Below, piece by piece: positions 1 through 64,000 of a stretch of DNA of 64,000 nt (position 1 is its first letter; every line of letters starts with the position of its first letter). The notes beneath the pieces are model-generated. The model was not told where the DNA came from. It saw only the letters and a list, made by a program, of their open reading frames with translations, and did no database searches. Source of the DNA: Nitrosovibrio sp. Nv17 (GTDB lineage: Bacteria > Pseudomonadota > Gammaproteobacteria > Burkholderiales > Nitrosomonadaceae); the NCBI RefSeq assembly GCF_900119085.1, contig NZ_FPIQ01000001.1, positions 1 through 64,000 on the forward strand, read 5' to 3'. The position numbers were made by a program, and so were the translations under genes.

Positions 1-87
1 TAGCTCTGTGGCTCCCACATCGATACCAGCAGCAACGGGAACAGCAATCTGTGCAGGTGTTCCGGGTTCAGTCGTTTGAAGTGTCAT
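1..87 (-). CDS. IS110-family transposase, N-terminus only (runs off the left edge)
   Basis: Only the first 29 codons lie in the window, starting with ATG at 85-87 on the minus strand. The visible residues end in AAGIDVGATEL, which resembles the first strand of the RuvC-like DEDD domain of IS110-family recombinases, where the Asp of the IDV motif is the first catalytic residue. The family moves as a circular intermediate and does not use a DDE transposase. The gene points away from the trp genes. The identification rests on one short motif, so another RuvC-fold protein is possible. The sequence left of the window would settle it. Confidence 0.55.
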   Translation of the reverse strand, partial: MTLQTTEPGTPAQIAVPVAAGIDVGATEL

Positions 88-335
88 GATGAATCCTCGA
101 ATGAAGTCGCGATACAATGTCACGGGTTCCCCGACCCTGCACACGCGCCTACCATCCTTGTGTATACAGGCTCAAAGCCTCGGATACTCCACGGTATTGG
201 CGAATAGGGCGGGGAGCCAATCTACATCACAAGCTCAGACCTTAAAAAACCTGTCTTCAGGATGGGACGGCTTCCCCAGTGAAGCATCATCTTACTTGCA
301 TCACAAACAAAATCTGAATATCTCTGATCATACAA
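88..335 (-). other. Non-coding flank of the IS110-type element, candidate bridge-RNA region
   Basis: These 248 bases lie between the transposase start codon and the first palindromic repeat and contain no convincing gene. In the IS110 group the end upstream of the transposase is long and encodes the bridge RNA that pairs with target and donor DNA. Position and length fit such an end, but I did not fold the sequence and could not define the element boundary. It is more AT-rich than the trp genes to its right. Confidence 0.35.
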
Positions 336-368
336 GGATGGGTGGAGTGGAACGCAACCCATCGGGTA
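336..368. repeat. REP-like palindromic repeat, copy 1
   Basis: A 33-base unit with inverted arms GATGGGT (337-343) and ACCCATC (357-363) around a 13-base loop. An identical 33-base copy lies at 486-518, exactly 150 bases downstream. It abuts the presumed end of the IS110-type element, a family known to insert into REP palindromes. Confidence 0.8.
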
Positions 369-425
369 ATTTCAGATGTGGTGGGAAGAAAAGCAGGTGG
401 CAACCATCACGGGGCAAGCGGTTTT

Positions 426-451
426 GATGGGTTACGCTACGCTCACCCATC
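426..451. repeat. REP-like palindromic repeat, divergent copy
   Basis: The same arms, GATGGGT (426-432) and ACCCATC (445-451), surround a different loop, TACGCTACGCTC. It lies between the two identical copies and so looks like a second subtype of the same intergenic palindrome family. Confidence 0.7.
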
Positions 452-485
452 CTACGGGTAGGGCGGAAGGAAGGGTAGAAAGGCA

Positions 486-518
486 GGATGGGTGGAGTGG
501 AACGCAACCCATCGGGTA
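486..518. repeat. REP-like palindromic repeat, copy 2
   Basis: Identical over 33 bases to the copy at 336-368, with arms GATGGGT and ACCCATC. It is the last repeat before the trpG leader. Confidence 0.8.
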
Positions 519-687
519 GCTGCAAATCCAGCGTTCAAAACGTCCGGCTGGGGCCGATATGGGGGATAATGACGGCTTTCGTGCATTCGGTTCCAAGCCA
601 TCGGTGCGGGAGCATCGAAGGAAACAGCGGGTATCCAAGAGAATCATCCGGGACCATGGCCTTGCAGAGCAAAGGAATATCCTCGGT
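519..687 (+). other. Leader region upstream of trpG
   Basis: A 169-base stretch before trpG. The trpG frame is open upstream to an ATG at 559, but the extra 43 residues do not resemble glutamine amidotransferases. A GATAAT box at 565-570 could be a -10 element, although no good -35 box is visible. I see no trp leader peptide, attenuator or trpE remnant. Confidence 0.4.
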
Positions 688-1251
688 ATGCTGCTGATGA
701 TCGACAACTACGACTCCTTCACCTACAACCTGGTCCAGTATTTCGGCGAACTGGGCGAGGAGGTGGTGGTGGTTCGCAACGACGAGATCACGCTCGACGA
801 GGTGGCGCGGATGCAACCCGCGCGCATCGTCGTCTCGCCCGGTCCCTGCACTCCCGGCAAGGCGGGGATATCGGTGCCGCTCATCGAATCCTGCAGCGGC
901 CGGATACCGATCCTGGGCGTATGCCTCGGCCATCAGAGCATCGGCCAGGCCTTCGGTGGCCGGATCGTGCATGCCCGGCAGCTCATGCACGGTAAGACTT
1001 CCGCCATATTCCACGATGGCGCCGGCCTGTTCAAGGGGCTGCCCAGCCCCTTCATGGCGACGCGCTATCACTCCCTTGCCATCGAGCGCGCGAGCCTGCC
1101 GGAGGCTCTCGAGATCACTGCGTGGACCGAGGATGGGGAAATCATGGGTGTCCGGCACAGGACTCTTGCGGTTGAGGGGTTGCAGTTTCATCCGGAGTCC
1201 ATCCTGACCCAGCACGGGCATCGGCTGCTGGAAAATTTCCTGAACCGGTGA
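688..1251 (+). CDS. trpG: Anthranilate synthase component II (glutamine amidotransferase)
   Basis: Supplies ammonia from glutamine to anthranilate synthase component I in the first step of tryptophan synthesis; the same subunit often also serves p-aminobenzoate synthase. The 187-residue protein is a class I amidotransferase of normal length. It begins [11 protein letters not shown], has the oxyanion motif PGPC near residue 52, the nucleophile Cys79 in GVCLGHQ, and the catalytic His168 and Glu170 in FHPES. I chose ATG 688 because family members start there; AAAGGA lies at 671-676 and ATG 697 is an alternative. trpD follows after 73 bases, but trpE is not adjacent. Confidence 0.93.
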
Positions 1252-1324
1252 GCACTCCGTCTTCAGGCCGTGTCGTGCGCGGCCGCCGCCATGCCGCGGA
1301 TTTCCGGTTCTCGGGCTGAAGCTC

Positions 1325-2386
1325 ATGACGCCGCAGGAAGCGCTGGTACGCATCATCGAGCATCGCGAGATTTTTCATGACGAGATGCTTACGCTCATGC
1401 GCCAGATCATGCGCGGGGAACTCTCGCCCGAGCTGATCGCTGCCATCGTCACCGGACTGCGGGTGAAGAAGGAGACCATCGGGGAAATCGCCGCCGCCGC
1501 ACAGGTGATGCGCGAGTTCGCCACGCGGGTCGAGGTGGCGGATCCCGCGCATCTGGTCGATACCTGCGGCACGGGCGGGGATGCCGCGCACACGTTCAAT
1601 ATCTCCACGGCCGCGGCCTTCGTGGCCGCCGCCGCCGGGGCGCGGGTCGCCAAGCACGGCGGGCGCTCGGTATCCAGCAGGTCGGGCAGCGCGGATGTGC
1701 TGGAGGCCCTGGGCGTCGATCTGGACCAGACGCCCACGCAGGTGGCGGAGGCGATCGGGAAGGTCGGGATCGGCTTCATGTTCGCCCCCAACTTCCATGG
1801 TGCGATGAAGCACGCCGCGCCGGTGCGCCGCGAGCTGGGCGTGCGTACGCTGTTCAATATCCTGGGGCCGCTCACCAATCCGGCCGGGGCAAAGAACCAG
1901 GTCCTGGGGGTGTTCCATCCGGATCTCGTCGGCATACTGGTGCGAGTGCTGCAACGCCTGGGCAGCGAGCATGTGCTGGTGGTGCACGGCGAGAGCGGGC
2001 AGGAGGGGCAAGGCGGGCTGGACGAGATCACCATCGCCGGCGAGACCCGTGTCGGCGAGCTGAGGCATGGGAAGGTGCGCGAATACGTGATCAGGCCGGA
2101 GGATTTCGGCCTGGAACGGGCGCCGCTGGAAGCCATCCGTACCCGCGACGGCGCCCATGCCCGCGATATGCTGCTCGCGGTGCTGGACGATCGGCCGGGG
2201 CCTGCGCGCGATGTGGTGCTGCTCAACGCGGGTGCGGCGATCTATGCGGCGGGGCTGGCCGAATCGCTGGGTCAGGGTGTGCTGCAGGCCCGTGGAGCCC
2301 TCGAGACCGGCGCCGCGCGGGCGAAACTGCGCGCTCTGGTAAGCCATTCCCGGCAGGATCGGGCGCCCCATGTCACGACCGGCTGA
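1325..2386 (+). CDS. trpD: Anthranilate phosphoribosyltransferase
   Basis: Transfers phosphoribose from PRPP to anthranilate, the second step of the tryptophan pathway, in the cytoplasm. The 353-residue protein has the family layout: a helical N-terminal domain, the PRPP-binding loop GTGGD at 82-86, and the anthranilate/PRPP site K110-H-G-G-R114 followed by SVSS. The usual Asn of KHGNR is Gly here, a variant I believe also occurs in other betaproteobacterial enzymes. It lies between trpG and trpC in one transcription unit; the trpC start codon is 5 bases past its stop. Confidence 0.95.
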
Positions 2387-2390
2387 TTCC

Positions 2391-3224
2391 ATGTCCACCA
2401 TCCTGCAGCGGATCCTGGCCGTGAAGTCGACGGAAATCGCCTCCGCCAAGGTGTCCAGGCCCCTGTCCGCCGTCTGCCGGGAGGCGGCGGCCGCGCCGCC
2501 CCCGCGTGACTTTCTCGGTGCGATCCGGGCGCGCATCGCGGCCGGCCGTCCTGCCGTCATCGCGGAGATCAAGCGCGCCAGCCCCAGCCGGGGGGTGCTG
2601 CGGGAAGCGTTCGATCCCGCCGCCATCGCCGCCAGCTATGCCCGGCATGGCGCCGCCTGCCTGTCGGTGCTGACCGACCGGCAGTTCTTCGGTGGAGACG
2701 GGGCCTATCTGGGTCAGGCCCGCGCCGCCTGCGAGCTGCCGGTGCTGCGCAAGGATTTCATGCTGGAGGAGTACCAGGTGGCAGAGGCCCGCGTACTGGG
2801 GGCGGATTGCATACTCATCATCGTGGCGGCGTTTCTCCTGCCCGAAGGCTCGGCCGGTGCGGGACCATCCGAAAGCCAGGCGGTGGCGCGGATGCTCAGG
2901 CTGGAGTCGGCCGCCCATGACCTGGGCATGGCGGTGCTGGTCGAGGTGCATGATGGCGCGGAGCTGGCGCTTGCGCTGCAGTTGCGTTCTCCCCTGGTCG
3001 GCATCAACAACCGCAACCTGCACACCTTCGAAACGCGGCTGGAGACGACGCTGGGGCTGCTCGGCCGTATTCCACCGGGACGCATCGTGGTGACCGAGAG
3101 CGGGATACTGTCGCCTGCCGACGTGGCGTCCATGCGCGATCATCGAGTCGACGCCTTCCTGGTGGGGGAGGCCTTCATGCGTGCCCCGGATCCGGGGGTC
3201 GAGCTGGAGCGGCTGTTCGGATGA
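2391..3224 (+). CDS. trpC: Indole-3-glycerol phosphate synthase
   Basis: Closes the ring of CdRP to form indole-3-glycerol phosphate, the fourth step of tryptophan synthesis. The 277-residue TIM-barrel protein has the N-terminal ILQRILAVK helix, the active-site motif [23 protein letters not shown] and a C-terminal VTESGI phosphate-binding segment. I chose ATG 2391 (MSTILQRIL) by family length; an in-frame ATG at 2370 would overlap trpD by 17 bases. It is the last gene of the trp unit, and the porin promoter follows. Confidence 0.95.
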
Positions 3225-3365
3225 GGTCGACGCGGACATGCAGCCCGAACCGTCTCCCGGGAATTTTTCTGGCGTGTTCCGGCGTGTACTTCATATGGCC
3301 CAGGATTGTTTGTTGCAAAAAAGCAACATAATGCCGTCCGAGATTCGGAAAGTTTATTGATTTCC

Positions 3366-3394
3366 TTGCTACGCGTGGTCGCTTTAGGCACAAT
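3366..3394 (+). promoter_or_regulatory. Putative sigma-70 promoter of the porin gene
   Basis: TTGCTA (3366-3371) and CACAAT (3389-3394) are separated by 17 bases, leaving a leader of about 110 bases before the porin. The strong Shine-Dalgarno AAAGGAG sits at 3494-3500. The match to consensus is moderate. Confidence 0.4.
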
Positions 3395-3509
3395 CGCCTT
3401 CAACCCTCTCACGAGGTAGGAGAGGTCTAGTCAAGCAGCGGGACGCACTTTGCCGAAATAGGGTCGGTGAGATGGCCCAGATGTTTCAACTTTAAAGGAG
3501 ATTTTCCAC

Positions 3510-4766
3510 ATGAAAAAGAAGCTGATTGCACTGGCTGCCGCCGGAGCACTCGCAGTCCCGGTGGCCGCATCCGCTCAGGGAACGAATGTCACGATATTCG
3601 GCCGGGTGCAGGCGGAATACAGCCTGGTTGACTTTGCCGGCACGCCCAGCCAGGGGTCACTGCAGGACAATTCCCGTTCGTCGCGCTGGGGTCTGCATGT
3701 CACCGAAGATCTCGGGAACGGGCTCAGGGCCAATGCCCGCCTGGAATTCGGCCTGAACACCGGTTCCGGTTCGGCGACGACGCCGCGCGAGCAGTGGGTG
3801 GGTCTCTCCAGCAACGAATGGGGTGAAATCCGGTTCGGTCGCCTCCAGTCTCCGTTCAAGGACTTCGCCGGTGGCCAGACGATCGATCCGTTCGCCTACA
3901 CCACCCTCCAGGCGGCCGGTTCCGGCGGCACCATGACCGCCAGCGCCAATGGCCTGGGCGCGGGTGCGAACACCTTCCTCAACAGCGCGATCCGCTACGA
4001 TTCGGCCAACATCGAAGGCTTCTCCTTCTCGGGCGTGCTGCTGCCGGGTGACTCCAATTCGCTCGATCCCCTCCAGAACGGCAGCATCTTCTCGGGCCTG
4101 TATCCCGGCGGTCTGGGCAGCAACGGCAATACCGGCGGCAGGAACGGCGAATTCGACGGCCAGGCCGCTGCCAAGTACCACGTGGATGTCGACGGCTTCG
4201 GCGGCTTCGATATCTTCGGTGGCTACTCCCGCGACAACGTCAACGAGACGCAGAAGAATCTCGTGGGTTTGAGAAAGGCCGAAGAAGTATGGCGTGTGGG
4301 CGCTTCCTGGGCGATCGAGAACTTCAAGCTCAGCGGCCAGTATGAGGACATCAACAACGCCATCGGCGCGGCAACGTGTAGCACCGCTGCGGCCCTGGTG
4401 TCGAACCCTGCAGATATCGGCACTTCCGGCCAGTGCAATTCCGCCATGAACGTGGGCGGCGATGGCCATACCTGGTTTGCCAGCGCGCAGTACCGGTGGG
4501 GCAACACCACGCTGGTGGCCCAAGGCGGCATGACCCGTGCGGATGCCGGCGGCATTTATAATTCCGCCCGTCGCAAGGCCGACAGCTTCACGGTCGGTGC
4601 CATCCACAACCTGAGCAAGCGCACTAGCCTGTTCGGCGGCTACCAGCACGTGTACGTGACCAATGCCAACGGCGCCGCGGCGAACGACATCGGTGGCGCG
4701 ATCGCTCCCGTGTACGCAACCGGCAATCGTGCGACCTACACGATCGGCGTGCGCCACAACTTCTGA
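3510..4766 (+). CDS. Gram-negative general porin, outer-membrane beta-barrel
   Basis: Forms diffusion channels for small solutes in the outer membrane. The 418-residue precursor opens with a typical signal peptide ending ASA before QGTNVTIFGRVQAEY. That is the hallmark first strand of betaproteobacterial trimeric porins (Porin_4/OmpC-like). It ends in the barrel-closing motif IGVRHNF with the C-terminal Phe recognised by the BAM complex. Many alternating hydrophobic strands lie between, fitting a 16-stranded barrel. ATG 3510 follows AAAGGAG at 3494-3500. It is monocistronic, with its own promoter and a strong terminator. Substrate preference cannot be read from sequence. Confidence 0.93.
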   Translation: MKKKLIALAAAGALAVPVAASAQGTNVTIFGRVQAEYSLVDFAGTPSQGSLQDNSRSSRWGLHVTEDLGNGLRANARLEFGLNTGSGSATTPREQWVGLSSNEWGEIRFGRLQSPFKDFAGGQTIDPFAYTTLQAAGSGGTMTASANGLGAGANTFLNSAIRYDSANIEGFSFSGVLLPGDSNSLDPLQNGSIFSGLYPGGLGSNGNTGGRNGEFDGQAAAKYHVDVDGFGGFDIFGGYSRDNVNETQKNLVGLRKAEEVWRVGASWAIENFKLSGQYEDINNAIGAATCSTAAALVSNPADIGTSGQCNSAMNVGGDGHTWFASAQYRWGNTTLVAQGGMTRADAGGIYNSARRKADSFTVGAIHNLSKRTSLFGGYQHVYVTNANGAAANDIGGAIAPVYATGNRATYTIGVRHNF

Positions 4767-4786
4767 TCGAATCGGATCGGATCGGA

Positions 4787-4814
4787 ATAGGGCGCTTCGG
4801 CGCCCTATTTTTTT
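4787..4814 (+). terminator. Rho-independent terminator of the porin gene
   Basis: A perfect 9-base-pair stem, ATAGGGCGC (4787-4795) and GCGCCCTAT (4800-4808), closes a TTCG tetraloop and is followed by a run of T. It lies 20 bases after the porin stop. Confidence 0.93.
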
Positions 4815-4890
4815 CGAATGATGAGCTCTGCCGAATCGACGGCGATCGTTCCGGAATTTCGTGCCCTATAACCCTAAAGCCGCTGTGTAT

Positions 4891-4918
4891 TTAGTTTACA
4901 GGGCATACGTGCTACCAT
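4891..4918 (+). promoter_or_regulatory. Putative extended -10 promoter ahead of hpnH
   Basis: TGCTACCAT (4910-4918) reads as an extended -10, with TTAGTT (4891-4896) as a weak -35 at 16-base spacing. It lies in the 322-base gap between the porin and hpnH. Apart from the porin terminator I see no other feature there. Confidence 0.35.
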
Positions 4919-5088
4919 GCTGATGCAGTCCGGCACCACCCCGGAGTCGAACAGGAAGGCAGTCGGAACATGAGCGGATCGCCTCGCCGACCCGGCGGGA
5001 GGAATCCGGCATGCAGGTGTGCGGGTTCACAATAAAAATTATCTCTACGGTCATCGGTGGGGTATTGAAGTCTTAGGAGGATGCGTTC

Positions 5089-6198
5089 ATGGGAGTGCCT
5101 TTACGCCAGCAGATCACTGTCGGTACCTATCTGCTCAAGCAAAAACTGATGGGGGTCAAGAAGTATCCTTTGGTGCTGATGCTGGAGCCCCTGTTTCGCT
5201 GCAACCTCGCCTGCGCCGGTTGCGGCAAGATCGACTATCCGGACGAGATACTCGACAAGCGCCTTTCGTATGAAGAGTGCATGCAGGCCGTCGACGAGTG
5301 CGGCGCCCCCATGGTATCGATTCCCGGAGGCGAGCCGCTGATCCACAAGGAGATGCCGCAGATCGTCGCAGGCATCATCGCGCGCAGGAAGTACGTCTAT
5401 CTCTGCACGAACGCGCTGCTGCTGAAGAAGAAGATCGGCGACTACACGCCGTCGCCCTATCTCACCTTCTCCATTCATCTGGACGGCATGAAGGAGAGGC
5501 ATGACGCCTCGGTGTGCCAGGATGGCGTTTTCGATCGGGCGGTCGAGGCGATCAAGCTTTGCGTGGAGCGGGGATTCCGGGTCACGATCAACTGCACCCT
5601 GTTCCAGGGCGAGACTCCGGACGACGTCGCGGAGTTCCTCGATTATGCCATGAGCCTGGGGGTGGAAGGCGCGACCATCGCTCCCGGATTCAGCTATGAG
5701 CGTGCGCCCAGGCAGGACATCTTCATCAAGGGCCAGGACACCAAGAAGCTGTTCCGCGGCATTTTCGAGATCGGCAGGAAGAAGCGCAACTGGAAGCTGA
5801 ATCACTCCACGCTCTATCTCGATTTTCTGGCGGGCAACCAGAGTTACGAATGCACGCCGTGGGGCAACCCCACGCGCAACGTATTCGGCTGGCAGAAACC
5901 CTGCTACCTGCTGCCGGATGAAGGGTATGCCGCCACTTTCAAGGAACTGCTGGAGGACACGCCCTGGGACAAGTACGGCAACAGCAGCAATCCCAAGTGC
6001 GCCCAGTGCATGGCCCACTGCGGATACGAGGCGACCGCCGTCGAGGATACCCTGCAGCACCCCTTCAAGGCGCTCATCGCCTCGATCAGGGGACCGAGGA
6101 CAACCGGTCCGATGGTGGCGGAACCCACACCCAAATGGATGACGGAAGACCGCAAGTCCCGTCCCACCATAGGCGGAATCCCCGTCAGGGTGGAGTGA
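5089..6198 (+). CDS. hpnH: Adenosyl-hopene transferase HpnH (radical SAM)
   Basis: Joins a 5'-deoxyadenosyl group to diploptene, giving adenosylhopane, the first committed step to extended C35 hopanoids. The 369-residue protein carries the radical-SAM cluster motif C38-N-L-A-C42-A-G-C45 and the SAM-binding GGEP sequence (IPGGEPLIH). A C-terminal cysteine-containing region (CAQCMAHCGYE) is typical of HpnH. The strong Shine-Dalgarno AGGAGG at 5075-5080 supports ATG 5089. It is the first gene of the hopanoid locus; HpnG, encoded at 11855, acts on its product. Confidence 0.93.
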   Translation: MGVPLRQQITVGTYLLKQKLMGVKKYPLVLMLEPLFRCNLACAGCGKIDYPDEILDKRLSYEECMQAVDECGAPMVSIPGGEPLIHKEMPQIVAGIIARRKYVYLCTNALLLKKKIGDYTPSPYLTFSIHLDGMKERHDASVCQDGVFDRAVEAIKLCVERGFRVTINCTLFQGETPDDVAEFLDYAMSLGVEGATIAPGFSYERAPRQDIFIKGQDTKKLFRGIFEIGRKKRNWKLNHSTLYLDFLAGNQSYECTPWGNPTRNVFGWQKPCYLLPDEGYAATFKELLEDTPWDKYGNSSNPKCAQCMAHCGYEATAVEDTLQHPFKALIASIRGPRTTGPMVAEPTPKWMTEDRKSRPTIGGIPVRVE

Positions 6199-6268
6199 GC
6201 CGGCCGGCTGGAGTACGATTCCGGCCGCATGAAGACGCTGGTACGGAGTATGTGGTACGAGTAATCTT

Positions 6269-6901
6269 ATGAGGCTCCTGAATGTGACCAGATTCATGCT
6301 GCATGTTCAGGCGATCGTAGCCCTCACGCTGATGGTCGCATCGGCGTCCTGGGCGAAGGAAATCGGCGCCGACGATCCGGAGCGGGTGGTGGGTCACCTG
6401 CAGGATTCCCTCATCAAGACGATGCAGGACGGGAAGAGGCTCGGCTACCGCGGCCGTTTTGAACTGCTGGCGCCGGTCATCGAGCAGTCCCATGATTTCG
6501 ACTTCATCGCCCGGACCATCCTCGGGGCGGGCTGGACCGACCTGAACGCGAGCCAGCAGCACACCTTCATGGACGTGTTCAGGAAGCTCAGTATCGGCAC
6601 CTATGCAGGATGGTTCAAGAGCCACGCGGGCGAGCGCTTCGAGATTCTGGAGCAGCAGGCCATGCCGCGGGATCAGATCATGGTGCGCAGCAGGCTCGTA
6701 TTGCCGAAGGGCAATCCCGTTCGTTTCGACTATATCATGCGGCGGGAAAAGGACGGCTGGCGCATCGTCAACATTCTCGCCGACGGGGTCAGCGACCTCG
6801 CTCTCAAGCGCACCGAATACCGCGCCATTCTGCAGCGAGACGGCTTTCAGACGCTGGTCGACATGCTCAGGGAAAAGATCGCCCTGACCGAGAAGGAATA
6901 G
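6269..6901 (+). CDS. hpnM: HpnM-type periplasmic lipid-binding protein (MlaC/Ttg2D family)
   Basis: A 210-residue secreted protein of the MlaC/toluene-tolerance family. It has a hydrophobic N-terminal signal ending near SASWA, followed by a helical region (VVGHLQDSLIKTMQ) and a curved-sheet domain with RFDYIMRREKDGWRIVNILADGVSDLALKR, typical of MlaC-like lipid carriers. In hopanoid loci such proteins (HpnM) sit beside the RND transporter HpnN and are thought to help move hopanoids across the periplasm. It lies 70 bases after hpnH and 181 before hpnN. ATG 6296 is an alternative start, as neither candidate has a strong ribosome-binding site. Confidence 0.82.
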   Translation: MRLLNVTRFMLHVQAIVALTLMVASASWAKEIGADDPERVVGHLQDSLIKTMQDGKRLGYRGRFELLAPVIEQSHDFDFIARTILGAGWTDLNASQQHTFMDVFRKLSIGTYAGWFKSHAGERFEILEQQAMPRDQIMVRSRLVLPKGNPVRFDYIMRREKDGWRIVNILADGVSDLALKRTEYRAILQRDGFQTLVDMLREKIALTEKE

Positions 6902-7082
6902 AATCCCGTCATGCATCGACCAGCCCGTCGGGGGTGCGCGGATTCGTTTCCAGGGGGATGTCCTGGTTTCCATGCGTTCCGGCGCGTTCGGATCGCATTT
7001 CCATGATGGGTCCGGCCAAAGGCGGCCTGAGCTGTTTTTCCCCGATTTTCCCATTGCGACTGGGCTGATCGTTCCCTGAAGG

Positions 7083-9740
7083 ATGACTGCCTCGGCTTCC
7101 GCTTCCCACGGTCATATCTACGCTGTTTTCGCACGCTGGACCAGCTTCTGCTATCGGCACGGCGCCTGGGTCCTGCTGGCATCGCTGCTGACCGTGGCGG
7201 CGTGCGGCGTCTACGTCGCGCGCAATCTGGGGATGAATACCGATACCGCGGACATGCTGTCCGAGCACCTGCCGTTCCGCGTCAATCTCAAGCACTACAA
7301 CCAGACCTTCCCTCAGGACATGGATACCCTGCTGGTCGTGCTGGACGCGCCGGCGCCGGAGCAGGCCCATCTGGCGGCGGAGCATCTGGCGGAGCGCCTG
7401 AGAACGGATCCCGGGAATTTCCACGACGTCTATCCGCCGACCGTGAACAGTTTCTTTGCGCGTAACGGCCTGCTCTACCTGAGCGTGCCGGAGCTGGAGC
7501 AGATCACCGACAGCCTGGCCCAGGCGCAGCCGTTGATCGCATACATCGCCACCGATCCCACGCTGCCCGCCTTCGCCTCGGTGCTGACCGGCGCCGTGGA
7601 GGAGCTGGGCAAGGGGCGCAGCCTGGAGCTGCAGCCGGTATTGGCGGCGGTGCAGACGACGCTGGATGCGCGGCTTGCGGGTTCGCCCCGGGTGCTGTCA
7701 TGGCAGGCCCTGTTCCATGGGGGGGAACGGAAGAAGACGTACCAGGAATTGATCGTCATCAAGCCCAGGCTGGACTATAGCCAGATGTTTCCGGCCGAGC
7801 AGTCCATCGCGGCGCTGCATGCGGCGGCAGAGGAGATCGGCATCACGGATGCCGGGCCGGTGCGGATGCGCATCACCGGGGAGGTGGCGCTGGCGGAGGA
7901 GGAGCTCAACAGTTCCTTGCGGGGCATGGAGTCCGCAGGCGTCATCACCTTCCTGCTGGTGGTGATCGTGCTGTACTTTGCGATGCGTACCCCAGGACTG
8001 ATACTCAACGTGCTGCTCTGCCTCGGCATGGGCTTGGTCCTGACCGCTGCCTTTGCCACCGCGGCGGTGGGCCACCTGAACCTGATCTCCATCGCGTTTG
8101 CGGTGCTGTACATAGGCCTGGGGGCGGATTTCGCCATCCATTTCCTGCTCCGGTATCGTGAAATCCTGAAAAACGGCCTGCCGCCGACGGGGGCGGTGTA
8201 CGTATCGGGGGGCGACGCCGGCGCTGCGTTGACCGCATGCACGATCACCAACGCCATCGGCTTCTATGCGTTCATCCCCACCGATTACAGCGGTGTGGCG
8301 GAACTGGGCATCATCTCCGGAACGGGCATGATCATCAGCCTGCTCGTGACCTTGACCCTGGGTCCCGCCCTGCTGCGCTATTCCTCTGGTCGGCTGCCGG
8401 ACATTTCCGGCACGAAGGCTTCCGTCGGGCGCATGCTCGAGTGGTCGCTGAGATGGCATCGTCTGACCTATGCCGTCGCGGCGGCCGCTGCCATTGCAGC
8501 AGTCCTGCTGCTGCCGCAGGTGCGGTTCGACTACAATCTGCTCAACCTGCAGGATCAGACCGGACAGGCGGTCAAGACCTTTCGCGAGCTGCTGGCCGAT
8601 CCGGACCAGTCGCCCTGGCATGCGATGGCACTGGCCAGCGGCAGCGAGGAGACGCAGCGGCTGGCGCAGCGGCTGGCCGAATTGCCCGAAGTGAGCAAGG
8701 TGGTCACGATTCTGGATTTCGTGCCCGCCGAGCAGGAGGTGAAAATGGGACTGATCGAGGATGTGGCGCTGACGATGGGGCCGATCCAGCTGTCCGAAAG
8801 GGTTCGAAGCGAGACAGAGGACGCTTCGCCTCGTCAGCGGCAGGCACTCGAGGAGTTGGCGGCTGCGCTGGATCGATTCGTGGCCGGGCACGCCGGGCAT
8901 GCCGCGGCGGCAGTGGCGCGGCCGCTCGCCGCCTCTCTCAGGGCACTGTTCGTACGGCTGGACGCGGCATCCGTTCCCGAGAGGCGCAAGCTGCTGGCGG
9001 ACGTCGAGGATGACATGCTGATGACGCTGCCGAATGCCCTGCGCAGCCTGCGCGCGGCGATGGAAGCGGCTCCGTTCGAGGAGCAGGATCTGCCCGAGGC
9101 GCTGAGCCGGCGCTGGCGCAGCCCGACGGGGGAGTACCGGCTGGCGGTGTATCCGGCGGAGAATCTCGACGACAACACGGCGTTGCGGCATTTCGTGCGG
9201 GCAGTGCTGGAGGTGGCGCCCAACGCGACCGGCGCACCCATGATCGGCCTGGAAGCGGGCGAGGCGGTCGTCCAGGCGTTCATCCACGCATTCCTGCTGG
9301 CGCTGCTGGGGATCATCGTGGCGCTGCTGATCATATTGCGCAGCGTGAAGTATACGCTGCTGGTGCTGATTCCTCTCCTGCTGTCCAGCCTGTTCACTGC
9401 TGCGTTCACCATCCTGCTGAACGTCCCGTTCAATTTTGCCAACATCATTGCGCTGCCGTTGCTGCTCGGCCTCGGCATCGACAGCAGCCTGCACATGGTG
9501 CACAGGAGCCTGAACAACGAGATGGTGAGCGAGATGCTGATCCACACGAGTACCGCGCGCGCCATTTTCTACAGTGCCCTCACCGCACTCGTGGATTTCG
9601 CCAGTCTGATGTTCTCGGCCCACGATGGCACCGCCAGCATCGGCATCATGCTGACGGTGGGCCTGGCCTTCACGCTGATCTGCACGCTCGTGATCCTGCC
9701 GGCGATCCTGCGGGCGCCCGCTCGAAGGGCGGGTGCATGA
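7083..9740 (+). CDS. hpnN: HpnN, hopanoid-associated RND/MMPL transporter
   Basis: An 885-residue inner-membrane protein of the MMPL/RND superfamily implicated in moving hopanoids to the outer membrane. It has the two-fold RND layout: a first membrane helix (WVLLASLLTVAACGVYVA), a large periplasmic loop, and a group of helices around residues 275-460 including the GLGADFAIHFLLRY segment. A second loop follows, then a C-terminal helix set with GLGIDSSLHMVHRS. The paired G-L-G-x-D sequences in helix 4 of each half are the proton-relay region of this family. GAAGG directly abuts the start codon, so initiation context is unusual. It lies between hpnM and the cyclase gene. Confidence 0.88.
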   Translation: MTASASASHGHIYAVFARWTSFCYRHGAWVLLASLLTVAACGVYVARNLGMNTDTADMLSEHLPFRVNLKHYNQTFPQDMDTLLVVLDAPAPEQAHLAAEHLAERLRTDPGNFHDVYPPTVNSFFARNGLLYLSVPELEQITDSLAQAQPLIAYIATDPTLPAFASVLTGAVEELGKGRSLELQPVLAAVQTTLDARLAGSPRVLSWQALFHGGERKKTYQELIVIKPRLDYSQMFPAEQSIAALHAAAEEIGITDAGPVRMRITGEVALAEEELNSSLRGMESAGVITFLLVVIVLYFAMRTPGLILNVLLCLGMGLVLTAAFATAAVGHLNLISIAFAVLYIGLGADFAIHFLLRYREILKNGLPPTGAVYVSGGDAGAALTACTITNAIGFYAFIPTDYSGVAELGIISGTGMIISLLVTLTLGPALLRYSSGRLPDISGTKASVGRMLEWSLRWHRLTYAVAAAAAIAAVLLLPQVRFDYNLLNLQDQTGQAVKTFRELLADPDQSPWHAMALASGSEETQRLAQRLAELPEVSKVVTILDFVPAEQEVKMGLIEDVALTMGPIQLSERVRSETEDASPRQRQALEELAAALDRFVAGHAGHAAAAVARPLAASLRALFVRLDAASVPERRKLLADVEDDMLMTLPNALRSLRAAMEAAPFEEQDLPEALSRRWRSPTGEYRLAVYPAENLDDNTALRHFVRAVLEVAPNATGAPMIGLEAGEAVVQAFIHAFLLALLGIIVALLIILRSVKYTLLVLIPLLLSSLFTAAFTILLNVPFNFANIIALPLLLGLGIDSSLHMVHRSLNNEMVSEMLIHTSTARAIFYSALTALVDFASLMFSAHDGTASIGIMLTVGLAFTLICTLVILPAILRAPARRAGA

Positions 9741-9805
9741 GTCCTCACCCACGCGCACGCAAGGATACGCGTGCCAAGTCGTACACTTTTTGGACGATTA
9801 TTGTT

Positions 9806-9811
9806 TATACT
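9806..9811 (+). promoter_or_regulatory. Possible -10 element ahead of the squalene-hopene cyclase gene
   Basis: TATACT at 9806-9811 lies in the 180-base gap between hpnN and the cyclase gene, with the weak -35 match TACACT 18 bases upstream. The gap could also be transcribed from upstream. Confidence 0.25.
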
Positions 9812-9920
9812 TCATCCCGTTGGAGGATGCTGCGTATGCAGGACTGTCACATATGGGAATGCATGACGTGAAAAGACAGCTTCCATGCCGCCAGGGATGG
9901 AATGAGAGAGGTGGGAGGGT

Positions 9921-11858
9921 ATGAAAAGACTGGAACGTACTGCGAGATTGCCTTTGCAGGATGAGTCGCCGACTCCGGGGGCGCTGGAGGATGGGCTGGC
10001 AGCGGCGCGCGAGGCGATGCTCGCCCTGCAGAAGGAGGATGGCCACTGGTGTTTTCCGCTGGAGGCGGACTGTACGATTCCAGCGGAGTACATCCTCATG
10101 ATGCACTTCATGGATGACATAGACGAGGCGCTGGAGATCAGGCTGGCCCGGTTCATTCGTGAGAAGCAGGTGCCTGCGCATGACGGCTGGCCACTGTACC
10201 ATGGCGGCGACATCGACCTGAGCTGCACGATCAAGGCCTACTATGCCCTCAAGCTCGTGGGCGATTCACCCGACGCCGCGCACATGACGCGTGCGCGCAA
10301 GGCCATCCTGACGCATGGTGGCGCCGCGCGCGCCAATGTGTTCACACGAATGCTGCTTGCGATGTACAGGCAGATTCCCTGGCGCGGCGTTCCTTTCGTG
10401 CCGGTGGAGATCATTCTCTTTCCGCGCTGGTTTTTCTTCCACCTGAGCAAGGTGGCCTACTGGTCGCGTACCGTGACCATTCCGCTGTCCATCCTCTGCA
10501 GCCTGAAGGCGCGTGCGGCGAACCCGCGCAATGTCGATATCCGGGAGTTGTTCACGGTGCCTCCGGAGAATGAGCGGGGCTATTTCCCGGTGCGTACCCG
10601 GCTGAACCGGATATTTCTTTGGGCGGAGCGCCTCGCCTCGCCGCTCGAACCGTTCATTCCGTCTTTCCTGCGCCGCTTCGCGCTGAAGCGCGCCGAATCC
10701 TGGATCATCGAACGGCTCAATGGCGAATGCGGCCTCGGGGCCATCTTCCCGGCGATGGTCAACGCCAACGAGGCGTTGGCCCTGCTGGGGTATCCCTACG
10801 AGCATCCCTATCGCGAGCAGTGCCGCAGCGCGCTCCGGGGGCTGCTGGTGGAGGAGGGCGAACGCGCGTGGTGCCAGCCGTGCACGTCGCCCGTATGGGA
10901 CACCGTGCTGACGGGTCTTGCCCTGCAGGAGGGCGGAAAGGTGGATGAGAAGCCGGTGCGCCGGGCCCTGGACTGGCTGATTCCCAACCAGATACTGGAT
11001 GCGCCCGCCGACTGGCAGGTGGAGCATCCCGATCTGCCAGGAGGCGGCTGGGCATTTCAATATGCCAATCCCCACTATCCGGATCTGGATGATACCGCTG
11101 CGGTTGCATGGGCCCTGCACCAGGCGGATCCGCAGGCCTATCGCGACAGTATCGTCCGCGCGGCGAACTGGCTTGCCGGCATGCAGTCTCGCAACGGCGG
11201 GTTCGCGGCATTCGACAGCGACAATACCTACTATTACCTGAACGAAATCCCGTTTGCCGACCATGGCGCCCTGCTCGATCCGCCTACCAGCGACGTGACG
11301 GCCCGATGCACCGGTTTTCTGGCGCTGCATGGCGATCCGAGCCACAGGGAAGCGGTGGAACGCGGCCTGGCCTACCTGTTCCGCGAGCAGGAGTCCAGCG
11401 GCGCGTGGTTCGGGCGCTGGGGGAGCAACTATATCTATGGTACCTGGTCGGTGCTGGAGGCCTGCCGGCTGGCACGCGTGGATACTGATCACCTCGCCGT
11501 GCGCCGTGCAGTGCAGTGGCTGAAGTCGGTGCAGCGCGACGACGGGGGCTGGGGAGAAGGCAACGATACCTATGCCGATCCGAGACTGGCGGGACGTTTC
11601 GAAACCAGCACGTCCTTCCAGACGGCATGGGCGGTGCTCGGCCTGATGGCTGCGGGTGAAGGCGAGAGCCATGAGGTATCGCGGGGGATCGCGTATCTGC
11701 TGGACACCCAGTCCGACGACGGGTTGTGGCATGAGCCGTGGTTCACCGCCCCGGGTTTTCCCAGGGTTTTCTACCTCAAGTATCATGGGTACACGAGCTA
11801 TTTCCCGCTCTGGGCACTGGTCCGGTATCACGCGCTGACGCGGATCCGCTCCACGTGA
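9921..11858 (+). CDS. shc: Squalene-hopene cyclase
   Basis: Cyclises squalene to hopene or hopanol, the core reaction of hopanoid synthesis; the enzyme is a monotopic inner-membrane protein. The 645-residue length is normal. The catalytic acid motif DLDDTA is at residues 388-393, and several QW motifs are visible, including QKEDGHW near the N-terminus and QESSGAWFGRWG and QRDDGGWGEG in the C-terminal barrel. The stop overlaps the GTG start of hpnG as GTGA, which implies translational coupling. Squalene synthesis genes (hpnCDE) are not in the window. Confidence 0.96.
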   Translation: MKRLERTARLPLQDESPTPGALEDGLAAAREAMLALQKEDGHWCFPLEADCTIPAEYILMMHFMDDIDEALEIRLARFIREKQVPAHDGWPLYHGGDIDLSCTIKAYYALKLVGDSPDAAHMTRARKAILTHGGAARANVFTRMLLAMYRQIPWRGVPFVPVEIILFPRWFFFHLSKVAYWSRTVTIPLSILCSLKARAANPRNVDIRELFTVPPENERGYFPVRTRLNRIFLWAERLASPLEPFIPSFLRRFALKRAESWIIERLNGECGLGAIFPAMVNANEALALLGYPYEHPYREQCRSALRGLLVEEGERAWCQPCTSPVWDTVLTGLALQEGGKVDEKPVRRALDWLIPNQILDAPADWQVEHPDLPGGGWAFQYANPHYPDLDDTAAVAWALHQADPQAYRDSIVRAANWLAGMQSRNGGFAAFDSDNTYYYLNEIPFADHGALLDPPTSDVTARCTGFLALHGDPSHREAVERGLAYLFREQESSGAWFGRWGSNYIYGTWSVLEACRLARVDTDHLAVRRAVQWLKSVQRDDGGWGEGNDTYADPRLAGRFETSTSFQTAWAVLGLMAAGEGESHEVSRGIAYLLDTQSDDGLWHEPWFTAPGFPRVFYLKYHGYTSYFPLWALVRYHALTRIRST

Positions 11859-12562
11859 CGGGCGTGGGCATCGTGACCGCGATGCGAATGGAAGCACGGT
11901 GCGTCACTTCGCGGCGCCTGCCCTTCAACAGCCGGGTCAGCCTGGGACCCGGCGCGGCGATATGGCTTTGCGGAATCGGCGCGGAGGCGGCGCGTGAGGC
12001 GGCAGAGGGACTGCACGCCGGAGGCGCCTCCGCCCTGGTGAGCTTCGGGTTTGCCGGAGCGCTGGATTCCAGCTTGCGACCGGGGGACCTGATGTTGCCG
12101 GATTCGGTTTCCGCCGATCGCTTGCTCCCGATCGATACCGAGTGGCGCAGCCGGGTGCGGGAACTGCTTTCGGCGCGCGTGCGGATAGCGGGCGGGATAC
12201 TGGCGGCAAGTCCGCACATGCTGGCTTCGGCTGCGGCCAAGCGTGAACTGGCGCAGTCCGCAGGGGCACGTGCGGTGGACATGGAGAGCGGCGCCGTGGC
12301 GGAAGTCGCCTTCCGCACCGGAACGGCGTTCCTGGCGGTGCGCGCGATATCGGATCCGGTGGAGTGCTCGCCTCCCGCGGCGCTGCTCGGAGCGCTGCGC
12401 CGCGACGGCAGCCCCGATCCGGTGCGCCTGGCGATGCTGCTGCTGCGGGGTCGTGTGGCAATCGGCACGCTGCTGCGCCTGGGGGCGGATTCCCGCGCCG
12501 CATGCGCCACGCTGGCGGCGGTGTCGCGCCATGCCGGCAGGGAATTGGGGTTCGCCGGGTAG
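11855..12562 (+). CDS. hpnG: HpnG, hopanoid-associated nucleoside phosphorylase
   Basis: Member of the purine/uridine phosphorylase superfamily that removes adenine from adenosylhopane to give ribosylhopane, the step after HpnH. The 235-residue protein contains the nucleoside-binding signature VSFGFAGALD and the late motif VDMESGAVAEVA with the catalytic-region Met-Glu. This is the usual arrangement in MTA/SAH-nucleosidase-like folds. GTG 11855 overlaps the cyclase stop. The frame is open further upstream inside the cyclase gene, but that part is not phosphorylase-like. Confidence 0.87.
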   Translation: MTGVGIVTAMRMEARCVTSRRLPFNSRVSLGPGAAIWLCGIGAEAAREAAEGLHAGGASALVSFGFAGALDSSLRPGDLMLPDSVSADRLLPIDTEWRSRVRELLSARVRIAGGILAASPHMLASAAAKRELAQSAGARAVDMESGAVAEVAFRTGTAFLAVRAISDPVECSPPAALLGALRRDGSPDPVRLAMLLLRGRVAIGTLLRLGADSRAACATLAAVSRHAGRELGFAG

Positions 12563-12624
12563 TGCCGGATGAACGTTTCCCGGCCACCGGATCGGCCGCG
12601 GATAAAATAAAATTTTCGCGTTAC

Positions 12625-12654
12625 TTGAGAATTCGCGTCGTTAAAGAGTAAAAT
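12625..12654 (+). promoter_or_regulatory. Sigma-70 promoter of rpsO
   Basis: TTGAGA (12625-12630) and TAAAAT (12649-12654) with an 18-base spacer lie in an AT-rich stretch 38 bases before the rpsO start. They match consensus well. Confidence 0.65.
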
Positions 12655-12691
12655 ACCGGCCTTTCGTATCAGGCATTTAATGGAGACGCAC

Positions 12692-12961
12692 ATGCCAATC
12701 ACAACCGATCGGAAAGCACAGGTCGTGCGCGACTACCAGCGCGCGGCTGGCGATACCGGTTCCCCCGAGGTACAGGTGGCGTTGCTGACCACCCGTATCA
12801 ATGATCTGGCGACCCATTTCAAGGCGCACGTCAAGGATCATCATTCCCGCCGGGGCCTGTTGCGGATGGTCAGCCGTCGTCGCAAGCTGCTCGACTACCT
12901 CAAGCGTAACAGCATGGACAGCTATCGGGTACTGATCGAGCGCCTCGGTCTGCGCAAGTGA
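12692..12961 (+). CDS. rpsO: 30S ribosomal protein S15
   Basis: Binds the central domain of 16S rRNA and nucleates platform assembly. The 89-residue length from ATG 12692 equals that of Escherichia coli S15. Typical segments are [36 protein letters not shown] and [17 protein letters not shown] at 12682-12686 gives the proper spacing for this ATG, so the in-frame ATG at 12680 is rejected. The rpsO-pnp order is conserved in proteobacteria. Confidence 0.97.
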
Positions 12962-13099
12962 CCGCCCGATTCCGTCCAGGGATGGCTCGGCGCAGCATGT
13001 AAGAGAAGAGCGCAAGGCGGTTCTTTCCGGCGTGCCGATGCGGTTCCCGATGATGGGCACGGACAACGCAATCTTTGTATAAATAAAGGGCAGTCAATT

Positions 13100-15220
13100 T
13101 TGAAACCAATCAAGAAGAGCATTTCCTACGGGCGCCATCGACTGACCCTGGAGACAGGCGAAATCGCAAGGCAGGCGCATGGTGCAGTCATGGTTTCCCT
13201 GGAAGATACCGTGGTGCTCGTTACCGTGGTGGGTGCGAGGAATGCCAAGCAAGGCCAGGATTTTTTCCCACTGACGGTGGACTACCAGGAGCGGAGCTAT
13301 GCCGCCGGCAGGATTCCCGGAAGTTTCTTCAAGCGCGAGGGACGCCCTTCCGAGAAGGAGATTCTGACTTCCCGTCTGATCGATCGGCCCATACGGCCGC
13401 TGTTTCCGGAGCGCTTCTACAATGAGGTGCAGATCGTTGCCACCGTCCTGTCCTCCGACAGCGAGATCGACGCGGATATTCCCGCCATGATAGGCGCTTC
13501 GGCCGCGCTGGCGCTTTCGGGCATTCCCTTCGACGGTCCCATCGGCGCTGCGCGGGTCGGTTATCTGAACGGCGAGTATGTGCTCAATCCGACCACGACC
13601 GAATTGAAGCAGACCGAATTGAATCTCGTGGTCGCGGGTACGCAGCAGGCCGTGCTGATGGTGGAATCCGAGGCCCTGGAATTATCCGAGGAGGTCATGC
13701 TGGGTGCGGTCATGCATGGCCACCAGCAGATGCAGACCGTGATCGACGCCATCAATGAACTTGCCGATGAAGCGGGGGCCGCTGCGTGGGACTGGGCACC
13801 CGCGGAAACGGACGGTGCGCTCGCCGAGAGAATTGCCGGCCTGGCCGAGGCCGATCTGCGTCATGCGTTCCAGTTGAAGCAGAAACAGGCGCGATCCGAG
13901 GCGATAGATGATGTCTGGAAGAAGGTTTTTGCCGAAGTCGGGGTCGATACCGAAGGCGGGCCGGACGGTCAGCGCGTCAAGGAGATCTGCTTCGCCCTCG
14001 AATCGAGGATCGTGCGCTCCCAGATTCTCGATGGCGAGCCGCGCATAGATGGTCGCAACACGCGCACCGTCCGTCCCATCACGATCCGCAGCGGGCTGCT
14101 GCCGCGCACGCATGGTTCCGCACTGTTCACTCGCGGGGAAACCCAGGCGCTGGTGATCGCGACGCTGGGAACGGGGCGCGACGAGCAGAAGATCGATGCG
14201 CTCCAGGGGGACTACTCCGAGCGTTTCATGCTCCACTACAACATGCCCCCCTACGCCACCGGGGAGACCGGTCGCGTGGGCACCCCCAAGCGCCGCGAGA
14301 TCGGGCATGGCCGCCTGGCCAAGAGGGCCCTGGTGGCGGTGCTGCCTTCTGCCGAGGAATTTGGCTATTCGTTGCGGGTCGTGTCGGAAATCACCGAATC
14401 GAACGGTTCGAGTTCCATGGCCTCGGTATGCGGCGGCTGTCTGGCCCTGATGGACGCCGGTGTGCCCCTGAAGGCGCATGTGGCGGGGATCGCCATGGGG
14501 CTCATCAAGGAGGGGAATCGGTTCGCGGTGCTGACGGACATACTCGGGGACGAGGACCACCTGGGCGATATGGATTTCAAGGTGGCGGGCACCGAAAAGG
14601 GCATCACCGCGTTGCAGATGGATATCAAGATACAGGGCATCACCCGCGATATCCTGCACGCCGCCCTGGTGCAGGCGCGAGAAGGCCGCATGCACATCCT
14701 GGAGATCATGAAACAGGCGCTTCCTGCCACGCGCGAGGACATCTCAGAACATGCCCCGCGCATCATCAAGATAAAGATCAATCCGGAAAAGATACGCGAC
14801 GTGATTGGCAAGGGGGGGGCGGTCATCCGTGCGCTGACCGAGGAAACCGGCACCACCATCGACATCACCGACGACGGCACGGTGATGATCGCCTGTATCA
14901 ATGCCGAGGGCGGCGAGCTGGCGAGAAAGCGCATCGAGGACATCACCGCCGAGGTGGAGGTGGGGCGGATCTACGACGGTACCGTCCTGAAGCTGCTGGA
15001 TTTCGGTGCGATCGTGAGCGTTCTCCCGGGCAAGGATGGCCTGCTTCACATTTCCCAGATCGCCAACGAGCGTGTCAACAGCGTTGCCGATTACCTCAAG
15101 GAAGGTCAGGCAGTGCGCGTCAAGGTATTGGAGGCCGACGACAAGGGGCGGCTGCGGCTCAGCATGAAGGCGGTCACCGTGGTGGAGATCGTCGACAGCA
15201 CCGACAGCACGATTTCCTGA
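13100..15220 (+). CDS. pnp: Polynucleotide phosphorylase
   Basis: Phosphorolytic 3'-to-5' exoribonuclease of the RNA degradosome. The 706-residue protein has two RNase PH cores; the second carries [12 protein letters not shown] and the metal-site segment [22 protein letters not shown] domain ([17 protein letters not shown]) and a C-terminal S1 domain ([19 protein letters not shown]) follow. The start appears to be TTG at 13100, preceded by AAGGG at 13086-13090; no ATG or GTG fits the family N-terminus. PNPase is usually autoregulated through its leader, and the 138-base rpsO-pnp gap could hold such a structure, though I did not identify one. Confidence 0.96.
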
Positions 15221-15277
15221 TACCGGAACGCATGTCGCCGCTCTCCTGCGCCTGGCAGGGCGCGGGCCTCAGAAAAC

Positions 15278-15300
15278 GGGGGAGAATCCATTCTCCCTTG
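15278..15300 (+). terminator. Weak hairpin terminator after pnp
   Basis: A 7-base-pair stem, GGGAGAA (15280-15286) and TTCTCCC (15291-15297), has a TCCA loop and is followed by only TTG. It lies 60 bases after the pnp stop. The short T run makes termination efficiency doubtful. Confidence 0.45.
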
Positions 15301-15366
15301 TGACCGGGAGAGCCGCTGCGGTCGGGAAACGTGCCGATGCGCCAGCGATGGCCAAGACATCCTCTT

Positions 15367-15789
15367 CTACTTGGCGACCTGTCTTTCCCTGATTTCGTCC
15401 AGCGTCTTGCAATCTATGCAGAGTGTGGCGGTGGGGCGGGCCTCCAGGCGTTTGAGGCCGATTTCGATGCCGCAGCTTTCGCAGTAGCCATAATCTCCGG
15501 TATCTATCTTGGCGATGGTTTCCTCGATCTTCTTGATCAATTTGCGTTCGCGATCGCGATTGCGCAACTCCAATGCCATGTCCGACTCCTGGCTGGCACG
15601 GTCGTTGGGATCGGCAAAAATGGTGGCCTCGTCCTGCATCGTATGAACCGTGCGCTCGATGTCCTGGCCCAATTCGGTCTTGATTCCCTCCAATATGCTA
15701 CGAAAATGCATGAGCTGTCTGGAACTCATGTAGCTTTCCCCCTTTTTCGGCTTGTAGGGGGCCGCTGGTTTACGCAATTCTTGCGGCAT
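15367..15789 (-). CDS. dksA: RNA polymerase-binding transcription factor DksA
   Basis: Binds the secondary channel of RNA polymerase and, with ppGpp, adjusts rRNA and amino-acid promoters. The 140-residue protein has the long coiled-coil region carrying [11 protein letters not shown], whose Asp residues form the acidic coiled-coil tip, and the four-cysteine zinc site CESC...CIDC near the C-terminus. Its length is close to the enterobacterial protein, and it starts at ATG 15789 after AGGGACC. It is monocistronic and convergent with pnp. Confidence 0.96.
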
Positions 15790-16292
15790 GTGAGGTCCCT
15801 TTTATATTCGGTGACGTATCAAGGTTGTGGATGGTGCAGAAAAAGATCATATCCTAAATCGGAGGGGTTGGGCGCAACGGAATCGTTTCTGCCGGAGTGT
15901 GGCCGGGATGCACGACTGAAGCAGCGTGTGCGGACGCCGCGATTCGGCGTCCGGCCGTAGCCTCGCGCTCACCGCGCCAGCGCACCTTCGGGTGCAGGCA
16001 GGCGCCGGCTTGGAATTTTACTGGAATGCCCGCAGGTTTGCAGCAATGAGCCGGGAATCCGCCTCGCCTTCCGGCCGGACTGCCGGGAGCCTGCAGAGGG
16101 GAATGGCAGCCTGTCGCACCTCGCCGGAAACTGTGCTATGTTACCGGCAGGCCATCGCTGGCTTCGACAAGAATGGTCTCGGTGGCTATATGCATGTTCG
16201 CGTGTCGAGTCGTCCCGGAAGGAATAAGGGGGAGATTCCGGCTGGCTTGGGCACCTACACTCATCGGAATTACCCATACAGGAGAAAACGTC
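15790..16292. other. 503-base intergenic region between dksA and the RiPP operon
   Basis: No gene is supported here. On the minus strand TATGAT at 15846-15851 may be the dksA -10 element. Two strong hairpins are visible: CGGACGCCG (15931-15939) with CGGCGTCCG (15945-15953), and GCACC-TTCG-GGTGC (15982-15995). On the plus strand TGCTATGTT (16134-16142) reads as an extended -10 that could drive the RiPP operon with a leader of about 145 bases. AGGAGA at 16280-16285 is the ribosome-binding site of the precursor gene. No clear ECF-sigma promoter was found. Confidence 0.5.
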
Positions 16293-16709
16293 ATGTCCAG
16301 AAAAAAATCCATCCTTTCCGTCGCTGTCGGATCTGCCTTCGTCCTCGGTTTCGGTAACGTGGCCACGGTTTCCGCGGCCGACAACCCTTTTTCGGTGCAG
16401 CCTCTAGAAAAGGGCTACATGGTGGTCGATGCCCATCAATACGGGGAAAAGACCAGCGGGGAAGGCAAGTGTGGCGAGGGGAAATGCGGGGAAGGCAAGT
16501 GTGGCGGCAAGAGCCAGAATGCGTGCGGCGAAGGAAAATGCGGCGCAGCCATGGCGGACGCGAACAATGACGGCAGAATCACCCGAGAGGAGTGGGCTGC
16601 GCATCACGACGCCATGTTCAAGCGCATGGATGCCAACCAGGACGGCTACATCACCAAGGAGGAAGCGAAGAGCAAGGCCAAAGAAGGCAAGTGTGGCGGT
16701 GCCAAGTAG
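16293..16709 (+). CDS. Bufferin/oxazolin-type RiPP precursor with two EF-hand loops
   Basis: A 138-residue secreted peptide precursor. Residues 1-29 form a signal peptide (AFVLGFGNVATVSAA). Six cysteines follow at 60, 65, 70, 78, 83 and 134; five sit in EGKCG motifs (57-61, 62-66, 67-71, 80-84, 131-135) and one in NACGE. EGKCG repeats characterise HvfA/BufA precursors whose cysteines are converted to thiazole- or oxazolone-type copper ligands by a DUF692 enzyme. Two canonical 12-residue EF-hand loops, DANNDGRITREE (89-100) and DANQDGYITKEE (113-124), lie between the main repeat block and the last motif. ATG 16293 follows AGGAGA. The family role is copper binding or buffering in the periplasm; the EF-hand role is unknown. 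Confidence 0.85.
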   Translation: MSRKKSILSVAVGSAFVLGFGNVATVSAADNPFSVQPLEKGYMVVDAHQYGEKTSGEGKCGEGKCGEGKCGGKSQNACGEGKCGAAMADANNDGRITREEWAAHHDAMFKRMDANQDGYITKEEAKSKAKEGKCGGAK

Positions 16710-16855
16710 GCGGCGATAGAGATACCGGCCGTTCGTTCGGCCAGGGGCCGGGGGATGCTGCGTGCATGTGAGCGAACCCGGCTTCTTCCATCGGTTTTCG
16801 GGTTGAGTCCGCATCCTTGCGTCGATGACCCTCGTTCCCCTGCCGTCTCGTCATC

Positions 16856-17719
16856 GTGAAGACCATGATGAAATCCTTGCAGCGTATCAGCGCAGGCCTC
16901 GGTTTCCGGCGTGAGCTGATTGCCGAGTTGAAGGTGCGCGTTCCCGCCGCCATCGACTTCTTCGAAATCGCGCCCGAGAACTGGATCGACCTGGGGGGCG
17001 CGGCAGGAAGGGATCTGCGCAGCTTCACGGAGCGCTATCCTTTCGTCTGCCACGGCCTGTCGCTCTCCATCGGCGGCCCTGCTCCCCTGGATGAGGAATT
17101 GCTGCGCGGGATACGACGGTTTCTGGACTGCCATCGGATCGACCTGTATACGGAGCATCTCTCGTACTGCTCCGACGACGGCCATCTCTACGACCTGCTG
17201 CCCATCCCATTCACGGAAAAGGCGGTGGGCTATGTGGCCGGGCGTATACGCCGCGCCCAGGACATCCTGGGGCGCCGCATCGCGCTGGAGAACGCTTCGT
17301 TCTACGTGAAGGCCCCGATCGCGGACATGAGCGAGGCGGAATTCATCCTTGCCATCCTGCAGGAAGCGGACTGCGATCTGCATCTCGATGTCAACAACGT
17401 CTATGTCAACAGCGTGAATCATGGCTATGATCCTGTCGAATTCATCCGCTCGATGCCGGGCGAGCGCATCGCCTATATGCACGTCGCTGGCCATTACCGG
17501 GAAAGTGAACGCCTGATCATCGATACGCACGGCGCGGATGTCATCGATGCAGTGTGGTCGCTGCTGGATCAGACCTATCGCATCCATGGCGTGGCACCCA
17601 CACTGTTGGAACGCGATTTCAATATTCCGCCGCTGCATGAACTGGTGCAGGAGGTCGAGCGTATCGGCCTCATCCAGTCGCGGCATGCGAGAGTGGGCCA
17701 TGCCTGCACCACTGCCTGA
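16856..17719 (+). CDS. DUF692 multinuclear iron enzyme (HvfB/BufB/MbnB family)
   Basis: TIM-barrel protein of about 287 residues of the DUF692 family, related to MbnB and TglH, which use a multinuclear iron centre and oxygen to oxidise peptide cysteines. Family motifs include [15 protein letters not shown], the metal-ligand His in [10 protein letters not shown], the YTEHLSYC segment, [30 protein letters not shown] and LLERDFNIP. The likely substrate is the adjacent EGKCG precursor. GTG 16856 is the longest start; ATG 16865 or 16868 are equally plausible because no good ribosome-binding site is seen. It overlaps the next gene by 20 bases. Confidence 0.9.
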
Positions 17720-18464
17720 ATTCCAGCGCTATCAATATGCCTTCGCCGCCCATCTCCGCGACCCGCGGAACAATGCCCGGCCCCAGGGGACCGACGCGGC
17801 GCGCATGCGGGTGTACCGGAGGCTGGTCTACGGCAACATCGACGGCTTCCTGCTGACCTGTTTTCCCGTGCTGAGGAAAGTGCTGGGCGCGCGCCGCTGG
17901 GAGCGGCTGGTGCGCGCGTTTGTGGCCGTGCATCGCAGCCGATCGCCTTATTTCCGGGACATCCCGAATGAATTCGTGGGGTTTCTTCAGGACGAATGGG
18001 TGCCGCTGCCCGACTATCCCGAGTTCATGCTGGAACTGGCGCACTACGAATGGGTGGAGTTGGCGCTCGCCACGTCGATGGGAGTGCTGGACTGGGAGCG
18101 GATCGACGTGGACGGGGACCTGCTGGCCCGGCGTCCTGTGGCCGCACCGGCGCTGGCCAACCTGTGCTACCGCTGGCCCGTGCATCGCATCCGGCCAAGG
18201 ACCCGCGTCACGCCGGGGGAGACCCGGCTGCTGGTATTCCGCGATGCCGGAGAGCGCATCCGCTTCATCGAGATCAATGCATTCACCGCGCGTCTGATGA
18301 GTCTGCTGGAGAGGGAGGAGCATACCGGTCGCGAGGCGCTCGCGATCATAGCAGCGGAGAGCCGCCACCCCGTTCCCGACGCCGTGATCCAGGGGGGGGC
18401 CGCAGCCATGCAGGACCTGCGATCGCGCGGAGCGTTGCTGGGAGTCCTGCGCGAGGGTCGCTGA
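17700..18464 (+). CDS. DUF2063 RiPP partner protein (HvfC/BufC family)
   Basis: A 254-residue protein. The N-terminal DUF2063 domain has the typical [15 protein letters not shown] opening, [25 protein letters not shown] and [19 protein letters not shown]. In related systems this partner binds the precursor and forms a complex with the DUF692 enzyme, needed for cysteine modification; the automatic name putative DNA-binding domain is misleading. The C-terminal part probably resembles the recognition domain of MbnC-like proteins. ATG 17700 lies inside the end of the enzyme gene, so the two are translationally coupled. No DoxX-type membrane protein (HvfD/BufD) follows; the next gene is hslU on the other strand. 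Confidence 0.88.
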
Positions 18465-18479
18465 CGAACCCCTTGCGAC

Positions 18480-19811
18480 TCAGAGGACGTAGCGGGCCAG
18501 ATCCTCGCTTTGCGACAGGCCGCCGAGACGCACGTCGACGTAGGTGGCATCGATGGTGATGGCATCACCACTGTGCTTTTCGGCATCGAAGGACACATCC
18601 TCCAGAAGCTTTTCCATGACGGTGTGAAGCCGTCTTGCACCGATGTTCTCGGTTTTCTCGTTGACCGTATAGGCGATCTCCGCCAGTCGCTTGACCGCCT
18701 CGGGCGTGAACTCCAGCGTGATGTTCTCCGTTTTCAGCAACGCCTCGTACTGGCGCACCAGGCAGGCGTCGGTATTGGTGAGTATCTGCACGAAATCATG
18801 GGCGGTCAGGCTGCCCAATTCCACGCGGATGGGGAAACGGCCCTGCAGCTCGGGGATCAGATCGGAAGGCTTGGAGAGATGGAAGGCACCACTGGCGATG
18901 AACAGGATGTGATCCGTCCTGATCATGCCGTACTTGGTTGAAACGGTTGTGCCTTCCACCAGCGGCAACAGGTCCCGTTGCACACCCTGTCGCGAGACGT
19001 CCGCACCGGAGGTTTCGGAGCGGCTCGTGATCTTGTCGATTTCATCCAGGAAGACGATGCCGTTCTGTTCCACGTTCCGTACCGACTGCACCTTGAGCTC
19101 CTCATCATTGACCAGCTTGGAGGCCTCCTCGTCGATGATGAGCTTCATCGCTTCGCGAATCTTCAGCCTGCGGGTCTTTTTTCTTTCCCCGCCCAAATTC
19201 TGGAACATGCCCTGAATCTGCGTGGTGAGTTCTTCCATTCCAGGGGGTGCAAAGATCTCCATGTGAGCATGCGCCCCCGCCACCTCGATCTCGATCTCCT
19301 TGTCGTCGAGCTCGCCCTCGCGCAATTTTTTTCGAAATTTCTGCCGCGCCGTACCCTCGTTCTCTACCGTTTCGGATTGCGGTATCAGTTCTCGTGCGGG
19401 AGGCAGCAGTACGTCGAGGATACGCTCCTCGGCATGATCTTCCGCGCGCGCCCTCACCTTCTGCGTCTCCTTCTCGCGCGCCTGCTTGATGGCGGACTCC
19501 ACCAGGTCGCGGACGATGGAATCCACGTCACGCCCCACGTAGCCCACCTCCGTAAATTTGGTTGCTTCCACCTTGATGAAGGGCGCATCCGCAAGTTTAG
19601 CGAGCCGGCGGGCGATCTCCGTCTTTCCGACACCTGTCGGGCCGATCATCAGGATGTTCTTCGGCGTGATCTCCTGCCGCAGGGGTTCCTGCACCTGTTG
19701 CCTGCGCCAGCGATTGCGGAGGGCGATGGCAACCGAGCGCTTGGCGGCATCCTGTCCGATGATGTGCTTGTCCAGTTCCTGGACGATTTCCTGCGGGGTC
19801 AGTTGCGACAT
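18480..19811 (-). CDS. hslU: ATP-dependent protease ATPase subunit HslU
   Basis: AAA+ unfoldase that feeds proteins into the HslV peptidase (ClpYQ). The 443-residue length is normal. The N-terminus [24 protein letters not shown], the Walker A motif GPTGVGKTE, the Walker B region VFLDEIDKI and sensor-type segments near the C-terminus are present. The C-terminal tail SEDLARYVL is the docking peptide that enters HslV. It lies 130 bases downstream of hslV and converges with the RiPP operon. Confidence 0.97.
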
Positions 19812-19941
19812 GATTTCAAGGGCGTCGGTGGCAAGGCGGGGGTACGAGGAAAAAAGGGAATACCCGAGGTCCGACAGGGTATCTGGCTGGTTGAGGGTGG
19901 ACCCTCAGTCATGGCGGACGGAAGGATTCTGCATGCAGCAA

Positions 19942-20478
19942 TCACCCCAGGGTTTCGATCACATGATTCTGATTGGTATAGATGCACAGGTCGCCGGCAA
20001 TGGTCAAGGATTTCCTGACGATCTCCAATGGGGGCAGATCGGTGTTTTCGAGCAGCGCCCGCGCTGCCGAGTGTGCATACGAACCGCCGCTGCCAATGGC
20101 GGCGAGTCCCAACTCGGGCTCGATGACGTCGCCGGAACCCGTGATGATGAGGGTGCTCTCATGGTCCGCCACCACCAGCATGGCCTCCAGGCGGCGCAGA
20201 ATGCGATCGGTGCGCCAATCCTTGGCCAGTTCCACTGCCGAACGCATGAGATGTCCCTGATGCTTTTCCAGCTTGCCCTCGAAGCGTTCGAACAGGGTGA
20301 AGGCATCCGCGGTACCGCCTGCAAAACCGGCCAGTATCCTTCCATGGTAGAGTCGGCGTACCTTGCGGGCACTGGCCTTGGCCACGATGGCACCCAGCGT
20401 GACCTGCCCGTCGCCGCCAAGCGCCACCTGGGCGCCGCGCCGCGCAGAGAGTATGGTGGTGCCGCGAAAGTCTGCCAC
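19942..20478 (-). CDS. hslV: ATP-dependent protease subunit HslV
   Basis: Threonine peptidase of the HslUV protease. After a short propeptide (MADFRG) the chain exposes Thr of TTILSARRG as the nucleophile, and GGDGQVTLG follows as in other HslV proteins. From GTG 20478 the protein has 178 residues, close to the usual 176. The frame is open further upstream to a longer start, but those residues do not match the family, so GTG is preferred. No heat-shock promoter was clearly visible. Confidence 0.95.
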
Positions 20479-20505
20479 GTCCCGGAATGAAAAAGGAAAG
20501 CGTCG

Positions 20506-20511
20506 ATTATA
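20506..20511 (-). promoter_or_regulatory. Putative -10 element of hslV
   Basis: Perfect TATAAT on the minus strand, 28 bases upstream of the hslV GTG. The -35 region (GAGTGC at 17-base spacing) is poor. A sigma-32 type CCCCAT box occurs further upstream near 20675-20680, but without a convincing CTTGAA partner. Confidence 0.4.
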
Positions 20512-20721
20512 CTCAAATCGGGCGAGAGGCACTCGTTATCGGCGTATTTTCGATGGCGGTCGCCGGATCGTCCCGGTGGCCCTGTCCGCATCGAGGTCAG
20601 GGCCGGCGTCGGCCGCATGCACGGTTCAGGCTTCCGGCACCCGGATCATCCACACCCTTGATGCCGATTCGATAAATGGGGTCGAGGTGACATGAACCGC
20701 TCCGGGTTCCGGGGACACTCC

Positions 20722-21690
20722 TTACCTTTCATCTTTCGGGGAGTCCCCGTCGGGCGCATGGTCGGTCATGCCTGCGCGGGACTTTTTAGCCCGCGGATGC
20801 GCGACGTCGTACACCTTGGCAAGGTGCTGGAAATCGAGGTGCGTGTAGACCTGGGTGGTGCTGATGCTGGCATGCCCCAGCATTTCCTGTACCGCGCGCA
20901 GGTCGCCGCTGGACTGCAGCACGTGGGATGCGAACGAGTGTCGCAGCACGTGGGGGTGGATGCCGGAGTCGATACCCTGCCGGACGGCCTGGCTCTTCAG
21001 TCGCTGGGCGATGGACCGCGAACTGATGTCGTTTCCGTGCCGGGACAGGAACAGGGCGGTGGCGCCGGGCCGGGCCAGCGTCTCCCGCAGTGCCAGCCAG
21101 GCATGCAGGGCGCGTCTTGCCGCCGCGCCCACTGGTACGATCCGGGTCTTGCCGCCCTTGCCGGCGACACGCACCGTTTCGTCGTACAGATCCAGATCCT
21201 GCGATCGCAGGTTGGTGAGTTCCGCCAGCCTGAGCCCCGAGGAGTAACATAGCTCGAACATGGCCTTGTCCCGCATCGCCATCGGATCGCCGCCGGGGTT
21301 GAAGTCCAGCAGTCTCGCAGCCTCGTCGGGAGTCAGGGTACGCGGCAGGGGGCGGGGAGACCGGGGCGCGCGCACGCCTGCGCACGGGTTGCTGGTGTAG
21401 CCGTGGTTGCGCATCAGGTAGCGATAGAATCCTCTCCATGCCGACAGCATTCTGGCGAGACTTTTTCCCGAGAATCCCTTGCCATGGCGCTGCGCCACGA
21501 AGCGGCGAATATCATATACCCGCAACTGGTCGAGCGGCGTTTCCCCTGCCGAATAGAGCAGCACCGAGATGTCGCGCGAATAGTTCCCGCAGGTATGCGT
21601 CGACAAGCGGCGCTCATTGGCAAGATGGGACACATAACTCGCGGCAAGCATGGATCCCGTGTCATTGCGCGCGCTGACGGTGCTAGTCAC
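20722..21690 (-). CDS. xerC: Tyrosine recombinase XerC
   Basis: Site-specific recombinase that resolves chromosome dimers at dif together with XerD. The 322-residue protein has an N-terminal SAM-like core-binding domain and a C-terminal catalytic domain. Visible catalytic residues are Arg in GLRLAELTNL, Lys in GKGGKTR, His-x-x-Arg in HVLRHSFASH, His in LGHAS and the nucleophile Tyr in TQVYTHLD. The GTG start overlaps the DUF484 stop as GTGA. dapF-DUF484-xerC is a conserved proteobacterial order. Confidence 0.95.
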   Translation of the reverse strand: MTSTVSARNDTGSMLAASYVSHLANERRLSTHTCGNYSRDISVLLYSAGETPLDQLRVYDIRRFVAQRHGKGFSGKSLARMLSAWRGFYRYLMRNHGYTSNPCAGVRAPRSPRPLPRTLTPDEAARLLDFNPGGDPMAMRDKAMFELCYSSGLRLAELTNLRSQDLDLYDETVRVAGKGGKTRIVPVGAAARRALHAWLALRETLARPGATALFLSRHGNDISSRSIAQRLKSQAVRQGIDSGIHPHVLRHSFASHVLQSSGDLRAVQEMLGHASISTTQVYTHLDFQHLAKVYDVAHPRAKKSRAGMTDHAPDGDSPKDER

Positions 21691-22382
21691 GCCTCGGTGC
21701 CTCCATTGCCCGTGGATGGCCGATATCGCACCGATGCGGCGCTTACGAGTTCACCGAGCCGCGTCAGATAAAGGGTGCCCATTTCCGGGTAGAAGCGCTG
21801 CGGATCCTCGCTTCCCAGTACCAGCAGGCCAAAGGTGCGCTGCCTCCGCAAAGGGATCGTCGCGAAGGAACGCAGGTGGCCCGCGCCTGTTCCGAACCAG
21901 TTCCTGATTTCGTCCGGCACGTGGTGGCCGCAACGGGGCTGCAGCAGGTCTTCCGCCAGGGTGCGGGCACTCGGGCTCACGGGCGCCAGTTCGGGAGGTG
22001 CCGGATCGGCGACGATGTCCCACAGGCGCAACGTCACGTGGGGAATCAGAAATTCTCCGCGCAGGTGGGAATCCAGCCGTTGCAGAAGATCGCCCAGGCA
22101 GGTGCAGCCGAGCAGCATGATTGCAAGGCGATGCAGTTTCTGGCCCAGGGTATCGTTTTCTTCCCCGAATCTGATCAGTTCAGCCAGCCTGTCCTGCAGG
22201 ATATGGTTCTTGTCCCGGAGTACTGCTACCTGCCGCTCGCTGATGGGGATGGTCCTGCCGTCGTGCCGGCATGGAATCCGTATCTCTGCCAGGATGCCGG
22301 CGTGTTCGTCGAAGAATTGCGGGTGTTCCTGCAGATAGCGAACGACCTCTTCCGGATCGAGCTTCACCCCTTTTGTCTCCAT
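21687..22382 (-). CDS. DUF484 family protein
   Basis: A 231-residue protein with a GAF-like fold whose precise function is unknown. The N-terminus matches the DUF484 pattern (DPEEVVRYLQEHPQFFDEHAGILAEIRIPCRHDGRTIPISERQVAVLRDKN), with a short coiled coil after it and a C-terminal FGLLVLGSEDPQRFYPEMGTLYL segment typical of the family. I used ATG 22382; an in-frame TTG at 22403 is possible. It is coupled to xerC, suggesting a role linked to chromosome segregation or envelope growth, but that is only context. Confidence 0.88.
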   Translation of the reverse strand: METKGVKLDPEEVVRYLQEHPQFFDEHAGILAEIRIPCRHDGRTIPISERQVAVLRDKNHILQDRLAELIRFGEENDTLGQKLHRLAIMLLGCTCLGDLLQRLDSHLRGEFLIPHVTLRLWDIVADPAPPELAPVSPSARTLAEDLLQPRCGHHVPDEIRNWFGTGAGHLRSFATIPLRRQRTFGLLVLGSEDPQRFYPEMGTLYLTRLGELVSAASVRYRPSTGNGGTEA

Positions 22383-22422
22383 CTCCCGGTCGTCATGCCG
22401 CAAGGAGCAGCCGGAATGTCCT

Positions 22423-23265
22423 TCATGAAGCGTTCGCCAGGTCGATTTCGCCGTCGAACACGAAAGTGGCGGGCCCCGTCATCCATACTGGCCGATTTTC
22501 TCCCTCCCAGCATATAGCCAGACTGCCCACGCGAAAGCGGACTTCGACCTCGGAAGCGAGCAGGCCCCGCCGGATGCCGGCCACCACTGCAGCGCAGGCG
22601 CCCGTACCGCACGCCAGCGTCTCGCCCGTGCCGCGTTCGTACACCCGCAGCCTGATGTGTCCTCGATCCAGCACCTGTGCGTATCCGACATTGACGCGGC
22701 GAGGGAAGCGAGGATGGCCTTCGATCAGCGCACCCTCGGTTTGCACCGGCGCCCGATCGACGTCATCCACCCACCGCACCGCGTGAGGATTGCCCATGGA
22801 AACGGCGCTGATTTCCACGCATTTCCCATCGAGCTCGAGCGGATAGACCGGCGCGTATCCATCCGCGATGAAGGGAATGGCATCCGGTTCGAATCGCGGT
22901 ACGCCCATGTCGACGGCGACGTTGCCATTTGGTTCGAGCCGCAGCGTGATCAGGCCGCCGCGGGTTTCCACACGGATTTCATCCTTGTTCGTCAACCCGC
23001 GATCATGAACGTATCGCACGAAGCAGCGCGCGCCGTTTCCACACTGCTCCACCTCGTTTCCATCGGCGTTGAAGATCCGGTAGCGGAAATCGGCGTCATC
23101 CGTGGCAGGAGACTCTATAAGCAGGATCTGGTCGCAACCGACGCCGAAGTGGCGATCGGTCAGGTGTCGCCGCTGTGCCGGATCGAGGTGAATGGACTGG
23201 CGGATGCCGTCAATGACGACAAAATCATTGCCCAGCCCATGCATCTTGGTGAATCTGAGCTTCAT
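22423..23265 (-). CDS. dapF: Diaminopimelate epimerase
   Basis: Interconverts LL- and meso-diaminopimelate for lysine and peptidoglycan synthesis. The 280-residue protein has the two-fold DapF domain and both catalytic cysteines: Cys75 in [10 protein letters not shown] and Cys219 in [10 protein letters not shown]. It starts [19 protein letters not shown] at ATG 23265; the longer open frame upstream is not family-like. It heads the dapF-DUF484-xerC unit, with a 40-base gap to the next gene. Confidence 0.96.
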
Positions 23266-23467
23266 CGGCCGGTGATTCCTGCCTTCATCGCGAATTGGTC
23301 CCGAGCGTACATGGATCAGTGCGAGTGTGTTACAGGACGAAATTCCTGTCAATCGGCGGTCGCAGCAGTCATGCCGTCATTTCGAGCCGGGGCCCACGCC
23401 GGATTTGCACGGGCGCCCTGGCCACCGCCAGATTAACCAGGGGGTATCGCGTTTTTCGAGCTTGTCC

Positions 23468-23496
23468 TTCTTAATCCGCACATAATTTGGTATCCT
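23468..23496 (+). promoter_or_regulatory. Putative extended -10 promoter of metK
   Basis: TGGTATCCT (23488-23496) reads as an extended -10, with TTCTTA (23468-23473) as -35 at 17-base spacing. It lies 36 bases before the metK start. Confidence 0.42.
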
Positions 23497-23531
23497 GCGG
23501 TTTTTCCTGAATGCCAACCGACCGCGTACCC

Positions 23532-24722
23532 ATGAGCGACTACCTGTTTACTTCCGAATCCGTGTCCGAAGGCCATCCCGACAAGGTGGCCGACCAGATC
23601 TCAGACGCCGTCCTGGATGCCATCCTGGAGCAGGACGTCAATGCCCGGGTGGCCTGCGAGACTTTATGCAGCACCGGCCTCATCGTGATGTCCGGCGAGA
23701 TCACCACCACGGCCAACGTCGACTACATGCAGGTTGCGCGGGCGGCCGTCAGGCGCATCGGCTACAACGGCTCGGACATCGGGTTCGACTACCATACCTG
23801 CGCCGTCCTGACCGCCTTCAACAAGCAATCTCCCGATATCGCCCAGGGAGTCAATCGCACCAAGGAAGAGGAAATGGACCAGGGGGCCGGCGACCAGGGG
23901 CTGATGTTCGGCTATGCCTGCGACGAGACGCCGCAACTGATGCCGATGCCGATCTACTATGCCCATCGCCTGATGGAGCGGCAGGCGGAGCTCAGGCGGG
24001 ACGGGCGCCTGCCGTGGCTGCGTCCGGATGCCAAGTCCCAGGTGTCGGTGCGCTATCACAATGGCAAGCCGCAGCGTATCGAAACCGTTGTGATCTCGAC
24101 CCAGCACGACCCCCAGGTTTCCCATGAACAATTGAGTGAAGCGGTGATCGAGGAGATCATCAAGCCGGTGCTTCCGAAGAACATGCTGAACGGACAGACC
24201 CGCTACCTGGTCAATCCAACCGGCCGTTTCGTGGTAGGAGGGCCCATGGGAGACTGCGGACTGACGGGTCGCAAGATCATCGTGGACAGTTATGGCGGGA
24301 CGGCTCATCATGGCGGCGGCGCCTTCTCGGGCAAGGACCCGTCCAAGGTCGACCGCTCGGCCGCCTACGCCTGTCGCTATGTCGCCAAGAACATCGTCGC
24401 TGCCGGCATCGCCAGTCGCTGCGAGGTTCAGATAGCATATGCCATCGGGGTTGCACGGCCGGTTTCGCTCATGGTCGACACCTTCGGCACCGGCAAACTT
24501 CCCGATACCGAGATCGTCACCCTGATCGAAAGGCACTTCGATCTGCGTCCGCGCGCCATCATCCATACGCTCGACCTGCTGCGCCCGATCTACCAGAAGA
24601 CGGCTGCCTACGGCCACTTCGGGCGCGACGAGCCGGAATTCACCTGGGAAGCCCTCGACAAGGCCGCGCAGCTGCGCGCCGATGCCGGCTTCGGTACGGC
24701 TGCTGCGGTCGCAGTGATATAG
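23532..24722 (+). CDS. metK: S-adenosylmethionine synthetase
   Basis: Makes SAM from methionine and ATP in the cytoplasm. The 396-residue length is normal. Signature segments are [45 protein letters not shown] (the ATP-binding hexapeptide region) and [23 protein letters not shown] 23532 matches the family start; the ATG at 23511 adds an unrelated heptapeptide. It lies upstream of ahcY and metF, so the activated-methyl cycle is clustered. Confidence 0.97.
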
Positions 24723-24770
24723 CCGGGCAGACAGGTCCAGGCCACAGACATACCGGATTCAATTCCCCCG

Positions 24771-24838
24771 GTCGAGGAGCGCTGCAACGGGTATATCCCG
24801 CGAGGCTCGGCCGGGAAGGATCGTCACAACTGCGCTCG
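24771..24838 (+). ncRNA. S-adenosylhomocysteine (SAH) riboswitch
   Basis: The segment carries the conserved core in order: GAGGAGCGCTGCAACGG (24774-24790), a short variable loop, GAGGCTCGG (24802-24810) and, after a linker, AACTGCGCTCG (24828-24838). The terminal GCGCTC pairs back to GAGCGC near the start. This is the SAH-sensing aptamer found upstream of ahcY in many beta- and gammaproteobacteria; SAH binding turns expression on. It ends 22 bases before the ahcY ATG. Confidence 0.87.
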
Positions 24839-24860
24839 TCCATTTCCGGAGACTGATTCC

Positions 24861-26318
24861 ATGAGCGCTGTGCTTGGTTCCACTTCCACCGCTGCATCCT
24901 CCCCGAAGAGAGCCCTCCCCGACCACGCGGTAGCCGACCTGTCCTTGGCGCCGTGGGGCCGCAAGGAAATCGCCATCGCCGAGACCGAGATGCCCGGCCT
25001 GATGGCGTTGCGGGAGGAATACGGCGATGCGCGTCCCCTGGCGGGTGCGCGCATCGCCGGCTCCCTGCACATGACGATCCAGACAGCGGTGCTGATCGAG
25101 ACCCTGATCCATTTGGGAGCCGAGGTGCGCTGGGCTTCCTGCAACATCTTCTCCACCCAGGATCACGCGGCTGCAGCCATCGTTGCGGCAGGTATGCCGG
25201 TTTTCGCCTACAAGGGCGAATCGCTGGAGGAGTACTGGGAGTATGCCCACCGCATTTTCGAATGGACCGATGCCTCGGGCGCGGATCACGGGCCCAACAT
25301 GATACTGGACGACGGCGGCGACGCGACGTTGCTGGTGTTACTCGGAAGCCGGGCGGAACGGGATCCTTCGGTCATTGCGCATCCCGGGAGCGAGGAGGAG
25401 CAAGTGCTGTTCGCGGCCATCCGCAAGCGGCTGGAGCGCCAGCCGGGATGGTATTCCAGCAGGCTTGCGGCGATTCGCGGCGTGACCGAGGAGACCACCA
25501 CCGGCGTGCATCGCCTGTACGAAATGCACAAGCGCGGCGAATTGCCGTTTCCCGCATTCAACGTCAACGACTCGGTCACCAAGTCCAAGTTCGACAATCT
25601 CTACGGTTGCCGCGAATCGCTGGTGGATGGCATCAAGCGCGCCACCGACGTGATGATCGCCGGCAAGATCGCGCTGGTGTGCGGCTACGGCGACGTGGGC
25701 AAGGGCTGTGCCCAGTCCCTGCGTGGCCTGGGTGCGACCGTATGGGTGACCGAGATCGATCCGATCTGCGCCCTGCAGGCGGCGATGGAAGGCTACCGCG
25801 TCGTCACCCTGGACGAGGTCTGCGACCAGGCCGACATCTTCGTCACGGCCACCGGAAACCTGCGCGTGATCACCCATGAGCACATGCTGCGGATGAAGGA
25901 TCAGGCCATCGTCTGCAACATCGGCCACTTCGACTCGGAAATCGACATCGCTTCCATTCAGCAGTACCCATGGGAGAACATCAAGCCGCAGGTGGATCAC
26001 GTCGTCTTTCCGACAGGGCGGCGCATCATCGTCCTGGCGCAGGGGCGTCTGGTGAATCTGGGCTGCGCCACCGGCCACCCCTCGTTCGTCATGTCCAGTT
26101 CTTTCACCAATCAGGTGCTGGCGCAGATCGAACTGTGGAAGAACGGTGCGGATTATCCACAAGGCGTCTACGTACTGCCCAAGCACCTCGACGAAAAGGT
26201 GGCGCGCCTGCATCTGGGCAAGCTGGGCGCGAAGCTCACCATCCTGACCGACGAGCAGGCGCGGTACCTGAACCTGGACAGGAACGGACCCTACAAGCCC
26301 GCGATGTACCGGTACTGA
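24861..26318 (+). CDS. ahcY: Adenosylhomocysteinase
   Basis: Reversibly hydrolyses SAH to adenosine and homocysteine, removing the inhibitory product of SAM methyltransferases. The 485-residue length fits the bacterial form. Motifs include [15 protein letters not shown], the substrate segment [21 protein letters not shown], the NAD-binding [15 protein letters not shown] and the C-terminal KPAMYRY tail that reaches the neighbouring subunit. GGAGA precedes ATG 24861. An SAH riboswitch directly upstream indicates induction when SAH accumulates. Confidence 0.97.
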
Positions 26319-26353
26319 TTCGCGCGCAGGCATCGTACCCGATCGAATCCCGG

Positions 26354-27202
26354 ATGATGGAATCCCAGAAGAGATTCGTGCCGACTTTCAGTTTCGAATT
26401 CTTCCCGCCACAGACGGCGGATGGGATGGAAAAACTGCGCGCGACCTGCAGGCAACTGGCGCAACTCGATCCGAAATTTTTTTCGGTGACGTTCGGGGCA
26501 GGGGGGTCCACGCGGGACCGCACGCTGGAGGCGGTGCTGAAGATCCAGGCAGAAGGCCATGCCGCGGCGCCGCATCTTTCCTGTATCGGTTCGACGCGGG
26601 AAAGCATACGTGCCATGCTGGAAAGATACCGGGAGGTCGGCATCCGCCACATCGTCGCTCTGCGGGGTGACCTGCCTTCGGGCATGGCGCAGTCGGGGGA
26701 ATTCCGCTACGCGGAGGAATTGGTCAGATTCATTCGCAAGGAGTTCGGAAGCGCATTCCACATCGAGGTGGCGGCGTACCCGGAGTACCATCCCCAGGCA
26801 CCCTCGGCGCAGGACGATCTGCTGAATTTCCGACGGAAAGTGGAGGCGGGGGCGGATTCTGCGATCACCCAGTACTTCTACAACGCGGACGCCTACTTCA
26901 ATTTCATCGATGCCTGCGAGGCGATGGGGATCGATGTTCCCATCGTGCCCGGTATCATGCCCATCAACAAATTTTCCCAACTGGCGCGGTTCTCGGATAC
27001 CTGCGGCGCCGAGATTCCCCGTTGGATCAGGAAAAAGCTGGAGGGTTATGGGGATGACGGCGCTTCCATCCGCGCATTCGGGCTGGATGTGGTCACGGAC
27101 CTCTGCGACCGGCTACTCAGTGCCGGCGCGCCGGGGCTGCACTTCTACACGCTGAATTCGGCGGGGCTGACGACGACCATCTGGCAGCGGCTGGGCCTGT
27201 AG
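26354..27202 (+). CDS. metF: Methylenetetrahydrofolate reductase
   Basis: FAD enzyme that makes 5-methyl-THF for methionine regeneration. The 282-residue TIM barrel has the N-terminal FSFEFFPPQT with the catalytic Glu, FFSVTFGAGGSTRDRT, the RGDLP motif and the AYPEYHPQ segment. ATG 26354 and ATG 26357 are both possible. It begins 35 bases after ahcY, so it is probably co-transcribed and under the same SAH riboswitch; this completes the cycle with ahcY and metK. Confidence 0.95.
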   Translation: MMESQKRFVPTFSFEFFPPQTADGMEKLRATCRQLAQLDPKFFSVTFGAGGSTRDRTLEAVLKIQAEGHAAAPHLSCIGSTRESIRAMLERYREVGIRHIVALRGDLPSGMAQSGEFRYAEELVRFIRKEFGSAFHIEVAAYPEYHPQAPSAQDDLLNFRRKVEAGADSAITQYFYNADAYFNFIDACEAMGIDVPIVPGIMPINKFSQLARFSDTCGAEIPRWIRKKLEGYGDDGASIRAFGLDVVTDLCDRLLSAGAPGLHFYTLNSAGLTTTIWQRLGL

Positions 27203-27231
27203 CACACACCTCGCCGCTGCTTGCTTCCTGC

Positions 27232-28485
27232 CTAGGCTATCGCCTCTTCCTTGGCGGGGCTGGACTGCTGCAGGGCAGGGTGGCTCGCATAAGCGCGGTG
27301 TGCCGCCGCTTCGGCGGACCCAGGCTCGACCTTCCTGCCCATGTCGGAGAATACCGTTTCCAGCGCATTCAGGCACAGCACGACATTCTCGACCTTGCTG
27401 GAGTAGCCCATCAGGCCGAAGCGCCAGATCTTGCCTGCCAGATCGCCCAAGCCGGCGCCGATCTCCAGGCTGTAGTCGTCGAGCAGCCTGCGCCGCACCT
27501 CCTTCTCGTCGATGCCGGCCGGGACATGCACCGAATTGAGCTGTGGCAGGCGCGCCGCCTCCTCGACCAGGTAGCCCATACCCAGCGTCTCCAGTCCGGC
27601 CTTGAAGGCAATGTGGTTACGCCGGTGGCGCGCCCAGGAATGTTCGAGTCCCTCCTCGTACAGCATCACCAGGGCTTCATGTAGGCCGTACAGGGCGTTG
27701 GTGGGCGCGGTATGGTGGTAGGTGCGGGTGGAGGTGCCCCAGTAGCCGAGCAGCAGGTTCAGATCCATGAACCAGCTCTGCACCTTGCTCTTGCGGTTCC
27801 TGACCCGCTCCGCCACGCGTTCCGAGAAGCTGATCGGCGACAGCCCCGGCGGACAGGACAGGCATTTCTGGCTGCCGGAATAGATCGCGTCGATCTTCCA
27901 TTCGTCCACCTGCACCGGCGAGCCGCCCAGCGAAGTGACGGTGTCCACGATGGTGAGGCAGTCGTGGCGCTGTGCGATCTCGCACAGCAGCCGGGCGTCC
28001 GAGAGGGCGCCGGTCGAGGTTTCCGCGTGCACGAAGGCGACGACCTGGGTGTCGGGATTCTGCTTCAGCGCATCCTCCAGCTTCTGCGGATCGACCGGAG
28101 CCCCCCACTTGTCTTCCACCACGACCGCGGTACCGCCGCAACGCTGCACGTTTTCGATCATGCGTCCACCGAACACGCCATTGCGGCAGACGATCACCTT
28201 GTCGCCGGGATTGACCAGGTTGACGAAGCACATTTCCATGCCGACCGATCCCGGACCGGATACTGGAAAGGTCAGCAGGTTGGAGGTTTGGAAGGTGTAG
28301 CGCAGCAGGCTCTTCAGCTCTTCCATCATCTCCGTGAAGACCGGATCGAGGTGGCCCAGCGTCGGCCGTGCCATGGCCGACAACACGCGCGGGTGCGTGT
28401 CCGAGGGCCCAGGCCCCATCAGGACGCGTTGCGGGGGATAGAAGGTACCGATCTGCGCGGCGGGTCGAAAATTAGGGGTGGTCAT
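27232..28485 (-). CDS. Class V aminotransferase, alanine/serine-glyoxylate type
   Basis: A 417-residue PLP enzyme of the AGXT/serine-glyoxylate aminotransferase family, which moves amino groups to glyoxylate. Characteristic parts are the N-terminal [14 protein letters not shown], a GPGSVGME cofactor loop, the aspartate in [10 protein letters not shown], and the Schiff-base lysine in [15 protein letters not shown]. Substrate pairing cannot be read from sequence. It is convergent with metF and 72 bases upstream of nothing related; rlpA on the same strand lies before it. A role in one-carbon or glycine-serine metabolism is inferred only. Confidence 0.88.
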
Positions 28486-28557
28486 GGGTTGGTCCTGGTC
28501 TCGTGGGCGGGCGGGCTTGATGAAAACGTCGATTCTATCAAGGGATGCGGCCCTAGG

Positions 28558-29502
28558 CTAGCGTACCAGCAGCATGGGCCGGATGGAAAGCGTTCGTGCG
28601 ATCCCGTCCGCCGCCTGCCGTGCTGCGGCATGATCGGGAAAGGGTCCGGCGTGCACCTTGAACAGGCCATCCCGGGGGACGATGCCCAGTACATGGCTCA
28701 GCGCCGGCAGTTCCGTCCGCATATGGGCGAGGAAGCTGTCCGCATTGTCGTAGGCGGCAAAGGCGCCCAGTTGCAGGTAGATGCCGCCCGTGTCCGGCAA
28801 AGCCGGCATATTCGTGGTTGCGGCATCGGCCGTCCCGGCCCGGTTCTGCACCGGCGGCGCATCCTGTGGAGGTGAAGCAGACGTCGTCGTCGCTGCGGCG
28901 GCGGGAGACTCCGCACCCGGCAGGATGCTTTCCACCTCCACCCAGCCGCTGCCGCCATCCAGCACGCCCAGCTTGAAGGCGGCGGTGTAGGAGAGATCGA
29001 TCAGGCGATCGGAATGGAAAGGGCCGCGGTCATTGACGCGCACGATCACGGACCGTCCGCTGTCAAGGTGGGTGATACGGGCGTAGCTGGGCAGTGGCAG
29101 CGTGGGATGCGCGGCGGTCATGGCGTACATGTCATAGACCTCACCGGACGCGGTCTTCTGACCGTGGTAGCGGCGGCCATACCAGGAGGCGATGCCCCGT
29201 TCCCGATAGGGATCCAGGGTGGTCATCGGCGTATAGGATTTGCCCAGCGCGACGTACGGCCGCATGTTGGCTGCGCGCAGGGGCTCGGCCCGTGGAACGG
29301 CGTCCGGGATCGAGGCCAGGTCGCCCGGCGGATCGTCGCCCGGCCCGTCGTCGAGATAATAGCCGCCCTTCTTTGCAGCGGTGCCGGATTTCACCGGGGC
29401 GGCGGAAGGCGTCCTCCCGCTCCCGTCGCGTTTCAGGAAGCTGCCGCAGCCGGCCAGGAATATCACCATCACGGCCACGCCACATAGTCTGTAGCAACTC
29501 AT
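28558..29502 (-). CDS. rlpA: RlpA, septal-ring lytic transglycosylase lipoprotein
   Basis: Outer-membrane lipoprotein that cleaves denuded peptidoglycan at division sites in related bacteria. The 314-residue precursor has a lipobox LAGC after the signal MSCYRLCGVAVMVIF. The double-psi beta-barrel domain contains GIASWYGRRYHGQKTASGE and VRVNDRGPFHSDRLIDLS with its catalytic-type Asp. A Ser/Ala/Pro-rich linker and a C-terminal SPOR domain (IYLQLGAFAAYDNADSFL) follow. It is the last gene of the mre-mrdA-rodA unit. Confidence 0.92.
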   Translation of the reverse strand: MSCYRLCGVAVMVIFLAGCGSFLKRDGSGRTPSAAPVKSGTAAKKGGYYLDDGPGDDPPGDLASIPDAVPRAEPLRAANMRPYVALGKSYTPMTTLDPYRERGIASWYGRRYHGQKTASGEVYDMYAMTAAHPTLPLPSYARITHLDSGRSVIVRVNDRGPFHSDRLIDLSYTAAFKLGVLDGGSGWVEVESILPGAESPAAAATTTSASPPQDAPPVQNRAGTADAATTNMPALPDTGGIYLQLGAFAAYDNADSFLAHMRTELPALSHVLGIVPRDGLFKVHAGPFPDHAAARQAADGIARTLSIRPMLLVR

Positions 29503-29542
29503 ATGTTTCGTTTCCACGGCGAAGAGCATTTCGGAGGCGTCT

Positions 29543-30658
29543 TCAGGTTTTCACCAATTTGGGGTGCGTCCGGATGCTCATCAAAATACCAAACCCGAGC
29601 AGCATTGTCACCATCGAGGTTCCGCCGTAGCTGATCAGCGGCAACGGTACCCCCACTACCGGCAGGATGCCGATCACCATGCCGATGTTGACGAATATAT
29701 AGGTGGAGAATGTCAGCGTGATGGATCCGGCGATCAGCCGGGTGAACTGGGTGGAGGCGTTGGCGGCGATCATCAGGCCGCGGGCGATGACGATCAGGTA
29801 CAGCAGGAGCAGCAGCGAGTTGCCGATCAGGCCGAATTCCTCCGAAAATACTGCGAAGATGAAATCGGTGCTCCGTTCCGGCAGGAAGTCGAGGTGGGTC
29901 TGCGTGCCCTTTCGCCACCCCTTTCCCAGTATGCCTCCCGAACCGACGGCGATGGTGGACTGGATGGTATGATACCCTGCCCCCAGCGCATCCTGAGTCG
30001 GGTCGAGCAACGTCATGACACGCCGCCGCTGGTAGTCGTGCATCATCGACCACAGAATGGGCAGGCTCACTGCGCCCGCGACCAGCAGCGCGGCCATGAT
30101 GCGCCAGGACAATCCGGTGAGGAACAGGACGTAGAAGCCGCTGGCCGTGATCAGCAACGCTGTTCCCAGGTCCGGCTGGCGCAGGATCAGCACCACCGGA
30201 ATCAGCAGCAGTGCCGTCGCGATCGCGTAGTCGCGCAGCCGCAGGGTGGTTTCATGTTTGTCGAAGTACCATGCCATCATCAGCGGCACCGCCACCTTCA
30301 TCAGCTCGGAAGGCTGGATGCGGGTCACGCCGATGTTCAGCCAGCGGCGGGCGCCGTTGTTGATCTCGCCGAACAGCGCCACACCGAGCAGCAGGATCAA
30401 CCCGATCACGTACAGGGGAAGCGCGATGCGCATGATATGCTGCAGGGGGATGTACGCCACCAGCCACATGATGCCGAGCGCGACCAGCATGTTGACCGCC
30501 TGATTGGTGACACGGCCCAGGTTGGCATCGGTGGCGCTGTAGAGCGTGGCGAGCCCTGTCAGCATCAGCAGCAGGATGCCGCTCAGCAGAAAGCCGTCCA
30601 CATGGCGCGTGAGATAGTGCCACCAGCGCAACCGCTCAATCGTAGGCGCCGTTCTCAT
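29543..30658 (-). CDS. rodA: Rod-shape peptidoglycan glycosyltransferase RodA
   Basis: SEDS-family glycosyltransferase polymerising lipid II for cell elongation with PBP2. The 371-residue protein has about ten hydrophobic segments. The SEDS motifs NNGARRWLNIG and IQPSELMKV, the segment RQPDLGTALL and the C-terminal PLPLISYGGTSM are all present. Its start overlaps the mrdA stop by 23 bases, implying coupled translation with its partner. rlpA follows after 40 bases. Confidence 0.96.
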   Translation of the reverse strand: MRTAPTIERLRWWHYLTRHVDGFLLSGILLLMLTGLATLYSATDANLGRVTNQAVNMLVALGIMWLVAYIPLQHIMRIALPLYVIGLILLLGVALFGEINNGARRWLNIGVTRIQPSELMKVAVPLMMAWYFDKHETTLRLRDYAIATALLLIPVVLILRQPDLGTALLITASGFYVLFLTGLSWRIMAALLVAGAVSLPILWSMMHDYQRRRVMTLLDPTQDALGAGYHTIQSTIAVGSGGILGKGWRKGTQTHLDFLPERSTDFIFAVFSEEFGLIGNSLLLLLYLIVIARGLMIAANASTQFTRLIAGSITLTFSTYIFVNIGMVIGILPVVGVPLPLISYGGTSMVTMLLGFGILMSIRTHPKLVKT

Positions 30659-32543
30659 CTTCCGGAATCGAGTTGGCCACCTGCTCGGCAGGCAACCTGC
30701 CGAGCAGGTGGTAATCCATCACCAGCCTTGCGACCGGCGCGGCGGCCGCGCCGCCATGCCCGCTGTTTTCCACCAGCACCGCCAGGGCGATGCGTGGCGC
30801 CTGGGCAGGGGCGTAGGCGACGAACAGCGCATGGTCCCGGTGGCGCTCCTGAATCTTGTTCTCCACGTACTTTTCTCCCTGCTTCATGCCGATCACCTGG
30901 GATGTCCCCGTTTTTCCGGCAAAGGTGTAAGCGGCGCCGGCGCCGGCCAGTGCTGCGGTGCCGCCGGGCTGGGTGACTGCGACCAACGCGTTGCGGATGT
31001 GCTCCAGATTGACGGGATCGAGATCCAGCGTGTAGAGGGGCTGCGCGGTGATCTCCTGGATGTCGTCGTCCTTGCTGTTGCGGATGCGCTTGACCAAATG
31101 GGGCCGGAAAGCGGTACCTCCGCTGGCGAGAATCGCGGTTGCGAACGCCAGCTGCAGCGGTGTGGCGAGGTTGTAGCCCTGGCCGATGCCCACCGAGATG
31201 GTATCCCCCGCATACCATTTCTGCTTGTAGCGCTTCATCTTCCATTCCTGAGAGGGAAGAAGTCCGCCGGCTTCGCCTTCGATGTCGATGCCGGTTTTCT
31301 TCCCGAGACCGAACTGGCTGACGAAATTGAAGATGCTGTCGATGCCGAGATCGTGGGCGAGGCCATAGTAGTAGGTATCGCACGATACCACCAGGGACTT
31401 GTGCAGATCCACGTAGCCATGGCCGCCCGCCTTCCAGTCGCGGAAGCGGTGGCTGCTGCCGGGAAGGCTGAAGTACCCGGTGTCGCTGATTTCCTGTCGT
31501 GGCGTGCGCTTCTTCAGTTCCAGACCCGCCAGCGCCATGAATGGCTTGAAGGTGGAGCCGGGAGGGTAGAGGCCGCGCAGGGCGCGGTTGTTCAGAGGCC
31601 GGTCGATGGAGTTGTTCAGCAGGTCCCAGTTCTCGGAGTCGATGCCGTCCACGAACAGGTTGGGATCGAATCCGGGCTTGCTGACGAACGCCAGGACGTC
31701 GCCGGTGGCCGGATCGATCGCCACCAGTGCGCCGCGCCGGTCCCCGAAGGCTTTCTCCGCGACTTCCTGCAGCCTGATGTCGAGCGACAGGGTCAGGTCG
31801 TTGCCCGATACCGGGGGAGTACGGGAGATCACCCGTATGATCCGCCCGGCCGCATCGGTTTCCATCTCCTCGAAGCCCGTGATGCCATGCAGTTCCTGTT
31901 CATAGCTCTGTTCGATGCCGATCTTGCCCATGTACAGGGAGCCACGGTAGTTGGCCAGATTCTTGCCCGCCTCCAGTTGCTCCAGATCCCGATCGTTGAT
32001 GCGGCCGATATAGCCCACCACGTGCGATGCGATCTCTCCCTTCGGATATTGCCGGAACAGGCGCGCCTTGATCTCAACACCCGGAAAGCGGTAGCGGTTG
32101 GCGGCAAAGCGCGCCACTTCCACGTCCGACAGGCGCGTCCGGATAGGCAGGCTTTCGAACCGCTTGCTCTCGTCCATCAATTTCCTGAAACGCTTGCGAT
32201 CCCTGGCGCCTATTTCGACGATGGTGGACAATTCATCGATGAGCGCCTCCAGATTCGCTGTCCTGTTGGGCACGATTTCCAGCGTATAGGCCGAGTAGTT
32301 GTGCGCCAGTACTTCGCCGTTGCGATCGAAGATCAGTCCCCGGTTCGGGACGATGGGCGCGATGGAGATACGGTTGGCTTCCGCCAGCGTATGGTAGTGG
32401 TCTCGCTGCGACACTTGCAGGTAGAAAAAGCGCGAAAACAGGAGAAGAAACAGCAGCAATACGAAGCCTGCGCCTATTCCCAGCCGCATGTGGAAGAAGC
32501 GAAGTTCGCGTGGATGGTTGCGAAGCTCTACCCTGCGTTTCAT
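30636..32543 (-). CDS. mrdA: Penicillin-binding protein 2
   Basis: Transpeptidase of the elongasome that crosslinks peptidoglycan made by RodA. The 635-residue class B PBP has a single N-terminal membrane anchor (AGFVLLLFLLLFSRFFYLQV), the dimerisation domain and a transpeptidase domain. That domain carries the active-site SxxK in PPGSTFKPF, the SCD motif and KTGTS. ATG 32543 overlaps the mreD stop (ATGA). The open frame continues far upstream, but that part is only a shadow of mreD. Confidence 0.96.
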   Translation of the reverse strand: MKRRVELRNHPRELRFFHMRLGIGAGFVLLLFLLLFSRFFYLQVSQRDHYHTLAEANRISIAPIVPNRGLIFDRNGEVLAHNYSAYTLEIVPNRTANLEALIDELSTIVEIGARDRKRFRKLMDESKRFESLPIRTRLSDVEVARFAANRYRFPGVEIKARLFRQYPKGEIASHVVGYIGRINDRDLEQLEAGKNLANYRGSLYMGKIGIEQSYEQELHGITGFEEMETDAAGRIIRVISRTPPVSGNDLTLSLDIRLQEVAEKAFGDRRGALVAIDPATGDVLAFVSKPGFDPNLFVDGIDSENWDLLNNSIDRPLNNRALRGLYPPGSTFKPFMALAGLELKKRTPRQEISDTGYFSLPGSSHRFRDWKAGGHGYVDLHKSLVVSCDTYYYGLAHDLGIDSIFNFVSQFGLGKKTGIDIEGEAGGLLPSQEWKMKRYKQKWYAGDTISVGIGQGYNLATPLQLAFATAILASGGTAFRPHLVKRIRNSKDDDIQEITAQPLYTLDLDPVNLEHIRNALVAVTQPGGTAALAGAGAAYTFAGKTGTSQVIGMKQGEKYVENKIQERHRDHALFVAYAPAQAPRIALAVLVENSGHGGAAAAPVARLVMDYHLLGRLPAEQVANSIPEDENGAYD

Positions 32544-33064
32544 AGCGTATTCGATTCGGTCCTTCTGGGCTTCTGGGGAGCCCTCAGCACCGAGGCGAGC
32601 AGCGGCCACAGCAGGGTACCGGTCACGCTGCCGAGGAAGAAATCCCACGGTGGGAAATCCATGCCGTTCAGCAGCCAGGTCAGCAGCATGACGGACTGCC
32701 CGGCGAGCAGTATCAGCCCCATCTGGGGCGCCTGCTGCAGCAAGCCGAAGTTGTGCAGGCGCCGATGGAACAGCAGGGCGATGAATGCCATGATGCTGTA
32801 GGCCAGGGCATGCTGCCCGAAGATGGCTGCATTGCCCACGTCCATCAGCAGCCCCATGCTGAAGGCGCTGGTCATGCCCACCCGCTGGGGCTGATTGATG
32901 CACCAGTAGAGGAGCGTCATGGCGGCGAAATCCGGCCAGAGCGCATGCAGGACGTCGGTCAGGGGTGCCAGGCTCAGAAGTATCGACGCGACCAGGCTCA
33001 GAAGGATGAAGGAGCCTCTGACGGGTCGAAGGATCTCTTCTCGAGGATGATCAGCGAACGCCAA
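32540..33064 (-). CDS. mreD: Rod-shape-determining protein MreD
   Basis: Inner-membrane component of the elongation complex. The 174-residue protein has about five hydrophobic helices (for example FILLSLVASILLSLAPL and MAFIALLF) and the MreD-like GLLMDV segment. The start is TTG at 33064, preceded by AGGAAG and overlapping the end of mreC by 14 bases. MreD sequences vary greatly, so the call leans on position between mreC and mrdA. Confidence 0.9.
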   Translation of the reverse strand: MAFADHPREEILRPVRGSFILLSLVASILLSLAPLTDVLHALWPDFAAMTLLYWCINQPQRVGMTSAFSMGLLMDVGNAAIFGQHALAYSIMAFIALLFHRRLHNFGLLQQAPQMGLILLAGQSVMLLTWLLNGMDFPPWDFFLGSVTGTLLWPLLASVLRAPQKPRRTESNTL

Positions 33065-33959
33065 CTTCTTTTCGCTTCCTGCCTTCGGGCTGGGAGTCGG
33101 AAGGGAATGCTTCCGCAGGATTCTCCATGGCGGGCGTCAGCATGGACAGGATCAGCAGTTGTCGGTGGTGGCCGACATTCGCTGCGGGGGCGCAGGTGAC
33201 GCGGGCAAAGACATACGATGGGTTGCGCTCGATCTTGGAGACCGTCGCCACGGGGAGGCCGGGCGGATAGACGCCGTCTATTCCGGAAGTAACCAGCATG
33301 TCGCCTTCCTCGATATCCGTATTGACCGCGACGTAGCGCAATTCCAGCGTGCCGTCCTTGCCGGTGCCTGACACCACCGAACGCAGGCCGTTGCGCACGA
33401 TCTGCACCGGTACCGAGTGATCCTTGTCGGTAATGAGCGTAACCTCGGACAACCAGGGAGCATCGCGGGTGACCTGCCCCACCACGCCCACGTCGTCCAC
33501 CACGACCTGGCCAGGCTTGATTCCATGCCGGCTGCCCTTGTCGAGGATCACCTTGCGATTGAACGGGTCGTGCGGCACGTGCAGGATCTCGGCCATGACT
33601 GCATCATTTTCAACCCGCTGGGTGGCATCCAGCAGCTTGCGCAGTTGCGCATTCTCGGTCTTGAGCGCATCCAGTTGCTGCAGCTGCCGCCGATCCGCAA
33701 GGCGTTGACGCCGCAGGTGGGCATTTTCTTCCGCCGCATGCCGGCTGGCGAAAAAATCATCCACCTTGTCATGGACCACCACCGGAACGTTCGCCAGCCG
33801 TTGCAATGGATAGGTGATGACGCTGAGGGCCTGGCGAATCTCGCGCAGGTACTTGAACCGGGTATCGATTACCATCAGCAGCAGGGAGAGCAGCACGAAG
33901 AACCCCAGGCGGGCCGGCAGGCTGGGACCCTGCCTGAAAAACTGGGGTGTTGTCTCCAT
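33051..33959 (-). CDS. mreC: Rod-shape-determining protein MreC
   Basis: Periplasmic scaffold that activates PBP2 and links it to MreB. The 302-residue bitopic protein has one N-terminal membrane helix (LGFFVLLSLLLMVID), a coiled coil (AAEENAHLRRQRLADRR) and the MreC beta domain (VILDKGSRHGIKPGQVVVDDVGVVGQV). It starts at ATG 33959, 45 bases after mreB, in the conserved mreBCD order. Confidence 0.95.
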   Translation of the reverse strand: METTPQFFRQGPSLPARLGFFVLLSLLLMVIDTRFKYLREIRQALSVITYPLQRLANVPVVVHDKVDDFFASRHAAEENAHLRRQRLADRRQLQQLDALKTENAQLRKLLDATQRVENDAVMAEILHVPHDPFNRKVILDKGSRHGIKPGQVVVDDVGVVGQVTRDAPWLSEVTLITDKDHSVPVQIVRNGLRSVVSGTGKDGTLELRYVAVNTDIEEGDMLVTSGIDGVYPPGLPVATVSKIERNPSYVFARVTCAPAANVGHHRQLLILSMLTPAMENPAEAFPSDSQPEGRKRKEVGVR

Positions 33960-34004
33960 TGCGTACCGGTTCAGAAAAACCCCGATTCAGGCCCTATGCA
34001 GGCA

Positions 34005-35147
<1,143 letters not shown>

Positions 35148-35175
35148 CTATTTGAATATAAGGGTTTCGGGGCAA

Positions 35176-35463
35176 ATGCCGCTGTCTTTGGACGACGTGA
35201 AACGTGTTGCGGACCTGGCGCGCATCGAGGTCGGAGAGGAGCAGGCACACGCTGTACTTGCGCAGCTGGCAGGCGTTTTCGACCTGATTCAGGAGATGCA
35301 GGCAGTGGAGGCAGCGGCGGTGGAACCTTTGTCCCACGCACAGGACGTGATGCTGCGCCTGCGTCCGGATGCGGTGACCGAAGCCGACCAGCGCCAGCTG
35401 TTTCAGTCGGTGGCGCCCAGCGTCGAAGCGGGACTCTATCTGGTACCCAGGGTCATCGAATAG
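35176..35463 (+). CDS. gatC: Glutamyl-tRNA(Gln) amidotransferase subunit C
   Basis: Small subunit that stabilises GatA in the GatCAB complex. The 95-residue protein has the family opening [22 protein letters not shown] and the central [14 protein letters not shown] segment, with LRPDAVTE later. ATG 35176 gives normal length; an ATG at 35152 would add eight unrelated residues. It is the first gene of gatC-gatA-gatB. TATGAT at 35132-35137 may be its -10. Confidence 0.94.
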
Positions 35464-35563
35464 GTTTGAAGGTTTTCGCGCACGTCCGCTCCCATCCGGA
35501 TCCCTTCCAATCATCGACATCGCATCCACCGCCTTTGATGATCTGTCCGGTTTTGACGACGTC

Positions 35564-37045
35564 ATGCTGAATTCCAGTGTCGCGCGCCTGTCCGCCCTGC
35601 TCGCGGCAAGGAAGATTTCCAGCGTCGAATTGACCTCCGCATTTCTGGAACGCATCAGGTCGCTCAACCCGGTGCTGAACGCGTTCATCAGCGTCGACGA
35701 GGAAGCGAGCCTTGGCCAGGCGCGCGCCGCTGATGCAGTGATTGCGTCCGGAGAGGCGCAACCGCTGACCGGCATCCCGATCGCCCAGAAGGACATATTC
35801 TGCACGCGCGGACGGCTTACCACCTGCGGATCGAGGATGCTCTCCAATTTCGTCTCCCCCTACGATGCGCACGTGATCGAGCGCTTCGATGCGGCGGGAG
35901 CGGTCAACATCGGCAAGACCAACATGGACGAGTTCGCCATGGGGTCCAGCAACGAAACCTCCTACTTTGGACCGGTAAAAAATCCCTGGGACGTTGCGGC
36001 CGTGCCCGGTGGCAGTTCGGGCGGCTCCGCCTGTTCGGTGGCCGCGCGCATGGCCCCGGCGGCGACCGGTACCGATACGGGCGGCTCGATCCGCCAGCCG
36101 GCGGCGCTGTGCGGTATCTCGGGCCTCAAGCCCACCTATGGAATGGTGTCGCGCTACGGCATGATCGCATTCGCATCCAGTCTCGACCAGGGCGGGCCGA
36201 TGGCGAAGACCGCCGAGGATCTGGCCCTGATGCTGAACGTCATGGCGGGATTCGATGCGCGCGACTCCACCAGCCTGCAGCGTGAACCGGAGGACTACGC
36301 GCGCGACCTGGAGAAGCCGCTGGCGGGGTTGCGCATCGGTCTGCCCAAGGAATACTTCGTCAAGGAAGTGGATCGCGACGTCGCGCGTGCCGTCGAGGCT
36401 GCCCTCGGGGAATACCGCAGGCTCGGCGCCACGGCCGTGGAGGTATCGCTGCCCGCCACCCGGCTTTCAGTGCCGGTCTACTACGTGCTGGCCCCGGCGG
36501 AGGCGTCGAGCAATCTTTCCCGTTTCGACGGGGTGCGCTACGGCTACCGTGCGCCGGCGTACGCCGACCTCGACGACATGTACCGCAAGACGCGCGCGCA
36601 GGGGTTCGGGGCCGAGGTGCAGCGCCGCATCCTGATCGGTACCTACGTGCTCTCGCAAGGCTACTACGACGCCTACTACCTCCAGGCGCAGAGACTGCGT
36701 CGGTTGATCGCGCAGGACTTCGTCGAGGCCTTCCGGCAGTGCGACCTCATCATGGGGCCAACCTCACCCACGGTCGCGTTCGACCTGGGGGAGCGCAGCA
36801 GCGATCCGGTGCAGATGTACCTGTCCGATGCCTACACCATCGCCGCGAACCTCGCGGGGTTGCCGGCCATGTCCATCCCCGTGGGCTTCGGCCAAGGGAG
36901 CAGGCCGGTCGGCCTGCACATCATCGGCAACTACTTCGCGGAGGCGCGCATGCTGAACGCGGCCCATCGCTATCAGCAGGCGACCGACTGGCATCTGCGG
37001 GTGCCGCAGGCCTGTCCCGATGGTGCGCCCGGAACGCGGGAGTGA
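35564..37045 (+). CDS. gatA: Glutamyl-tRNA(Gln) amidotransferase subunit A
   Basis: Amidase subunit releasing ammonia from glutamine for transamidation of misacylated Glu-tRNA(Gln) or Asp-tRNA(Asn). The 493-residue protein carries the amidase-signature triad: Lys76 in AQKDIF, the cis-Ser151 in GGSSGG and the nucleophile Ser175 in TGGSIRQPA. The C-terminus keeps MSIPVGF and GLHIIGNYF, typical of GatA. It begins 100 bases after gatC and ends 5 bases before gatB. Confidence 0.97.
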
Positions 37046-37050
37046 GCGGA

Positions 37051-38541
37051 ATGCGCGCAGTGCAATGGGAGATCGTGGTCGGCCTCGAAGTGCATGTCCA
37101 GCTCTCGACCTGTTCCAAGATATTCTCGGGCGCCTCCACCGCATTCGGTGCCGCACCCAACACCGCTGCCTGCGCGGTCGATCTCGCTTTGCCCGGCGTG
37201 CTGCCGGTGTTGAACCGCGGCGCGGTGGAGCGGGCGATCCGGCTGGGTCTTGCGGTAGGCGGCCGGATACGCTCGCCTTCGGTCTTCGCGCGCAAGAATT
37301 ACTTCTATCCCGATCTGCCCAAGGGTTACCAGATCAGCCAGTACGAGCTTCCGATAGTGGAAGGCGGCAGCGTGGCCATACGCTCGGGCGAGGTCGACAG
37401 GGTCATCCGCCTCGTGCGGGCGCACCTTGAGGAGGATGCGGGCAAGTCGCTGCACGAGGATTTCCATGGCATGACCGGCATCGACCTGAACCGGGCGGGT
37501 ACGCCCCTGCTGGAGGTCGTCTCCGAACCGGACATGCGCAGCAGCGCCGAAGCGGTCAGCTACGCCCGAACCCTGCATGCGCTGGTGCGCTGGATCGGCA
37601 TCTGCGACGGCAACATGCAGGAAGGCTCGTTCCGCTGCGATGCGAACGTGTCCGTCCGGCCCGCGGGATCCGACAGGCTCGGCACCCGCTGCGAGATCAA
37701 GAACCTCAACTCGTTCCGCTTCCTCGAAAAGGCCATCGACTACGAGGCCGGGCGGCAGATGGAAGTACTCGAGGATGGTGGGAAGATTCTGCAGCAGACC
37801 CGGCTCTACGATCCGGACCGGAACGAGACCCGCGCCATGCGCAGCAAGGAGGATGCCCAGGACTACCGCTACTTTCCCGATCCGGATCTGCTGCCGCTGG
37901 AGATCGGAGAGGACTGGATCGCGCAGGTGCGGCGCGATCTTCCCGAGCTTCCGCAGCAGATGCGCCAGCGCCTGGAACGCGACCATGGCCTGTCCGCCTA
38001 CGATGCCGCGGCCCTGACCGCCGACAGGGAGATGGCGCAGTACTACGAGGCCGTGGTCGCGAGGCTGCCCGACGACCCCAAGCTGTGCGCCAACTGGGTG
38101 ATGGGAGAGGTCTCCGCCCACCTCAACGGCGTGGGGAAATCCTTCGACGGCTGCCCGCTGTCGCCAGCCCAGCTCGCGCGGCTGCTGGGTCGCATCCGGG
38201 ACGACACCCTCTCCGGCCGGATGGCCAAGGACGTATTCGGGCGAATGTGGGCCCAGGCCGGCGACGATCCCGTGGCGTGGAAGGACCGGAAAGAGCAGGC
38301 GGGAGAGGATCTCGCCGACCGGATCATCGAATCGCAGGGCCTGAGGCAGGTTTCGGACGAAGGCGAGCTGGAGGGGTGGATCGATGCGGTGATCGCAGCC
38401 AATGCCAGGTCCGTCGAAGAATTCAGGGCGGGCAAGGAAAAGGCATTCAACGCCCTGGTGGGGCAGGTGATGAAGGTGGCCCGGGGCAAGGCCAACCCGG
38501 CGCGGGTGAACGAGCTCCTGAAGAAGAAGCTGACCGGGTAA
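37051..38541 (+). CDS. gatB: Aspartyl/glutamyl-tRNA amidotransferase subunit B
   Basis: Subunit that binds misacylated tRNA and phosphorylates the acyl group before amidation. The 496-residue protein has the N-terminal [34 protein letters not shown], the GGGS-like phosphate site region and the C-terminal YqeY-like tail ending in [20 protein letters not shown] 37051 gives normal length. Presence of gatCAB implies that at least one of Gln- or Asn-tRNA is made by the indirect route. Confidence 0.97.
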
Positions 38542-38559
38542 CCGCCCGCCACAGGCCCG

Positions 38560-39300
38560 CTACAGGTTCACGCTGCGGCCTCCGTCCACCGCGATGATCT
38601 GGCCGGTGACGTAGGGGGCGTCGGCCACGAGAAAGGCCACCGTCCGTGCGATGTCCGCCGGTTCGCCGGTGCGCTTCAGCAGCGTTCTCTCGATGATGTG
38701 CCTGCGTGCATCCTCCTCCTGCCACTCCCCCTCTTCCGGCCACAGGATGGGGCCGGGCGAGACGCCATTCACGCGGATTTCGGGGGCGAGCTCCTGGGCC
38801 AGCGAGCGGGTGAGCGCCGCCAGACCGCCCTTGGCCGCGTTGTAGGCCACGTGCCGTTTCAGCGGCCACTCGGCATGGATGTCGACGATGTTGACGATGC
38901 ACCCGTGCTGCTTCCTCAGCACGGGTGCCGCGGCCTGTGCCAGGAACAGCGGCGCCTTCAAGTTGCTGCCGATGAGTTCGTCCCAGTGACTTTCCGTGAT
39001 CTCTCCCATGGGGGTGGGGAAGAAACTGGAGGCGTTGTTCACCAGGGCGTCGAGCCTGCCGAACCGGTCCAGCACGGCCTCGACCAGGCTCGGCAGCCGC
39101 GCGGTCTCCAGCAGGTCGGCCTGCACCAGCGCCACCGAGCCGGGGCGTGCGGCCTCCAGTCCGGCCTGCAGCGCCTGCGCATCCTGTGCCGAGTTCCGGT
39201 AGTGCACCATCAGGTTCGCGCCGCGCGCGTGCAGGATGCGACAGATGGCGGCGCCCACCCGCCTGGCGCCGCCGGTGACGAGCATGACCTTTCCCCGCAT
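38560..39300 (-). CDS. Pteridine reductase / dihydromonapterin reductase-like SDR
   Basis: A 246-residue NADPH-dependent short-chain dehydrogenase. The cofactor loop is TGGARRVGAAI, the TGxxxRxG arrangement typical of pteridine reductases and FolM, and not the standard SDR glycine motif. Further features are LVNNASSF, the YNAAKGG catalytic Tyr-Lys pair and the PGPILWPE segment. The probable role is reduction of dihydropterins. It starts at ATG 39300 after GGGAGGGA and is divergent from the MidA-type gene. Confidence 0.88.
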   Translation of the reverse strand: MRGKVMLVTGGARRVGAAICRILHARGANLMVHYRNSAQDAQALQAGLEAARPGSVALVQADLLETARLPSLVEAVLDRFGRLDALVNNASSFFPTPMGEITESHWDELIGSNLKAPLFLAQAAAPVLRKQHGCIVNIVDIHAEWPLKRHVAYNAAKGGLAALTRSLAQELAPEIRVNGVSPGPILWPEEGEWQEEDARRHIIERTLLKRTGEPADIARTVAFLVADAPYVTGQIIAVDGGRSVNL

Positions 39301-39376
39301 CGGTATCCCTCCCTGACGTGTCCCTGTACACTTGCGCGACCCATCGTAGTGTCTCACAACCTCGCATCCGCCACCA

Positions 39377-40576
39377 ATGCCGCTGCCCGTTCCCGATGAA
39401 GCCGCCCTGCGGCACAGCCGCGCACTGGAGGATCGCATCGTCGCCGAGATCGCCGATGCGGGCGGCTGGATTTCATTCTCCCGCTACATGGAGCTGGCCC
39501 TGTATGCCCCGGGACTGGGGTATTACAGCGGGGGCGCGGCCAAGTTCGGCGGGGCGGGCGACTTCGTCACCGCACCGGAAATATCGCCGTTGTTCGGCTG
39601 GGCGCTGGCGCGCCAAGCCGCGCAGATACTGGAGTCCCTCCCGAACGGGGGCGACCTCCTGGAATTCGGCGCAGGCACCGGCAGGCTTGCATGCGACCTG
39701 CTCTCCGGACTGGAAGAGCTGGATGCCCTGCCGGGACGCTACTGCATCCTGGAGCTCAGCGGGGAGCTGCGTCAGCGTCAGCGACAGTCGCTGGAGCGGC
39801 TTGCGCCAGCCCTGGCGAGTCGCGTGGAGTGGCTGGACCGCCTGCCCGATGCGTTCGAGGGCCTGATGCTGGCCAACGAAGTGCTGGACGCAATGCCGGT
39901 GCATCGGGTGGTATGGCGAAACGCGGGTCTGTTTGAGCGCGGCGTGGCGGCGGGGGCGCCCGGCAGCGGCGCGTTCGCCTGGAGCGACCGTCTGCTCCAG
40001 GACGGCGCGCTCTTCGAGGCCGCCCGGCAACTCATTCCTTTCGTCGGTCCCGGCGGGCCGGACGAAGCCTCGGACCATGTCAGCGAGATCGGGCTGGCCG
40101 CGCGGGGGTTCGTCGCCAGCGCCGCGCGCGTGCTGCGGCGGGGCGTCCTGCTGCTGATCGACTACGGCTTCGGGCGCAGCGAGTACTATCACCCGCAGCG
40201 TACGCAGGGGACGCTGATGTGCCACTACCGCCATCATGCCCATGACGATCCCTTCCACCTGCCGGGCCTGCAGGACATCACTGCACACGTCGACTTCAGC
40301 GCCGTGACCGACGCCGCGGCAGGGGCCGGACTGGATCTGCTGGGCTACACCACCCAGGCGCACTTCCTTGTCGGCTGCGGCATCGCCGCCAGACTGGCTC
40401 GCACGCCGGTTGAGCGTGCTGCCGAGTACCTGCCTCTGGCGAATCAGCTGCAGACGCTGGTGAGCCCCGCCGAGATGGGCGAGCTGTTCAAGGCCATCGC
40501 CTTCGGCAGGGACGTTTCGGGACCTCTCATCGGCTTCGCCGGGTTCGGCGGCAGTGACAGAAGTCGCCAGCTGTGA
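39377..40576 (+). CDS. MidA/NDUFAF7-family SAM-dependent methyltransferase
   Basis: A 399-residue protein of the DUF185/COG1565 family. The opening SFSRYMELALYAPGLGYYSGGAAKFGGAGDFVTAPEISPLFG is the classic signature, followed by the SAM-binding FGAGTGRLACDLL and the family motif MLANEVLDAMPVHR. In mitochondria the homologue methylates an arginine of complex I; the bacterial substrate is unknown. It is divergent from the pteridine reductase gene. Confidence 0.9.
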   Translation: MPLPVPDEAALRHSRALEDRIVAEIADAGGWISFSRYMELALYAPGLGYYSGGAAKFGGAGDFVTAPEISPLFGWALARQAAQILESLPNGGDLLEFGAGTGRLACDLLSGLEELDALPGRYCILELSGELRQRQRQSLERLAPALASRVEWLDRLPDAFEGLMLANEVLDAMPVHRVVWRNAGLFERGVAAGAPGSGAFAWSDRLLQDGALFEAARQLIPFVGPGGPDEASDHVSEIGLAARGFVASAARVLRRGVLLLIDYGFGRSEYYHPQRTQGTLMCHYRHHAHDDPFHLPGLQDITAHVDFSAVTDAAAGAGLDLLGYTTQAHFLVGCGIAARLARTPVERAAEYLPLANQLQTLVSPAEMGELFKAIAFGRDVSGPLIGFAGFGGSDRSRQL

Positions 40577-40603
40577 AAGGGGCGGCGCCGGCCGCGCGCC
40601 CGG

Positions 40604-41174
40604 TCAGCCGGGGTAGCCTGGATGCCCGCTCAGCGACCAGATCCCCATCAGCACGAACGCGGCGGCCGCCACCCAGCGCACGCGCCGCATGTCGATGCGC
40701 TCGGCAAGCGCGCCGCCGATCCAGACCGCGGGTGCGTTGGCCAGCATCATGCCCAGCGTGGTGCCCAAGACGACCGTCGCCAGGGCATCGTAGCGCGCCG
40801 CCAGCGCGATGGTCGCCAGTTGCGTCTTGTCGCCCATTTCCGCGATGAAGAAGGCGAGCAGCACGGTCACGAACACGCCGGCACCGAAGGTGGGCGGACC
40901 GTCGTCGAGAGTGTCGGGCTTCAACGTCCACAGACCGAATGCGATGAACGACAGTCCCACGACCCAGCCGAGCGTTCGGGGTGGGATCTGACCCGCCAGC
41001 CAGGCACCCACGGTCGCCGCCAGCGCATGGTTCAGCAGCGTGGCGGCGAGTATGCCCGCCATGATGGTGTAGGGACGCTTGAACCGGGCTGCCAGCGCGA
41101 AGGACAGCAGCTGGGTCTTGTCGCCGATTTCGGCGAGCGCGACCAGCAGGGTGGAGGTGAAAAAGGCTTCCAAG
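40604..41174 (-). CDS. TMEM165/Gdt1 (UPF0016) family divalent-cation transporter
   Basis: A membrane protein of about 189 residues with six helices and the two family motifs, AEIGDKTQL near the N-terminus and AEMGDKTQL in the middle, which form the ion site. Bacterial members export manganese in characterised cases; calcium is an alternative cargo. I used TTG 41174 (MEAFFTSTLLVALAEIGDK), which matches the family; an ATG at 41254 would add a non-membrane segment. I looked for a yybP-ykoY manganese riboswitch upstream and saw none. Confidence 0.86.
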
Positions 41175-41390
41175 GCGCGAACCGCAACAGTGGGGCAGGG
41201 TGGCAACACGGCGGGACATTGTAGCGTGATTCCCCTGAGGGATCGTGTCGGCACCTATTTTTGTTTTTGCGGGGGTTAGGGCGTAGACTTTTCGGGTGTG
41301 CTGCGGGTGGACGATGGCGGACCGCGGAGAACCTGTCAAATGGATGGATCGATTCATGCAAACAGATCGGCGCGAGGTTCGTCTCCGGGC

Positions 41391-42815
41391 ATGTTGAGCG
41401 AGCGCTCGGCTGCCGGGCTCGGGTTCCAGTTTTCCGGGAACCCATCGGAGTGCGTTCCGGATTCATCCCGCGATGCCTCCATCGAGTCGCTGATCGCCGA
41501 GGCGAATCGCTGCGTCGCCTGCGGGCTTTGCCTGCCGCATTGCCCGACCTACCGCGTGACCCAGTCCGAGGCGGATTCGCCGCGCGGGCGCATCGCCCTG
41601 ATGAGCGGGGTCGCCGGCGGGCGTATCCCGATGAATGAGCGCTTCATCCTGCACATCGACCGCTGCCTGACCTGCCGCGCCTGCGAGGCGGCATGTCCCA
41701 ACCACGTCGGCTACGGGGGGCTGGTGGATGAAGCTCGCGCCATGATCCGCATGTCCGCGGATGCCGACGGGGAGCGGAGCGCGTCGCGATCGTCCTGGCT
41801 GCGGCGTTGGCTGGAGACCCGGATCCTCGCCCGGCCGGCGCGGCTCGATGCGCTGCGGCCGCTCGTGCGTGTCTACCAGCGCAGTGGCCTGCAGGCGGTC
41901 GTGCGGCGCTCCAGGCTGCTGGGAAAGAGCCGGCTGGCCGTCCTGGAGCGTCAGCTGCCGCGAGTGGATCTCCCCTGCGTGCCGCAGGAAGGGGACGGGA
42001 AGGGCCGCGGCACCGGTACGGCAAGCGGGTGGCAGGCCGTCTATCCCGCCACGGGCCGCGTGCGCGGCGAGGTCGGCCTGTTTCTCGGCTGCATTGCCCG
42101 GCTGGCGGATGCGGCGACGCTCAACGCCACCCTGTTCGTTCTCAACCGGTTGGGCTACACGGTGCACATTCCTCCCGCGCAGGCATGCTGCGGCGCCCTG
42201 CACCGGCACGGCGGGGACAAGCCCACCGCAGCGCGCCTGGCTCGGCAGAACGTGGCAGCTTTCGATGGATTGCCGGGTGTGCGCGCCATCCTCAGCACCG
42301 CGTCGGGCTGCGGCGCGCGACTGGCGGAGTACGGCGTCGCCGATGCGTTCCCGGCGGCGTCGGCATCGAAGCGGCAGGCCGAGAACTTTTCCGCCGGCGT
42401 CATGGACATCGGCGCGTTCCTGGCAGCCCATCCGGTGTGGGACGATGTCCCGCTCGCGCCCCTGCCGCACGGGATCGCCGTGCACGAACCGTGCAGCCTG
42501 CGCAATGTCATGCGCGCCTCGGCGCACGCCTATGCGCTGCTGTCGCGCATCCCCGGCGCGCGCGTCGTGCCGCTGGCGGGCAACGACCAGTGCTGCGGCG
42601 CCGCCGGCACCTATTTCCTGGATCAACCGGAGATGGCGCAGGCGCTGCTGCGTGATAAAATGACCGCGCTGGATGCAAGCGGCGTGCGTTATCTCGCCAC
42701 CTCCAACGTGGGATGCGCCCTGCACATCGCCAGCGGACTGCTCGAACGCGGCTCGGGAATCGAGGTGCTGCACCCCGTGACCCTGCTGGCGCGGCAGATG
42801 GGTATGCCATCGTAA
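41391..42815 (+). CDS. GlcF/LutA-type (Fe-S)-binding oxidoreductase subunit
   Basis: A protein of about 474 residues resembling the iron-sulfur subunit of glycolate oxidase. Two 4Fe-4S motifs ([14 protein letters not shown] and [18 protein letters not shown]) are followed by two cysteine-rich CCG domains with [11 protein letters not shown] and [11 protein letters not shown]. These features fit electron transfer to the quinone pool. The catalytic flavoprotein subunits (GlcD/GlcE) are not nearby. The start is uncertain; the frame is open to ATG 41340 and beyond. coq7 follows after 19 bases. Confidence 0.85.
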
Positions 42816-42834
42816 TCGTTTCGGACGGGAAAAG

Positions 42835-43461
42835 GTGCCTGATCTCGACAAGCTCATCATTGGTTTCGATCGCGCGCTGCGCACGCTGCTTTCCCCGGCG
42901 CAGACCCTGCGCCCGGTGCCTGGCGCCGGGTTGCCGGAAGTCGAATTGAGCGAATCGGAGAGAAAGGAGTCCGGCGCGCTGATGCGCGTCAACCACGTGG
43001 GCGAGATTTGCGCGCAGGCGCTGTACCAGGGGCAGGCTCTCGCCGCGCGCGACGCCAGGGTGCAGCAGACGCTGGCGCAGTCGGCGCGGGAGGAAACCGA
43101 GCACCTCGCCTGGACCGAGCGGCGCATCGTGGAACTCAACGGGCGCAAGAGCCTGTTGAATCCCCTGTGGTATGGCGGCTCGTTCGCACTCGGCGTTTTC
43201 GCGGGCACGCTGGGCGACAAGTGGAACCTGGGATTCCTCGCGGAGACCGAGCGCCAGGTGGAGGCGCATCTCGCGGGGCACCTGCAGCGCCTGCCCCACC
43301 ACGACGGCAAGAGCCGCGCCATTGTCGCGCAGATGCAGGTGGACGAAGCCGGGCATGCCGACGTCGCCATTTCCCATGGCGGCGCGGAATTGCCGCTGCC
43401 GGTCAGGCTGGCCATGAAGCTGGGCTCCCGCATCATGACGGGCACCGCCTACTGGGTCTGA
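42835..43461 (+). CDS. coq7: Coq7, 2-polyprenyl-3-methyl-6-methoxybenzoquinone hydroxylase
   Basis: Diiron monooxygenase for the last hydroxylation of ubiquinone synthesis. The 208-residue ferritin-like protein has the ligands in [22 protein letters not shown] and the C-terminal DEAGHAD. It starts at GTG 42835 after GGGAAAAG. The end overlaps the convergent OsmC gene by 13 bases. Its place next to a GlcF-like electron-transfer protein is probably chance. Confidence 0.93.
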
Positions 43462-43886
43462 GAAGTCTCCCCGGCTTCCACGATCTCGAAGTCGTGGGTC
43501 AGTTTCGCCGTCTTTCCCAGCATGATCGAGGCCGAGCAGTATTTTTCCGCGGACAGCCGGATCGCCCGCTCCACCTGCTCGCTTCCGAGCTGCTTTCCCC
43601 TGAGGACGAAGTGGAAGTGGATGCGGGTGAACACCCTGGGCTCCCCGGGCGCCCGTTCCGCCTCGATCTCCACCTCGCAGCCGTGGATGTCCTGGCGGCC
43701 CTTCTTCAGGATAAGGACCACGTCGAATGCCGCGCAGCCGCCGGTTCCCAGCAGCAGCATCTCCATTGGCCGCGGCCCCAGGTTCTGCCCTCCCGCCTCC
43801 GGGGGGCCGTCCATCAGCACTGCGTGGCCGCTGCCGGACTCTCCCAGAAAGCTCATTCCCTCCTTCCACGCCACCCGTGCCTTCAT
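43449..43886 (-). CDS. OsmC/YhfA-family protein
   Basis: A 145-residue protein of the OsmC superfamily, which includes cysteine-based peroxidases. Family features are [23 protein letters not shown], with the conserved Cys in GGCAAFDV, and the later segment [13 protein letters not shown] with the second Cys. It is closer to the YhfA branch, whose role is unsettled. ATG 43886 is preferred; ATG 43916 is possible. It overlaps the 3' end of coq7. Confidence 0.88.
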
Positions 43887-43927
43887 GCCATGCCCCAGCG
43901 ATGCCAAAACGATCATTTAACCATGAT

Positions 43928-44674
43928 TCACGTGGAAGCGGGAGCGGGAAGCAGGCGGTACCACAGCATCCCGATGACCTCGTGGAAGAACCAGCCGCTT
44001 CTCTGCAGGGCGCCGGCGGCGGGAAGAAAGGTGTGAAGGTCGATCGCACGCCGCGTGGTATAGGCGGTGGCGGCGGGAACGACCTCGAGTCCGGCCAGTT
44101 CGAATTCCCGCGATGCCCTCTGCATGTGCCAGGCGTGGGTGACCAACGCGATGCGGGTAATGCCGTTCGCATCCAGGATGGCCGCGCTGCGATGGGCATT
44201 TTCGCGGGTCGTGCGCGAAGCCTCTTCCACCCAGGCGACCGGGACCTGGAAGTCCTGCTGCAGCGCTGCCCGCATCTGGGCCGCCTCGGAGGAGTCGCCG
44301 CCTCGGGGCGAGCCGCCCGACGCCAGTATCGGCCTGCCGGTGAGCCGATGCAGCCGAGCGGCGTAGCGAACACGCTCCAGGCCGAGCCGGTCGACCGTGC
44401 TTGCTCCGTATTCAGGCGCTTCGAAATAGGTTCCCGCGCCCAGTACCACGATGGCCTGCACGCTATTGAGGCGGGGCGCCGCAGGCGTGGGTTCGAGCTG
44501 GCGCAGCGCCGTATCCGCGAAGAAGGGAGTGGAGAGCAGGCACAGCAGGGCGCCTGCCAGCCAGACCAGCGCGCGGCCGGTCCTCGGGTGGCGCCGCCGC
44601 AGCAGGACGCCCGCCAAGGCCAGCAGAACGAGGTTCAACGGGGGGAGCAGGAGCGCGCCGAGCAGGCTGGTCAC
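43928..44674 (-). CDS. YdcF/ElyC-like DUF218 protein
   Basis: A 248-residue inner-membrane protein with two N-terminal hydrophobic stretches (LLPPLNLVLLALAGVLL and LVWLAGALLCLLSTPF) and a DUF218 domain carrying AIVVLGAGTY, ASGGSPRGGDSSEA and TRENA. ElyC relatives affect envelope and lipid-carrier metabolism; others are SAM-binding proteins of unknown role. The start is GTG at 44674. It lies 41 bases upstream of the OsmC gene and may be co-transcribed with it. Confidence 0.85.
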   Translation of the reverse strand: MTSLLGALLLPPLNLVLLALAGVLLRRRHPRTGRALVWLAGALLCLLSTPFFADTALRQLEPTPAAPRLNSVQAIVVLGAGTYFEAPEYGASTVDRLGLERVRYAARLHRLTGRPILASGGSPRGGDSSEAAQMRAALQQDFQVPVAWVEEASRTTRENAHRSAAILDANGITRIALVTHAWHMQRASREFELAGLEVVPAATAYTTRRAIDLHTFLPAAGALQRSGWFFHEVIGMLWYRLLPAPAST

Positions 44675-45009
44675 GGATCAGTCCATGGTCTGCGGGAAGG
44701 GGAGCGGTCGCCATCCGGAATCGGGCGGTGCCGCGCAAGGTGTGGAATGGCGGCCGGGCCGTTGAGCGTATTCGCGATTTTCCGACGCCCAGTATTATCC
44801 AAAGCCGGCGCAGTGTAAAGTGGCTGGACTTCCGGTGCGGTGCGGTGGAGTATCCTGAAATGAAAAAGTCATACATCGACCTGACCTCGATGTGGGGCGG
44901 GTGGGGAATGTATATTGCCGCATGGCGGAGCACGGCAAGATCGAGGCGGTCAAGGCTCTGAGACCGGAGCTTGCGTAGGCGATAGCCAAAATCTTGACGT
45001 AACTACACA
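44675..45009. other. 335-base region without a supported gene
   Basis: Lower in GC than the neighbours. Only short open frames occur, including a 33-codon frame from ATG 44860 and an 18-codon one from ATG 44922; neither resembles a known protein. It may hold the promoter of the BrnT/BrnA module and debris from its insertion. I see no repeats or inverted ends. Confidence 0.4.
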
Positions 45010-45288
45010 ATGAAACTTGAGTGGGACGCCGACAAAGGGGCGCAAAACCTGAAGAAGCACGGTGTTTCCTTCGAGGATGCCGAGCTTGTTTTTTATGACT
45101 CGGGGCGGATTGACGCCTACGACGGACGCGAGGATTACGAGGAAGATCGTTGGGCCACGATTGGGTTTGCTTATTCGGTTGTCCTTTATGTGATCTACAC
45201 CGTTCGACACGAGGACACCATCCGCCTTATCTCTGCAAGGAAAGCAAATGCCGACGAAACAAAGCAATATCGTGAAGCGAACTCTTGA
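45010..45288 (+). CDS. brnT: BrnT-family toxin
   Basis: Ribonuclease toxin of a type II toxin-antitoxin pair. The 92-residue protein has the BrnT pattern: EWDADKGAQNLKKHGVSFEDAELVF near the start and a C-terminal IRLISARKANADETKQY. BrnT has a RelE-like fold and inhibits translation. It overlaps brnA by 41 bases, with toxin first, as is typical. The AT content is higher than in flanking genes, consistent with horizontal gain. Confidence 0.9.
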   Translation: MKLEWDADKGAQNLKKHGVSFEDAELVFYDSGRIDAYDGREDYEEDRWATIGFAYSVVLYVIYTVRHEDTIRLISARKANADETKQYREANS

Positions 45289-45568
45289 CCTCAAGAAGCC
45301 GCCACTTTTGAGTGCGGAGCAAAAGGCCCGGCTGAATGCTGTGGCTGCGATGCCTGATGAGCAGATCGACTACAGCGACGCGCTTGGCTTGCCTGATGCT
45401 GCATGGATGAAAGCGGCAGCGGAGTTGCCCCACACCAAGCAGCAAATCACGCTGCGCATTGATGCCGAAGTGCTGGAATTTTTCAGGCATACAGGTAAGC
45501 GGTATCAGTCCCGCATCAATGCCGTATTGCGCTCTTACGTCGAGGCGCACAAGGCGCAGGCGAAATGA
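45248..45568 (+). CDS. brnA: BrnA-family antitoxin
   Basis: A 106-residue antitoxin whose C-terminal ribbon-helix-helix domain (QQITLRIDAEVLEFFRHTGKRYQSRINAVLRSYVEAHK) binds DNA and neutralises BrnT. The N-terminal part (DYSDALGLPDAAW) matches the family. BrnA-BrnT complexes usually repress their own promoter. ATG 45248 lies inside brnT. A bidirectional terminator follows about 50 bases later. Confidence 0.9.
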   Translation: MPTKQSNIVKRTLDLKKPPLLSAEQKARLNAVAAMPDEQIDYSDALGLPDAAWMKAAAELPHTKQQITLRIDAEVLEFFRHTGKRYQSRINAVLRSYVEAHKAQAK

Positions 45569-45618
45569 GCGGCGTCGTCGTCCGGCAATGCACGGTGCTG
45601 GAGTCATGTTGAAATGAA

Positions 45619-45644
45619 AAAGCCGGTACGAATGTACCGGCTTT
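45619..45644. terminator. Bidirectional Rho-independent terminator
   Basis: A perfect 11-base-pair stem, AAAGCCGGTAC (45619-45629) and GTACCGGCTTT (45634-45644), has a GAAT loop. On the minus strand the stem is followed by a T run, so it ends the cytochrome c transcript; on the plus strand it can end brnTA. Confidence 0.9.
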
Positions 45645-45662
45645 CGTGTGCTGCCGTCCGAC

Positions 45663-45977
45663 CTACTTGAGGGACAGGATCCAGTTGGCCAGGACCTTGG
45701 CGTTGGCCTCGGTGACGTTGTTCGGCGGCATGGCCGGCATCGGCATCTTCCAGACACCGGCGCTTCCCTTCTTGATCTTTCCTGCCAGATAGGCTTCGGC
45801 ATTGGCGTCGCCGCGGTACTTGGCGGCGATGTTCTTCAGAGCCGGGGCGGCCATGTTCTTGTCGGGGTTGTGGCAGTTCAGGCAGCCACTCTTCTTGGCC
45901 AGCTCGGCATCCGCCTGCGCGCCGCCGGCCAGCAAGAGGGCCGAGGCTGCAAGGACTCCTATCCAGACAGCTTTCAT
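45663..45977 (-). CDS. Small periplasmic class I cytochrome c
   Basis: A 104-residue precursor with a signal peptide ending GGAQA, then the heme site CLNCH and the axial Met in the MPAMPP segment. This is a monoheme c551/c552-type electron carrier of the periplasm. ATG 45977 follows AAAGGAG with good spacing. It lies 25 bases downstream of the DUF255 gene, so the two may share a transcript, and it has a strong terminator after it. Confidence 0.9.
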   Translation of the reverse strand: MKAVWIGVLAASALLLAGGAQADAELAKKSGCLNCHNPDKNMAAPALKNIAAKYRGDANAEAYLAGKIKKGSAGVWKMPMPAMPPNNVTEANAKVLANWILSLK

Positions 45978-46002
45978 ATTTGCTCCTTTATCCGTTGAAT
46001 GA

Positions 46003-48060
46003 TTATGATGATGTATTGTCACGAACCTCGCAGACGCGCAGCAGTTCACGCAGGTCGGCGATTTCCGGCAGGCATCGGGTGCCCAGGCATACCCGGGCGC
46101 CGGCGGTATGCTCCGCCTTGGCCGCCCAGTTCAGACCCGGGAGCGGAACGTTAAGTTCCGGCGGCGGCGCAAATACCAGGGCAAGCGGCGCGCGCGACCG
46201 CAAGGCGCTTTTCCATTCCCGTACGGTCGTTGCCGGACCGTGCAGGAGGACGAGCACGGGGGGCGCGAGCGACTGCTCGACTCCCGCCAGGAAACTGCAG
46301 CACGAGGCGGCGTTGCGGCACGCGTAGGGGTAGAACAGCGCCAGGGCGCGTTCCGCCGCTTCGAGATAGTGGAATCGCCCGGTCAGGTATCCAAGCCGCT
46401 GCAGGGCCTGCGCCGCCATTCCATTCCCGGATGGCATGACGTTGTCGATTCCCGGCTTGGGGCGATGGATCAGCTTTTCGTGGTCGTGGCTGGTGAAGAA
46501 GAATCCGCCCGACTCCCGGTCCTCGAAGTGTTCCAGCAGCGCGTCGGCCAGGGCGATGGCGAATTCCAGGTCGGACGGGCGGAATTGGGCCTGCATCAGC
46601 TCCAGCACGCCGTCGAGCATGAATGCATGGTCATCCAGGTAGCCGTTGAGGTGCGCCCTGCCGTCCTTGAAGGAGGCCAGCAGGCGACCATCTCGCCACA
46701 GCGCGGCGCGCACGAAGTCGGTGGCGCGGGCGGCTGAATGTATCCAGTCGTCGCGTCCGAGAATGCTCCCGGCATGCGCCATGCCCTTGATCGCCAGTCC
46801 GTTCCAGGCGGGAAGAATTTTTTCGTCGCGTCCGGCACGCACCCGCAGCGCGCGTGCCGCGAGAAGCTTCGCCCGTGCGGAGGCGAGCCGCTGCAGGGCA
46901 GCGTCCTCGTCGATGCCGACCGCCCGGGAAACCTCGGCAAGCGGCCGGGCGATCTCCAGATGCCAGTGCCTGCCTTCGAAATTGGGGTCCCGGGTGAGGC
47001 CGTAGCGGGGTGCAAGCACGGCATATTCATCGTGGTCGAGGATCCCGGCGACCTGGTCGCGGTCCCAGACATAGAATCTGCCTTCCTCGTTCTCCGAATC
47101 GGCGTCCAGGCTCGAATAGTAGCCGCCCTCCGGCTGTTCCATCTCCCGCATGATCCATACCGCCGTTTCCTCGGCGGCCTGACTGAACAGCGGCTCGCCG
47201 CTGGCGAGCCAGGCATCGGCATAGAGTGACAGCAGCGGTCCGTTGTCGTACAGCATCTTCTCGAAGTGCGGGATGCTCCAGTGAGCATCGGTGCTGTAGC
47301 GGTAGAAACCACCGCCCAGCTGGTCGCGGAGCCCGCCCTCCGCCATGCGCCGCAGGGTATGGGTTGCCATGTGCAGCGCCTGTGTGTCGCCAGTAGTGAA
47401 GTGGCGGCGCAGGCAGAATTCGAGCTTGGTAGGATGCAGGAATTTCGGGGCTGCGCCGAAGCCGCCGTCGGCGGCGTCAAACTGCTCCTGCAGACCGGCC
47501 AGCGCCAGGTCGAGCGGCCGCTGCGAAAATCCGGCGTACGCCTGTTCCGCGGAGGGCAGAGAATTGGCGAACGCCTGCAGCAGCGAGACGCTTTGCCGCT
47601 CGATCTCATCGCCGCGCTCGTGGTAGGCCTCGGCGACACGCGGCAGCAGGTCGAGGAAGCCGGGCAGCCCCTGGCGCGCGCTCCTGGGGAAGTAGGTGCC
47701 GCCAAAGAAGGGTTTCTGCTCGGGCGTCAGGAACAGCGTCAAGGGCCAGCCGCCGGGGCGCCGGGTGAGCATGTAGAGCGCGGTCTGGTAGATCTGGTCG
47801 AGATCGGGGCGCTCCTCCCGGTCCACCTTGATGTTGACGAAGTGCCGGTTCATCGCCGCGGCGACGTCCGCGTCCTCGAAGCATTCGTGCGCCATGACGT
47901 GGCACCAGTGGCAGGCTGAGTAGCCGATGGACAGCAGGATCGGCTTGTTCTCACTGCGGGCCAGCGCCAGCGCCTCGCTGTCCCAGGGATGCCAGTCCAC
48001 CGGGTTGCCGGCGTGCTGGAGCAGGTAGGGGCTGGTTTCGCCGGAAAGACGGTTGGGCAT
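46003..48060 (-). CDS. DUF255 thioredoxin-domain protein (YyaL/SSP411 family)
   Basis: A 685-residue protein. The N-terminal DUF255 thioredoxin-like domain begins [24 protein letters not shown] and carries the CHWCH motif ([14 protein letters not shown]). The long C-terminal part is an alpha-toroid resembling glycosidase or epimerase folds ([28 protein letters not shown]). The biochemical role is not known. ATG 48060 is the family start; the frame runs open far into ilvD, which is only a shadow. It sits between ilvD and the cytochrome c gene. Confidence 0.9.
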
Positions 48061-48089
48061 GGTCCGTGGCGGAATGGACGGTGTGCGCG

Positions 48090-49763
48090 CTAGTCCGTCA
48101 CCGCTCCCCGGCTGGCGGTGGAGACCAGCTTCGCGTACTTGGCCAGCACCCCGCGCACGTAGCGCGGCGCGGGCTGCTGCCAGGCCGCGCGCCGGCGTGC
48201 GAGCTCGTCCTCTGAGATATTGAGCTGCAGCAGGCGGCGGTCGGCGTCGATGGTGATCGAGTCGCCTTCCTGGACGAGGGCGATGGCGCCGCCGGCGAAC
48301 GCCTCCGGGGCGACGTGGCCCACCACCATGCCGTAGGTGCCGCCCGAGAAGCGGCCGTCGGTGATCAGCCCCACCGAATCGCCGAGGCCCTCGCCGATGA
48401 GCGCGGAAGTGGGCGAAAGCATCTCGCGCATCCCCGGCCCGCCGCGGGGGCCCTCGTAGCGGATGACCACCACGTCGCCGGGCTGGATGCGGCGCTCGAG
48501 GATGGCCGCCATGCAGGTCTCCTCGGATTCGAACACCCGGGCCGGTCCCGTGATCCGGGGCGTCTTCACCCCGGTGATCTTGGCGACCGAACCTTCGGGG
48601 GAAAGGTTGCCCTTCAGGATGGCGAGGTGGCCCTGCGCGTACATGGGATTCTCCCACTGCCGGATCACGTCCTGGTCCGCGCGCGGGGTCGGGGGAATGT
48701 CGCGCAGCACCTCCGCCACGGTCTGACCGCTGATCGTGATGCAGTCGCCGTGCAGCAGGCCGTGGTCGAGCAGCATCCGCATGACCTGTGGAACGCCACC
48801 CACGCGGTGCAGGTCCGTCGCCACGTAGCGGCCCGAAGGCTTCAGGTCGCACAGCACCGGCACCCGGCCGCGCATCCACTCGAAGTCGTCGATGGTCAAA
48901 TCCACCTGTGCCGCGTGGGCAATGGCGAGGAAGTGGAGCACCGCGTTGGTCGAGCCGCCCACCGCCATGATCACGGCGATCGCATTTTCGATGGACTTGC
49001 GCGTGATGATGTCGCGCGGGCGGATCTGCGCCTTGACCGCTTCCACCAGCACCTCGGCGGAGCGGGCGGTGCTGGCGCGCTTCTCGTCGTCCTCCGCCGC
49101 CATGGTGGAGGAGTAGGGCAGGCTCATGCCCATCGCCTCGAATGCCGACGACATGGTGTTGGCGGTGTACATGCCGCCGCAGGATCCCGCCCCCGGACAC
49201 GCGTGGCGCTCCACCTCGAGCAGTTCCGCCTCGTCGATCCGGTGCGCGGTGTACTGCCCCACCGCCTCGAAGGCGCTGACGATGGTCAGATCCCGGCCCT
49301 GGAAGCGGCCCGGCTTGATGGTGCCGCCGTAGACGAAGATGGCCGGCACGTTCATCCGCGCCATCGCGATCATGGCGCCCGGCATGTTCTTGTCGCAGCC
49401 GCCGATGGCGATGACGCCGTCCATGCTTTCCCCCTGCACCGCGGTTTCGATCGAGTCCGCGATCACCTCGCGCGACACCAGCGAATACTTCATGCCTTCC
49501 GTACCCATCGAGATGCCGTCGGAGATGGTGATGGTGCCGAACATCTGCGGCATCGCCCCCGCCTGCTTCAAGGTGCGCTCGGCCTCCAGCGCCAGGTCAT
49601 TCAGGCCCTTGTTGCAGGGGGTGATGGTAGAGAAGCCGTTCGCCACGCCGACGATGGGCTTGTCGAAATCCGTGTCGCCGAAGCCCACCGCCCGCAGCAT
49701 GGCGCGGTTGGGCGAGCGCTGCGCTCCCTCGGTGATGACGCGGCTGCGCGTATTGTGTGGCAT
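48090..49763 (-). CDS. ilvD: Dihydroxy-acid dehydratase
   Basis: Dehydrates dihydroxy acids in branched-chain amino acid synthesis. The 557-residue length is normal for the family. Cluster cysteines occur in GGCDKNMPG and in [18 protein letters not shown], and the C-terminal [15 protein letters not shown] is typical. The motifs alone do not say whether the cluster is [2Fe-2S] or [4Fe-4S]. It starts at ATG 49763 after AAGGAG and is divergent from lgt. Confidence 0.96.
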
Positions 49764-49829
49764 GGGAACTCCTTGAGAATATTGTGATTGATGATCGTGC
49801 GCACGCGGCGGCGGTGCGGTCCGTTGCCG

Positions 49830-49835
49830 TATAAT
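49830..49835 (+). promoter_or_regulatory. -10 element of the lgt promoter
   Basis: Perfect TATAAT, 31 bases before the lgt start in the ilvD-lgt divergent region. No good -35 is visible at the expected distance (GGCGGC). Confidence 0.42.
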
Positions 49836-49866
49836 CGGCTATTTTACCGCATAACCCGCCCGCCTC

Positions 49867-50754
49867 ATGCTCGTCCACCCGCAGTTCGACCCGATTGCCG
49901 TCGCCGTGGGCCCGCTCGCCGTGCGCTGGTACGGGCTGATGTACCTGGTGGGGTTCGCGCTGTTCGTGCTGCTGGGCCGGCGCCGCATCCGGGCGCGCCC
50001 CGAAGGCGCGTTCACTTCCGCCATGCTCGACGACATGCTGTTCTACGGCGTGCTGGGGGTGGTGCTGGGTGGGCGCCTGGGGCACATCCTGTTCTACCAA
50101 CCCGGCTACTACCTTGACCATCCGCTGGAAGTCTTCGCGGTGTGGCAGGGCGGCATGTCCTTTCACGGCGGCTTCCTCGGCGTGATCGCCGCGATGGCGC
50201 TGCTCGCCCGCAAGTACCGGCTTCCCTGGCTGGCCGTCACCGACTTCATCGCCCCCCTGGTGCCGCTGGGCCTGGGGGCCGGACGCATCGGCAATTTCAT
50301 CAACGGGGAGCTTTGGGGCCGCCCCACCGATGTGCCGTGGGGCATGGTCTTCCCCCACGTGGACGACCTTGCCCGTCATCCGTCCCAGCTCTACGAATTC
50401 GCCCTCGAAGGCTTGGCGTTCTTCCTGCTGATGTGGATCTACTCCGCCAAGCCGCGCCCCACCGGTGCGGTGTCCGCCGTGTTCCTGATCGGCTACGGCG
50501 CGTTCCGCTCGTTCGCCGAGTTCTATCGCGAGCCCGAGGACGGTTTCATGGGGGTGCTGACGCTGGGTGTCACCATGGGGCAGTGGCTGTCGCTGCCGAT
50601 GATGGGAGCCGGGTTGGCGATGCTGGCGTGGGCGTATCGTGCCGGCCGCGGTATGCCGCCGGCTCCGGTGCGCGCAGGGAATCCGGAGGGTGCGGGCGGA
50701 TCGGCCCCGAAGGCGGGCAGTGGGCCGGTGCCGCGACCGCGCAAGCGCAAGTAG
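49867..50754 (+). CDS. lgt: Prolipoprotein diacylglyceryl transferase
   Basis: Adds diacylglycerol to the lipobox cysteine of prolipoproteins at the inner membrane. The 295-residue protein has about seven membrane helices and the Lgt signature FHGGFLG with its catalytic His, plus [25 protein letters not shown]. The basic C-terminal tail (RPRKRK) is longer than usual. It would serve the lipoproteins seen here, such as RlpA and the cytochrome at 62867. Confidence 0.95.
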
Positions 50755-50761
50755 GGCAAGG

Positions 50762-51364
50762 ATGAGCGCCTCCCTGCGCCGTGCGTACACGCTCATCGCC
50801 CCGTTCTATGATGCCGTGCTGGCGGCGGCCGGCACCGGGCTGCGTGCCGCCAGCCTTGCGCAGTTGCCGCGACAGGGCGGGCTCGACGTCCTCGTCAGCG
50901 GCATCGGCTCCGGCCTCGACGTTCCGCACCTGCCTCCGGATCATCGCTACGTCGGCCTGGACCTCACCGCCGCCATGCTGGCGCGGGCGCGGCCGCGCGG
51001 GAACGGCCGCCATCTCCATCTGGTGCAGGGCGACAGCATGGCCCTGCCGTTTGCCGACACCTGCTTCGACCACGTGGTGCTGCACCTCATCCTCGCCATC
51101 GTGCCCGACGCTACCGCCTGCCTGCGGGAGACGGCGCGCGTGCTCAAGCCCGGCGGCAGCGTGCTGATACTCGACAAATTCCTCCGGCCGGGCGAAGCCG
51201 CTCCGTTCAGGCGTGCCCTGAACCGGTTGTCGCGGCACGTCGTCACCCGCCTCGACGTCGTGTTCGAGGAGGTGCTCGCGGCCGTGCCGGAACTCAGGCT
51301 GGAGCATGACGCACCGGTGCTGGCCGGCGGCTGGTTCCGCAGCATTCGCCTGGTCAAGGGCTGA
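50762..51364 (+). CDS. SAM-dependent methyltransferase (class I)
   Basis: A 200-residue Rossmann methyltransferase, with SAM loop VLVSGIGSGLDVPHL, the acidic YVGLDLTAAML, a GDSMALPF motif and the post-core segment RVLKPGGSVLILDKFLRPGE. Related proteins are often called phosphatidylethanolamine or ubiquinone-type methyltransferases, but the substrate is not evident. It starts at ATG 50762, 7 bases after lgt. Confidence 0.85.
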   Translation: MSASLRRAYTLIAPFYDAVLAAAGTGLRAASLAQLPRQGGLDVLVSGIGSGLDVPHLPPDHRYVGLDLTAAMLARARPRGNGRHLHLVQGDSMALPFADTCFDHVVLHLILAIVPDATACLRETARVLKPGGSVLILDKFLRPGEAAPFRRALNRLSRHVVTRLDVVFEEVLAAVPELRLEHDAPVLAGGWFRSIRLVKG

Positions 51365-51402
51365 CATTCCCTGGCAGGGGAAGTCTGGCGTAAGATACCT
51401 GC

Positions 51403-51735
51403 ATGTTCGAGCTGAAGACCCTGCTGCTCTTCGCCGCCACCGCGCTTGCCGAGATCGTCGGCTGCTACCTGCCCTACCTGTGGCTCAGGCATGACCGCAG
51501 CGCGTGGCTGCTGCTGCCCGCAGCCGCCAGCCTGGCGCTGTTCGCCTGGCTGCTGAGCCTGCATCCCGACGCCGCGGGGCGCACCTACGCGGCCTACGGC
51601 GGGATCTACATCTGCTTCGCGCTGCTCTGGCTCTGGCTGATCGAGGGCATACGGCCGACGCTGTGGGATGTGGCGGGCTCGCTGGTGGCGCTGGCCGGGA
51701 TGGCCATCATCATGTTCGGCCCGAGGCATGCGTGA
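51403..51735 (+). CDS. YnfA/UPF0060 small membrane protein
   Basis: A 110-residue protein with four hydrophobic helices and the family segments [18 protein letters not shown] and [24 protein letters not shown]. YnfA proteins are related to small multidrug resistance transporters; the substrate is uncertain. It overlaps the next gene by 8 bases. Confidence 0.92.
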
Positions 51736-52132
51736 GGATGCCGGCGCGCACGCTCCGGACAGAGCGTCCGGTACGGTCTACTACAACGGCGCCTGCCCGG
51801 TCTGCAGGGCGGGGATCGAAAGCCAGCGTCGGCGCATGGAGGCCTGCGGCGTTTCGGATATTGCATGGATCGACGTGCACGCCCATCCCGATGCCGCCCT
51901 GGAAGTGGGGACATCGCTGGAGGCGGTACGGGAGCGCCTGCACGTCAGGGCCGCCGACGGCCATATCGACGTGGGCGCGGATGCGTTTGCCCGGCTCTGG
52001 GCGCTGACTCCGGGTCAGCGCTGGGGCGCCCGCCTGCTGCGCGTGCCCGGGGTTGGACCGGCCGCGCGTCTGGCGTACGATGCGTTCGCTCGGCTGTTGT
52101 ATCGATGGAACCGCGCCCGGAAACACTGGTGA
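51728..52132 (+). CDS. DCC/DUF393 thiol-disulfide-type protein
   Basis: A 134-residue protein of the DUF393 (DCC) family. The signature is [15 protein letters not shown], with a CxxC pair in the place of the usual DxxCxxC motif, and a C-terminal [19 protein letters not shown] segment. The fold is thioredoxin-like and a redox role is plausible but unproven. ATG 51728 overlaps the YnfA gene, so the two are coupled; the end meets convergent pyrC after 11 bases. Confidence 0.86.
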
Positions 52133-52143
52133 CGGTTCGATCC

Positions 52144-53205
52144 CTACGCCTCCGCGCCGGTGGGCGCGGGCTGTTCCGCCAGCCTCCATGCCACCCGCTC
52201 TCCCGCACGGAAGGGAATCAGCACCTCGTCGCCGAACGCCAGCTGCGAGGGAACGTTCCAATGCGTTTTTTCCAGGGTGATGCGGTCCTCGTTGCGCGGA
52301 AGCCGGTAGAAGTCCGCACCGTGGAAGCTGGCGAAGGCCTCCAGCCGTTCAAGCGCGCCCGCCTGCTCGAACGCTTCCGCGTACAGCTCGATCGCGGCGT
52401 GCGCGGTGTAGATCCCGGCGCAGCCGCAGGCTGTCTCCTTGGTGGCGCGGGTGTGCGGGGCGCTGTCGGTGCCGAGGAAGAATTTCGGACTGCCGCCGGT
52501 TGCGGCTCGCAGCAGGGCGCCGCGGTGGATTTCGCGTTTCAGCAACGGCAGGCAGTAGTGGTGCGGCTGCAGGCCGCCCTGGAACAGCGCGTTGCGGTTG
52601 AGCAGCAGGTGGTGGGCGGTGAGGGTGGCGGCGACGTTTTCGGATGCGGCCTCGACGAAGTCCACCGCTTCGCGCGTGGTGATGTGCTCGACCACGACGC
52701 GCAGCCGGGGAAAGCGCCGGACGACGGGAAGGAGCACGCGTTCCAGGAACACTTTTTCCCGGTCGAACACGTCCACGGCGGGATCCGTGACTTCCCCATG
52801 TACCAGCAACGGCAGGCCGGCCTCTTCCATGGCCGCGAGCACGCCGTGGCAACGGGCGATGTCGGTCACGCCCGCGGCGGAGTGGGTGGTGGCGCCGGCA
52901 GGGTAGTACTTCACGGCCGCCACGATGCCGCTTTCCATTGCCTCGGCGATGTCCGCCGGCGTGGTGGCCTCGGTCAGGTAGAGCGTCATCAGCGGCTCGA
53001 AGCGCATCCCCGGCGGCAGGGCGTCGAGGATGCTCGCCCGGTACCGCGCCGCAAGCCCGACGCTGGTGACCGGTGGCTTCAGGTTCGGCATGACGATGGC
53101 GCGCGCGAAGCGCCGCGCCGTATCCGGCAGCACCGCGCGCAGGTGCGCGCCGTCGCGCAGATGCAGGTGCCAGTCGTCCGGCCGGACGAGCGTCAGCGCG
53201 GTCAA
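52144..53205 (-). CDS. pyrC: Dihydroorotase
   Basis: Closes carbamoyl-aspartate to dihydroorotate in pyrimidine synthesis. The 353-residue protein is of the short PyrC type: metal ligands His-x-His in DDWHLHLRDGAHL, the carboxylated Lys in AAVKYYPAG, and GTDSAPHT with the catalytic Asp near the C-terminus. The start appears to be TTG at 53205 (MTALTLVRPDDWHLHL), since no ATG or GTG fits. It lies 16 bases after the FAD oxidoreductase gene. Confidence 0.95.
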   Translation of the reverse strand: MTALTLVRPDDWHLHLRDGAHLRAVLPDTARRFARAIVMPNLKPPVTSVGLAARYRASILDALPPGMRFEPLMTLYLTEATTPADIAEAMESGIVAAVKYYPAGATTHSAAGVTDIARCHGVLAAMEEAGLPLLVHGEVTDPAVDVFDREKVFLERVLLPVVRRFPRLRVVVEHITTREAVDFVEAASENVAATLTAHHLLLNRNALFQGGLQPHHYCLPLLKREIHRGALLRAATGGSPKFFLGTDSAPHTRATKETACGCAGIYTAHAAIELYAEAFEQAGALERLEAFASFHGADFYRLPRNEDRITLEKTHWNVPSQLAFGDEVLIPFRAGERVAWRLAEQPAPTGAEA

Positions 53206-53221
53206 GGCGGCACTGCGGCGG

Positions 53222-54400
53222 TTAGTCGGTGATGCGCCCGGCCAGCGTCTCGCGAGTGTGCGTGCCGCCCTCCGCGATCAGCTGTGTGGCGGCGTCGACC
53301 TGTCCCCACGTGTTCCAGAGCAGTACGCCCCGCACCTGCCCGTTGCGCAGGTAGTAGACCACCCCTTTCCTGAAGGGCTCCTGCCAGTCTTCGACAGTGT
53401 CCAGGCGGGCGTCCAGCTCGCCCACCGCCTCGTAGCCCAGGTCGAACAGGTCGGAGTAGAAGAAGGGCTGGTGCAGGTAGCGCTTCGACTGCCCGGCCAT
53501 GTTCCCGCCCGCGGTCTCTCCCATGACGTTGGCGTTGTCCTCGTGCTCGACGCGGATGCGCTTGTCCAGCAGGGCGCTGTGGAAGTTGGCCACGTCGCCG
53601 GCGGCGTAGATGTCGGGATTGCTGGTGCGCAACTGCTCGTCGACGACGATGCCGTTGTCCACCGCGAGCCCTGCCGCGGCGGCAAGATCGGTATTCGGCA
53701 GGATGCCCAGCCCCGCGACGACGCCGTCCGCGGCGAGCTCCGTGCCGCTTCCCGTGGCCACGACGACCCGGTTGCCGTCAACCCGCACCGCCCCGACGGT
53801 TTCCGAGGGGAGCACGGTCACGCCCTGCTCGCGGTAGTAGGCATTGAGGAATTCGACCAGCGATCCTGGGTAGACGCGCTCCCCGATGCCTTTTTCCGGA
53901 AAGACCATGGTGACTTTCTTGCCGTTCATCCTCAAGGCGGCGGCGATTTCGGAACCGATGAAGCCTCCACCGATCACGACGAAGTCCGAACCTTTTTCGC
54001 TCAGCTCACGCAGCTTGCGGTAGTCGTCGGCGGTGCGGTAGTGGATGACGTGCTCGCCCGCGCCGGGGAGGCGGCGCACCGATCCGCCCGTGGCGAGGAG
54101 GAGTTTTTCGTAGGTGTAGACATTGCCGGCATCGTCGGTCGCGGTTTTCCCGGCGGGATCGATCGCGACGATTTTCTTGCCCAAATGGATCGCGATGCCC
54201 GGTCCCTGGGTGCTGCGCCAGATGGACTCGTAGGCGGCATCCTTCCACAGCGACTTGGACAGCGGCGGCCGGTCGTAGGGGAGGTGGCGTTCCTCGCCGA
54301 TGATCGCGATGGCGCCGTCCGGGTCGACCTTGCGGATGCCGTGGACGGCGGAATCAGCGGCGATGCCGCCGCCGACGATGACGTACTTGTGGTGTTTCAT
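53222..54400 (-). CDS. FAD-dependent pyridine-nucleotide oxidoreductase (ferredoxin reductase-like)
   Basis: A 392-residue flavoprotein with the FAD loop VGGGIAADSA, RPPLSKSLW, the NAD(P) loop VVIGGGFIGSEIAAAL and the second FAD site AAGDVANF. The layout matches ferredoxin/rubredoxin reductases and apoptosis-inducing-factor-like proteins; redox-active cysteines are absent, so it is not a disulfide reductase. No ferredoxin partner is adjacent. It starts at ATG 54400 after GGAAACG and is divergent from an unknown membrane-protein gene. Confidence 0.87.
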   Translation of the reverse strand: MKHHKYVIVGGGIAADSAVHGIRKVDPDGAIAIIGEERHLPYDRPPLSKSLWKDAAYESIWRSTQGPGIAIHLGKKIVAIDPAGKTATDDAGNVYTYEKLLLATGGSVRRLPGAGEHVIHYRTADDYRKLRELSEKGSDFVVIGGGFIGSEIAAALRMNGKKVTMVFPEKGIGERVYPGSLVEFLNAYYREQGVTVLPSETVGAVRVDGNRVVVATGSGTELAADGVVAGLGILPNTDLAAAAGLAVDNGIVVDEQLRTSNPDIYAAGDVANFHSALLDKRIRVEHEDNANVMGETAGGNMAGQSKRYLHQPFFYSDLFDLGYEAVGELDARLDTVEDWQEPFRKGVVYYLRNGQVRGVLLWNTWGQVDAATQLIAEGGTHTRETLAGRITD

Positions 54401-54527
54401 GGTCGTTTCCTTTCATCGGGCTGGTTGAGTGGGTAGGGTGGGCGTGGATGAGAAAACGTGTGGGCGGACGATCGTACGGGCGGATGATTTCATGTATCTG
54501 GCGGGTCCGGTAGCAGTATAGCCAGTA

Positions 54528-54533
54528 TATAAT
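54528..54533 (+). promoter_or_regulatory. -10 element ahead of the unknown membrane protein
   Basis: Perfect TATAAT, 33 bases before the ATG at 54567. The -35 match is poor (GTCCGG at 17-base spacing). Confidence 0.38.
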
Positions 54534-54566
54534 GAGTTTCTTCAAAAGTTGATAGCTGAGGCGGAC

Positions 54567-55244
54567 ATGTCGTCTCATCCCTCCATGGCCATGAGTGACT
54601 CCGGAACCGGCTCGCAAGCAGGCGAGACCGATATCTGCGTGCAGCACGCGCGCGTATTGCTGGTTGCACAGCTCGAGAAGATCAAGGACAAGGGGTATGA
54701 TTTTGCGCCCCCGTTCCGGCAGATGACGGTGCAGCTGTATCTGGTGGGGGTCATGTGGCGTCACGGTGAAAACCTGGACTTGCCGAATGCCCGGGAGCAT
54801 GCGTTCCAGGCGCTGCAGTCCATGCTCGTGGAGGAAGGCATGAGCAGGAAGAGGGCGCGGCGGCGGATCGAGTTCTTGAGCGACAAATCCCGGGTCGAGG
54901 ATGGCAGCGACGCCTACGCCGTCACCGCGGGCTACGAGGCAGGACCGGACGACGACAGCCTGGCGGTGGTGTTCGACGAATATCGCGATGAAGTGCGGGT
55001 TTCGGGCGCGCTCTGGCGTACCTACGAGCGCGGCAAGAAGATCATGTTCCTGGGAGGGATGGTCGCAGCCTTCATCACCATCTGGTTCGTCACCATTTTT
55101 CTTCCCAAGACGGAGGGGGTGGACATCCTTGCCGCGGGGTTGCTGGCCGCCATCCTGGTCATGCTGCCGGCGTTCCTGATCGGATTGCTGATCTATCGCG
55201 CGAAGATCAGGAAAGCGGATGCCGCTAGCCCGCCTCGGGCGTGA
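54567..55244 (+). CDS. Unknown protein with two C-terminal membrane helices
   Basis: I do not recognise this 225-residue protein. The N-terminal half is soluble and charged, with a helical segment (ARVLLVAQLEKIKDKGYDF) and a basic patch MSRKRARRRIEF. An acidic stretch (GPDDDSLAVVFDEYRDE) follows, and the C-terminus has two hydrophobic helices (MFLGGMVAAFITIWFVTIFL and ILAAGLLAAILVMLPAFLIGLLIY). ATG 54567 follows GAGGCGG; a TTG at 54549 is less likely. It may be a cytoplasm-facing membrane protein. It stands alone between the flavoprotein gene and folD. Confidence 0.75.
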   Translation: MSSHPSMAMSDSGTGSQAGETDICVQHARVLLVAQLEKIKDKGYDFAPPFRQMTVQLYLVGVMWRHGENLDLPNAREHAFQALQSMLVEEGMSRKRARRRIEFLSDKSRVEDGSDAYAVTAGYEAGPDDDSLAVVFDEYRDEVRVSGALWRTYERGKKIMFLGGMVAAFITIWFVTIFLPKTEGVDILAAGLLAAILVMLPAFLIGLLIYRAKIRKADAASPPRA

Positions 55245-55442
55245 ACAGGGCGAATCCGTGCACAGGGATGCGCCAGGCGTCCGCCTGCCGCTGAGATCGG
55301 GCCGGGCTTGCGCCGGCCCTCCGTGAGGGGGGGTTTGCGACGATTCGGTACGAAAGGTGAAAGCCGTATCCGGACGACGTATAATTCCTCTTTCATCCAC
55401 CCTCCTCGGGACGGCAGCGTCCCGTCAGCCGACAGTCCACAT

Positions 55443-56327
55443 ATGAATGCCAGGATCATGGATGGTAGTGCGCTTGCCCGGGAGATGCGGACGGAATGGA
55501 GGCTGCGTGCCGAGCGCCTGTCCCGCATTGGCATGCGGCCCGGGCTGGCGGTGGTGATCGTGGGCGAGAATCCGGCATCCGCCATCTATGTGCGCAACAA
55601 GGCCAGGGCGTGCGACGAGATCGGCATCCACTCGGAGATTCATGCGTTTCCCGAACGGGCGGGCCAGGACGAGGTGGTGCGGCGTATCGACGAGTTGAAC
55701 CGGAATCCGGCGATCCACGGCATCCTGGTGCAATTGCCGCTGCCCCGGCACTACGCGAGCGATGCGATCCTTGCGGCCATCGCCATGGAGAAGGACGTGG
55801 ACGGTTTTCATCCCTGCAACGTGGGCGCCCTGGTCCTCGGCAGTGCCGCCCTCTGGCCGTGCACGCCCCACGGCGTGATGCGGATGCTGGAGAAGTACGG
55901 CATTCCGATCGAGGGCCGGCACGCGGTGGTGGTCGGCCGCAGCAACATCGTCGGCAAGCCGGTGGCACTCATGCTGCTGCAGCGGGGCGCGACCGTCACC
56001 ATCTGCACCTCGAAGACGCCCGATCTGGCCGGCCATGCGCAACGTGCCGACATCCTGGTAGTGGCGGCCGGCAGGGCGCGCCTGATCACTGCCGACATGG
56101 TGAAGGCCGGTGCCACGGTGGTGGATGTCGGCATCAACCGCCTGCCTGACGGCAGGCTGGTGGGCGACGTGGACTTCGAGGAAGTCCGCGAGAAGGCGGG
56201 CCATATCACGCCTGTTCCCGGCGGGGTGGGTCCGATGACCATCACCATGCTGCTGTGCAATACCATAGAGGCCGCGGAGCGTGCCCATGCCGCCCGGACG
56301 GCATCCGTGCAACGGTCCAGCTGCTGA
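55443..56327 (+). CDS. folD: Bifunctional methylene-THF dehydrogenase/cyclohydrolase
   Basis: Interconverts 5,10-methylene- and 10-formyl-THF. The 294-residue protein has [24 protein letters not shown] with the catalytic Lys, the [10 protein letters not shown] segment, the dehydrogenase motif [14 protein letters not shown] and the C-terminal [15 protein letters not shown] 55443 matches the family start. folD-aceE-aceF is a recurring order in betaproteobacteria. Confidence 0.97.
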
Positions 56328-56351
56328 ACGCCAACCCATGCGAGACGAGCC

Positions 56352-59024
56352 ATGGAACCCATACCAGACATAGATCCGACCGAGACGAAGGAATGGCTGG
56401 ACGCGCTGGAATCCGTGCTGACGCAGGAGGGCACGGAGCGGGCGCACTACCTGCTGGAGAAGCTGGTGGAAAAGGCCCGGCGTTCCGGCGCCTATCTTCC
56501 CTACAGCGCCACCACCGCCTACATCAACACCATTCCCGCCGGCAAGGAAGAGCGCTCCCCCGGCAATCACGCGCTGGAGCACCGCATCCGCTCCTACGTG
56601 CGCTGGAATTCCCTGGCGATGGTGCTGCGCGCCAACAGGAACACCAACGTCGGCGGCCACATCGCCAGCTTCGCCTCCGCCGCGACGCTCTATGACGTCG
56701 GCTACAACCATTTCTGGCATGCCCGTTCGGCGGACCATGGCGGCGACCTGATATTTGCGCAGGGGCACTCTTCGCCCGGGCTCTACGCCTACGCTTTCCT
56801 GCTGGACGAACTGTCCCAGGAGCAGCTCGATCATTTTCGCCAGGAAGTCGATGGCAAGGGCCTCTCTTCCTATCCGCATCCCTGGCTGATGCCGGACTTC
56901 TGGCAGTTTCCCACGGTGTCGATGGGGCTGGGGCCCCTGATGGCGATCTACCAGGCGCGTTTCATGAAGTACCTGGACAGCCGCGGCCTGGTGCAGACGC
57001 AGGGGCGCAAGGTCTGGGCGTTCCTGGGCGACGGCGAGATGGACGAGCCCGAGTCCATGGGCGCGATCTCGCTCGCATCGCGCGAGAACCTGGATAACCT
57101 GATCTTCGTCGTCAACTGCAACCTGCAACGGCTGGACGGCCCGGTGCGCGGCAACGGCAAGATCATCCAGGAGCTGGAGGCCGCGTTCCGCGGCGCCGGC
57201 TGGAACGTGATCAAGGTGATCTGGGGTTCCTACTGGGATTCCCTGCTGGCCAAGGATACCAAGGGGCTGCTGCAGCAGCGCATGATGGAATGCGTGGACG
57301 GCGAGTACCAGAATTTCAAGTCGCGCGACGGAGCCTACGTGCGGGAGCACTTCTTCGGGAAGTACCCGGAGCTGCTGGAGATGGTCGCCAACATGTCCGA
57401 CGACGATATCTGGCGGCTGAATCGGGGCGGGCACGATCCGCACAAGGTCTATGCCGCCTATTCGGCGGCGGTCCGGCACCGCGGCCAGCCGACGGTGATC
57501 CTGGCGAAGACCATCAAGGGCTATGGCATGGGCGAGGCGGGCGAGGCGCAGAACATCACCCACCAGCAGAAGAAGATGGGGACCACGTCGCTGAAGGCGT
57601 TTCGCGACCGCTTCGGGCTTCCGATCCCCGATGACGAGATCGACGCCGTGCCCTATCTCCGGTTCGACAAGGATGCGCCCGAGTACGCCTACATGCGGCA
57701 GCGGCGGGAGGCGCTGGGCGGATTCATCCACCGCCGCCAGCGCAGGGCCGGGCCGCTCCAGGTGCCGCCGCTTTCGGCATTCGAGACGCTGCTCAAGGCG
57801 AGCGGGGAGGGACGGGAATCCTCCACCACCATGGCGTTCGTGCGCATCCTCAACGTGCTCGTGAAGGACAAGAACATGGGGCGGCACGTGGTGCCGATCG
57901 TGGCGGACGAATCCCGCACCTTCGGCATGGAGGGCATGTTCCGGCAACTGGGCATCTGGTCCTCGGCGGGCCAGCTCTACACGCCGCAGGACGCCGATCA
58001 GCTGATGTACTACAAGGAAGACAAGGGAGGGCAGATCCTGCAGGAGGGGATCAACGAGGCGGGCGCGATGTCGTCTTGGATGGCCATCGCCACCGCATAC
58101 AGCACGCATGGGGTGCAGATGGTCCCGTTCTACATCTTCTACTCCATGTTCGGCTTCCAGCGGGTCGGCGATCTGGCCTGGGCGGCGGGGGACATGCGCT
58201 GCCGGGGATTCCTGATGGGCGGCACGGCGGGGCGCACGACGCTCAACGGGGAGGGCCTGCAGCACGAGGACGGGCACAGCCATCTCCTCGCCTCGACCAT
58301 CCCCAACTGCGTCTCCTACGATCCCACCTTCGCCTACGAGCTCGCGGTCATCGTTCGCGAAGGCCTGCGCCGCATGGTCGAGGCTCAGGAGGACGTCTAC
58401 TACTACATTACCGTCATGAACGAGAACTACCCGCATCCGGAGATGCCCGCGGATGCGGAACAGGGCATACTGAAAGGCATGTACCTGTTCCGGCGCGGCA
58501 AGGAAGGCGCGCAGGGGGAGGGTGCGGGCCTGCGCGTGCGACTGCTGGGCTCCGGCACCATCCTGCGCGAGGTGATCGCGGCGGCGGAGCTGCTGGAGGG
58601 AGAGTACGGCATCGCCGCCGACGTCTGGAGCGTGACCAGTTTCAACGAACTGAGGCGCGAGGCCCTGGCCGCCGCGCGCTGGAGCCTGCTGCACCCGGAG
58701 GAGCCGCGCAGGGCATCCTACGTGGAATCCTGCCTTGGCGGCCGGGGGGATCCCGTGGTTGCGTCCACCGACTACATGAAGTTGTACGCGGACCAGATAC
58801 GGGAGTTCGTGCCCGCCCCGTACAAGGTGCTGGGAACGGACGGCTTCGGCCGTTCCGATACGCGCGAGAAGCTGCGCCGATTTTTCGAGGTAGACCGCGG
58901 CTGTGTCGTCGTGGCCGCCCTGAAGGCGCTGGCCGACGAGGGAAGGATACCGGCGAAACAGGTGGCGCAGGCGATCGGCAGGTTCGGCATCGATCCCGAC
59001 AAGCCGAATCCGGCCACCGCATGA
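56352..59024 (+). CDS. aceE: Pyruvate dehydrogenase E1 component, homodimeric type
   Basis: Thiamine-diphosphate enzyme that decarboxylates pyruvate and acetylates the lipoyl group of E2. The 890-residue protein is the long homodimeric form: GNHALEHRIRSYVRWNSLAMV near the start, the ThDP/Mg motif GDGEMDEPESMGAI...NLIFVVNCNLQRLDGP, and the second-half ESRTFGMEGMFRQLGIWS. The stop overlaps aceF as ATGA. The E3 gene (lpd) is not in the window. Confidence 0.97.
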   Translation: MEPIPDIDPTETKEWLDALESVLTQEGTERAHYLLEKLVEKARRSGAYLPYSATTAYINTIPAGKEERSPGNHALEHRIRSYVRWNSLAMVLRANRNTNVGGHIASFASAATLYDVGYNHFWHARSADHGGDLIFAQGHSSPGLYAYAFLLDELSQEQLDHFRQEVDGKGLSSYPHPWLMPDFWQFPTVSMGLGPLMAIYQARFMKYLDSRGLVQTQGRKVWAFLGDGEMDEPESMGAISLASRENLDNLIFVVNCNLQRLDGPVRGNGKIIQELEAAFRGAGWNVIKVIWGSYWDSLLAKDTKGLLQQRMMECVDGEYQNFKSRDGAYVREHFFGKYPELLEMVANMSDDDIWRLNRGGHDPHKVYAAYSAAVRHRGQPTVILAKTIKGYGMGEAGEAQNITHQQKKMGTTSLKAFRDRFGLPIPDDEIDAVPYLRFDKDAPEYAYMRQRREALGGFIHRRQRRAGPLQVPPLSAFETLLKASGEGRESSTTMAFVRILNVLVKDKNMGRHVVPIVADESRTFGMEGMFRQLGIWSSAGQLYTPQDADQLMYYKEDKGGQILQEGINEAGAMSSWMAIATAYSTHGVQMVPFYIFYSMFGFQRVGDLAWAAGDMRCRGFLMGGTAGRTTLNGEGLQHEDGHSHLLASTIPNCVSYDPTFAYELAVIVREGLRRMVEAQEDVYYYITVMNENYPHPEMPADAEQGILKGMYLFRRGKEGAQGEGAGLRVRLLGSGTILREVIAAAELLEGEYGIAADVWSVTSFNELRREALAAARWSLLHPEEPRRASYVESCLGGRGDPVVASTDYMKLYADQIREFVPAPYKVLGTDGFGRSDTREKLRRFFEVDRGCVVVAALKALADEGRIPAKQVAQAIGRFGIDPDKPNPATA

Positions 59025-60367
59025 GCGCGAAGGGGCAAGGCGTGGCGAATACCAGGCAGGTATCGGTTCCGGACATCGGCGACTTCAGCGACGTTCCCGT
59101 CATCGAAGTGCTGGTGCGGGCGGGCGATGCGATCCAGGCCGAGGATTCGCTGATCGTGCTGGAGTCGGACAAGGCGACGATAGAGGTACCGTCTCCTCAC
59201 GCCGGGGTGGTTGCCGAGGTGTTCGTGAAGGTGGGGGACAAGGTTTCGGAAGGTGTTCCCATCCTCGCGTTGCAGGCGGACGAGGCGGCGGTGGATGAGC
59301 CGGAAAAACCCGCGACGGCGGAAGTCGAGACCGCACCTGACGCCGCCGATGCTCCTGGTTCTTCCGGCAAGACCGGTTCCGGTGCGTCGGAACCGGCGCC
59401 CGAGGCCCCGCCCCGCCACCCGGCCGTCATGCAGCGGCCGATCGATGAGGCCGCGTTCGCGAAGGCGCATGCGAGTCCCTCGGTGCGGCGCTTCGCGCGC
59501 GAACTGGGCGTGGATCTCGCTCGGGTGGACGGCAGCGGGCCGAAGCGGCGCATACTCCGGGAGGACGTGCAGTCCTACGTCAAGGCGCAGCTTTCCGGGC
59601 GGCGCGGCGGCGGTGGCGGCGAACTCGACCTGCTGCCCTGGCCCCAGGTGGACTTCGCGCGATTCGGTCCGGTCGAATTCAAGCCGCTGTCGCGCATCAA
59701 GCGGCTGTCCGGCGCGAATCTGCATCGTAACTGGGTCATGATCCCGCACGTCACCCAGTTCGACGAGGCCGACGTCACCGATCTGGAAGCCTGGCGCAAG
59801 GAGACCAACGATACCCTGAAGGATGAGGGGGTCAAGGTCACGATCCTGGCCTTTCTGATGCGCGCGGCGGTGGCAGCGCTGAAGAAGTTTCCCGAATTCA
59901 ATGCCTCGCTCGACAGCTCGGGCGGCGAACCGGGGTTGGTCATGAAATCCTACTACCACCTCGGGTTCGCTGCGGATACGCCGAACGGCCTGGTGGTGCC
60001 GGTGATACGCGACGTCGACCGCAAGGGCGTGATCGATATCGCCCGGGAGGCGGCCGGTCTTGCGAACCGGGCGCGCGACGGCAAGCTGGGGCCGGCCGAG
60101 ATGCAGGGCGCGAGCTTTACCATCTCCAGCCTGGGAGGGATCGGCGGCACCGCCTTCACGCCCATCATCAATGCGCCTGAAGTCGCGATCCTGGGCGTGT
60201 CGCGCGCCGGCATCAGGCCGGTCTACCACGAAGGCGAGTTCGTGCCCCGCCTGCTGCTGCCGCTTTCTTTGTCCTACGATCACCGGGTCATCGATGGCGC
60301 GACCGCTGCCCGGTTCACCTCGCACCTGTCAGAAGTGCTGGCCGACATGCGCCGGATACTGCTGTGA
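59021..60367 (+). CDS. aceF: Pyruvate dehydrogenase E2, dihydrolipoamide acetyltransferase
   Basis: Acetyl carrier and core of the pyruvate dehydrogenase complex. The 448-residue protein has one lipoyl domain with the lipoylated Lys in LESDKATIEVPS. An Ala/Pro/Glu linker follows, then a peripheral-subunit-binding domain (SPSVRRFARELGVDLARVDGSGPKRRILREDV) and a catalytic domain ending with the active-site SYDHRVIDGA. Many relatives have two or three lipoyl domains; this one has a single copy. ATG 59021 overlaps aceE. Confidence 0.96.
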   Translation: MSAKGQGVANTRQVSVPDIGDFSDVPVIEVLVRAGDAIQAEDSLIVLESDKATIEVPSPHAGVVAEVFVKVGDKVSEGVPILALQADEAAVDEPEKPATAEVETAPDAADAPGSSGKTGSGASEPAPEAPPRHPAVMQRPIDEAAFAKAHASPSVRRFARELGVDLARVDGSGPKRRILREDVQSYVKAQLSGRRGGGGGELDLLPWPQVDFARFGPVEFKPLSRIKRLSGANLHRNWVMIPHVTQFDEADVTDLEAWRKETNDTLKDEGVKVTILAFLMRAAVAALKKFPEFNASLDSSGGEPGLVMKSYYHLGFAADTPNGLVVPVIRDVDRKGVIDIAREAAGLANRARDGKLGPAEMQGASFTISSLGGIGGTAFTPIINAPEVAILGVSRAGIRPVYHEGEFVPRLLLPLSLSYDHRVIDGATAARFTSHLSEVLADMRRILL

Positions 60368-60467
60368 GATTTTCGTCGCGTGCATCGCAGTGCAGGCATG
60401 CAGCCGGGAATTCGCGGCATCCGACCGTGGCGAGTGAGCGGCGCACGGGGGCGCAGGGCATCCGCAG

Positions 60468-61142
60468 GTGACGGCCCGCGAGGGATCGCTGATCGGGGTT
60501 CTGGGAGGGACTTTCGACCCTATTCATCACGGGCATCTGCGTGTCGCGGAAGAGGTCGCGGAGATGGCTGGTTTGCGGGAGTTGCGCTTCCTGCCTGCCG
60601 GTAGGCCTCGGTTGCGCGAGACCCCCGAGGCGTCGCCCGACCATCGCCTGATGATGGCCCGGATCGCGATACAGGGGAATCCTCGGTTCGGGCTGGATGC
60701 ACGGGAGATACACCGTTCCGGCATCAGCTACAGCGTGGAATCCCTGGGTGAGATGAAGGATGAGCTGGGGCCGGACAGTGGACTCTGCTTCATCATCGGG
60801 GCGGATGCGTTCACGCGGCTTGCCGAGTGGCATCGCTGGCGCGAACTGTTCCAATTGTGTCATTTCGTCGTCGTCGGACGTCCCGGATGGACTTCCGCGG
60901 CGCATCGTCCGATCCTGCCGCCGGTGCTTGAAGAAGCGTGTGCGCACCGCTGGGTGCCCAGCGCGGAGGATCTCGACCGGGCGTCCTGCGGATCGATTTT
61001 CGTTGCGCCGACGACCTTTCTGGATATTTCCGCGAGCGTCATCCGGGCGCGCATCGCCAGCGGTCGAAGCGTGCGCTATCTGCTTCCAGAGGCGGTTATC
61101 GGATATATTTCGGCCAATCATCTGTATTCGGGAGGAGGATGA
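60468..61142 (+). CDS. nadD: Nicotinate-nucleotide adenylyltransferase
   Basis: Adenylates nicotinate mononucleotide in NAD synthesis. The 224-residue nucleotidyltransferase has GVLGGTFDPIHHGHLRVAEE with the catalytic HxGH, the SVESLGEM segment and the late SASVIRARIASGRSVRYLLP motif. The start is GTG 60468. The stop overlaps rsfS as ATGA, the usual nadD-rsfS coupling. Confidence 0.95.
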   Translation: MTAREGSLIGVLGGTFDPIHHGHLRVAEEVAEMAGLRELRFLPAGRPRLRETPEASPDHRLMMARIAIQGNPRFGLDAREIHRSGISYSVESLGEMKDELGPDSGLCFIIGADAFTRLAEWHRWRELFQLCHFVVVGRPGWTSAAHRPILPPVLEEACAHRWVPSAEDLDRASCGSIFVAPTTFLDISASVIRARIASGRSVRYLLPEAVIGYISANHLYSGGG

Positions 61143-61618
61143 CACTCGCCAAGTTGGTGCAAATCGTCGTTGCCGCGCTGGAGGAGATCAAGGCGCGCGA
61201 TGTCGAGTCGCTGGATGTGGCCCGCATGACTGCATTGTTCGACCGCATGATCATCGCCAGCGGGGATTCCACCCGCCACGCCCGAGCCATCGCCCACAAT
61301 GTGGTGGAGAAGGTGAAGGCGGGCGGAGGCGCGGTATACGGCGTGGAAGGCGAGCAGACGGGAGAGTGGATACTGGTGGATCTGGGGAACGTTCTGGTTC
61401 ACGTCATGCAGGCTGCGGTACGGACGCACTACAACCTCGAAGGGTTGTGGGGAGAGGGGGGGCAGCCGGACGGATCCCCCGGTGCCCCGGGAGGCAAGGC
61501 AGCATCCGTTCCCGCCTTCGCAGCTTCCCGGCCACTGCCCGCCGGCATGCGCCAGACACCCACCGTGCCGGCCTCGTCCGCCAGGAAAAAGCCTGCCGGC
61601 TCCGGGGGGGCGGCCTGA
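61139..61618 (+). CDS. rsfS: Ribosomal silencing factor RsfS with a long C-terminal tail
   Basis: Binds ribosomal protein L14 and blocks subunit joining during starvation. The conserved core has EEIKARDVESLDV, FDRMIIASGDSTRHARAIA, EGEQTGEWILVDLGNVLVHVM and the C-terminal YNLEGLW. After this core the protein continues for about 50 residues rich in Gly, Pro and Ala (QPDGSPGAPGGKAAS and KKPAGSGG), so its 159 residues exceed the usual 105-120. ATG 61139 follows GGAGGAGG and overlaps nadD. Confidence 0.94.
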   Translation: MTLAKLVQIVVAALEEIKARDVESLDVARMTALFDRMIIASGDSTRHARAIAHNVVEKVKAGGGAVYGVEGEQTGEWILVDLGNVLVHVMQAAVRTHYNLEGLWGEGGQPDGSPGAPGGKAASVPAFAASRPLPAGMRQTPTVPASSARKKPAGSGGAA

Positions 61619-61652
61619 GCGGCCGTCGTTTCCGCTTCATTCGGCCCGCGCG

Positions 61653-62120
61653 ATGAAATTTCTTGTCTATGCGGTGGGGAACAGGATGCCGCACTGGATC
61701 GCGACAGGCTTCGAGGAATATGCCATACGAATGCCACGTGAGGCTGCCGTGGAACTTCGGGAGGTGAAGCCGGAGAAGAACGATGGCAGGAGTGCCGCGC
61801 AGCGGCTGGTGGTCGAGGCCGCCCGCATCCGGGCGGTGCTGCCGCCAGGGTGCCGGGTGGTGGCGATGGACGAGCGCGGCGAGCAGTGGACCACGGCCGG
61901 GCTGGCCGAGTCCATCGCCGGATGGATGCGGGACGGCAGGGACGTCGCCTTCGTCGTGGGGGGTGCGGATGGACTGGACGGCACCATCAGGGCGTCTGCG
62001 GACAGGGTGCTGGCCCTCTCGGCGCTGACGCTGCCCCATGGACTGGTACGCGTCATCCTGGCGGAGCAGCTGTATCGTGCGGTATCCCTGATCAAGGGGC
62101 ACCCGTATCATCGGACGTGA
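61653..62120 (+). CDS. rlmH: 23S rRNA (pseudouridine-1915-N3)-methyltransferase RlmH
   Basis: SPOUT methyltransferase acting on helix 69 of the large subunit. The 155-residue length is normal. It has AYAVGNRMPHWIATGFEEYAIRMP-type N-terminal features, the SAM-knot segment VVGGADGLD and the C-terminal LIKGHPYHR. It completes the conserved nadD-rsfS-rlmH cluster. Confidence 0.96.
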   Translation: MKFLVYAVGNRMPHWIATGFEEYAIRMPREAAVELREVKPEKNDGRSAAQRLVVEAARIRAVLPPGCRVVAMDERGEQWTTAGLAESIAGWMRDGRDVAFVVGGADGLDGTIRASADRVLALSALTLPHGLVRVILAEQLYRAVSLIKGHPYHRT

Positions 62121-62294
62121 AAACGGGCGGCGCCGGGACCGTTGGTGCCGGAACTCCAGGGGTGCTTTTCAGTCTATCGTCTGGAAACGGGGTCGAATGG
62201 TGTAGAATGTCTGCCCCTGGTGAGGATCGCAATCGCCGCGGTAACACCGGGAGGACGGGACTCATGCGATATGCAAGAACCGAACAGAGGTCAA

Positions 62295-62777
62295 ATGAAT
62301 AAACCAGTTTATGCGTGGCTGTCAGGATGCATGCTCATGGGCATGCTGTCGGGCGCTCCTGCGGCTGCCGCTCCGGCCACGGTCGAGGTCTACAAGAGCC
62401 CGACCTGCGGCTGCTGTGCGAAATGGGTCGACCACATGCGCGCGCACGGCTTCAACGTCAATGTCCATGACGTAGGCAACGAGGAGGCCCGCAAACGCGC
62501 AGGCATCTCCACTGGGCTGGGCTCGTGCCATACCGCGCTGGTCGACGGCTACGCCATCGAGGGCCACGTGCCTGCACAGGATATCAAGCGGTTCCTGAAA
62601 GAACGTCCCAGGGCGATCGGCCTGACCGCACCGGGCATGCCGCATGGCTCTCCCGGAATGGAAGGCGGGCGCAGCGATCCCTATGACGTGCTTCTGATCG
62701 ACAAGCAGGGCGGCACTTCCGTATACAGCAGTTATCCTTCATCTGATCGGCCCGGTTCCCTGATGAGACTCAAGTGA
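62295..62777 (+). CDS. DUF411 periplasmic metal-binding protein
   Basis: A 160-residue secreted protein, with a signal peptide ending PAAAA and a DUF411 domain. The family motif is VYKSPTCGCCAKWVDHM, with a CGCC cluster likely to bind copper or another soft metal, followed by GLGSCHTALVDGYAIEGHVPAQDI. It is usually found near copper-resistance genes; here its neighbour is a cytochrome c lipoprotein. ATG 62295 follows AGAGG. Confidence 0.88.
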   Translation: MNKPVYAWLSGCMLMGMLSGAPAAAAPATVEVYKSPTCGCCAKWVDHMRAHGFNVNVHDVGNEEARKRAGISTGLGSCHTALVDGYAIEGHVPAQDIKRFLKERPRAIGLTAPGMPHGSPGMEGGRSDPYDVLLIDKQGGTSVYSSYPSSDRPGSLMRLK

Positions 62778-62866
62778 GGGTGGGGCGATCCGCGGTCGTC
62801 GCCGTCCGTGGGCAAAGAGGGCGGGAGGAGACGGCGCCGGAAGCGAGGGCGTCTTGCAGTGTCCGC

Positions 62867-63412
62867 ATGTTGCTGCCGGTCTTTGTCGCCATCCTGATCG
62901 GAGGTTGCGGTCAGTCCGGTGCTCCCTCCGCTCCGGCGGTACCCGCCGTTGCCGGGCCGGAAGCATCTTCCGGGGATCCGGCCTCTCCTTCCGCCGGAGC
63001 CGCCAATCCGGCCGCCGAACCTGCGGTCGAATCAGCTCCGTCCGTCGCTCCCGTGCAGCAGGTGGCGCGCAAGCTCGATACGGCGGAGGTCGATCGGGGC
63101 GCTGCGGTGTATCGCGCGCATTGCGCGAATTGCCACGGGCGCCAGGGAGAGGCCACCACCGGCTGGCGGACGCCCGGTGCCGACGGCAAGTATCCACCGC
63201 CGCCGCTGGATGACAGCGCCCACGCCTGGCATCATTCCAGCGAAACGCTGGAAAAGATGATCAGAGTGGGGGGGAGCGGCATGCCCGCATGGGACGGCAG
63301 GCTGACCGATCAGCAGATCCGCGACGTGGTCGCCTGGATCAAGTCACTATGGTCGGATGAGATCTACGATATCTGGTACAAGGAAATCGAGCATCCTTCG
63401 CAACCTGGATAG
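62867..63412 (+). CDS. Cytochrome c lipoprotein, monoheme
   Basis: A 181-residue precursor. ATG 62867 gives a lipoprotein signal with lipobox IGGC (Cys14), followed by an Ala/Pro/Ser-rich linker and a C-terminal class I cytochrome c domain. That domain has the heme site CANCH and an axial Met in GGSGMPAW. The same frame is open back to GTG 62774, overlapping the DUF411 stop, but those residues are not signal-like. It may act with the DUF411 protein in metal or thiol redox at the envelope. Confidence 0.85.
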   Translation: MLLPVFVAILIGGCGQSGAPSAPAVPAVAGPEASSGDPASPSAGAANPAAEPAVESAPSVAPVQQVARKLDTAEVDRGAAVYRAHCANCHGRQGEATTGWRTPGADGKYPPPPLDDSAHAWHHSSETLEKMIRVGGSGMPAWDGRLTDQQIRDVVAWIKSLWSDEIYDIWYKEIEHPSQPG

Positions 63413-63445
63413 GGCGAGGGGATGCGAGGTGGCTTCGAGCTCTCG

Positions 63446-63853
63446 CTATTCCGGTGTCGGGTCCGCCGTTTTGGGAGCCTCCTTTTTCGAAGTTGCCCGG
63501 GCCGGAAGCTTCTCGCGGATGCGGGCGGACTTGCCGGAACGTTCCCTGAGGTAGTAAAGCTTGGCACGGCGCACATCTCCGCGACGCTTGACCTCGATGT
63601 TGGCGATCAGTGGCGAGTAGGTCTGGAAGGTACGTTCCACGCCCTCGCCGCTGGATATCTTGCGCACCGTGAATGCAGAATTGAGTCCCCGGTTGCGTTT
63701 TGCGATCACGACCCCTTCATAGGCCTGAACGCGCTTGCGATCACCCTCGACCACCCTCACGCTGACGATGACCGTGTCGCCCGGTGCAAAGTCCGGGATG
63801 GTCTTGCCCAGGCGATTGATTTCCTCGTTCTCAAGCTGTTCGATCAGATTCAT
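63446..63853 (-). CDS. rplS: 50S ribosomal protein L19
   Basis: Located at the 30S-50S interface. The 135-residue protein starts [17 protein letters not shown] at ATG 63853 after AAGGAGCG and keeps the family core: [46 protein letters not shown] and [19 protein letters not shown] 20-residue Lys/Pro/Ala-rich tail extends beyond the Escherichia coli length of about 115. The start lies inside the end of trmD, with a 23-base overlap. Confidence 0.96.
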
Positions 63854-64000
63854 TTTCCGCTCCTTGCTGTTGTCCCAGGGCTTCATCGCGCCCATGGATG
63901 CGCTTGAATTCTTCCAGTAGCCTCGCTTCCTCGCCGGTGAGGCCCTGCTCCATTTTTACTGCCAGCAGATCCGGGCGGCGCAGCCATGTCCTGCCCAGTG
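63831..64000 (-). CDS. trmD: tRNA (guanine37-N1)-methyltransferase, 3' end only
   Basis: The last 55 codons of an open frame that enters from the right edge. The visible residues begin [12 protein letters not shown] and continue [14 protein letters not shown], the typical C-terminus of TrmD, which methylates G37 of several tRNAs to prevent frameshifting. trmD-rplS is the conserved end of the rpsP-rimM-trmD-rplS operon. It overlaps rplS by 23 bases. Confidence 0.88.

Follow-up and report, generated by a model that had tools for sequence, protein, structure and literature searches.

The operon at positions 16,293 to 18,464 of the window (the whole 64,000-nt stretch of Nitrosovibrio sp. Nv17 DNA analysed here) probably makes a secreted, modified copper-binding peptide that is joined to a small calcium-binding module. 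On the sequence side, this reading draws on gene content, motif conservation, the coupling of the cysteine motif to the MNIO enzyme, and the independence and constraint of the EF hands. The operon adds an ammonia-oxidiser case to the published class of EGKCG/EF chimaeras, and new here are a one-cysteine EF-hand form lying before the MNIO gene, the finding that the two modules are separable, and a sister genus from which enzyme and cysteine were lost together.

The HvfABC operon and its EF-hand precursor

Translation of the open reading frames and family profiles define three genes in the same direction, encoding a precursor, an HvfB-family MNIO and an HvfC partner. They and the parts of the precursor are as follows.

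16293..16709, + strand: precursor, HvfA-like EGKCG peptide with an EF-hand pair, 138 aa (translation, Pfam, NCBIfam; signal peptide by eye)
Residues about 1-28, + strand: signal peptide (by eye)
Residues 31-44, + strand: NPFSVQPLEKGYMV block of the precursor (translation)
16377..16544, + strand: N-terminal part of the mature peptide (residues 29-84) with four of the five EGKCG motifs (Cys 60, 65, 70, 83) and Cys 78 in NACG (translation)
16557..16592, + strand: EF-hand loop 1, DANNDGRITREE, residues 89-100 (Pfam, alignment)
16629..16664, + strand: EF-hand loop 2, DANQDGYITKEE, residues 113-124 (Pfam, alignment)
16683..16697, + strand: fifth EGKCG (131-135), C-terminal to the EF pair (translation)
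16856..17719, + strand: MNIO enzyme (PF05114; NCBIfam HvfB family MNIO-type RiPP peptide maturase) (Pfam, NCBIfam)
17703..18464, + strand: HvfC family RiPP maturation protein (DUF2063 and NGO1945_C) (Pfam, NCBIfam)

The MNIO gene lies about 147 nt downstream of the precursor gene, has a GTG start whose exact position is uncertain, and is overlapped by the HvfC gene over 17 nt. By reading, the operon lies between pnp and dksA at one end and hslU at the other, and it contains no doxX gene. No RNA family was found at gathering scores in 12000-23000, nor any sigma-70-like site before the operon, both sites found in 15700-18600 falling inside the MNIO gene.

The preliminary description had named a secreted EGKCG-repeat precursor, a DUF692 iron enzyme and a DUF2063 partner, and this gene content was confirmed, as each of the three passes family cut-offs in Pfam and NCBIfam. 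The MNIO scores 346 bits against PF05114 and 428 bits against the NCBIfam HvfB family model NF003818 (cut-off 360), which makes it an HvfB-class MNIO, and its best solved relative is 3bww. The third protein scores 266 bits against NF050145 (cut-off 142) and 93.6 bits against DUF2063 (cut-off 27.2), as a DUF2063/RRE partner (HvfC, PME1) does, and has a solved relative in 3dee. The same description had equated the arrangement with both HvfABC and BufABC; the first name stands, on the cut-offs just given, but the second does not, and the operon matches HvfABC of the EGKCG type. A Bufferin-1 (BufA1) assignment was rejected, as the MNIO stays under the BufB cut-off (261 of 310 bits) and the precursor has no DUF2282 among its Pfam matches to E 0.1. 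A genome-wide search found this to be the single MNIO of the source genome, in which pieces of ammonia monooxygenase, a copper enzyme, are present at two contig ends.

The precursor carries EGKCG at residues 57, 62, 67, 80 and 131 and cysteines at 60, 65, 70, 78, 83 and 134. It exceeds the cut-off of the HvfA-family model KCGExKCG_twice (NF050137; 26.6 bits, cut-off 19.5), while it scores 19.3 of the 95 bits required by the full-length HvfA equivalog NF050188. Pfam EF-hand_5 (PF13202) finds two stretches in it (46.8 bits, cut-off 25.9), and translation bears out the position given earlier for the loops, between the main cysteine block and the last EGKCG. They had also been called two perfect 12-residue loops; length and the canonical Asp/Asn/Asp/Glu ligands hold for both, but perfection does not extend to loop 2, which lacks the hydrophobic residue that the PROSITE EF-hand pattern has after position 12. 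The loops are separated by 12 residues, and Cys83 is placed six residues ahead of Asp89 of loop 1. We dismissed a chance origin of the loops as unlikely because, when the mature part was shuffled 20,000 times, 0.165% of the shuffles had one EF loop or more and none had two; two EGKCG motifs did not appear either.

An AlphaFold2 model built with 23 sequences is weak overall (mean pLDDT 61, pTM 0.37). Most of the EF part reaches a pLDDT of 82-85, mature residues 17-52 stay below 50, and the N-terminal part of the mature peptide is predicted to be mostly unstructured. One 15-residue helix connects both EF loops in this model. Foldseek returned 27 matches to E 10, mostly EF-hand proteins, all with E above 0.5 and none at 0.001 or better, and the best VIA-align Z was 4.8, to an EF-hand pollen allergen.

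Secreted EF loops about 12 residues apart, as in the window precursor, are also known from lanmodulin (spacing of ~12 residues) and other bacterial EF-hand proteins. Together with a weak match to the NCBIfam LanM model and a lanmodulin structure, 6mi5, among the best PDB sequence matches (E 7e-06), this spacing could suggest lanthanides rather than Ca2+ as the metal of the EF pair, a reading that we nevertheless regard as highly improbable. The LanM match reaches 24.6 bits against a cut-off of 135 and is exceeded by that to an EF-bearing transaldolase model (26.6 bits); on this equivalog score lanmodulin identity was rejected. Moreover, the precursor loops lack the proline at position 2 that is typical of lanmodulin loops, and lanmodulin is not known to have EGKCG or an MNIO.

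Precursor forms and the coupling of the cysteine motif to the MNIO

All 23 genomes of the genus that were covered (window genome included) possess an MNIO, and in all 23 an EF-hand precursor is located at most 900 nt upstream of it. The 22 relatives fall into three layouts. In seven, a multi-motif EF precursor stands first and a one-motif EF precursor second; in three, the first place is taken by a 74-aa precursor with EGKCG only, again ahead of the one-motif form; and in 12 the one-motif form is the sole precursor seen there. The window locus has the multi-motif form only. In all 22 relatives the one-motif form has exactly one cysteine after residue 28, which sits in EGxCG ahead of EF loop 1; the two such proteins scanned against NCBIfam (L088 and L090) matched no RiPP model.

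The one-motif forms differ in this respect from the fontiphorin system, in which, according to the available part of PMC13097082, a single-repeat FonA peptide remained unmodified in vitro and a two-repeat one was modified; for a two-repeat peptide the paper gives a mass loss of 8 Da. Accordingly, the one-cysteine relatives may be poor substrates, yet a one-cysteine precursor adjoins the MNIO in 22/22 genus relatives. If such one-site substrates are modified, the two-repeat requirement of FonBC in vitro would not be general. It is conceivable, if on balance doubtful, that the MNIOs of the genus make a minimal metalloprotein, in which just one modified cysteine sits at the opening of an EF pair that binds Ca2+. 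Such a product would be a folded periplasmic sensor or chaperone for two metals rather than a chelator with many sites, and multi-EGKCG chimaeras like that of the window would be an expanded buffering version of it.

A box resembling TGTGACATAATATTT, similar to an extended -10 element, occurs shortly 5' of the start codon in 7/7 one-motif genes inspected (L037, L039, L040, L047, L052, L053 and L054), and none was seen before the window precursor. Another EF protein of the source genome, unlinked to the operon (L002:1486-1941), combines a single EGRCG with a long tail whose last residues are NLQHMKPMGE; the one MNIO of that genome may modify it in trans. Tails like this one are also found at L059-L061, L063 and L064, with no MNIO in the retrieved stretch. 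A second, partial MNIO match is present in the genome G014 (C10).

A contig search with the window precursor alone gave no confirmed relative. An alignment-profile scan of named genomes, from which the best 80 of 151 loci were kept, identified relatives in Nitrosospira, Nitrosovibrio, Nitrosomonas, Thiogranum, Lysobacter, Pseudoxanthomonas, Tahibacter and Pseudomonas. A search for co-occurrence of EGKCG repeats, EF loops and a neighbouring DUF692 gene had been proposed at the outset, and it gave an association: among these best 80 loci, which are non-independent and have flanks of up to 4 kb, an MNIO is in the locus in 17 of the 23 that combine a pair of EF loops with an EGxCG-type motif, and in none of the 57 EF-hand loci without the cysteine motif. 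The hybrid had at first been considered unusual, a judgement not borne out here; relatives occur in eight genera, and it is an already known kind because PMC12452194, in the part available, describes the class.

Genome-wide searches covered five of the six cysteine-motif loci without an MNIO (all except L080) and found one elsewhere in the genome for L083, L086, L087 and L091, and none in the genome of L100, a Bacteroidales contig. L100 itself (3863-4807) encodes a 314-aa protein in which four EF loops, recognised by pattern, are interleaved with EGKCG blocks. By reading, Cys-Gly motifs lie on both sides of the EF pair in 9/9 Lysobacter-Tahibacter-Pseudomonas loci (L093-L098, L101, L107 and L108). 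EGKCG-only precursors adjoining MNIOs are common.

Loss of enzyme and cysteine in a sister genus, and the history of the fusion

No MNIO was found in 28 of the 125 genomes of the family, and a search of these 28, together with two MNIO-bearing genomes of the sister genus g4, matched a precursor relative in 23 of the 30. Within g4 the EF protein is present in seven of eight genomes (G025, G028, G031, G034, G040, G043 and G046; not G037), and its nearest relative is the one-motif form found in the genus of the window, the precursors of g2 being more distant. The gene is directly followed by nrdA (named by reading) in 6/7 cases, with no MNIO or full HvfC between them; in the seventh, G040, the contig stops some 570 nt past the EF gene and no MNIO starts before its end. 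Two scraps of HvfC remain at one g4 locus (L089 and L195 being one and the same). The order precursor-MNIO-HvfC-nrdA is seen in two g2 genomes, at L069 (same contig as L082) and L071, and no nrdA was found within the retrieved sequence of the g2-like loci L066 and L081. Because g2 has precursors of the multi-motif kind, what g2 and g4 have in common is the downstream flank only.

Tyrosine replaces the cysteine in all seven g4 proteins, EGxCG having become GGGYG, GGKYG or EDKYG. Both EF loops are still recognisable in all seven, with Gly6 of loop 1 gone in five, and Pfam found one EF stretch in L199, the sole g4 protein scanned. The dN/dS of the EF part is 0.10-0.12 in four of the six cysteine-less pairs, those for which it was computable; the EF part is thus under purifying selection after loss of the cysteine. 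The loss in g4 probably represents one or two events, not seven. Because g4 has lost both the cysteine and the enzymes and its EF part is still constrained, the cysteine motif tracks the MNIO, and the EF pair is maintained for itself. Two counter-cases are draft genomes in which no MNIO was found, G063 with an EF protein retaining EGKCG and G517 (80% complete) with a PCG motif.

By reading, G028 and G037 have an MNIO in a different cluster (L222 and L223), with DoxX-like, sigma-factor-like and further genes, and the precursor of the G028 cluster is DUF2282 by Pfam. In G063, where the MNIO is undetected, a Cys-rich protein is encoded beside the stand-alone one-cysteine EF protein (L224:5293-5604). 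Its likeness by eye to a copper storage protein was not upheld, as it has no Pfam match and no other genome matched among 225 loci.

To examine conservation we aligned 23 Nitrosomonadaceae proteins, all with EF loops, selected by hand from 52 precursor-like proteins. Invariant in these 23 are G13, P32, E80, C83, G84, D89, D93, E100, H104, F109, D113, D117, G118 and E124, conservation in this alignment being biased upward because resemblance to the window protein was how its members had been picked up. The invariance of E80, C83, G84 and H104, even where the other EGKCG motifs are gone, could point to a composite sensor, in which modified Cys83 at the start of the entering helix of EF loop 1, His104 and the Ca2+ loops would form a Ca2+-gated Cu(I) site coupling both metals. 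Cys83 is the first residue of a short helix before loop 1 in the structure model (residues 55-60, mature numbering), and the companion histidine is also gone in 6/7 cysteine-less g4 proteins. However, the model is of low confidence, and once other families are taken in, as in a wider set, H104 varies and C83 falls just short of invariance. The remaining g4 protein, L195, retains the histidine without the cysteine, and KHH is kept in the EF-only Nitrosomonas proteins L099 and L102, which have no EGxCG; strict co-loss of cysteine and histidine was therefore dropped. The common EGKCG-only precursors beside MNIOs likewise speak against such a sensor, and we consider it quite unlikely.

The history of the fusion was followed on an MNIO tree with 61 members. 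An EF precursor adjoins 42 of them and an EF-less precursor 17, and for two no precursor was seen. The EF-bearing rows form four groups, Nitrosomonadaceae (28), Lysobacter-Tahibacter-Pseudomonas (10) and two unnamed families (2 each). The EF label requires five changes on the tree (four without both 'none' rows), of which at least three changes are forced by starred branches; bootstraps are unsettled, many forks are open, EF rows are oversampled, and gains are indistinguishable from losses. The EF fusion has thus changed several times on the MNIO tree. The two modules appear separable because EGKCG-only and EF precursors stand in tandem in 3/22 relatives and EF-only relatives outlast the enzymes, and this suggests that the EGKCG and EF halves are separate parts that were shuffled and lost independently in evolution.

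The repeated changes of the EF label, the absence of the cysteine motif from 57 of the best 80 of 151 EF-hand loci and the missing Gly6 in five g4 proteins would also agree with secreted EF-hand proteins having recurrently captured EGKCG repeats, the EF pair being a mere carrier or spacer without a role in Ca2+ binding. The ligand positions, invariant in the 23 aligned proteins, and the low dN/dS of the four pairs after cysteine loss argue against such a passive relic, which seems rather unlikely to us.

Proposed function and relation to published systems

Instead, we lean towards an oxazolin/captophorin-type Cu(I)-binding RiPP to which an EF module folded by Ca2+ adds a second, separable function, and hold this to be fairly probable. 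Weighing against it are the motif-bearing EF proteins of G063, G517 and L100, in whose genomes no MNIO was found, the few events behind the g4 loss, the closeness of the g4 proteins to the one-motif form, the missing Gly6 in loop 1 of five of them, the variation of the EF-proximal cysteine and of H104 outside the family, the unmodified one-repeat FonA peptide and the weak structure model. HvfB and HvfC would convert the EGKCG cysteines in the cytoplasm, by homology to 5-thiooxazole rings, and Sec would carry the modified precursor out. The EF pair may be poorly folded at cytosolic Ca2+, which would keep the substrate flexible for the enzyme and for Sec. In the periplasm the modified cysteines would bind surplus Cu(I), and Ca2+ would fold the EF pair, which would then serve as a small anchor or as a unit for dimerisation next to the final modified cysteine of the N-terminal part. 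Dimerisation by the EF pair is a guess, and copper could possibly be coupled to a second metal.

With the oxazolin HvfABC and fontiphorin FonABC systems (captophorins; PMC13097082) the window operon shares EGKCG repeats, an HvfB-type MNIO and a DUF2063/RRE partner. According to the available part of that paper, the MNIO-PME1 cases characterised so far install 5-thiooxazole, to which the modification of EGKCG is assigned, and the products generally bind Cu; none of the terms EF-hand, EF hand and calcium occurs in its main text.

The closest published counterpart, as far as the available part of PMC12452194 goes, is its MNIO-associated Buf_EGKCG/EF-hand_5 chimaera, an EGKCG domain with two EF-hand_5 units, and the window precursor belongs here, with two EF-hand_5 units, EGKCG and an adjoining MNIO. 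The EF hands are described there as fused at the C-terminus of the EGKCG domain, whereas the window precursor and all nine Lysobacter-Tahibacter-Pseudomonas relatives have Cys-Gly motifs on both sides of the EF pair. The same part of the paper describes tandem precursor genes (Buf1/Buf2), mentions stand-alone precursors, and reports secreted MNIO-adjacent peptides with 1 to 18 cysteines, so that single-cysteine ones are in print in general form. It contains no one-motif and no Cys-lost EF form, and 0 occurrences of Nitroso- organisms or ammonia. Within the open-licence PMC literature it was the only paper found to join MNIO, EF-hand and RiPP, and nothing was found there on DUF692 or the EF hand in Nitrosospira, on EF-hand and copper in Nitrosomonas, or on bufferin in Nitrosomonas.

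As to why MNIO peptides carry EF hands, the authors of PMC12452194, in the part available, offer a suggestion only, namely Ca2+ homeostasis or signalling besides copper. The relatives described here provide a ready test set for this question, with one-cysteine substrates adjoining EF loop 1, an EF-less tandem partner, and EF proteins without cysteine and enzyme.

A precursor-type N-terminal signal and leader region was also observed at L207-L209, L216, L219 and L220, ahead of a domain that by eye looks helical and Spy/CpxP-like. Because these six proteins share the signal and leader region, they suggest that the leader block of the precursor has been reused in Spy/CpxP-like proteins.
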